DNA of 36,626 nucleotides from an uncultured Chloroflexota bacterium. Its GTDB lineage: Bacteria > Chloroflexota > Anaerolineae > Anaerolineales > UBA4823. The position numbers and the translations under genes are program-made. Positions 1 to 36,626 of this stretch are shown here, in pieces; position 1 is the stretch's first letter; every line of letters begins with the position of its first letter. The notes below the pieces were generated by a model that did no database searches, had not been told where the DNA came from, and was given only the letters and a program-made list of their open reading frames with translations. Location: contig CAIQIV010000345.1 in the NCBI GenBank assembly GCA_903871905.1, positions 1-36,626 on the forward strand. Direction: 5' to 3'.

Positions 1-140
1 AGCGAAACACCATCCACCTCAAGCTCCTTGGCGCGCTTGAGAAAATCTTCCATGGTCATCTTTTTCGCCGGTGGCTGCTGATCGGGGTAGACCTCACCGA
101 AGAACCGATGGTAGCAGTAGCTATCAATCCCAACTTTCAT
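1..140 (-). CDS. Sugar phosphate isomerase/epimerase (TIM barrel), N-terminal fragment, runs off window
   Basis: Minus-strand reading from ATG at 140: MKVGIDSYCYHRFFGEVYPDQQPPAKKMTMEDFLKRAKELEVDGVS; GGAGGA-like RBS just upstream; typical xylose-isomerase-like TIM-barrel start. Confidence 0.6.
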   Translation of the reverse strand, partial: MKVGIDSYCYHRFFGEVYPDQQPPAKKMTMEDFLKRAKELEVDGVS

Positions 141-297
141 ATCGTCCTCCTGAAGAATGTGATGGATTCAACTGATTTGGTTGCCAGGATTATTCCAGTA
201 GAATAACCTTTCCAGGGAAAATTTGCGAGAGCTGCCGGAACCGACCTGTGAGCCACAACCTGGAGTGAAACCAGGCCTGTCATTACAGGATAACATT

Positions 298-325
298 ATT
301 ATAATCTTGGAAGCGGAAAATACAA
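298..325 (-). promoter_or_regulatory. Putative sigma70-type promoter for the minus-strand epimerase
   Basis: Minus strand TTGTAT (320-325), 16-nt spacer, TATAAT (298-303). Confidence 0.4.
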
Positions 326-431
326 GTGGGTTAAGATTAAAAAAATCAAAAGTCAGGCTTTTTTTGTCATAGGAATGACAAATCATGGGATATTCAAAGG
401 CGCCATTCCTCCCTGGCTGGCGAACGGCGTA

Positions 432-460
432 TTGACAGTTGCTGCAAAGCAACCTATAAT
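432..460 (+). promoter_or_regulatory. Consensus sigma70-type promoter of the GntR gene
   Basis: TTGACA (432-437), 17-nt spacer, TATAAT (455-460). The spacer contains an inverted repeat GTTGCT-GCAA-AGCAAC (438-453). Confidence 0.8.
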
Positions 461-508
461 AAGTTGTAGTTACAGGATTACAAGAATACCTTCCGGTGCA
501 GGGAAATT

Positions 509-1300
509 ATGGAACAAAATTACCTGATCGATTTTGACAGCCATATTCCATACTATATCCAACTGATGGATATGCTCAAAGAGCAGATCCTGCAGAAAAA
601 ATGGGCGCCTGGGGAGCAGATCCCTGGAGAGAAAGAACTTTGCGAAATGTACGGTATTAGCCGTACCGTTGTGCGGCAGGCACTCCGAGAATTGGAGCTG
701 GACGGCATTATCACGCGCAGAAAGGGGAAGGGGACCTTTATCTCGGAGCCAAAAATCAGTGAAGGTTTGATCCAAAAGTTGACCGGATTTTACCAGGACA
801 TGGTTGAACGGGGGTTAAATCCTGTGACCAGAGTGCTGCACCAGAATGTGGTGTGTGCCAATGAAAAAGTGGCGCGTTTTCTCAATATTCAATCGGACAC
901 AGAGGTGATTGATATCCAACGCCTGCGGTACATAAATGATGAACCCATCCAGCTGGTTACATCTTATGTCCCTTACCACATCTATCCGCCCCTGGCGACC
1001 GTTGATTTAACCAACCGTTCTTTGTACGACTTTCTTGAAAAAGAAGGTGGAATATTTCTAACCAGTGGGCGTCGCTATATTGAAGCTGTGCTGGCAAATG
1101 GGACTGAGGCGGCATTATTAGGCATCGAGCGGGGTGCGCCATTATTGATGTTGGACAGCGTCAGTTATACTGAAGATAACCTGCCTGTGGAATATTATCA
1201 TGCCATCCACCGCGGTGATCGAACAAGATTTGAAGTGGACCTGGTGCGATCCCGTGAACCGATCCAAAAAGGTATCTCGACCTTCACCTCTTTCCCTTAG
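509..1300 (+). CDS. GntR family transcriptional regulator (HutC/UTRA type)
   Basis: N-terminal wHTH (IPGEKELCEMYGISRTVVRQALRELELDGIITRRKGKGTFI) followed by UTRA-like effector domain. Confidence 0.92.
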   Translation: MEQNYLIDFDSHIPYYIQLMDMLKEQILQKKWAPGEQIPGEKELCEMYGISRTVVRQALRELELDGIITRRKGKGTFISEPKISEGLIQKLTGFYQDMVERGLNPVTRVLHQNVVCANEKVARFLNIQSDTEVIDIQRLRYINDEPIQLVTSYVPYHIYPPLATVDLTNRSLYDFLEKEGGIFLTSGRRYIEAVLANGTEAALLGIERGAPLLMLDSVSYTEDNLPVEYYHAIHRGDRTRFEVDLVRSREPIQKGISTFTSFP

Positions 1301-1346
1301 GGGATCTTCATCTGTTGTTAAACAATAGGATATACCGGAGAACAAT

Positions 1347-2891
1347 ATGACAAAAAAGTACCTGATTGGTGTCGACCTGGGTACGAGTGGTACAAAAGCG
1401 GCGCTTTACCAGATCGATGGAGTAAAAATCGCTGAGGCAAGTGTTGAAGTGCCCATCTATTATCCTAAGCCGGGAGTTGTTGAGCAGGATTCGAAGGATT
1501 TCTACGAGACCGCCGCATTGACCGTCAGCCGCTGCATCCAACAAAGTAACGTGGTTCCCCAGGAGGTTACAGCGATTGCCTTTGATTCCCAAATGGCTGG
1601 AGTCGGGTTGATCGATGAAAGCTACCAGGCGGTGGGTCGCTTTGATTCCTGGCTGGATGTGCGCTGCAAACCATATATTGAGTGGATGGATAAAGAGGCA
1701 GGGGATCAAATTACGCAGTTGACCGGCTGCCCACCTACCTGTGACCATGGGCCGAAGATGCTGTGGTGGAAGCATGAGCACCCACAGGATTACAAGCGGA
1801 CGGCAAAATTTCTGATGCCAGCAGCCTACGTAGCGGGACGCATGGCGGGGTTAAAATCGGACCAGGCATTTATGGATTATACGTTTATTCATTTTTCTGG
1901 ATTTTCCGATGCCCGGCAAACCAGGTGGTCAAGGGAATTGTGTGCAAAATTCGATCTTGATCTGGATAAGCTTCCCCGAATTGTGGAACCCTGGGAGGTG
2001 GTGGGAGAAGTCACGGAACAATGCGCCAGGGATTTCAACTTGGCGCCGGGAATCCCTATTGCGGCGGGCGCCGGGGATACTGCTGCAAACGCTTTAGGGG
2101 CCGGGATCGTCAACCCTGGGATGATTTTCGATGTAGCAGGAACTGCGGCCGTTCTTGCCAGCTGTACTGATATGTTTGTTGCTGATACCAAGAACCGCGC
2201 CTTGTTGAACATGCGCTCTGTTATTCCTGGTCTTTGGAATCCTTTGGCGTACATTGCCGGGGGTGGATTGGCGCTGCGCTGGTTTCGCGACCAGTTTTAT
2301 AACGCCAGCCACGGGATACCCCAGCCTGTTGCGGATGGCCTGGATTTATATCCAGAAATGATTGAGCTGGCAGCCAGTGTGGAACCGGGTTCTGCGGGCC
2401 TGTTGTTCTCCCCCCACCTGGGCGGGCGAATTTGCCCCTCAACACCTGAGATGCGCGGCGCCTGGATTGGCGCCTCCTGGTCGCACACTCAGGCACATCT
2501 GATGCGGGCTCTCCTGGAGAGTATTGCCTTGGAATATGCATATTATTTAAGAATTCTGCGCGAATTACTGCCGTCCCTGGAATTGGTCCAGGCACGCGGG
2601 GCCGGAGGCGGTGCACGCAGCCCAATCTGGAACCAGATTAAGGCTGATATCCTGGATGTGCCCTATCAGCGTTTGAAGGGCAATGAATTTGGTACGTGGG
2701 GCGCGGCGATGATCGCTGGAAAAGCCGCCGGGGTCATTAATGATCTTGCTGCCCACGCGGCTCACACGGTTTTCACAGAAGGTGAACCAGCTTTACCCAA
2801 CCTGGAGAATCGGAAGATTTACCAACCACTGGTGGAAAAATATATCCGGATGCAGCAGACGCTGGCTACATTCTTTACAAGCAATGTTTGA
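1347..2891 (+). CDS. FGGY family carbohydrate kinase (xylulokinase-like)
   Basis: MTKKYLIGVDLGTSGTKAALY N-terminal ATPase motif; GAGDTAANALGAGIV; GGGARSPIWNQIKADILDVP. Confidence 0.92.
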   Translation: MTKKYLIGVDLGTSGTKAALYQIDGVKIAEASVEVPIYYPKPGVVEQDSKDFYETAALTVSRCIQQSNVVPQEVTAIAFDSQMAGVGLIDESYQAVGRFDSWLDVRCKPYIEWMDKEAGDQITQLTGCPPTCDHGPKMLWWKHEHPQDYKRTAKFLMPAAYVAGRMAGLKSDQAFMDYTFIHFSGFSDARQTRWSRELCAKFDLDLDKLPRIVEPWEVVGEVTEQCARDFNLAPGIPIAAGAGDTAANALGAGIVNPGMIFDVAGTAAVLASCTDMFVADTKNRALLNMRSVIPGLWNPLAYIAGGGLALRWFRDQFYNASHGIPQPVADGLDLYPEMIELAASVEPGSAGLLFSPHLGGRICPSTPEMRGAWIGASWSHTQAHLMRALLESIALEYAYYLRILRELLPSLELVQARGAGGGARSPIWNQIKADILDVPYQRLKGNEFGTWGAAMIAGKAAGVINDLAAHAAHTVFTEGEPALPNLENRKIYQPLVEKYIRMQQTLATFFTSNV

Positions 2892-2922
2892 TTGCTGATT
2901 ATTTTGAGCTAAGGATCTAGAA

Positions 2923-3960
2923 GTGAAAAACCAAATTCGTTTATGTATGATTGGTGCGGGAAGGGTTGGAAGAAACCATTCTCAGGCAATTACCCGCCAT
3001 GTACCGGCTGCCAGGATTGTTGCCCTGGTTGATCCAATGGAGGCGGTCAGAGAAGAAACAGCCGCTGATTTTGGCATTGACCTGCAGTTTGACAACCTGG
3101 AAATGGCGTTGGATAAATCCGATTTTGATGCAGTGGTGATCACCACCCCTACTCCTACCCATCTGCCTTTGACTGCCCTGGCTGCAGAGCATGGGAAGCA
3201 TGTCTTTCTTGAAAAACCAATGGCGCTCAATATTGAGGAGTGTGACAAGATTTTGGCGGTTGTGGAGAAAAACAAGGTCTTGCTACAACTGGGTTTCATG
3301 CGTCGTTTTGATCCCGAATTCGTGGCGGCTGCGGCGCGCATCGAGGCAGGGGAGATCGGCGAGCCAATGATGATCAAATCCAATACCCACGGCCCTGGTC
3401 TGCCTCCAGCATGGGCGCGCGATCTGCGCAGCTCGAATGGCATGTTGGCTGAAGTAAACAGCCATGATTGGGATACCGTGCGCTGGTTGATGAGCTCGAA
3501 TTATGAACGTGTCTATACCGAGGTGGCAAATTTCAAAGGCGCGGCGAACAATGTGGATACCCCCAATTTTTATGATAATGCCCTGGTCAACATCAAGATG
3601 GAAAATGGAGGTTTGGGGCTGATCTCGGGGGTATGCCCTTGCGGTTATGGATACGATGCCCGCGTGGAGATTATTGGAGAGAAAGGGATCATGCAAATCG
3701 GTGAGCTCAAGGGGCAGGCAGTGGTGGTGTGCACTAACAGGGATCAAGGTTTGATCACTCCGGTGATGCGTACCTGGCCACAGCGCTTTGCCTGGGGATA
3801 TATCTACGAATTGGAGCATTTTGCACACTGCCTCCAAACGGAGATCCCTCCCCGAGTAGGGGGTATAGAGGGTCGTTGGGCAGTAGCTGGGGTGTTGGCT
3901 GGAACCAGGTCCTTCCTGGAGCAGCGTCCTGTTCACTTGTCAGAGATACTTGGAAAATAA
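2923..3960 (+). CDS. Gfo/Idh/MocA family oxidoreductase (myo-inositol 2-dehydrogenase-like)
   Basis: GTG start; Rossmann GAGRVGRNH; VFLEKPMALNIEECD (EKP motif). Confidence 0.92.
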   Translation: MKNQIRLCMIGAGRVGRNHSQAITRHVPAARIVALVDPMEAVREETAADFGIDLQFDNLEMALDKSDFDAVVITTPTPTHLPLTALAAEHGKHVFLEKPMALNIEECDKILAVVEKNKVLLQLGFMRRFDPEFVAAAARIEAGEIGEPMMIKSNTHGPGLPPAWARDLRSSNGMLAEVNSHDWDTVRWLMSSNYERVYTEVANFKGAANNVDTPNFYDNALVNIKMENGGLGLISGVCPCGYGYDARVEIIGEKGIMQIGELKGQAVVVCTNRDQGLITPVMRTWPQRFAWGYIYELEHFAHCLQTEIPPRVGGIEGRWAVAGVLAGTRSFLEQRPVHLSEILGK

Positions 3961-3975
3961 GAGACAATTGGAGAG

Positions 3976-5022
3976 ATGATGTTAGCAGCTGTCTATCATG
4001 GACCTGGCGATTTGAGAGTGGAAGATGTCCCTGTTCCGCAAGTGGTTGCTGGGGAGTTGTTGGTTAAAGTCCTGAGTGCCAGTATCTGTGGCACGGATTT
4101 GCGCATTTTTCATGGAAACCACCGTATGTTCCCCCCTGGCACGGTGCGCATACCTGGTCATGAGGTGGTTGGGACGATTGCTGATATTGGGGAAGGATTA
4201 GAAGGATTCATCATCGGCCAGCGCGTCTTCATCGCTCCGAATATGGGTTGTGGGCATTGCCCACAGTGTGTGAGCGGGAAAAACAACCTATGCGTCGATT
4301 ACGACGCGGTGGGCGTTACCATAGACGGTGGTTTTGCAGAATACGTGCGCGTGCCAGCCAGGTCTGTGCAACAGGGGAATGTGATCCAGGTCAGCGAAGA
4401 CGTGGATCCGGCAGTGGTAGCCCTGCTGGAGCCTTTTGCCTGTGTGCTGCGGGGTCAAAATGCCTTGAGAATGCAGCCTGGAGAGACGGTCCTGGTAATT
4501 GGCGCAGGGCCAATCGGGATTATGCACATTAAACTGGCCAAGGCTCGCGGGTCAGGCAGGGTGATCGTCAGCGAACCGATGAAAGAACGGGCGCTCCAGG
4601 CGCTGCAGGCGGGTGCAGACCGAGCGGTCAATCCACAGGAAGAGGATTTGCAGGAAGTGCTCAAAGCAGAAAGCCATGGACAGGGTGCGGATGTCATAAT
4701 TGTTGCTGCCCCGGCTCATACCGCGCAAGAAAGCGCTTTGAGACTGGCAGCCATTGGCGGCCGGATCAATTTCTTTGGCGGTTTACCAAAGGATAAACCA
4801 ACTATCCAGCTTGACTCTAATTTGGTGCATTATAAAGAATTGGTTATCACTGGAACAACTGCCTGCAGCACGGACGACTGCTGGCAGGCAACCCGCTTGG
4901 TGAACTTGGGGCTGATTGATCTGAGCGACCTGGTAAGTCAAAGGTTCCCGTTGCGAGAAGCCGCAGCAGCCTTTACTGCAGCAGAAGACCGAAGGTCACT
5001 CAAGATAGTTCTGGAACCATAG
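3976..5022 (+). CDS. Zinc-dependent alcohol/polyol dehydrogenase (MDR family)
   Basis: CGTDLRIFHG, GHEVVG, structural Zn CGHCPQCVSGKNNLC, GAGPIGIMH Rossmann motif. Confidence 0.92.
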   Translation: MMLAAVYHGPGDLRVEDVPVPQVVAGELLVKVLSASICGTDLRIFHGNHRMFPPGTVRIPGHEVVGTIADIGEGLEGFIIGQRVFIAPNMGCGHCPQCVSGKNNLCVDYDAVGVTIDGGFAEYVRVPARSVQQGNVIQVSEDVDPAVVALLEPFACVLRGQNALRMQPGETVLVIGAGPIGIMHIKLAKARGSGRVIVSEPMKERALQALQAGADRAVNPQEEDLQEVLKAESHGQGADVIIVAAPAHTAQESALRLAAIGGRINFFGGLPKDKPTIQLDSNLVHYKELVITGTTACSTDDCWQATRLVNLGLIDLSDLVSQRFPLREAAAAFTAAEDRRSLKIVLEP

Positions 5023-5024
5023 CA

Positions 5025-5987
5025 ATGACCGGCACTCCCTCGATTCCTGTGAAGATACCCCGGCAGGTCCAATCTGTATTGGGTGAGAGGTCTTATGATT
5101 CGCTGGGTATCACAGATGCTCACAATCATGTGTGGATTGAGCAGGTTCCAGGTGCTGATCCGGCGGCGCCTGTCTTAGATCATTTCGATAATATTCTAGA
5201 AGAGCTGCAAGCCTATCGAGCGGAAGGGGGGGGGAGCCTATTGGATTGCCAGCCGGCTGGATGTGGAAGAAACGGCAGGATTTTAGCTCAGCTTTCCAAA
5301 AAATCGATGGTAAATATCATTGCTTGTACGGGTTTTCACCGAAGAAAGTATTATCCACCGGATTTCTGGCTGTTTTCAGCTAGTCCCTCCAGGGTGGCTG
5401 AGTTTATTTTAAGCGAACTCAATACGGCGTTGGAAGAGACGAAGGACGAACCTCAACCGGTGCGTGCTGGGTTCATTAAGGTAGCTCTGGAAAGCAGCTG
5501 GGATGCATCGTCAGGTATATTGCTGGAAGGGGCGGCTGATGCTGCCCGCCAGGCTAAGACGCTGGTTGAGATTCACACCGAAAAGGGGGAGCTGGCAGAG
5601 AAAGCCGTCATCTATTTTGATGAGCATGGTGTTGACCCTGCCAAGTTGGTCCTTTGTCACATGGACAAACGGCCAGATATCTGCCTGCACAAGGAGTTGG
5701 CGCGTTTTGGGGTCCTGTTAGAGTATGATACCTTCTACAGGCCGAAGTATGAACCAGAAGCGAACCTGTGGCCATTGATTGAGAAGATGACTGGGGAAGG
5801 GTTCAGCGATCATGTTGTATTGGCTACAGATATGGCTGAATATGCCATGTACAGTACCTATAGTAAAGGCCCTGGACTGGCCAGCCTGCCCACTAAGATT
5901 AAAATGAGATTAACCGACATGGGAATCTCAGAAAATTCAATCCAGCAGATGCTGGGCGGTAATATTGCCAGGTGCCTGGCTGGATAA
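5025..5987 (+). CDS. Phosphotriesterase-family metal-dependent hydrolase (possible sugar-lactone(-phosphate) lactonase)
   Basis: HxH motif in GITDAHNHVW, GGGSLLDCQPAGCGRNGRIL, and HMDKRPD / LATDMAEY C-terminal metal ligands. Confidence 0.78.
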   Translation: MTGTPSIPVKIPRQVQSVLGERSYDSLGITDAHNHVWIEQVPGADPAAPVLDHFDNILEELQAYRAEGGGSLLDCQPAGCGRNGRILAQLSKKSMVNIIACTGFHRRKYYPPDFWLFSASPSRVAEFILSELNTALEETKDEPQPVRAGFIKVALESSWDASSGILLEGAADAARQAKTLVEIHTEKGELAEKAVIYFDEHGVDPAKLVLCHMDKRPDICLHKELARFGVLLEYDTFYRPKYEPEANLWPLIEKMTGEGFSDHVVLATDMAEYAMYSTYSKGPGLASLPTKIKMRLTDMGISENSIQQMLGGNIARCLAG

Positions 5988-6006
5988 AACTATTTGCAAG
6001 GAGATT

Positions 6007-6588
6007 ATGATGTCCAATTTACCCTTTACTTTCGATATCCCTATTCCGGGTGGAGTTCCCACAAGAGTGGATAAACATGTTCAGCGGCGGTTATCTGCGC
6101 TGAAAGGGCAGTTCCTGGACCAGACTGCTTATGAGAAAAAGCTGGCTGAAGAAGACAGCCTGGTTTATGAAGTCTATGAGATCCACCGCCCTGAAATTGA
6201 AGGCGAACTGTTGATGGGTGTTTCTTTTATTCACCCCGGTAAGGTGGGGCAGGAATTTTACATGACCAAAGGTCATTTTCATACCGTGCTGGAGACGGCT
6301 GAGGTGTACTACATCCTTCAGGGGGAAGGTTTCATGGTCATGGAAACGCCGGAGGGAGAGACATCCGTGGAGCCCCTATCACCGGGGCGCATCCTGTTTG
6401 TTCCGCCGCGGTGGGCACATCGATCCGTGTGTACCTCACGGCAAAAGGACCTGGTTTTCTTTTTCGTTTATCCTGGGAATGCCGGGCATGATTATGGAAC
6501 GATTGAACAATTCGGTTTTCGCAAACTGGTGCTGGAGGGGGAAGGTGGCATTGAGATTGTGGATAACCCGCGCTACCAGGGACGATAA
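6007..6588 (+). CDS. Cupin-type (archaeal-type) glucose-6-phosphate isomerase-like protein
   Basis: Cupin motif MTKGHFHTVLETAEVYYILQGEGFMVMETPEG; FVPPRWAHRSVC. Start at 6007 after AAGGAG. Confidence 0.85.
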   Translation: MMSNLPFTFDIPIPGGVPTRVDKHVQRRLSALKGQFLDQTAYEKKLAEEDSLVYEVYEIHRPEIEGELLMGVSFIHPGKVGQEFYMTKGHFHTVLETAEVYYILQGEGFMVMETPEGETSVEPLSPGRILFVPPRWAHRSVCTSRQKDLVFFFVYPGNAGHDYGTIEQFGFRKLVLEGEGGIEIVDNPRYQGR

Positions 6589-6596
6589 AAGTCATT

Positions 6597-7562
6597 ATGG
6601 ATCTCAAGCGAGCACATTTACTGGTTACCCCCACCTCGTATGGCAAGAACGATCCCCGGCTGAAGACACAGTTGGAAGAAAAGGTGGAGACGGTTGCTTA
6701 CAACCCAACGGGGAAACCTTTGTCGTCTAATGATGTTGCGGCGCTGCTGCCGGGTGTGGATGGCTATATTGCCGGGTTAGATGTGATTGACCGGGCTGCA
6801 TTGGAGAGCGCCGACAGGCTCAAAGTGATCGCCAGGTATGGCGTCGGAGTAGACAATGTAGACCTGGAATCTGCTAAAGAAAAAGGGATTATCGTCACCA
6901 ATACTCCTGGGGCGAACTCGGTATCTGTGGCAGAACTGGCGTTGGGGTTGATGCTTGCCCTGGCCAGGCAGATCCCTGAAGCCGTCCACAGCGTCCAACA
7001 AGGAAAATGGCCGCGATATTCCGGAGTTTCCCTGGAAGGAAAAACCGTTGGGATCCTGGGGCTGGGCGCGATCGGTAAACAACTGGCACGCCGCCTGGCA
7101 GGTTTTGACTGCCAAATTCTGGCATATGATCCCTTTGCTGATGAATCTTTTGCCAGGGAGCGAAACATTGAATTAGCCTCGATGGACGAGGTAATTGCCC
7201 GATCAGATTTCCTCAGCCTTCATCTGCCTCTGTTACCCGAAACCCGCGGCCTGGTCAGTCAGGAATTCCTGGCAAAAATGAAAAAAGGCTCCTTCCTGAT
7301 CAATACTTCGAGGGGTGAAGTGGTTGATGAAGAAGCGCTACAGCGCGCCCTGGGAAGCGGCTACCTGCGTGGGGCTGGCCTGGATGCTTTTACGGTTGAG
7401 CCGCCCGATCCAGCCAACCCACTCTTGCACATGCCTCAAGTGATCGCAACCCCTCACCTGGGGGCACAGACTGATGGCGCCACCAGCAACATGGGGTGGT
7501 TTGCGATGGCAGACTGCCTGGCGGTTCTGGACGGCGAGGAACCAAAATACCGGGTGGCATAA
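6597..7562 (+). CDS. D-isomer-specific 2-hydroxyacid dehydrogenase (phosphoglycerate dehydrogenase-like)
   Basis: IARYGVGVDNVDLESAKEKGIIVTNTPGANSVSVAELALGL; GLGAIGKQLARRL; INTSRGEVVDEEAL; ATPHLGAQT. Confidence 0.93.
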   Translation: MDLKRAHLLVTPTSYGKNDPRLKTQLEEKVETVAYNPTGKPLSSNDVAALLPGVDGYIAGLDVIDRAALESADRLKVIARYGVGVDNVDLESAKEKGIIVTNTPGANSVSVAELALGLMLALARQIPEAVHSVQQGKWPRYSGVSLEGKTVGILGLGAIGKQLARRLAGFDCQILAYDPFADESFARERNIELASMDEVIARSDFLSLHLPLLPETRGLVSQEFLAKMKKGSFLINTSRGEVVDEEALQRALGSGYLRGAGLDAFTVEPPDPANPLLHMPQVIATPHLGAQTDGATSNMGWFAMADCLAVLDGEEPKYRVA

Positions 7563-7584
7563 CAACTGATCAAAGGAGTTGAAT

Positions 7585-8229
7585 ATGAACAAAATGAATG
7601 TTTTGGATAAGGTCAAAGAGCTGGGTCTCCTGGCTGTAATCCGTGGCCCATCGGCTGAACTGACAGTGAAAATGGTGGATGCTCTGGTCCATGGCGGTGT
7701 GATGGGAATTGAGATCACTTACAGCACACCGAATGCTGAAGATGTGGTACGAACCGTTGCTGCGAAACATGGTGAGAATATTGTGTTGGGCATGGGTACG
7801 CTGACCAAACCCGAGCAGGCGACCAGCGCAAAGGCGGCCGGGGCTAATTTCCTGGTCAGCCCGATCTGTGAGCCAAATCTGGTTCGGGCGATGGTTGCCA
7901 CGGATTTGCTCATCATGGCTGGTGCAATGACGCCTACCGAGGTATTCCAGGCTTACAGCCTTGGCGCCGATGTGGTAAAAATCTTTCCCGGCTCGTTGGG
8001 TGGACCTTCTTACGTTAAAGCCTTGAAAGGACCGTTCCCCTACATCCCGATGATGCCAACCGGTGGGGTGAACACAAGCAACGTGGCGGACTGGTTTAAG
8101 GCAGGGGTAGTTGCTGTGGGAGCCGGCAGCGAGTTATGCCCGCCTGATCTGGCTAAAGCGGGAAAATTTGATGAAATCACAAAAAAGGCAGCTGAGTTTG
8201 TTGGGGTTATTCAGACTTCCAGGTCTTAA
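7585..8229 (+). CDS. 2-dehydro-3-deoxyphosphogluconate (KDPG/KDPGal) aldolase family
   Basis: LAVIRG, GIEITYSTPNAEDVV, VLGMGTL, ADVVKIFPG with Schiff-base Lys, PTGGV. Confidence 0.92.
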   Translation: MNKMNVLDKVKELGLLAVIRGPSAELTVKMVDALVHGGVMGIEITYSTPNAEDVVRTVAAKHGENIVLGMGTLTKPEQATSAKAAGANFLVSPICEPNLVRAMVATDLLIMAGAMTPTEVFQAYSLGADVVKIFPGSLGGPSYVKALKGPFPYIPMMPTGGVNTSNVADWFKAGVVAVGAGSELCPPDLAKAGKFDEITKKAAEFVGVIQTSRS

Positions 8230-8253
8230 CTGCAAGGAAGTTGAGGAGAGAAT

Positions 8254-9222
8254 ATGAGCACAAATACTGAGACCAACTATAAAATTGTAACCAAAAAAGA
8301 GCCAACCTTCTATTTTGTCGGGGTGACCACTTCGAAATCGTCGATCATGAAAGTTTTTCCTCTTTGGATGAAGGTGTTGGGAAGAGAAGAAGTCAAAATT
8401 GAAGGAATCGACTGCGCCATTCACGATAAGCCGGAAGCCTATCGCCAGGTCGTTGCCCAGATGAAGTTCGACCCCCTGTCGTTGGGAGCACTGGTGACCA
8501 CGCATAAGATTGACTTGCTGACCGCAGCGCGGGATATGTTCGATTATCTGGACCCATACGCCCAGATCACGGACGAAGTCTCCAGCATCTCGAAACTGGA
8601 GGGGCGCCTCGAAGGACATGCAAAGGATCCGATCACTTCGGGATTGAGCCTGGATGCCATCATCGGCAAAGATTATTTCGGTCGCACGGGTGGGGAGGTA
8701 CTCTGCTTCGGCGCTGGTGGATCAGCCATTGCCACGCTGCTGCATTTAATCAATAAGAAAGACGCAGCAGACCGCCCTAAGCGCTTTACCTTTGTCAATC
8801 GCTCCCAGGGCCGCCTGGACCATGCCCAACAAATGGTCAGCGGAATATCCACCGATATTGAGGTCGAATATATCCAGAATGTGGACCCGCTGGTCAACGA
8901 TAAGATTATGGAAAAGTTCCCGCCACACAGCGTGATAATCAACGCCACAGGCATGGGGAAGGATACCCCTGGTTCTCCGATCACCTGGGAAGGAAAGTTC
9001 CCCATGGATAGCATTGCCTGGGAGTTCAACTACCGCGGTGAGCTGGATTTCATGCACCAGGCGCTGGCCCAGGTTGAAAGCCGTAGAGTGTTTATGGAAG
9101 ACGGTTGGTTATATTTTGTCCATGGTTGGACTCAGGTGGTCGCCCAGGTGCTTCATTTTGACCTTACTCCGGAAGTGTTTGATGAATTGAATAAAGCCGC
9201 ATCAACCGTCCGGGCTAAGTAG
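8254..9222 (+). CDS. Shikimate dehydrogenase (AroE)-like NAD(P) oxidoreductase
   Basis: FVGVTTSKSSIMKVFPLW N-term, LVTTHKIDL, CFGAGGSAIATLLHL, VIINATGMGKDTPGSP. Confidence 0.75.
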   Translation: MSTNTETNYKIVTKKEPTFYFVGVTTSKSSIMKVFPLWMKVLGREEVKIEGIDCAIHDKPEAYRQVVAQMKFDPLSLGALVTTHKIDLLTAARDMFDYLDPYAQITDEVSSISKLEGRLEGHAKDPITSGLSLDAIIGKDYFGRTGGEVLCFGAGGSAIATLLHLINKKDAADRPKRFTFVNRSQGRLDHAQQMVSGISTDIEVEYIQNVDPLVNDKIMEKFPPHSVIINATGMGKDTPGSPITWEGKFPMDSIAWEFNYRGELDFMHQALAQVESRRVFMEDGWLYFVHGWTQVVAQVLHFDLTPEVFDELNKAASTVRAK

Positions 9223-9285
9223 ATCTGGAAGCAAGGTGCTTTTTAGGAAAAAAACGTTTATTCAGGAGAAACCTGAGGAGAATAA

Positions 9286-9981
9286 ATGAACCTGACTGCT
9301 AGAGATGTTGCTGGGATGATTGATTTATCGTGCGTACGTACGACTTCAAGGAAATCAGATATAGAGGAAATGGTTGCAGCTGCCCGGAGATACCATTTCG
9401 GGCATGTTTCTGTCTTACAATGTTTTATCCCGTATACCCGGCAGCTGCTGGCAGATTCTCCTCAGGTATTGGTGGTGGGAAATGTCAGTTTCCCTTCCGG
9501 ATCCGATACCACCACGGTGAAAGTTTTCCAGGCAAGGGAAATGGCGGCTGCAGGATGCGATGAGATTGATATGGTGATGAATATCGGTAAATTGCGGTCT
9601 GGTGAGTTGAAAGAAGTGGAAGAGGATGTCAGCGCAGTTGTTGAATCAGCTCACCCGCTGCCGGTTAAAGTCATCATTGAGATCATGGCGCTCACTCAAC
9701 CTGAGGTGGAGCAGGCGTGCAACATCTGCATGCAGAGCGGTGCGGCATTTGTCAAGACAGGCACTGGTTGGGCTAACCGAGGTACCACGCTTGAGGATGT
9801 GCGTTTGGTGAAAGCAATTGTGGGAGATCGTATCCAGATCAAAGCATCTGGGGGAATCCGCGGCCTGGAGGACCTGGCAGCGATGTACCGGGTTGGAGCG
9901 CGTCGTTTCGGAATTAACCTGTTGAGCGGTATTGAGATAGTGGAACGCTGCCTGACCCTGGAAGCGGGACTGGAAATATGA
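9286..9981 (+). CDS. deoC: Deoxyribose-phosphate aldolase
   Basis: DEIDMVMNIGKLRSGE; VKVIIEIMAL; AAFVKTGTGWANRGTT; IQIKASGGIR. Confidence 0.92.
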   Translation: MNLTARDVAGMIDLSCVRTTSRKSDIEEMVAAARRYHFGHVSVLQCFIPYTRQLLADSPQVLVVGNVSFPSGSDTTTVKVFQAREMAAAGCDEIDMVMNIGKLRSGELKEVEEDVSAVVESAHPLPVKVIIEIMALTQPEVEQACNICMQSGAAFVKTGTGWANRGTTLEDVRLVKAIVGDRIQIKASGGIRGLEDLAAMYRVGARRFGINLLSGIEIVERCLTLEAGLEI

Positions 9982-11525
9982 TCGATCCAAAAATTATCTC
10001 CTTTGACCTTGGAACCGGTGGAAATAAAGCATCGTTGTATGATGCACAGGGCAACTGCCTGGCGACGGCATTTGTCCCTTATGAAACCTATTACCCCCAG
10101 GTTGGCTGGCATGAGCAGCGCCCGGGGGATTGGTGGTTTGCAGTGGTGGAGAGCACGCAGAAATTACTTCAGTCCAGCGGGATTGACAGGACCTCGATCG
10201 TCGCCCTGGCGATTTCAGGCCACAGCCTGGGTGCCGTACCGGTTGACAAAGATGGTAATTTGCTGCGGGAGGCGACTCCCATCTGGTCGGATATCCGCGC
10301 CCATAAAGAAGTAGAGGATTTCTTTAACAAGATCGATGCAGATAATTGGTACCTGATGACGGGGAATGGATTCCCCGCAGCCTGCTATACTGTATTTAAG
10401 GTGATGTGGTACAAGAAGAACGAGCCGGTAATGTGGCAAAAGGTGTACAAAATTCTGGGGACCAAAGACTACATCAACTATAAGCTTACTGGTCAGTTCC
10501 TCACTGATTATTCCTATGCATCTGGGACAGGCATCTACAACCTGAAAGACTGGAAGTACCAGGCGGATTTCATCGCTGCCAGTGAAATTCCGGCAGATGT
10601 GTGGCCTGAGATTGTCCCCTCCACCCACGTGGTCGGCGAGATCCTTCCCGATGTAGCCGAGACGCTTGGTTTGAGCGTGGGTGTGAAGGTAGTTTGCGGA
10701 GGGGTGGATAATTCTTGCATGGCTTTGGGGGCGAAAAATATCCACAGCGGGAGAGTCTATACGTCGCTGGGTTCATCAGCATGGATTGCGGTTTCTTCCG
10801 AACAGCCTGTGCTGGATAAGAAATTGAAGCCCTACGTTTTCACCCACGTGGTGCCAGGTATGTTCACCTCAGCAGTCAGCATTTTTGCCGCGGGGAGTTC
10901 ATTTGCCTGGGTCCGTGATAACCTGTGCAAGGACCTGGAGGAGGAGGCCGAAAAATCTGGCCTGGATGTGTTCACGTTGATGAACCGTGAAGCTGCCAAA
11001 GCACCGGTCGGCTCGAATCGTTTGCTCTTCAATCCCAGCCTGGCTGGGGGAACTTCGCAAGATGACAGTGTGCACATCCGAGGGGCATACCTGGGATTGG
11101 ATTTGAAACATGGCAGACCGGAGCTGATCCGGGCGGCAATGGAAGGCGTGGCTTTAAATTTGCGCCTGCGCCTGGATTTGCTGCGTAAATTCACTTATCT
11201 GGAAGATGAGATCCTGTTTGTGGGAGGTGGCGCTAAAAGCCGTTTTTACCTGAGCATTTTTGCTGACGTGTTCAATACTCGAATTCTCAAAACCAACATT
11301 GACCAGGACGCTGGTGCACTGGGTGCAGCTGCCCTTGCGTCTGTTGGATGCGGGTTGTGGGAAGATTTCAGCCGCATCGATCAGATCCACAAGGTTGCAG
11401 AATTGGTGGAGCCTGATCAGGATAATAACAGGAAGTACGAAAGACTCCTGCCCATCTTTGATCTGGCCACACAATACTTAGCCAGAACCAGTGATGCGTT
11501 AAGGGAAGTTGATCTTTCATCTTGA
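9978..11525 (+). CDS. FGGY family carbohydrate kinase (second copy)
   Basis: IISFDLGTGGNKASLYDAQG; VCGGVDNSCMALGAKNIHSG; FVGGGAKSRFYLSIFADVF. ATGA overlap with deoC. Confidence 0.92.
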   Translation: MIDPKIISFDLGTGGNKASLYDAQGNCLATAFVPYETYYPQVGWHEQRPGDWWFAVVESTQKLLQSSGIDRTSIVALAISGHSLGAVPVDKDGNLLREATPIWSDIRAHKEVEDFFNKIDADNWYLMTGNGFPAACYTVFKVMWYKKNEPVMWQKVYKILGTKDYINYKLTGQFLTDYSYASGTGIYNLKDWKYQADFIAASEIPADVWPEIVPSTHVVGEILPDVAETLGLSVGVKVVCGGVDNSCMALGAKNIHSGRVYTSLGSSAWIAVSSEQPVLDKKLKPYVFTHVVPGMFTSAVSIFAAGSSFAWVRDNLCKDLEEEAEKSGLDVFTLMNREAAKAPVGSNRLLFNPSLAGGTSQDDSVHIRGAYLGLDLKHGRPELIRAAMEGVALNLRLRLDLLRKFTYLEDEILFVGGGAKSRFYLSIFADVFNTRILKTNIDQDAGALGAAALASVGCGLWEDFSRIDQIHKVAELVEPDQDNNRKYERLLPIFDLATQYLARTSDALREVDLSS

Positions 11526-11546
11526 TTGCGAAAGGAAGATAACAAA

Positions 11547-12518
11547 ATGAAAATCGGTCTATTTACCGCCACGTTTCTTGATATGGAATTGGAAGCAGTA
11601 TTTAAAATGGCTTCAGAATTGGGATATCAAGCAGTGGAGATGCCGGCGTTTGCCAACAATCCGCATCTTGATATTGAAGAGATCGTCAGAGGCAGCAATG
11701 CAGCCAAACTCAAACAACTGCTGAACTCCTATGGGCTGGTGATCTCTGCCCTGGCGAACCACCCGGAAGGCCAGATTGTGTTGGGGCCTTTTGGTAAGGA
11801 TACGGACGCAATTTGCCCAGGCACAAAAGAAGAGAAGATCAAGTTTGGTACCGAGCGAATGATCAAAACTGCTCAGGCTGCCAACGCTCTCGAAGTTCCG
11901 GTGGTTACCGGCTTTATCGGCTGCGAGAATTTTGGGCGTTTCTTCCCCTGGCCATATTCGAAGGGATGGTCGGATATGGAACAGGAATTTGTCGAGCGCT
12001 GGAGCAAGATACTGGATAAGTTTGGCGAATACGGCGTCAAATTTGCTCATGAGCCGCATCCAAATGAACTGGCGTATAACGTGGAAACCGCCCTGCGTGC
12101 CGTGGAATTGATGGGAGGGCGCAAGGAATTTGGCTTCAACTTTGACCCCGCGAACCTGATCTACCTCGGCATCGATGTTGAAAACTTCATCGATTCTCTC
12201 AACAAGCGCATTTACCATGTGCATGCGAAAGATGGGGAGATTGTGGCGCATAACGTGCATCGCTCAGGCTTGATCCCCCAGGGCGATTGGCAACGCCTCG
12301 ATCGGGGCTTCCGCTTCCGCATCCCAGGCTGGGGATCAGTGCCCTGGAAGAAGGTGATCACCGAGCTTTCCATGATTGGTTATGATTATGTGATGAGCTA
12401 CGAGCATGAAGACGTGACGATGAGCCGCCATGATGGTATCACCAAGACCATCGCTTATCTCAAACCCCTCCTGATTGAGAAGCCATACGAGGGACGGAAC
12501 GACGTTTTATTTGCATAG
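11547..12518 (+). CDS. Sugar phosphate isomerase/epimerase (xylose isomerase-like TIM barrel)
   Basis: MKIGLFTATFLDMELEAVFKMASELGYQAVEMPAF; FGFNFDPANLIYLGID; IYHVHAKDGEI. Confidence 0.9.
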   Translation: MKIGLFTATFLDMELEAVFKMASELGYQAVEMPAFANNPHLDIEEIVRGSNAAKLKQLLNSYGLVISALANHPEGQIVLGPFGKDTDAICPGTKEEKIKFGTERMIKTAQAANALEVPVVTGFIGCENFGRFFPWPYSKGWSDMEQEFVERWSKILDKFGEYGVKFAHEPHPNELAYNVETALRAVELMGGRKEFGFNFDPANLIYLGIDVENFIDSLNKRIYHVHAKDGEIVAHNVHRSGLIPQGDWQRLDRGFRFRIPGWGSVPWKKVITELSMIGYDYVMSYEHEDVTMSRHDGITKTIAYLKPLLIEKPYEGRNDVLFA

Positions 12519-12548
12519 TAAGCAGATTGTTAATAAGCAGATTGTTAA
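12519..12548. repeat. 15-bp perfect tandem duplication
   Basis: taagcagattgttaa repeated twice (12519-12533, 12534-12548), followed by a degenerate third start (taaggagcag) that carries the RBS of the next gene. Confidence 0.9.
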
Positions 12549-12563
12549 TAAGGAGCAGAGCTA

Positions 12564-13622
12564 ATGGCAGACAAGATGAAAGCGGCTGTATTTGAGGCGG
12601 TCAAAGTTATCAAAGTCAAGGAAGTGCCTATCCCTGAGATTGGTGACGATGAGGTCCTCATCAAGGTGAAAAACACCGGTATCTGTGGTACGGATTGGAG
12701 CATTTACAACGGTTGGTATTCTTCAGACAAACTGCCGATGATCCCGGGGCATGAGTTTTCAGGGGTGCTGGCCAAGGTTGGAAGGAACGCCAAAGGTTTG
12801 AAGGAAGGGGATCGCGTCACTGCGGACATCAATATGTCCTGCGGTCATTGCTATTACTGTATGCAGGGGGATCATCTGTTATGTAATGAATTTACCCAAC
12901 TGGGCATTCATACTGACGGGACGTTTGCTGAGTATGTGAAAGCCCGGGCATCCCTGGTTCACCAGCTTCCAGATTCTTTGAGTTTTGAAGAAGGTGCATT
13001 TATTGAGCCGCTGTCCTGCTGTATCCACGCAGCAAAGGCAATGAATGCACGCGTGGGTGGCAGTGTGGCAATCGTGGGCTGTGGCCTGGGCGTGCTGCAT
13101 GCGCGCATGGCTGTGTTGCGTGCATGCGCCCCGGTGATCATTGTGGGTGACAATAAGAAGCGCCTGCGCATTGCCAAGGAGATGGGCGCGGATTACACTA
13201 TAGATATTAATGAGGTCGCAGATCCGGTGGCTGAGGTCAAAAAGCTTACCGATGGACGCGGGGTGGATTACGCCATTGAAGCGGTTGGTACAACGAAGAC
13301 CTATGAACAGGCTTTCGCCATGCTCCGCAAGGGCGGCGTTCTATCGGCCTTTGGGATCACAGGAGAAATGGACACCATGCAGATCCGACCCTTTGAGTTT
13401 GTGTTGGGGGAGAAGAAGATTACGGGTTCCTGTGCCGGTATCGGGGATGACTGGCCAGATGCCATTGCACTGCTTGCCCACAAAAGGATCGATCCGAAGC
13501 CATTGTTCTCGATGAAGGTGCCATTGGAAGATCTGGAATGGGCGCTGCATGAGCTGCGCAAAGACCCTAATCTTTTCAAGATCTTTGTCTCACCTGAGAT
13601 TTCTCAGCGCGAAGTGCTGTAG
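12564..13622 (+). CDS. Zinc-dependent alcohol/polyol dehydrogenase (MDR family, second copy)
   Basis: ICGTDWSIYNGWY, GHEFSGVL, CGHCYYCMQGDHLLC, GCGLGVLHARMAV. Confidence 0.92.
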   Translation: MADKMKAAVFEAVKVIKVKEVPIPEIGDDEVLIKVKNTGICGTDWSIYNGWYSSDKLPMIPGHEFSGVLAKVGRNAKGLKEGDRVTADINMSCGHCYYCMQGDHLLCNEFTQLGIHTDGTFAEYVKARASLVHQLPDSLSFEEGAFIEPLSCCIHAAKAMNARVGGSVAIVGCGLGVLHARMAVLRACAPVIIVGDNKKRLRIAKEMGADYTIDINEVADPVAEVKKLTDGRGVDYAIEAVGTTKTYEQAFAMLRKGGVLSAFGITGEMDTMQIRPFEFVLGEKKITGSCAGIGDDWPDAIALLAHKRIDPKPLFSMKVPLEDLEWALHELRKDPNLFKIFVSPEISQREVL

Positions 13623-13628
13623 GTTTTC

Positions 13629-13661
13629 AGTGCAGCCCATCCGTCTGGTTTGGGCTGCACT
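13629..13661 (+). terminator. Hairpin terminator at end of the catabolic cluster
   Basis: AGTGCAGCCCA / TGGGCTGCACT perfect 11-bp stem with 11-nt loop, 7 nt after the Zn-ADH stop; weak U-tract. Confidence 0.65.
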
Positions 13662-13684
13662 AAATCATTTCTGGAGCCGGAAAA

Positions 13685-13845
13685 TTGGAAATTGGGAAGA
13701 TCGACCACATTGCCATCAATTGTGTTGACTTTGAGCAATCGATCGATTTCTACGGACGCATTCTTGCTGTGATCTGCCCGATCTTGGGACCAGGGTTCTG
13801 CGATTTCTTGATCCCAACGGAGTGACTTTAGAGTTCTGTGAATAG
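13685..13845 (+). pseudogene. Decayed VOC/glyoxalase-fold gene
   Basis: N-terminal LEIGKIDHIAINCVDFEQSIDFYGRIL runs into a stop; VOC-like C-terminal strand VLRFLDPNGVTLEFCE* continues in another frame. Too short for a full VOC domain. Confidence 0.75.
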
Positions 13846-13914
13846 TTATCTGGAATTTCCTGGTGGTAGCAAACTTATTTTTGAATGTAAATAGAATTGA
13901 GGAGCAAATAAATC

Positions 13915-15156
13915 ATGGACAAGAGAGATATCCTTCTTTCTCCAATTAAGATCGGGACGCACACCTGTACAAACCGATTCTTCAGCCAGGCAATGGAGTG
14001 CAATGATGCAGATGCTGAAGGAAATCCGACCGACTTGACTTACCAACGTTATGAGAACTTGTTCAGAGGCGAGGCGGGGTTGATCAGTCTGGAAGCAATC
14101 ACCATCACTGATAAGAACCGCTCGCGAATGAACCAGTTGTTCATCATGCCCAAGAATCAATCCACGCTGGAGAAATTTGTGCGGCGCATGAGGGAAGTGA
14201 ATCCCAAGCCGCTTTTTATCTTCCAACTGACCCATTCCGGCGAGCTGTCCAACCCTGAATTTTCCAAGAGGCTTTCCGTCAGACCTCTGCCAGGATTCAA
14301 GGCAGATGTATTTACGGAAGACGAGTTTGAGAAGATCATGGACGATTTCGTCCTGGCTGCAAAAATGTCGTATGATGTCGGTGCCGATGGCATCGATATG
14401 AAATTCTGCCACGGATACCTCGGGTCCCAGATCCTACGCCCATATAATACTCGCAAGTGGAAATATGGAGGTCCCTGGGAGAATCGACGCCAGTTTGCAT
14501 TTGATCTCTACGAACGAATCCGCAAGGTTGTACCCGACGAGAAATTCCTGATCGGCTCAAAGATCTCCGTATGGGAAGGCTTCCCAGGCGGTTTCGGTAC
14601 TGCAGGGCCGGATACCCCGGTGATCGACCTGGCAGAGCCGATCGACCTGGTGAAAGGCCTGGAAGCTCGCGGAGCCCAGTATTTTATCCAGTCTGCTGGC
14701 AGCCCCTCCATCACCATTAGCCTTACCCAGGCAGATAAAGAGCACCCGTATTTTGCCTACCTGCACCAATATTTTGCCAAGGTGTTAAAAGAAAACCTGC
14801 AACCCCAGACGGTGGTGATTGGCTCGAACTACTCGGTGTTCGGCAAGGGCAAGAGCAAGTTGCAGGCAGTCAAGCCGGAGGACAGCGCCTTGTTGGCATA
14901 CGGTGCGCAAAATATTGAGAAAGGGTATGTGGATATGATTGCCCTGGGACGCCAATCGTTCGCTGACCCTTTGCTGCCATTAAAAGTTCGCGAAGGCCGG
15001 GAGAAAGAAATCAACTTCTGCACGACTTGTGACAACTGCCTGGAATTGCTTATCCAACAGTCTCCTATTGGTTGTGCTACCTACAATAAGATGTACACCG
15101 ATATCCTTGTGCAGACCCGTAAGGAGAAAGGCCGCCTGTCGGTTAAACACACCTAG
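13915..15156 (+). CDS. NADH:flavin oxidoreductase / Old Yellow Enzyme family
   Basis: TNRFFSQAMECNDADAEGNPTDLTYQRYENLFRGEAGLI; DGIDMKFCHGYLGSQILRPYNTRKWKYGG; C-terminal FCTTCDNCLELLIQQSPIGC. Confidence 0.85.
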   Translation: MDKRDILLSPIKIGTHTCTNRFFSQAMECNDADAEGNPTDLTYQRYENLFRGEAGLISLEAITITDKNRSRMNQLFIMPKNQSTLEKFVRRMREVNPKPLFIFQLTHSGELSNPEFSKRLSVRPLPGFKADVFTEDEFEKIMDDFVLAAKMSYDVGADGIDMKFCHGYLGSQILRPYNTRKWKYGGPWENRRQFAFDLYERIRKVVPDEKFLIGSKISVWEGFPGGFGTAGPDTPVIDLAEPIDLVKGLEARGAQYFIQSAGSPSITISLTQADKEHPYFAYLHQYFAKVLKENLQPQTVVIGSNYSVFGKGKSKLQAVKPEDSALLAYGAQNIEKGYVDMIALGRQSFADPLLPLKVREGREKEINFCTTCDNCLELLIQQSPIGCATYNKMYTDILVQTRKEKGRLSVKHT

Positions 15157-15184
15157 CCTAAGGTTAACTCATTTGGAGTTTAGA

Positions 15185-15215
15185 GTATCCCATGCATCCT
15201 GGATGCATGGGATAC
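15185..15215 (+). terminator. Near-perfect 31-nt palindrome, probable terminator or processed hairpin
   Basis: GTATCCCATGCATCC-T-GGATGCATGGGATAC, 15-bp arms, 28 nt after the OYE stop; TTTTT occurs about 10 nt downstream. Confidence 0.55.
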
Positions 15216-15306
15216 CTTGATGCAAGTTTTTATGCGACAAAAGGAATTCACAGGCTGGATCTCTCGTTGATCGAAGATAAATTTCTAATGTATTGAGGAG
15301 TTTCCC

Positions 15307-15831
15307 ATGACCGAGTTCGTTCTGGTCACATATGCCAGCCGGAGCGGGTCTACCCGAGGTGTGGCTGATGCGATTGGCAGCTCGCTGGAAAAGAACGGAG
15401 TAAAAAAAGTAGATGTGCAGCCGATGCAGCTGGTCAAGACTCTCCAGCCTTATAGGGCGGTGGTAGCAGGGAGCGCCATTCAAAATAAGCGGTGGTTGCC
15501 GGAAGCGATGGAGTTTGTCCAAGTGCATCGCTCAGAGTTGATGCAGAAGCCGTTTGCCGCGTTCCTGGTGTGTATGACTCTGGCAATGAAAAACGGCGAG
15601 AACTACCGGCCCTTTGTCTCTGACTTCATGGCGCCGGTGCGGGTGCTAGTGAATCCGGTGAGCGAAGGCTTGTTTGCCGGAAGTTTAGATCTGAGAAAGA
15701 TCCCCTCGGTGCGGGATCGCTTGCTGTTTCGTTTGAGCGTGATTTTCGGCATCTGGCAGGAAGGCGATCACCGCAACTGGGAGGCGATCCAAGCCTGGGC
15801 TGAGTGCCTGCTCCCACTGCTGCTTTGTTAA
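15307..15831 (+). CDS. Flavodoxin-domain protein (HemG-like)
   Basis: FVLVTYASRSGSTRGVADAIGSSLEKNGVKKVDVQP; VVAGSAIQNKRWLPEAMEFV; AAFLVCMTLA. Confidence 0.82.
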   Translation: MTEFVLVTYASRSGSTRGVADAIGSSLEKNGVKKVDVQPMQLVKTLQPYRAVVAGSAIQNKRWLPEAMEFVQVHRSELMQKPFAAFLVCMTLAMKNGENYRPFVSDFMAPVRVLVNPVSEGLFAGSLDLRKIPSVRDRLLFRLSVIFGIWQEGDHRNWEAIQAWAECLLPLLLC

Positions 15832-15946
15832 CCACAGCTTTGTTTCGTTTTCACAGGGATTTCCTGAAATTCGACTGATCAACCTGGCTATCAGGGGTAT
15901 AATCTTCCTGGGGTGGGTTTTTTCCCTGCCTCCACCAGGAGGTTTG

Positions 15947-18517
15947 ATGGATATAATTCTGGATTCGAGTCTGCAGGAGTACTTTGGATTTGACAACTTT
16001 CGACCAGGGCAGGCAGAGGCTATTCAACATCTGCTTTCTGGACAGAATACCCTGGTAGTCATGCCGACCGGATCGGGAAAATCTCTGGTTTATCAATTTG
16101 CCGCTGTACACTTGCCAGGTATGACCCTGGTGGTCTCGCCGCTGGTCGCTCTGATGAAAGACCAAGTCAACGGGCTAGAACGGCGCGGGATACCGGCGGC
16201 ATTTATCAACAGCTCCCTGACTGGGATTGAGCAGAGGCAGCGCTTGCAGGAACTGGCGGAGGGGAAATATCGCCTGGTTTATGTCGCGCCGGAACGATTG
16301 CGGAGCGCACCATTTCAAGAAGCCTTGAAACGGCAAAAAGTCAGCTTGCTGGCAGTTGATGAGGCGCACTGTATTTCGGAATGGGGGCATGATTTCCGGC
16401 CAGATTATCTTCACATTTCAAGGTTTCGGAAGCTGGTGGGCTGTCCTCTAACGGCTGCATTGACAGCAACTGCCACGCCGCGTGTGCAAGACGATATTAT
16501 CAATCTGCTGGATCTGGGGTCCTGCAAGCGGATTGTGACGGGATTTAACCGACCAAACCTGACGTTTATGGTGCAAGCTGTGGATACTCTCCACGACCGC
16601 TTTGATGCTCTGCAGAGACTTCTTGCTCACGTAAATGATGGGGCCGTGATTATCTATGTGGGGACGCGCCGAGATGCTGAAGGAGTTGCGGAATTCATCC
16701 AGGATGTGATGGGAATAAAGGCGCAATTCTATCATGCTGGTTTGCCTCCTGGCATCCGCTCACGAATTCAAGATGCCTTCATGTCTGGTGATCTCTTGAT
16801 CATTGTTGCCACCAATGCCTTTGGAATGGGCATAGACCGCCCGGATGTAAGAATGGTCGTGCACTATTCCCTGCCTGGCTCATTAGAAGCATATTACCAG
16901 GAGGCGGGACGGGCTGGCAGGGATGATCTCCCTGCCAATGCTGTGCTGCTTTATTCACCAAAGGACCGTGCTCTGCAGGAATGGTTTGTAGAAAACAGTA
17001 TGGTAACCTTGGAAGACCTATCCAAACTGTATCATGCTTCAAGCCTAGCTGATGGTAGGCGCGTCACCATCACCATGGATGGACTATCGATTGAGACGGG
17101 TCTTCCGGAAGTGAAAATCCGCCTGGGGCTGGCAGAACTGGAGCGCGCTGGAGCTATCGCTCACCTGGGAAATGATGGAATGACAGTATGCTTGGAGCGG
17201 CGTGACTGGAATGAACGAGAAATTCGGTCATCTCTGGGCAGGATCAAGATGCACCAACAATACCGCCGAACTCAACTTAAGCAGATGATAGATTATGCTG
17301 AGAGCAATGCCTGCCGACGGGAGATCATCCTTAAGCATTTTGGCGATACTGGCCTGGCAGAAGCTGAGATATGTTGTGATAACTGCCAGACGCGCAGGGT
17401 GGTGCCAGCCTCAGGCACGGGGACTGGCGACCTGAGCGATGCAGAGCGAATCGCCCTGGCGATCCTGGATGCCGTTCGCCGATTCCAAAATGAATTAGGA
17501 CGGGAGAAAATTGCCCAGATTCTCTACGGTTCGAAGGCAAAGGAAATTCAGCATTTTGGCTATAATACGAACATCTATTATTCCCGGTTGGCTGGGTTTT
17601 CTGTGAGCGAAATCAAGCAAATGATCGATCAACTGCTGGGGATGGGGTATCTGAAAGTAGTTGGTGGGGAATACCCGGTTATCCGCATTACACCTCAAGG
17701 CGAAGCAGTGGTTCAGAATAAATCTCAAATTCCTCTCTGCTTGCCGCGTCAGGTTGATCGCCGGGAAATGGAACGCAAGAAAGCTGAACGGCAAGCCGGT
17801 GGGACATTGGAGTGCACCGAACAGCTGTTGTCTGATGGTATGAGTGTGGAGCAGGTTGCACACCAACGAGGATTAGCTGTTGGAACGATTTACAGCCATG
17901 CAGCTCGGTTGATCGCTTCTGGTCGGATCTCGGTGACCCAGGTAATCCCTGATGCAGTAATAACACTAGTTGAGACAGCCATTCGGCAGGTGGGGAGCGT
18001 AGAATATCCCACACCGATAAAAGCTGTCCTCCCAGACAATATAGAATATGGTGTGATCCGTTGCGTGATAGAAGGATGGAAACGGCATTCAGAAAATGTT
18101 TGTGGACAACTTCAAGGGTGTCCAGCAAAGGTAACCCCTGGGAGAAAAGCGATCCAACTAATTTTTTCCCTTGGAGAATCAAGATCACCATCGGCAGTAC
18201 CCGAATTGGTTGGGTGTCTCTGTAGCGACGACGGAAATGTTCGCCGCCTGGCAGCTTCTGCATTGGGTAAAATCGCTCACTGTAGTGCTGTAGCGCCACT
18301 CATGATGCTGCTGGAGCAGGAGGAGAAACCGCAGGTACGCCAGTATGCAGTTAAAGCCCTGGGTCTTATCGGTGATGAGAGAGCGAGGTCTCTTTTGGAG
18401 GCAGTTGCATCCAATGAAGGTGAAAAGGATTATACACGGGAGTCCGCGCGAATTGCTTTGTTGAATCTCTCCGCCTCCAGGCAACCCTTATCTCGCGTAA
18501 CAAATGGGGAGGATTGA
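15947..18517 (+). CDS. recQ: RecQ-family ATP-dependent DNA helicase with RQC domain, HTH segment and C-terminal HEAT-like repeats
   Basis: PTGSGKSLVYQFAA, DEAHCISEWGHDFRPDY, ALTATATPRV, YYQEAGRAGRD, Zn-binding ICCDNCQ. C-term VPELVGCLCSDDGNVRRLAASALGKIAHCSAVAPLMMLL...VRQYAVKALGLIGDERARSLLEAV. Confidence 0.93.
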   Translation: MDIILDSSLQEYFGFDNFRPGQAEAIQHLLSGQNTLVVMPTGSGKSLVYQFAAVHLPGMTLVVSPLVALMKDQVNGLERRGIPAAFINSSLTGIEQRQRLQELAEGKYRLVYVAPERLRSAPFQEALKRQKVSLLAVDEAHCISEWGHDFRPDYLHISRFRKLVGCPLTAALTATATPRVQDDIINLLDLGSCKRIVTGFNRPNLTFMVQAVDTLHDRFDALQRLLAHVNDGAVIIYVGTRRDAEGVAEFIQDVMGIKAQFYHAGLPPGIRSRIQDAFMSGDLLIIVATNAFGMGIDRPDVRMVVHYSLPGSLEAYYQEAGRAGRDDLPANAVLLYSPKDRALQEWFVENSMVTLEDLSKLYHASSLADGRRVTITMDGLSIETGLPEVKIRLGLAELERAGAIAHLGNDGMTVCLERRDWNEREIRSSLGRIKMHQQYRRTQLKQMIDYAESNACRREIILKHFGDTGLAEAEICCDNCQTRRVVPASGTGTGDLSDAERIALAILDAVRRFQNELGREKIAQILYGSKAKEIQHFGYNTNIYYSRLAGFSVSEIKQMIDQLLGMGYLKVVGGEYPVIRITPQGEAVVQNKSQIPLCLPRQVDRREMERKKAERQAGGTLECTEQLLSDGMSVEQVAHQRGLAVGTIYSHAARLIASGRISVTQVIPDAVITLVETAIRQVGSVEYPTPIKAVLPDNIEYGVIRCVIEGWKRHSENVCGQLQGCPAKVTPGRKAIQLIFSLGESRSPSAVPELVGCLCSDDGNVRRLAASALGKIAHCSAVAPLMMLLEQEEKPQVRQYAVKALGLIGDERARSLLEAVASNEGEKDYTRESARIALLNLSASRQPLSRVTNGED

Positions 18518-18724
18518 AGCCCTGTTCTCCTAACGCCAGAGGGGAATCGCATACTGCTGCAAAGAGGTGGGCTTGCCTTTCCCCATCCTTTTCCCGAGAG
18601 TTACACTCAACTGCCGGCTTGGCTGAAAGAACAAACCCCCTCAGTCAGGCCAGCAGTGACGCAGCTTAACCTCTTCTAGGCAAGGATGCCCGGTGCTCCG
18701 AAAGTTCCGGATAAGCTAGACAAG

Positions 18725-19609
18725 TTAAGCGCTGAATGCCTCACGCGCCATATTTGTATCGATGAAAGGGCCGGCATTCCCGGTCACGGCATAGTTGTAC
18801 AGGGAGGCCTGGAAAATACCGTTGACGGCGCCATTGAGCACGCTGACCAGGACAAAACCAAATATCAGCAGGATAAAACCGAGGATGGTCAAAGGGAGCA
18901 GCTCAAGGAGCATTCCGGCAAGCATGATGGCGCCGGTAATTAAAATGACCGCCAGGTAAGCCAGGCAAGAAATTCCGCCGACTGCAACGCTGCCCAAAAC
19001 GCTTTCGCCCCAGGTCTGTTTGAACAGTGCCAGGCTGCGCTTGAGGCTGTCAAGAATGTTAACGTCCTCGGCAACAATAATCGGTATAGCAAAAAAGACC
19101 GCCAGTTCCCATGCACCCTGGATCAACCCCCCGATGATAGCAGTGAATAGCATAACCAGGAAATTTTTAGAGCGGCGGCCGGACGAAGTAATAACCTTTG
19201 CCAGCACGCCTACTGTGGCAGAGATCAGGGCATAGACCAGGATCTTTCCCAGGCGTGTCCTGGCAATGGCTATCCCATCGCTTACCGTTGCCGGCTCGCC
19301 GCGAATGATCTTCATGGTAGCACCGACCAGGGCGGTATTGGAAAAGATGACCACAAAATAGGCAGCCAGGTAATAAATAAACAAGACCACCAGAGCTACC
19401 ACCCATTGGATGAGGGAAGCATCACTATTGGTATCTGTTGCCCGGATGATAGGCCAGACCAGAAAGGCTTCCGGGATGATGAAGAGAACAGTGACAATAA
19501 TCATGCCAATCATGGAGATGACGGGAAACATGATTAGCTGTTTGTTTTGGAGTAAAGCGTTCCAACTTTGTTGGGAGAGTTCAAATGCGTTGTTGATCTT
19601 GCCAGCCAT
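18725..19609 (-). CDS. Multi-pass membrane protein of unknown function
   Basis: Several hydrophobic segments (VISMIGMIIVTVLFIIPEAFLVW, VVALVVLFIYYLAAYFVVIF, LAYLAVILITGAIMLAGMLL). Confidence 0.75.
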   Translation of the reverse strand: MAGKINNAFELSQQSWNALLQNKQLIMFPVISMIGMIIVTVLFIIPEAFLVWPIIRATDTNSDASLIQWVVALVVLFIYYLAAYFVVIFSNTALVGATMKIIRGEPATVSDGIAIARTRLGKILVYALISATVGVLAKVITSSGRRSKNFLVMLFTAIIGGLIQGAWELAVFFAIPIIVAEDVNILDSLKRSLALFKQTWGESVLGSVAVGGISCLAYLAVILITGAIMLAGMLLELLPLTILGFILLIFGFVLVSVLNGAVNGIFQASLYNYAVTGNAGPFIDTNMAREAFSA

Positions 19610-19883
19610 TTTGATTACCTCAATTCGGAATTTTGCTCAAGTAAAAGCTCTCTGCTTTTTATAAGCTAATGGAAATATTATCTGCCATATTTTACAACGG
19701 ATCGCCAGCAATGCAAATATAACGATGCTGCTGTGTTTCGTTGCAAATTATAATGAATTTGGATACCTGTGTGTCCGAAAGCCAATAAATGAGCAAATAT
19801 TCACCTATTCAGTCGGTAAAATTCGGTAGAATGTGGTATATTTTAAAGAGCATTGATCCCGGATTCGCGATTGAGCAAATTAG

Positions 19884-19914
19884 CCGCCATTCTGTATCGA
19901 ATGGCGGTTCTTTT
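19884..19914 (+). terminator. Hairpin plus T-run in the leader of the RRM gene (attenuator-like)
   Basis: CCGCCATTC-TGTATC-GAATGGCGG followed by TTCTTTT; about 86 nt before the RRM start codon. Confidence 0.6.
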
Positions 19915-19999
19915 ATTACAGCTTATCCTGGAAGAACCCTCAACGACCGTCCGCCTGCAGGGAAAGCAGTGATGGTTGACTAATCTCAAAGGATTGATT

Positions 20000-20287
20000 A
20001 TGGAAGCGAAGTTATATGTTGGAAACCTGTCTTACGACACGACCGAGGATGGTCTGCGGCAGGCATTTACAAAAGCAGGGACAGTAGTCACTGTGGATAT
20101 TATCAAGGACCGTGATACAGGCCGGATGAAGGGTTTTGCCTTTGTCACCATGAGCACTGAGCAAGAAGCGCAAACAGCTATTAAGCTTTTCAATGAAAAA
20201 GAGCTGGATAGCAGGACAATTAAAGTCAACATAGCCAAGCCACGTGAAGAGCGACCGTATCGAAGTTCTTACGGCAGCCGGCGATAA
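20000..20287 (+). CDS. RRM-domain RNA-binding protein
   Basis: RNP2 KLYVGNLSY and RNP1 RMKGFAFVTM; single RRM with basic tail. Confidence 0.95.
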   Translation: MEAKLYVGNLSYDTTEDGLRQAFTKAGTVVTVDIIKDRDTGRMKGFAFVTMSTEQEAQTAIKLFNEKELDSRTIKVNIAKPREERPYRSSYGSRR

Positions 20288-20305
20288 AACCCGTATCGTC
20301 AGGAT

Positions 20306-20341
20306 CCTCAAGCCAGTGAAACTTGTTCTGCTGGCTTGAGG
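20306..20341 (+). terminator. Terminator hairpin downstream of the RRM gene
   Basis: CCTCAAGCCAG ... CTGGCTTGAGG, 11-bp stem, followed by GGATTTT. Confidence 0.65.
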
Positions 20342-20375
20342 GGATTTTCATTGATCTACAGGAAGGGTGTGTAGG

Positions 20376-20852
20376 ATGAATTATAAAGTTGGAGACACCG
20401 TTGTGCATTGGAGTTATGGCTTGGGGGAGATCACGAATGTTGAGGAAAAGGTCATTCATGGACGGCTCAAGCAGTGCTACGTCGTACGCGCCTCGAAAAT
20501 GACTATATGGATTCCTATTGACGATTCACAACAACATACATTACGCACACCTGTATCGCCAGATGAATTTACTGGCTTGTTTGATATCCTATCCGGCCCA
20601 GCCCAAAGCTTACCGCAAGATCGGGGGCTGCGTAGGGACTTCTTAATGTCCCAATTGCAAGATGGTCAATTGGAATCGATATGCAAGGTTGTGCGAGACC
20701 TGACAAACCTTAAGCGGAAGAGTAAGTTGAATGACCAGGAAAAAACAATTCTGGAACGTGCAAGCAATTCTCTACTGACTGAGTGGATCTTTTCCCTCAA
20801 AGTGCCACTTAACCAGGCTCAATTGGCAATGACCCGGCTGTTGGAAGGGTAA
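20376..20852 (+). CDS. CarD-like transcriptional regulator
   Basis: YKVGDTVVHWSYGLGEITNVEEKVIHGRLKQCYVVRASKMTIWIPID N-terminal CarD/TRCF RNAP-interaction domain; LRRDFLMSQLQDGQLESICKVVRDL. Confidence 0.85.
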   Translation: MNYKVGDTVVHWSYGLGEITNVEEKVIHGRLKQCYVVRASKMTIWIPIDDSQQHTLRTPVSPDEFTGLFDILSGPAQSLPQDRGLRRDFLMSQLQDGQLESICKVVRDLTNLKRKSKLNDQEKTILERASNSLLTEWIFSLKVPLNQAQLAMTRLLEG

Positions 20853-20869
20853 GTGTTTTCTCCGGCGGT

Positions 20870-22546
20870 TCAGATCAGATTACCTGGCGGCCTATCAATC
20901 CCCTCTCTATCGGTCTGTTCTTGCCAGGTGTGGTATATTTCTGCCTGGCGCAAGGCGGCAGGTGCTATGGCTGCCCCTCCCATGGAGGTACATAGAAGCT
21001 CGGATGGCAGCAGCCGGCCAACCTGATCGAGTACATCGATAGCTTCATGCAGCGGAAGGACCGCGCTGCGCCCGGCCAGCGCCAGGTCGGCGAAGACACT
21101 GGCCATACAAGTGGTAGTAATAATGCGGCTACGGCAGGGTTGGCCAAACCCGCCCGGGATCGGGTCACAAGGTACGCCGGTCACTGCCTGAAGCAGCAGG
21201 GAGGCGGCGTTCTCCACTTCCTGCGGCGTTCCGCCAGCCATCTCCGTGATAGCCGCAGCGGACATTGCGCCGCAGATTCCCGTTTCTCCACCGCAACCAA
21301 TCCTTTCGCCGGTAGGTTCGGTGCGGCTGAAGGCGATAACGCCGATTGCAGCCGCGATGAACAGGCCTCGCAGCAGATCATCATCCGAAAACCCTCGAGC
21401 TTCCTTCACTGCCCACAAGGCAGCATGCACATAGCCGCCACCGCTTCCCATAGGCCCAGCCACGACCTCGATACCTGGGATGCCAGCGCCGGCGCCATAC
21501 GCCCATTTGATCGTCTGCGCCGTCAGGTCGCTGGATATGCGACGAGGTGAGGCCAGGTGGGCAGCCCATTCTCCAGCCATATCTGGTTTAAATGGGCTGA
21601 TGGCTGCCTGGGCTATCTTCTCATAAGGGGCATGGGTGGAGCGATACATTGTACGCTCAATACTGTGCATCATTTCCAGTACCTGTTCTCTGTTCCAGCC
21701 TGAAGCATCCATTTCATACTGCACGGCTGTTTCCCACAGCGAGATGCCACGCTGCTCCGCAACTTCGCGCCAGCGGGACATGGTGTCGAAAAGCTGGGGC
21801 TTGCGCTCGGGGCGAGTGAGCACGGGTAGCACCGGTCTGATCATGGCTATCTGGTGCTCAGGAAAAGCTGCCCGAACCAGTTCCATATCTGGCGGATCAG
21901 CGGTGAGAAAATAGCTCATGCAGCCCAGCCCTTTGGCTCGGCTGTGGCCTTTCACTACTAGGCTGGGCAGTGTTAGTGAAAAACCGTCCTGCTGCCCGTC
22001 ATCCAACAATTCCTGTGGGTCGAAAATCAGTAACAGGTAAGCATCGCCTTTATATCGCAACGGGTAGCCATCAATTGTTTGGGTTTCGACCATCCCGCCG
22101 CCAATAGAATCGCCTACCAGCGAGACGCGGCGACCACTCTCACCCGTCAAGATGAACTTAACCGCGTTGGGATGCGTGCTTTCCTTCATTTCACCGAAAT
22201 GATAGCTGAATTCAACACCCAACTGGTGGGCGATGGTTTTGGCCTGGTATAGCCTCCGGTCATCTGGTAAAAAACCTAACCCCCCAGCCAGCATGGCGCT
22301 GTCCTCCGCCATCAGACCGAAAGTATGCGAGAATGAGCTGCTGCGGTCCAACAACACTTCCACCCGGCACGGAGCTTCGCCCAGCAGCGTAGATGCCAGG
22401 TAGCCCAGGCGGCAAGGGCCGGCGGTGTGTGAACTCGATCCCGGCTGCATCACCGGGCCAAAAACATCATTGAAGAATTCAGGATACAGGCTGCTATACA
22501 TAGATAAGCATTGGCGGCGGTAGGGTGATATTGTTCTGGTTTGCAA
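20870..22546 (-). CDS. Fused beta-alpha L-serine dehydratase-like [4Fe-4S] ammonia-lyase
   Basis: N-term FNDVFGPVMQPGSSSHTAGPCRLGYLA (SDH beta); C-term GCGGETGICGAMSAAA and GVPCDPIPGGFGQPCRSR, resembling the CDP...PC Fe-S ligand region of SDH alpha. Confidence 0.85.
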   Translation of the reverse strand: MQTRTISPYRRQCLSMYSSLYPEFFNDVFGPVMQPGSSSHTAGPCRLGYLASTLLGEAPCRVEVLLDRSSSFSHTFGLMAEDSAMLAGGLGFLPDDRRLYQAKTIAHQLGVEFSYHFGEMKESTHPNAVKFILTGESGRRVSLVGDSIGGGMVETQTIDGYPLRYKGDAYLLLIFDPQELLDDGQQDGFSLTLPSLVVKGHSRAKGLGCMSYFLTADPPDMELVRAAFPEHQIAMIRPVLPVLTRPERKPQLFDTMSRWREVAEQRGISLWETAVQYEMDASGWNREQVLEMMHSIERTMYRSTHAPYEKIAQAAISPFKPDMAGEWAAHLASPRRISSDLTAQTIKWAYGAGAGIPGIEVVAGPMGSGGGYVHAALWAVKEARGFSDDDLLRGLFIAAAIGVIAFSRTEPTGERIGCGGETGICGAMSAAAITEMAGGTPQEVENAASLLLQAVTGVPCDPIPGGFGQPCRSRIITTTCMASVFADLALAGRSAVLPLHEAIDVLDQVGRLLPSELLCTSMGGAAIAPAALRQAEIYHTWQEQTDREGIDRPPGNLI

Positions 22547-22567
22547 TCAGCGCTTTCAATTTTACTC

Positions 22568-23158
22568 TTAATCTAGAGTGAGCATCGCGAGAATCATCTT
22601 ATAAGCTGTATTGAAATAGTCCTGCAAATCGATAGCTGTCTCATCCATCCGGTACTGCAGCGAGGCGCCGTCCATGATGGATGCCAGCAATGCAGGGATC
22701 AGGCTGGCCTGGATTCCCGAGAACTCGCCCTCCTGAATACCCTGGTCAATGACTCCCTTCACATCCTGGCGCCACTTCTGGTACATGCCGCTGATTTTGC
22801 GGCGGATTTCCTCGTCTGCGGTTCCCTGGACCCAGAAATCGAAAAAGATGACCACTTCCTTCTGGCGCTGGATTAACTGGATCTGCTGCTCAAAGAAATA
22901 ACACAGCTTATCTCGGGGAGGGATGGTCTGATCCTCCAGGATTGTCTTGCGCTCATCGACGAAAATATCCAGCAAATGGTCGAGAAGGGAGCGGTACAAC
23001 TCGTCTTTTGTTGGGAAATAGTAATGGAGATTCCCCTGGCTCATGCCAGCATTGCGCGCCACCTGGCGCAGGCGGGCGCCGCTGATCTTGTCGGTAAAAA
23101 TGGTCTCGAGTGCAGCATCCAGGATGATGCTGCTGGGATCGCTTTTTTCTCGGCTCAT
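22568..23158 (-). CDS. TetR/AcrR family transcriptional regulator
   Basis: GARLRQVARNAGMSQGNLHYYFPTKDELYRSLLDHLL HTH. Confidence 0.92.
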   Translation of the reverse strand: MSREKSDPSSIILDAALETIFTDKISGARLRQVARNAGMSQGNLHYYFPTKDELYRSLLDHLLDIFVDERKTILEDQTIPPRDKLCYFFEQQIQLIQRQKEVVIFFDFWVQGTADEEIRRKISGMYQKWRQDVKGVIDQGIQEGEFSGIQASLIPALLASIMDGASLQYRMDETAIDLQDYFNTAYKMILAMLTLD

Positions 23159-23167
23159 CTCATATCC

Positions 23168-23187
23168 TATCCGGACTAATCCGGGTA
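23168..23187. promoter_or_regulatory. Candidate TetR operator
   Basis: TATCCGGACTAATCCGGGTA, 16 of 20 positions match its own reverse complement; 10 nt upstream of the TetR start. Confidence 0.45.
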
Positions 23188-23239
23188 AATTCCACAGATG
23201 AAACCATCATACTCCAAGTAGTGGAAAGGAGCAACCCCA

Positions 23240-24184
23240 TCATTCTCGAGAATATGGTTTACCCAAAGCTTCTGGCGCCTGGGAGCGGGTGTGGCTCAGG
23301 ATTAAGGCCAGGATGGCGAAAAGGTATGGCAGAGCCAGGAAGATCTGGTAAGGCAGCTTGATGCCCAGGCCCTGCATCTGAAGCTGGAAGGCATCCAGGA
23401 AGGCAAATATTAACGCTGCCCACAAGATGCGCACCGGACTCCAATTCCCCGCAATCACCAGGACGATAGCCAGCCAGCCGCGTCCGGCAGAGATCTCTGG
23501 AACAAACACCCCTGCTGAGGCCAGAGTCAGGAAAGATCCGCCCAGGCCGCCCATCAGGCCGCCAAACAAGACAGAGAGGTATTGAATTCGCCCGACGCTG
23601 TACCCTTTCATATCTACTGCCTGTGGATTTTCCCCCAGGCAGCGCACCAGCAGACCATAACGGGTGCGGTACAGGAAGATCCAGATCAAAGGAACCAGGG
23701 CTAGGCCGATATAAGTCAGCAGATACTGGGCGAAGAGGATTTCTCCCAGGAAAGGGATGCGAGACAAGAGTGGAATTGGCAGTACATCGAAAATACGGGT
23801 GGTCGGGGTACTGGCGCTCCCAGAAGATCCATATGCCACGCGATACCAGTAAAAAGAGAGCCCTAGCGCCAGCAAGTTAAGAGCCAGCCCGGTAACGGTC
23901 TGATCCACTTTCAAGGTGACAGCCATAAAGGCCATAATGAGCGCCATGCCTGCACCAGCCAGCATGGCAGCCAGGGTCGCGAGAAAGAGTGAATCGGTCT
24001 GGTTTCCGACCATGAAACCAACGTAGGCGCCCATGAGCATCATGCCCTCGACGCCAAGGTTCATTACGCCAGACCTTTCAGTCACCAGTTCGCCCATGGC
24101 AGCGATCACGATAGGTGTGGCGATGCGGATAGTAGCCGCAAGGATGCTGATGATGATTGTCCATTGGAAAATATCTGTCAGCAT
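23240..24184 (-). CDS. ABC transporter permease, BMP/nucleoside-type importer (YufQ-like)
   Basis: TPIVIAAMGELVTERSGVMNLGVEGMMLMGAYVGF; AGRGWLAIVLVIAGNWSPVRILWAALIFAFLDAFQLQ. Confidence 0.92.
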   Translation of the reverse strand: MLTDIFQWTIIISILAATIRIATPIVIAAMGELVTERSGVMNLGVEGMMLMGAYVGFMVGNQTDSLFLATLAAMLAGAGMALIMAFMAVTLKVDQTVTGLALNLLALGLSFYWYRVAYGSSGSASTPTTRIFDVLPIPLLSRIPFLGEILFAQYLLTYIGLALVPLIWIFLYRTRYGLLVRCLGENPQAVDMKGYSVGRIQYLSVLFGGLMGGLGGSFLTLASAGVFVPEISAGRGWLAIVLVIAGNWSPVRILWAALIFAFLDAFQLQMQGLGIKLPYQIFLALPYLFAILALILSHTRSQAPEALGKPYSRE

Positions 24185-25254
24185 GGTTCGGCCTTCCGGA
24201 TCTGATACTTGGAGATGACGTCAGCGGTGAGCAGAAACAGCAGCACGATGGCCTGGATGGCATAAACAACTGCAACAGGAACGCCGGTAACGATCTGCAT
24301 CCGTACCGATCCGTTTGAGAGAGCGCCAAAGAAAATGGCAGCTAACACAACTCCAAAAGGATGCAGCCCTCCCAACATGGCAATAATGATTCCTGTAAAG
24401 CCGTATCCGGTAGTGATGTCCAGACGCATGCGGTGATGGAGCCCAGCCAGCTCCCCAGCTCCAGCAAGCCCAGCAATGGCTCCGCTCAGCATCATGACCA
24501 GGATTATGGTGTGCCCAATATTGGTCCCCTTGAAACGGCTGGCAGTCGGGTTTAAGCCTAAAGCGCGGATTTCAAAGCCAAAAGGCGTACGCCAAAGCAG
24601 GATGTAAAACACCAGGGCCAGCAGTAGAGCAAGGGCAAAGCCAATGTGCAGGCGGCTGTCCTGGACCAACAGGGGCAGGTACCCTGTTTTTGGCAATTCA
24701 GAAGTCTGTAAATAGAATGACTTGGGATCTTTCCATGGACCCGACAGGACAAAGGACAGCATATAGCGCGCAATGTAATTTAACATGACTGTGACGATGA
24801 TTTCGTCAATTTTCAAGCGGGCCTTTAGAAAGCCGGGTATCCAACCCCAAATTGCGCCTCCCAATGCCCCAGCAGCCAGGAGACCAGTCACCATAGCAAA
24901 TTTTGGCAGACCAGGAAGGTAAAAAACGACGGCGTAAGCGGCCATAGCCCCCAGAATTAACTGACCTTCAGCCCCGATATTCCAGATGCGGGCGCGGAAG
25001 GCGATGGTTGCTGCCAACCCGGTAAGAATGAGGGGTGTTGTCTTGACCAGTGTTTCGGTGAAAGAGGTTGGGCTGCCAAATCCACCTCCAAGAATGGCGG
25101 TAAACGCCTCCGAAAGATTGGCTTTCGCACTCATAATCAGGATGGATGAGACGACCATCGCTGCCAGAAGAGCGATCGCCAACGAGCCTGCATGAACCCA
25201 GGGGGTCACCTCCGGCCGGCGCTCAATTTTATACCCGATTCGTTCCAGGATCAT
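24178..25254 (-). CDS. ABC transporter permease, BMP/nucleoside-type importer (YufP-like)
   Basis: ETLVKTTPLILTGLAATIAFRARIWNIGAEGQLILGAMAAY; GYGFTGIIIAMLGGLHPFGVVLAAIFFGAL. Confidence 0.92.
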   Translation of the reverse strand: MILERIGYKIERRPEVTPWVHAGSLAIALLAAMVVSSILIMSAKANLSEAFTAILGGGFGSPTSFTETLVKTTPLILTGLAATIAFRARIWNIGAEGQLILGAMAAYAVVFYLPGLPKFAMVTGLLAAGALGGAIWGWIPGFLKARLKIDEIIVTVMLNYIARYMLSFVLSGPWKDPKSFYLQTSELPKTGYLPLLVQDSRLHIGFALALLLALVFYILLWRTPFGFEIRALGLNPTASRFKGTNIGHTIILVMMLSGAIAGLAGAGELAGLHHRMRLDITTGYGFTGIIIAMLGGLHPFGVVLAAIFFGALSNGSVRMQIVTGVPVAVVYAIQAIVLLFLLTADVISKYQIRKAEPC

Positions 25255-26789
25255 GTCCCCTCCCGGACCCCGGCCATGAGCAGGCCAATGCTCTGAATAT
25301 CTGCGTCCGCCTGGGCAAACTGCCCGATGATCTCACCCTTGAAGAAGACCACGATATGGTCTGATAGGCTGAGAATCTCATCCAGGTCCTCAGAAATCAG
25401 AATAATACCGACCCCTTGCTGGCGCTGTTCTAATAAACGGCGATGGACATACTCTGTAGCGCCTACATCCAGGCCGCGAGTGGTCTGGTTGGCGATCAGA
25501 CAGCGTGGTCGCGCAGAGAACTCGCGCGCCAGGATCACCTTCTGCAAATTTCCACCTGATAAGGTGCGTGTAGTTTGCAGCGGTGAGCGTGCAGCAATTT
25601 CGAATTGCTGGATGCATTCCTGGGCGAAAGCTCGAATTTTCTTGAAATCCATCAGCCCCTTCTGTTTGAACCGCTGCTCATGTTGCAGTCCCAGAATCAG
25701 GTTTTCCTCAATAGTGAAATCGGGGACCAGACCCTCTTCCAGCCGGTCTTCTGGAACCTGCGCCAGGCCCATGCGAGCGATTTCCCGGGGAGTATGCCGG
25801 GTAATCTCCTCACCAGCCAGCAGGATCTTCCCCTGTGTGGCAGGACGTACGCCCACCAGAACTTCAAAAAGTTCTTTTTGTCCGTTCCCTGAAACACCCG
25901 CAATTCCGATCACCTGGTTCTGGCGCACAACTAGGTCAATGCCGCAAACTGCCTCCTGGCCTTTATCATTCATAGCATGCAGCCCGTGGATTTCAAGAAT
26001 GGGCGGCCCAGGATTGATTTCTTCTTTTTCGACTTTGAAAACCACTTCCCGACCTACCATCAAGCGGGCTAAATCTTGGGGGGTGATATCGGCGGTTTGA
26101 ACTGTGCTGACCAGCCTGCCCTTGCGCAGCACCGAAACGCGGTCTGAGACACTCATCACCTCTTTTAGCTTGTGGGTGATAAATAAGATGGACAGTCCCT
26201 GCTGTTTCATGCGCCGCAATATGGTGAACAGCTTTTCTGCCTCCTGCGGAGTAAGCACGGCAGTTGGCTCATCAAGGATCAGCAGCTCCACGCCCATGTA
26301 AAGGGCTTTCAGAATTTCCACCCACTGTTGCTCACCCACAGAAAGCTGCCAGATGCGGGCGTTAAAATCCAGGTGCAAGTCATAGTTGTTAGCCAACTCC
26401 TTCAATCGCTTCTCAGAAGCAGGAAGGTCCAGGAAGAAGCGGGTGGATCCAACCCCGGCGATGATATTTTCTAAGACGGTCAGGGGCTGGACCAGGACAA
26501 AGTGTTGGTGTACCATGCCTATTCCCAGTTGTATGGCATCACTGGGGGAGCCCAATCGGACTTCATGCCCCTTGAAATAGATCTTTCCAGAATCGGGGGT
26601 CAAAAACCCATACAGGCATTCTGCCAATGTGGATTTTCCTGCTCCGTTTTCGCCTAACAAGCAGTGCACCTCACCTCTGGCTATTTCCAGGTGGATGCAG
26701 TCGTTCGCCGTTATCTGGGGAAAGTGCTTGGTCAGGTTGTCCAGGCGTAAGAGTGGCGGCTGGCTGGCAGGTTCTGAGGCTTGCTTCAT
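25251..26789 (-). CDS. ABC transporter ATP-binding protein with two nucleotide-binding domains (YufO-like)
   Basis: GENGAGKSTLAECLYG Walker A, LSVGEQQWVEILKALYMGVELLILDEPTAVL, second half GVSGNGQKELFEVLVG and LSGGNLQKVILAREF. Confidence 0.93.
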   Translation of the reverse strand: MKQASEPASQPPLLRLDNLTKHFPQITANDCIHLEIARGEVHCLLGENGAGKSTLAECLYGFLTPDSGKIYFKGHEVRLGSPSDAIQLGIGMVHQHFVLVQPLTVLENIIAGVGSTRFFLDLPASEKRLKELANNYDLHLDFNARIWQLSVGEQQWVEILKALYMGVELLILDEPTAVLTPQEAEKLFTILRRMKQQGLSILFITHKLKEVMSVSDRVSVLRKGRLVSTVQTADITPQDLARLMVGREVVFKVEKEEINPGPPILEIHGLHAMNDKGQEAVCGIDLVVRQNQVIGIAGVSGNGQKELFEVLVGVRPATQGKILLAGEEITRHTPREIARMGLAQVPEDRLEEGLVPDFTIEENLILGLQHEQRFKQKGLMDFKKIRAFAQECIQQFEIAARSPLQTTRTLSGGNLQKVILAREFSARPRCLIANQTTRGLDVGATEYVHRRLLEQRQQGVGIILISEDLDEILSLSDHIVVFFKGEIIGQFAQADADIQSIGLLMAGVREGT

Positions 26790-26829
26790 GAAAGATTCAT
26801 TCCATTATCTATTCCGGGACAGGGAAGAA

Positions 26830-26863
26830 GCGCCCTGGCAGCATAAGTGCCAGCCAGGGACGC
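26830..26863 (-). terminator. Intercistronic hairpin between BMP lipoprotein and ATPase genes
   Basis: CCCTGGC (26833-26839) / GCCAGGG (26853-26859), flanked by GCG/CGC; no T-run, so more likely attenuator or RNA-stabilising stem-loop. Confidence 0.45.
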
Positions 26864-26887
26864 CTCAATATTACCACGTAAGGATGA

Positions 26888-28006
26888 TCAATCCGACTTG
26901 GGTGGACCCAGTTTTAGCTCTACTTTTAGCTTGCCGTCCAGGATATCCTGGCGCATCTGATTGACCGTCTGGAGCAGCTCGGGAGGCAGGGTTTTCTCAA
27001 AGTTGTGCCAGGGGGCGATATCCCCGGATCCCTTGCTCATTGGGAACCAGATTGGGTCCATCGGAGCATTATAAGGTTTTCCCTCCGTAGCATGTTTCCA
27101 CCATTCGTCGATCAGGTACAGGATCAGCGGATCCCATTTAAGGATGGTGCTGTTGATCACTACATCTGGCGACAGGGGATTCTGGTCCTCATATTGGCCG
27201 AAAGCAAAGACCTTCTTCTCTGCGGCTGCCTCAAAGGGTCCCTGGCGCTCGGCATAGATATGGTCGGCGCCGGCCGCGATCAGGGCGTAAGTAGCTTCCT
27301 TGGCTTTGGGAGGATCATACCAGCTTTCGATAAAGGTGATCTTGGCCTTGACATTCGGGTTGACCGCTTTGGCGCCGTCGATGTAGGCGTTGAGCACATC
27401 ATTAACGTCGTCGTAAGGGAAGCCGGCTACTGCACCAATTACGTTGGACTTTGTGTTCATGCCAGCAATGACACCCAATAAATAAGCTGGCTCATGGACA
27501 TGGTTGTACACCCAATATGCATTTCCACCCAGGGCTGAGTTTCCAGAACCGGTGAATGCCCAAAGGATGTCAGGATATTTATCTTTCAGGTTTTTTACCT
27601 GGTCGGAGTAAGAACTGGCGCCCCACAGGATCTGGTACTTTCCCGTTTCAGCATATTCACGCAGTGCGCGCTCGGCATCATCGCCCCACACATTTTCAGT
27701 ATAATCTAAGGTAATCTTCAATCCGTGCGGACTCTGGCTTTTAATGCGCTCCATGGATTGGATTAAAGCTTTATACCAGGCTTCATCTACTGTAGATCCA
27801 AAGACCGCACCAATTCTGAGCTCGGTAGGTGCAGCAGCCTGGGCCGGGGCTGTGGTCGGCGGGGTAACTGGAGCTTCTGTAGCAGCTGCAGGCGCCTGCG
27901 TGACTGCCGGAGGCGGAGGGGCTTGCGTGGCTGGTGGGGTGCAAGCCGAGAGTAACAATACGGTTACCAGGACAAGGCACAGGGTTTGCCAAAATTTCTT
28001 CAACAT
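26888..28006 (-). CDS. BMP family ABC transporter substrate-binding lipoprotein
   Basis: Lipobox LLLSAC followed by a Pro/Ala/Thr-rich linker; GAVFGSTVDEAWYKALIQSMERI; DILWAFTGSGNSALGGNAYWVYNHVHEPAYLLGVIAGM. Confidence 0.92.
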   Translation of the reverse strand: MLKKFWQTLCLVLVTVLLLSACTPPATQAPPPPAVTQAPAAATEAPVTPPTTAPAQAAAPTELRIGAVFGSTVDEAWYKALIQSMERIKSQSPHGLKITLDYTENVWGDDAERALREYAETGKYQILWGASSYSDQVKNLKDKYPDILWAFTGSGNSALGGNAYWVYNHVHEPAYLLGVIAGMNTKSNVIGAVAGFPYDDVNDVLNAYIDGAKAVNPNVKAKITFIESWYDPPKAKEATYALIAAGADHIYAERQGPFEAAAEKKVFAFGQYEDQNPLSPDVVINSTILKWDPLILYLIDEWWKHATEGKPYNAPMDPIWFPMSKGSGDIAPWHNFEKTLPPELLQTVNQMRQDILDGKLKVELKLGPPKSD

Positions 28007-28128
28007 GAGACATCCTCCTTACTTATCATTATCCGAGTCCAAAGGGATCTAACGATCTAGCCGAATGTTAATGTTATTGAAGATTGCTTCCTGGACTGCA
28101 GCACTCCTTTCTGTAAATATTTCTTGAC

Positions 28129-28788
28129 TCAGGTAGGGATCCCTAGCAATTTCTTGCATAAATCCACAGCCGCAGCGGCGTCCTTGGCATATCCATCGGC
28201 GCCAATTTCATTTGCCCAATCCAGGTCAATACAGCCTCCGCCGATGATTATTTTGTAATGATTGCGAGAGCCAGTCTCAACGAACAGATTCAGCGTGCTA
28301 CGCGTTGCGGGGCGCGTTGTTGTCATCAAGGCAGACATCGCTACAATATCCGCGTTTTCTTGCTGAGCAGCATCCAGGAATTTGCTTGGAGCCGCATCGC
28401 GGCCAATATCAACTACTTTGAACCCATGAGAGCTCAAAAGGGTGTTGACAATATTTTTCCCGATATCATGAATATCATTCTGTACGGTGCCGAGGACGAT
28501 GGTTCCAAGGGAGGCTGTTTTCCGTCCTGAGGCGCTGATCGCTTCCTCCAGGATGCGAGTAGCAGCCTGGGCTGCATCCCCGGCTGCCATGAGCTCGGGC
28601 AGGAAGATCTCGAATTCTTGAAACTGGCAGCCAACATCGCTGAGTGTGGGGACCAGGATGGTCTGGATCAGGTCCAGGGGATCTTCTCCCGCGGCTAATG
28701 CCTGACGGGTGAGGCTTTCGCTTTCTTCCAGCAGTCCCTGCTGCAAGGCCTCTTTCAAATCATTGCGGAATTTCTCAGAATTTCCCAT
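28129..28788 (-). CDS. Methyltransferase cognate corrinoid protein (MtmC/MttC family), copy 1
   Basis: B12 motif DIHDIGKNIV, cap domain FEIFLPELMAAGDAAQAA, IIIGGG. ATG at 28788 overlaps the upstream methyltransferase stop. Confidence 0.93.
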   Translation of the reverse strand: MGNSEKFRNDLKEALQQGLLEESESLTRQALAAGEDPLDLIQTILVPTLSDVGCQFQEFEIFLPELMAAGDAAQAATRILEEAISASGRKTASLGTIVLGTVQNDIHDIGKNIVNTLLSSHGFKVVDIGRDAAPSKFLDAAQQENADIVAMSALMTTTRPATRSTLNLFVETGSRNHYKIIIGGGCIDLDWANEIGADGYAKDAAAAVDLCKKLLGIPT

Positions 28789-30181
28789 CGTAGTGTACCT
28801 TCCTCCAGCCTGCATCAAGATCAAGACCCATCTTTTTCAATTCGTCTCGCACGTGGTAGTATACACCCAGCCATTCTTCACCTGGCTCCAGGGTGTCTGC
28901 GTTGTAAAGCTGTGCAAAAGGTTTTCCCCGGTTGGGTTTTCCCAGGCAGTGTTCATAGTGACTCAGGCATTCCAGGGCGCATTCATTGACCTGGGAACGA
29001 GACATTCCCAGCGCTGCATGGGCCACTTCAGCCTGGAAGCGCGCCTCCAAGCCGCTTGTATGGTCCATTTCACTGCCGACGGTAGCCCCGACCCCATGCT
29101 GGTGCAGACCGCAAACTGCGCCAATCATTGCTCCGGCAGCCACTTCCCACAGGACATCTGGAGTGCCCAGGCCTGAGACCGGGTAAATATCGTTAACCGA
29201 AACCAGCGGGGTTTGGCTGGCCAGCGCCTGCCCGGCGACTGCCTGGATCCATAAACCCATACGGTCTGTATTATTACTGCGCATCAGGTGCATGTGACCC
29301 ATGAAGTGGTAAGAAGCGCGATAGCATATGACACCCAAAAGGTGGCTGGCAACGGTGACAATGGCGGTGCCTTCAGCCCCGCCTCCAAGTCCTCCGATTA
29401 GCGGGGTCATCAAGTCTACGATGTGCATCCCGATGCTGCTCAGGTGGGCTACACGGGACAACTGGTCGTAATTGGTTTTCAGTTCTGGCATCTGGGCGAT
29501 GAGCAGCCCGTCGGATGGACGCAGCCCAGCTTCTGGGTCCAGGCTGGCCAATTTACCCGTGCAGGTGAGGGAAACCGCATTGTCTTCAATATGCATGCCA
29601 GGGCGGCCTGCCTTGCGTACAGCCTCCCGGGCTAGTGCTGCCTCAGAGCGAGCAGCCAGGACTTCGAGCGGTGAGCCGGCGATGATTGCCTGCCCCATGT
29701 AGGTTGAGATCGAGCCATGTCCCAGGCAGTCGACCAGCGGCTCCTGGGCACAGCTTTGCAAGATCAAAGGGTGGTATCGCTCGCTGCACGGCGTGCCGGT
29801 TGGTCCGCTGTGCATCCGGCAGGGCTCGAGGCTCTCGATCTCGCGGTGTTTCTCCACCACGGTATCCTTTCCAGCTCCTAATATAACCGCATAGGGAGCA
29901 GAAGCAACGGCCTCAAGGACTTCAGCCCTGCTAAAGCGGATGCAGCGCTCGGTGCTCTGGTTGTATGCACCAAGCTCAACGAAAAGATCAAGAGCTGCCT
30001 GGAACAATCGGTAGGGTAAATCCTCTTCGGCGGGTACCAAAACTTTAGGATTGAATTTAATCTGGTACTGTTGGGTTAATTCTCGTGTGCGCCGGCTGAG
30101 TGTCCGGTCAAAATCCGCCTCACGAAGATAAGGGCCATTTTCTGAGCGTTTTACGATTTCTGGCAGCCAGTTGCTTTGCAT
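28775..30181 (-). CDS. MtmB-family (monomethylamine methyltransferase-like) corrinoid methyltransferase without pyrrolysine, copy 1
   Basis: ILGAGKDTVVEKHREIESLEP, SGPTGTPCSE, AGRPGMHIEDNAVSLTCTGKLAS, HTSGLEARFQAEVAHAALGMSRSQVNE; resembles remembered M. barkeri MtmB (VLGTGRDAV, GGPTGSPISE, AGRPGMGV-Pyl-GPETSLSAQGNIS, TTGMEARMMGEVARATAG). Confidence 0.88.
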   Translation of the reverse strand: MQSNWLPEIVKRSENGPYLREADFDRTLSRRTRELTQQYQIKFNPKVLVPAEEDLPYRLFQAALDLFVELGAYNQSTERCIRFSRAEVLEAVASAPYAVILGAGKDTVVEKHREIESLEPCRMHSGPTGTPCSERYHPLILQSCAQEPLVDCLGHGSISTYMGQAIIAGSPLEVLAARSEAALAREAVRKAGRPGMHIEDNAVSLTCTGKLASLDPEAGLRPSDGLLIAQMPELKTNYDQLSRVAHLSSIGMHIVDLMTPLIGGLGGGAEGTAIVTVASHLLGVICYRASYHFMGHMHLMRSNNTDRMGLWIQAVAGQALASQTPLVSVNDIYPVSGLGTPDVLWEVAAGAMIGAVCGLHQHGVGATVGSEMDHTSGLEARFQAEVAHAALGMSRSQVNECALECLSHYEHCLGKPNRGKPFAQLYNADTLEPGEEWLGVYYHVRDELKKMGLDLDAGWRKVHYDGKF

Positions 30182-30289
30182 CTCTATTGCTCCGGGTAGT
30201 TATAGGGGTTCAATGGTGGTGTTCCCATAAACTCTATGGCTATTTGTTAAGGATGATTCGGACAATTGAACGATAGCTTTGTAGATCGT

Positions 30290-30310
30290 ATTCTCGGTCA
30301 AACCGAGAAT
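30290..30310. promoter_or_regulatory. Candidate TetR-type operator in divergent intergenic region
   Basis: ATTCTCGGT-CAA-ACCGAGAAT, perfect 9-bp inverted repeat. Confidence 0.65.
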
Positions 30311-30314
30311 CAAG

Positions 30315-30326
30315 TGACAATTGTCA
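30315..30326. promoter_or_regulatory. Second palindrome in divergent intergenic region
   Basis: TGACAATTGTCA, perfect 12-bp palindrome; core GACAATTG also occurs at 30261-30268. Confidence 0.5.
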
Positions 30327-30465
30327 TCGTTAAAAAGGGTATTATTCCACTTGAAATTGGTATTCTGAGGGAAATATGATTGGGTAATTCGCCAAGGTGA
30401 TACTTGAATAGAATTATTGTGTTTAATAAGTGCTGCGACCCGTCGCAAAAGAAAGGATGGTGATC

Positions 30466-31401
30466 ATGAATGGTTCAGCCAACCAGGAGTTTGTATTCAC
30501 GCGCCAGATCATCCTCAGCGCGGCAAAAAATGTGTTGGCGACAAGGAAGGTGAGTGGGACACGCATGCGCCAGGTTGCAGATCGTGCAGGGATCAGCCTG
30601 GGAACTTTGCATTATTATTTCACCTCCAAAACTGGCTTGCTGCTGGCTGTCCTGGATGATATGCAGCGGTTTTTTGAAATGCGCCAAACCCAGTTGATGG
30701 CTCATGATCTGGATGTGTTGGAAAAGGTCAGGTTATTTTCGTCGCAGCAGCAGCAACTCCTGGAGGATTTGCCGCAAGTGGAGGAGATCTTCCTTGATTT
30801 TTGGGGGCAAGCATTAGTGGATGAGCAGATCCAGGAGAAGATTCGGGCAATGTATTCTGCCTGGCGCAAGGATATTTTTATTTCGGTCCAGATGGGGGTT
30901 GATCAAGGGATATTCAATCCGGGTAGGGCATCCCTCGCTCCTTATCTACTGGTTTCGATGATGGAAGGGACTGCGCTGCAATACCTGCTGGACGAAGAAC
31001 AAGTGAACCTGGAGGAGATGTTCCAGGCGGTGTACCAGCTTATTATCCACTGGCTGCAAGGAGGAGAAGTTGTATCAGAAAGAATTGATCCTATGGCAAT
31101 GGATACAATGGGAAGGAAGAAGTATCCCAGCGACATTTCTGATGAGCAGTGGGAAAAGCTGAAAGGGGTCCTGCCAACGGCAAAAGGAGGGGGACGTCCG
31201 CGTTCCACGGACCTGCGGGAGGTGGTCAACGCACTGCTTTACCTCGCAGCTGTGCGCTGTCCCTGGCGCATGCTGCCACATGATTTGCCTGGCTGGCAAA
31301 CGGTATATGCTTACGCTCGGCAGTGGGAGCAGGCAGGGGTGCTGGAAAAAGTCAGTAACCTTCTTGGAATAGACCGGATAAATTTCATGGTTGGACAGTG
31401 A
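30466..31401 (+). CDS. TetR family regulator fused to an IS5/IS402-type DUF4096 transposase N-terminal domain
   Basis: N-term SGTRMRQVADRAGISLGTLHYYFTSKTGLLLAVLDDM; C-term KYPSDISDEQWEKLKGVLPTAKGGGRPRSTDLREVVNALLYLAAVRCPWRMLPHDLPGWQTVYAYARQWEQAGVLEKV in the same uninterrupted frame. Confidence 0.88.
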   Translation: MNGSANQEFVFTRQIILSAAKNVLATRKVSGTRMRQVADRAGISLGTLHYYFTSKTGLLLAVLDDMQRFFEMRQTQLMAHDLDVLEKVRLFSSQQQQLLEDLPQVEEIFLDFWGQALVDEQIQEKIRAMYSAWRKDIFISVQMGVDQGIFNPGRASLAPYLLVSMMEGTALQYLLDEEQVNLEEMFQAVYQLIIHWLQGGEVVSERIDPMAMDTMGRKKYPSDISDEQWEKLKGVLPTAKGGGRPRSTDLREVVNALLYLAAVRCPWRMLPHDLPGWQTVYAYARQWEQAGVLEKVSNLLGIDRINFMVGQ

Positions 31402-31471
31402 GAAGGGGCCGAGCTATCAGAAACGGAGCCAATTTGATAGCGGGAATAAATTAATCTTGATGAACTCAATC

Positions 31472-31500
31472 TTGACAATCTGAACAATTATCTGTATACT
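31472..31500 (+). promoter_or_regulatory. Strong sigma70-type promoter of the second methyltransferase operon
   Basis: TTGACA (31472-31477), 17-nt spacer, TATACT (31495-31500). Confidence 0.75.
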
Positions 31501-31648
31501 AAAATTAGTTCGGTCAGTTAATCAAAAATCAAACAGGTAATCCCATTCTATCGAGGCACAGGAGGTCACCTCTCACGTAAATGCACCAGTTCCACCGATG
31601 CGGATTTCGTATAGTTTATTAATCGCAAGCGAAAAGGAGTTTCCTGTA

Positions 31649-32311
31649 ATGATCCCCGCCCAAATTGCTGAAAAATTGAGTCTTGCCCTGGAGCAGGGCG
31701 ATAAGGATGCCGCAGTCGCGGCAACAAAAGAAGCCCTGGAACAGGGTGTGGCCCCAGTGCTACTGGTGCAAGAGGTTATTGTGCCGGCCCTGACGCGGGT
31801 CGGAGATGCGTTTGAGAACCTGGATATTTTCCTGCCAGAATTGATGGCTGCAGGAGAAGCGGGCAATGCATGCACGGCATTGATTGAACAAGCCATTTTG
31901 AAAAGCGGCGACCAGATGCGATCCGAAGGCACGGTGGTGCTGGGTACCGTCAAGGGGGATATCCATGATATTGGCAAGAACATTGTTGCCAGCTTGTTGA
32001 AGGCCCAGGGATTCAAGGTATTTGACCTGGGGAAAGACGTTTCTGCAGCCGCCTTCATCGACGCCGCCGAGACCAATAATGCGGATATCATCGCTGCCTC
32101 AGCACTGATGAGCATCACCCGCGCCGGCGCCCGGGATGTGGCCGTACTGCTGCGCGACCGGGGGATGAAAGATAAATACTTCTATATCGTGGGGGGCGGT
32201 TCGATTTCACAAGATTATGCAGATGAGATCGGCGCAAATGGTTTTTCGGAAACTGGCAGCGGGGCAGTCGAACTGGCGAAATCCCTGATGGCCAAAAAGA
32301 GAGGAGCTTAG
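31649..32311 (+). CDS. Methyltransferase cognate corrinoid protein, copy 2
   Basis: LDIFLPELMAAGEAGNACTALIEQA; GDIHDIGKNIVASLLKAQGFKVFDLGKDV; AAAAGGAG RBS before 31649. Confidence 0.93.
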   Translation: MIPAQIAEKLSLALEQGDKDAAVAATKEALEQGVAPVLLVQEVIVPALTRVGDAFENLDIFLPELMAAGEAGNACTALIEQAILKSGDQMRSEGTVVLGTVKGDIHDIGKNIVASLLKAQGFKVFDLGKDVSAAAFIDAAETNNADIIAASALMSITRAGARDVAVLLRDRGMKDKYFYIVGGGSISQDYADEIGANGFSETGSGAVELAKSLMAKKRGA

Positions 32312-32313
32312 CC

Positions 32314-33708
32314 ATGTTCGGAAACGATCGAATGAGTGAAATCTTCCTGCGCTCCCGCACGGGGCAGTTCATGAAAGAGGTCGAATTTGACCTGATGCTG
32401 GCCCGACGCACAAATGAGCTGGTCAAGGAATTCAACATCCCGTTCAATGCCAACCTGGTGTGTCCGGCGGATGATGACCTGGCGGATCGCGTTTTCGAGG
32501 CTGGCTTGCAGCTCTTTGTGGATATCGGCGCTTACCACCTGGACACCCAGCGGGTGCTGAAATTCACCCGCCAGGAGATCCTGGACGCGCTGCGCCTGGC
32601 GCCGGATACCCTGTATCTGGGCGAGGGTCGGGACATGGTGATTGCCCGTCATCGAGGGATCGAAGACCCGAATCCATCGCTGAACCTGACCGGCCCGGCT
32701 GGGCAGCCGTGCAGCGAGGAATTTTATCTGCCGCTGATGATCAGTTATGCCCAGGAACCGTATGTGCATGCCATTGAATCCGGCGCTACGCTGACCTTCA
32801 ATGGTTATGACATCATGGCCAACACCATGACCGAGGTGATGGCGGTGCAGCGGGACAGCGCCACCGCCCGCGAGGCGATCCGCCGGGTGGGGAAGCCTGG
32901 CATGCACATCGGCGATTGCGCCACGGGGATGACTGCCATCGGCAAGATGGCAGCCAGTGACCCGGTGCACTGCCTGCGTCCTTGCGATGGGCGCCTGGTG
33001 GCCCAGATGTGCGAAATGAAGATCAACGATGACCAGTTAGCGCGCGTGCCTCACCTGCGCAACTATGGCTCACACATCATCAACCTGATGACCCCGCTTA
33101 CGGGCGGCATTGGCGGTGGCCCGGCTGGCGTGGCCGTTGTCTCGGTAGCCGAGACGCTGATGGGCGTGGTGTGTTATTTCGCCACCTACCATTACTTGAG
33201 CATCACCCACATCAAGTGGACAAATAACTCGGATCCCTGGGGCATGTACGTGCTGGCGATGGCCGGGCAGGCCATGGCACGCAACAGCCACATTGTCTGG
33301 ACCAATGACCCCTTCAACGTCAATGGCGCGGGCACGGTGGAGAACCTCTATGAGGTAGCCGGGCATGCCATCATCGGCGCGGTGTGCGGCTACCAGCAGC
33401 ATGGGGTAGGCAGCACCGGGGGTAACATGGTAGACCACCACACCGGCCTGGAAGCCGGCTTCCAGGGAGAGGTGGCCGTGGCGGCGACGCGCAGCGGGAT
33501 CACACGTGAGAAAGCGAATGAGATTGCCCAGAAGCTGCTGCCGCTGTACAAGGACACCTTCAAAAGCCCGAAGCTGGGCAAGCCCTTCAATGAGCTGTAT
33601 GATGTCAAGACGATCACCCCGCACCAGGAATGGCGCGACTGTTACCGCCAGGCCAAGGACACCCTGAGCCAGATGGGGTTGAACTTCGCGGTGGGTCCCT
33701 GGGACTAA
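32314..33708 (+). CDS. MtmB-family corrinoid methyltransferase without pyrrolysine, copy 2
   Basis: YLGEGRDMVIARHRGIED, LTGPAGQPCSEEFYLPLMISYAQEPYV, VGKPGMHIGDCATGMTAIGKMAASD, HTGLEAGFQGEVAVAATRSGIT, GKPFNELYDVKTITPHQEW (MtmB: GKTFQECYDVKTVTPTEEY). Confidence 0.9.
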   Translation: MFGNDRMSEIFLRSRTGQFMKEVEFDLMLARRTNELVKEFNIPFNANLVCPADDDLADRVFEAGLQLFVDIGAYHLDTQRVLKFTRQEILDALRLAPDTLYLGEGRDMVIARHRGIEDPNPSLNLTGPAGQPCSEEFYLPLMISYAQEPYVHAIESGATLTFNGYDIMANTMTEVMAVQRDSATAREAIRRVGKPGMHIGDCATGMTAIGKMAASDPVHCLRPCDGRLVAQMCEMKINDDQLARVPHLRNYGSHIINLMTPLTGGIGGGPAGVAVVSVAETLMGVVCYFATYHYLSITHIKWTNNSDPWGMYVLAMAGQAMARNSHIVWTNDPFNVNGAGTVENLYEVAGHAIIGAVCGYQQHGVGSTGGNMVDHHTGLEAGFQGEVAVAATRSGITREKANEIAQKLLPLYKDTFKSPKLGKPFNELYDVKTITPHQEWRDCYRQAKDTLSQMGLNFAVGPWD

Positions 33709-33728
33709 AAAAATCGGGTATAATGGAT

Positions 33729-33760
33729 GAGCCTGGGTGGATTTCACCCAGGCTCTTTTC
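33729..33760 (+). terminator. Rho-independent-type hairpin between mtmB-like copy 2 and the methyl-THF methyltransferase gene
   Basis: GAGCCTGGGTG-GATTT-CACCCAGGCTC then TTTTC; perfect 11-bp stem. Confidence 0.75.
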
Positions 33761-33773
33761 TGGAGAATATGTG

Positions 33774-34652
33774 ATGCAAACAAAACTCAGAAGCACTTCC
33801 AAAGAAATCACGCTGGATACGCGCGGCCCGGTAGCCATCATCGGGGAGAGCATCAACCCCACCCGGCGCAAAAAGCTCACCACCTCGCTGATGTCCCAGG
33901 ACTTCACCTATGTGTTTGAGTTGGCGAAGATCCAGATCGATACTGGCGCGGATATCCTGGATGTTAATGTGGGCGCTCCCGGAGTAGACGAGATCGACCT
34001 GCTGCCCAAGGTGGCTCGCGCTGTGGCGGAACGCTTCGATATCCCGGTGTGCCTGGATTCGTCCAACCGGGAGGCGCTGATCGCTGCTCTTTCCGTGATG
34101 CCAGGGAAGCCGCTGGTCAACTCAGTGAATGGTGAAGAGGCGTCGCTCAATGCTGTGCTGCCGATCGTCAAGGAATACGGCGCGGCGGTGATCGGATTGA
34201 CCATGGATGATGAGGGCATCTCCAATGACCCCGAGGTGCGCCTGAGCGTGGCGGGCAAGATCCTGGAGCGGGCGGCGAAGCTCGGCATCCCGGCGGAAGA
34301 CGTGGTGATCGACCCGTTGGTGATGACCGTAGGCGCCGATCAGAAAGCCGGGTTGGTAACCCTGACCACCATTGAACTGGTACGCAAGGAGTTCGGCGTC
34401 AACATCAACCTGGGCGCCAGCAATGTCTCCTTTGGCCTGCCGGACCGCCACACGGTCAACCAGGCATTCCTGGCTCTGGCGGCCTATGCCGGGGCAAGCT
34501 GCGTGATCTCCAACTCTGAGAAATTGACAACCACCATCCGGGCAGCTGACCTGCTGCTGGGGCGCGACCCCCATGCCGGCCGCTATATCACCAGTTATCG
34601 CAAAATGGTCAAGCTGGGCCTGATCGAAGATGCCAAAGCTGGAAAATCTTGA
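33774..34652 (+). CDS. Methyltetrahydrofolate:corrinoid methyltransferase (AcsE/MtgA-like, pterin-binding)
   Basis: VAIIGESINPTRRKKLTTSL; GADILDVNVGAPGVDE; CLDSSNREALIAAL; LVNSVNGEE; NINLGASNVSFGLPDRHTVNQAFL. Confidence 0.92.
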   Translation: MQTKLRSTSKEITLDTRGPVAIIGESINPTRRKKLTTSLMSQDFTYVFELAKIQIDTGADILDVNVGAPGVDEIDLLPKVARAVAERFDIPVCLDSSNREALIAALSVMPGKPLVNSVNGEEASLNAVLPIVKEYGAAVIGLTMDDEGISNDPEVRLSVAGKILERAAKLGIPAEDVVIDPLVMTVGADQKAGLVTLTTIELVRKEFGVNINLGASNVSFGLPDRHTVNQAFLALAAYAGASCVISNSEKLTTTIRAADLLLGRDPHAGRYITSYRKMVKLGLIEDAKAGKS

Positions 34653-35316
34653 GATTCATATCGACGCGGATGCCGTGCTGCGCGGCCAGGGTGCGAACCC
34701 GGCTATCATCCGCAGCCGGCGTCCGGCATTGGTGAGCCTGGCGGAGCAGGCAATCCAGGAAGGCCTGCCGCTGGTGGAGCCGAGCGTGGTGATGCGCCAG
34801 TATTCCATCGAAGAAGTGCGGCATGAGCGGTTGCTGCTGGACGGCGGCAGGCAACTCCCGGGAAAACTGCTGGTGCAGCATCTGGGCCAGGCACGCCAGA
34901 TATATGTGCTGCTGTGTTCGATCGGCGCCTCACTGGAGCGGTATTCCCAGGAAATGTGGAGCTCCAGCGCCACCTATGCGCTGGCCCTGGATGGGGTCGG
35001 CTCGGCGGCGGTGGAGGCGCTGGCAAATGCCGCCTGCCGCTTCCTTGAGGACCAGGCCGCTGCCCAGGGCTGGAAAAGCTCGGTGCCCCTCAGCCCGGGG
35101 ATGGTGGATTGGCCGGTGGAAGTGGGCCAGCCGCAGATCTTCCAGCTCCTGGATGAGGAAGCCGCCGGGGTTGACCTGACACAGAGCTTCATTATGGTCC
35201 CGCGCAAGTCCTTGACCATGGTGGTGGGGGTTGGCCCAGATCTGGAGATGGGCGGGCGCACCTGCGACTTCTGCAGTCTGCGGGAAGTATGCCGCTACCA
35301 GGACCATTACGCCTGA
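34630..35316 (+). CDS. MetH activation-domain-like (vitamin B12-dependent methionine synthase activation) protein
   Basis: YVLLCSIGASLERYSQEMWSSSATYALALDGVGSAAVEALANAA; SPGMVDWPVEVGQPQIFQLLD; terminal CDFCSLREVC cluster. Overlaps previous gene by 23 bp. Confidence 0.8.
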   Translation: MPKLENLEIHIDADAVLRGQGANPAIIRSRRPALVSLAEQAIQEGLPLVEPSVVMRQYSIEEVRHERLLLDGGRQLPGKLLVQHLGQARQIYVLLCSIGASLERYSQEMWSSSATYALALDGVGSAAVEALANAACRFLEDQAAAQGWKSSVPLSPGMVDWPVEVGQPQIFQLLDEEAAGVDLTQSFIMVPRKSLTMVVGVGPDLEMGGRTCDFCSLREVCRYQDHYA

Positions 35317-35361
35317 AGAGCCAAGGTCCTGGCAGCAGGTAGTTATTAGACCGCAGGTGGA

Positions 35362-36414
35362 TCAGCGCTGAAAGAACTGCTCCCAGGGGATGGGCAGCGA
35401 GGCATCCGAAGCGACGATCTTCGCCAGGGTGCGCACCAGGGGCAGGCGTGCGCCATCCAACTCCCCTTTTTCGACCAAAGCCTCGATCGCCGGACCAATC
35501 TCGAGCAGGATCTCTGCCCCTTCAATCGTTTCCCCGGGCATATAGCGCCCTTTCGCTTCCTGATAATTCATCCCCAGCCCCAGCCAACGCCCCATGCGGC
35601 TGTTGCGCCCGCCCTGGCAGGTGACATACAGGTCGCCCGACCCGGGCAGCGAGTAGACGCTGTCCATGCTGCCCCCAAGGTGCTCGACCAGGTAAGCCGT
35701 TTCCCACAGGCCCTGGGCAAACACCGCCGCCGCCGGGTTGTGCATGGCTGATCCGTTGTCAGCGATTCCCTCTTTTTCCAGCCAGCCCAGGGCAAGCCCA
35801 ACACCAAGCGCATAGGCGTTCTTCATCGCCACACACACCTCCACACCCACCAGATCTGTGCTGGTCCAGATATGGTAATACGGGTTCTGGAGCATGCCGC
35901 GCATCTTCTCAAGCATGGAGGGATCTTTCCCAGCAAACACCACGCAGGTATGCCGCCGGCTCGCCAGCTCGCCGGCGATGGACGGGCCGCCGATGGCCAT
36001 GATCGGTACCTGATCTCTGAATCCAGGCAGCAGCCCTTTACGCAGGATGTCTGGTAGCAGGTGCAGCCGGTTCTCTTCGTTAATCAACCCCTTGGTGAGC
36101 ATCATGATCGGCACTCCCGGCGGCAGAATGGGGTTCAATACGTCAGCCGCCCAACGCACCCCCAGGGAGTTGACTCCCAGGATGAGCAGGTCTGCGCCCT
36201 GGAGCGCCTGTTCCAGCCCGGAGATGGGAAAGGGATCAACCAGGTCGGGAACTCGGGAGCGCAGCCGGGGATGGACCCGGCTTTGATGGATCTCTTCAAT
36301 AATGTCTGTATCCAGGTGGGTTCCCACCAGCCTGACGTTGTAACCGCGGTCGGCAAGTGGGATGCTGAATGCAGTTCCCATCACACCAGCACCCAGAATC
36401 ACAATGTTTTTCAT
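35362..36414 (-). CDS. gpsA: NAD(P)H-dependent glycerol-3-phosphate dehydrogenase
   Basis: ILGAGVMGTAFSIPLADRGYNVRLVG; TKGLINEE; GGPSIAGELASRRHTCVVFA; VAMKNAYALGVGLALG; SLPGSGDLYVTCQGGRNSRMGRWLG. Confidence 0.93.
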   Translation of the reverse strand: MKNIVILGAGVMGTAFSIPLADRGYNVRLVGTHLDTDIIEEIHQSRVHPRLRSRVPDLVDPFPISGLEQALQGADLLILGVNSLGVRWAADVLNPILPPGVPIMMLTKGLINEENRLHLLPDILRKGLLPGFRDQVPIMAIGGPSIAGELASRRHTCVVFAGKDPSMLEKMRGMLQNPYYHIWTSTDLVGVEVCVAMKNAYALGVGLALGWLEKEGIADNGSAMHNPAAAVFAQGLWETAYLVEHLGGSMDSVYSLPGSGDLYVTCQGGRNSRMGRWLGLGMNYQEAKGRYMPGETIEGAEILLEIGPAIEALVEKGELDGARLPLVRTLAKIVASDASLPIPWEQFFQR

Positions 36415-36453
36415 CTTGTACCGTCCAATTCTTTGTCGAGATTGAGGTGGTCA

Positions 36454-36626
36454 TTATACCTGATGCGTCAGCTCCGCCAGGCGGCTGGTCAATTTTTGCA
36501 GGGTGGGGAACAAAGGCTGGTAAACCTGGCAGTAAAGCTGGTCATAGAAAGCCTGTAATTCAGGCTGTGGGTCAAATCGGTCGCTGGCACCGGTCATGCA
36601 CTGGGCGGAAGCGGCGATGGATGGAT
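36454..36626 (-). CDS. FGGY-family carbohydrate kinase, C-terminal fragment, runs off window
   Basis: Minus-strand reading ...PSIAASAQCMTGASDRFDPQPELQAFYDQLYCQVYQPLFPTLQKLTSRLAELTHQV*; F-P-PE-----Y--LY--Y--L-P-L pattern typical of FGGY C-termini. Confidence 0.6.
   Translation of the reverse strand, partial: PSIAASAQCMTGASDRFDPQPELQAFYDQLYCQVYQPLFPTLQKLTSRLAELTHQV

Follow-up and report, generated by a model that had tools for sequence, protein, structure and literature searches.

Within the window, the whole 36,626-nucleotide stretch of DNA from an uncultured Chloroflexota bacterium that was analysed here, a gene for a TetR-type regulator with a C-terminal DUF4096 domain lies between two operons that encode MtmB-type methyltransferases and corrinoid proteins, one divergent and one downstream. 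The genes and protein features at this locus are as follows.

22568..23158, minus strand: tail-less TetR paralogue; its orthologue in the second fusion genome has the shared operator upstream
28129..28824, minus strand: corrinoid protein of the divergent operon, similar to the window's second corrinoid protein
28775..30181, minus strand: MtmB-type (non-pyrrolysine) methyltransferase, candidate divergent target (PF05369, E 6.9e-98)
30466..31401, plus strand: fusion gene (311 aa), a TetR regulator carrying DUF4096 at its C-terminus; single open frame
30511..30651, plus strand: TetR_N HTH DNA-binding domain, residues 16-62 (PF00440, E 2.4e-12)
30784..31032, plus strand: TetR_C_6, BetI-type ligand-binding core, residues 107-189 (PF13977, E 8.5e-10)
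31063..31116, plus strand: linker of ~18 residues (200-217), fast evolving, 29% identity over 17 aligned codons
31135..31353, plus strand: DUF4096 domain, residues 224-296, the N-terminal domain of IS5-type transposases (PF13340)
31192..31203, plus strand: GRPR motif, residues 243-246, within AKGGGRPR, invariant in both known tails
31363..31374, plus strand: LGID, residues 300-303, after DUF4096, common to both fusions and absent from the transposase consensus
31598..32311, plus strand: downstream operon's corrinoid protein, which could also start at 31646 (B12-binding, PF02310/PF02607)
32314..33708, plus strand: second MtmB-type methyltransferase (PF05369)

The regulator part scored 46.8 bits against PF00440 (cut-off 24), which places it in the TetR_N HTH family, and 47.3 bits against the NCBIfam BetI equivalog model, below its threshold of 201.3; on these profile scores the TetR core is BetI-like, yet it is not BetI, the choline-responsive repressor. 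The ATG at 30466 is the start codon matched by the start of the relative described below, and GTG and ATG alternatives also exist further upstream. A preliminary description of this DNA had placed a TetR core and a nearly complete DUF4096 domain in one frame with no DDE catalytic domain, and this was borne out: the frame 30466-31401 is uninterrupted, PF13340 is matched over positions 1-75 of its 76 (E 2e-25, well outside what chance would give), and the protein lacks the DDE part, since the NCBIfam IS5_3 transposase model (NF033580) is matched at positions 1-80 of 258 only (85.1 bits; cut-off 110). Searches with full-length Chloroflexota transposases (tblastn), which did match the tail itself, found no DDE remnant downstream of the fusion in either genome that carries it. 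The same description was right that the paralogue at 22568-23158 ends without the tail, but its strand had to be corrected to minus. The window protein truly belongs to the TetR family, though its extension is unusual, and it is no transposase; a whole-genome search identified its DUF4096 domain as the sole one in the 6.1-Mb assembly. The positions of the GRPR motif are each 81-91% conserved in transposases, and the motif appears AT-hook-like, its role being presumed from its sequence.

Both MtmB-type enzymes were classed as non-pyrrolysine because no internal stop interrupts their frames. Further genes of the neighbourhood include a Pterin_bind methyltransferase (33771-34652) and a BMP/PnrA-like ABC transporter (23240-28006), which, together with the MtmB pair and the corrinoid proteins, probably make up a pathway whose substrate is a quaternary or methylated amine or an N-methyl compound. 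Beside the methyltransferase lies a 228-aa protein (34630-35316) that has no Pfam match and is 73% identical in the second fusion genome, a possible corrinoid activation or accessory protein, and a serine dehydratase alpha-chain-like protein (PF03313; 20870-22546) adjoins the tail-less TetR gene.

The same fusion, 56% identical over 308 aa, is present in Chloroflexi bacterium RBG_16_57_11 (G031, locus L002), which belongs to another genus of the same family; every one of the five gap positions in the alignment falls in the linker region. The divergent MtmB neighbour is equally placed there and 79% identical, and its corrinoid protein 76% identical. The second methyltransferase operon, which adjoins the fusion in the window and lies ~6 kb off in RBG_16_57_11, is 73-87% identical (MtmB 87.5%, corrinoid protein 83%), and the tail-less TetR paralogue has a 67%-identical orthologue. 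Directly after the RBG_16_57_11 fusion (L002:5930-8119:+) there is a protein resembling the large subunit of xanthine/aldehyde oxidoreductases, which is absent at this place in the window and may hint at a heterocyclic N-methyl substrate.

We found no third TetR-DUF4096 fusion among about 1,100-1,200 sampled Chloroflexota genomes, drawn from partly overlapping sets at the level of family (38 genomes), order (399), class (396, sampled) and phylum (399, sampled); other matches in these sets were tail-less TetRs or IS5-type open reading frames. The fusion was likewise absent from plasmids at a coverage of at least 80% and from phages, and scanning 85,462 species genomes for a pattern, an approach limited to close relatives, revealed no further case. 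MtmB copies of at least 79% identity occur in just the two fusion genomes among the 399 of the order, the next copies being at most 67% identical. Three of these distant MtmB loci were inspected, in G003, in G030 and at a further copy in the window's own genome: the regulators there are GntR-type by sequence resemblance, and none of the three has TCGGTCAA in front of MtmB. A 500-aa open frame before DUF4096 in L057 has no upstream domain and was rejected as a fusion. In two genomes of the same phylum (G979 and G1055), an HTH_29/HTH_32 region, of the kind found in IS630 transposases, precedes DUF4096 in one frame (L060:907-1752:+ and L061:1501-2346:-), with ~40 aa after the domain and, in G1055, two equal-scoring copies; these are either composite IS or IS5 elements with an extra N-terminal HTH.

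When the two fusions are compared part by part, the TetR core and the tail are equally conserved, with amino acid identities of ~59-60% and 59%, and the linker reaches 29%. With the fusion known from two genomes, one pairwise comparison underlies the selection figures, which for the tail are pN 0.29, pS 0.70, dN 0.36 and dS about 2 (synonymous sites near saturation) and for the linker dN 1.2. Neutral simulation at d=1.98 gave a mean amino acid identity of 8% and a maximum of 19%, with a stop in 98% of runs. Judged by this comparison, the tail is under purifying selection.

To these figures can be added the phylogenies of both parts. Among 50 DUF4096 domains placed in one tree, the two tails group as sisters (support 99/97) relative to 48 transposase domains, on a stem of 0.52 substitutions/site, and the TetR cores of both fusions are likewise sisters (100/99), within a clade that also takes in the tail-less paralogues, a regulator of G128 and two more. 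These topologies point to a single capture of the tail by a TetR regulator, long ago, and the sister placement of both domains, together with the shared flank, rules out convergent fusion in two genera. Both tails keep the transposase-conserved residues Y220, P221, D223, W229, R251, N255 and Y259, as well as GRPR 243-246, W267-R268, P271, W277, V280, Y281, W287 and G291, and both depart from the transposase consensus at R262, G264, F284, R288 and W293 (the last being L in both). The shared pattern thus indicates that the core of the domain was kept while some transposase-conserved residues were released, and the released residues plausibly served contact with the catalytic part in transposases. 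Using the pattern GAGxxTGTxTGAAAAG, derived from related IS elements, we found no IS5-type terminal repeats near the fusion gene, and only a chance-level match at 15049.

The preliminary description had wavered between exaptation of a transposase domain and a frozen IS insertion, and had suggested a search for the domain pair elsewhere and Ka/Ks over the tail as checks; tail-less orthologues in all close relatives, or IS ends of a recent insertion, would have refuted it. The search yielded one further case, RBG_16_57_11, which is also the sole other genome with a close MtmB; the tail has the dN and dS given above; and no IS ends mark a recent insertion near the gene. A recent insertion or pseudogene tail is ruled out by the fusion in a second genus, the conservation and sisterhood of the tails, and the absence of IS ends and of a DDE remnant. 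The idea of a frozen insertion was rejected on the same grounds, and exaptation is supported by the syntenic second fusion, the purifying selection and the single origin of the tail.

Between the divergent genes, the intergenic regions of both genomes share an alignable block of 75-80 bp (score 46; best of 500 shuffles 28), and TCGGWCAA occurs twice in both, exactly 36 bp apart, a pattern matched by none of 100,000 shuffles. The candidate regulatory sites are as follows.

30258..30273, plus strand: candidate operator O1, imperfect 16-bp palindrome TCGGACAATTGAACGA; the same site is in L002 at 4817
30290..30310, plus strand: candidate operator O2, perfect 9-3-9 inverted repeat ATTCTCGGT-CAA-ACCGAGAAT
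30310..30319, plus strand: conserved box TCAAGTGACA beside O2, in both fusion promoters
31509..31523, plus strand: operator-like TTCGGTCAGTTAATC, separated by 8 bp from the preceding -10 of the downstream operon; conserved in RBG_16_57_11 at 45636

O1 is the only exact match in its own genome, and in each of the two genomes it begins exactly 36 bp ahead of O2; O2 contains TCGGTCAAA (30294-30302), which is common to L002 at 4853. The downstream operon has a promoter of the form TTGACA-17-TATACT (31472-31500), and the related site TTAGTTCGGTCAGTTAATC lies just past its -10 in both genomes. The sequence TTCGGTCAATTAATC stands before the tail-less TetR gene of RBG_16_57_11 and, in G128, between a TetR gene and a corrinoid gene; the 15-base core occurs once in the window's own genome, twice in RBG_16_57_11 and in 0 of the 36 other genomes of the family. 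Given that the TCGGTCA half-site is common to tail-less TetRs, it is most likely the TetR head that reads it; the downstream site could serve the tail-less paralogue rather than the fusion. The TCAAGTGACA box and the double site were found with the fusion only, the box being absent beside the operators of tail-less relatives, and the box is a candidate contact of the tail.

Structural comparison of the full-length model (mean pLDDT 62.5) with known structures recovered TetR structures, the best at E 1.6e-5 with probability 1.00, and the target-normalised TM ranged from 0.62 to 0.86 among the 50 TetR structure matches listed. Among these fold matches is 4nel, a TetR with a ligand given as 'N,N-dimethylmet...', which we take to be trimethylamine. 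The tail model is of moderate confidence (pLDDT 71) and matched no known fold, and no DUF4096 relative of solved structure was found, including by a profile search of the PDB; DNA binding by the tail is therefore proposed by analogy. Residues 238-268 of the window protein carry a net charge of +4, and GRPR and nearby basic residues are kept in both tails; the RBG_16_57_11 tail as a whole has a net charge of -1.

We propose, with a probability of about 0.72, that the fusion is a selection-kept TetR/BetI-type repressor of MtmB operons whose captured DUF4096 tail adds a second contact. A TetR/BetI-type repressor gained an IS5-type DUF4096 domain at its C-terminus once, long ago, and selection kept the fusion: the sequences show one frame in two genera, syntenic neighbours, a common origin, purifying selection and the loss of IS ends and DDE part. 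The mechanism is a proposal. The TetR head would bind the TCGGTCAA-type operators O1 and O2, 36 bp apart in the divergent promoter. With less certainty, it would also occupy the related site that directly follows the downstream operon's -10, and the bound regulator would repress the corrinoid-dependent MtmB-type methyltransferase operons. By motif and family resemblance, derepression may follow when a small methylated or quaternary amine enters the BetI-type pocket. Repression of methyl transfer that is released by an amine is likely because of the MtmB matches, the BetI-type core, the 4nel match and the substrates of MtqB, a non-pyrrolysine MtmB homologue that acts on tetramethylammonium and choline (PMC13044021). 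The tail, on its flexible linker, would hold two adjacent dimers on the sites 36 bp apart, whether through DNA, by way of the GRPR arm and helices and perhaps the TCAAGTGACA box, or through protein-protein contact.

The nature of this second contact allows two readings. By analogy, the protein may hold two DNA-reading modules, the TetR head on TCGGTCAA and the tail on the adjacent box (TCAAGTGACA) or bridging the spaced sites, a proposal that we make tentatively. It is also possible, short of probable, that the tail serves only to multimerise the regulator through protein-protein contact, joining TetR dimers into tetramers on two sites and leaving DNA untouched, much as DUF4096 would aid transpososome assembly in IS5 transposases. 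The TCGGWCAA pair, spaced alike in both promoters, would suit such tetramers, and so would the slightly acidic RBG_16_57_11 tail and a tail model that offers no fold evidence for DNA binding, but the GRPR stretch retained with its basic surroundings and the TCAAGTGACA box conserved beside O2 in the fusion promoters both count against this reading.

The other explanations concern the tail as a mobile-element part or as a product of its own. The transposase origin of the domain and its conserved GRPR/WR core would fit a tail that tethers the regulator to the ends of IS5-type elements or brings it to IS copies, the protein thereby also controlling or sensing mobile elements; we consider this highly improbable, in that the genome has no other DUF4096 gene, IS5-type terminal repeats near the gene are no more frequent than chance, and the tail has changed at positions that transposases keep. 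A functionless read-through from a frozen or recent IS insertion could account for the transposase-like start MGRKKYPSD that is still legible in the window copy, but it is scarcely credible against a 56%-identical fusion in another genus with a tail conserved like the core, a neutral expectation of 8% identity with stops, and missing IS ends and DDE remnant. Separate production of the tail from an internal start, to act alone, was suggested by three ATG codons that precede the domain in the window copy (cluster at 31094-31109); a poorly placed ribosome site, with AAGGAGGAG ending ~25 bases before the first ATG, and an RBG_16_57_11 copy with no ATG at that place leave this idea with next to no plausibility.

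The preferred reading, a repressor with a captured tail, has parallels in several known systems. Like BetI/FadR-like TetR regulators (PF00440 and PF13977), the window protein combines an HTH with a ligand core beside a divergent catabolic operon with candidate palindromic operators near promoters, but it differs in its extra C-terminal DUF4096 on a linker. With IS5 transposases (NF033580; PF13340) it shares 75 of 76 domain positions and the conserved aromatic/GRPR/WR core, whereas the fusion is single-copy and is without DDE part, terminal repeats or the consensus residues at R262/G264/F284/R288/W293. In animals, new transcription factors are known to arise when a transposase domain and a host regulator are fused, and vertebrate host-transposase fusion transcription factors, arising by transposase capture, were reportedly described by Cosby et al. 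in 2021. The window protein resembles these in joining a host regulatory domain to a transposase domain under selection, and it differs in being bacterial, with no splicing, an IS5-type domain and only putative DNA binding by the captured part. TldR proteins derive from the transposon nuclease TnpB. They are described as RNA-guided transcription factors (PMC13418256), and they are alike in that a mobile-element-related protein regulates bacterial genes, and different in that a whole RNA-guided protein was repurposed, as against a domain fused to a classical regulator here. Phage Mu Ner, SfsB and antitoxin-derived regulators also bring DNA-binding parts of mobile genetic elements into host regulation (PMC8987985), as whole small proteins in contrast to the transposase-domain fusion described here.

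The window protein shows the hallmarks of a host-transposase fusion, namely a regulatory and a transposase domain within a single protein that is conserved and under purifying selection, and on present evidence it would work like a host-transposase fusion regulator, making the fusion in effect a bacterial transposase capture. In the open-access literature we found no paper in which DUF4096 and TetR appear together; DUF4096 itself is mentioned in just two, one of which lists it only among domains of suspected spurious proteins. Since orthologues occur in two genera, each genome also has a tail-less paralogue that can serve as a natural control, and the candidate operator region is short, the contribution of the tail is directly testable, and the fusion would open DUF4096, a common transposase domain, to experiment. 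Because the fusion is conserved across genera and kept by selection, it looks like a mobile-element part recruited to the control of methyl-compound genes, and, if the reading with two DNA-reading modules is true, it would be a prokaryotic counterpart of vertebrate transposase capture.
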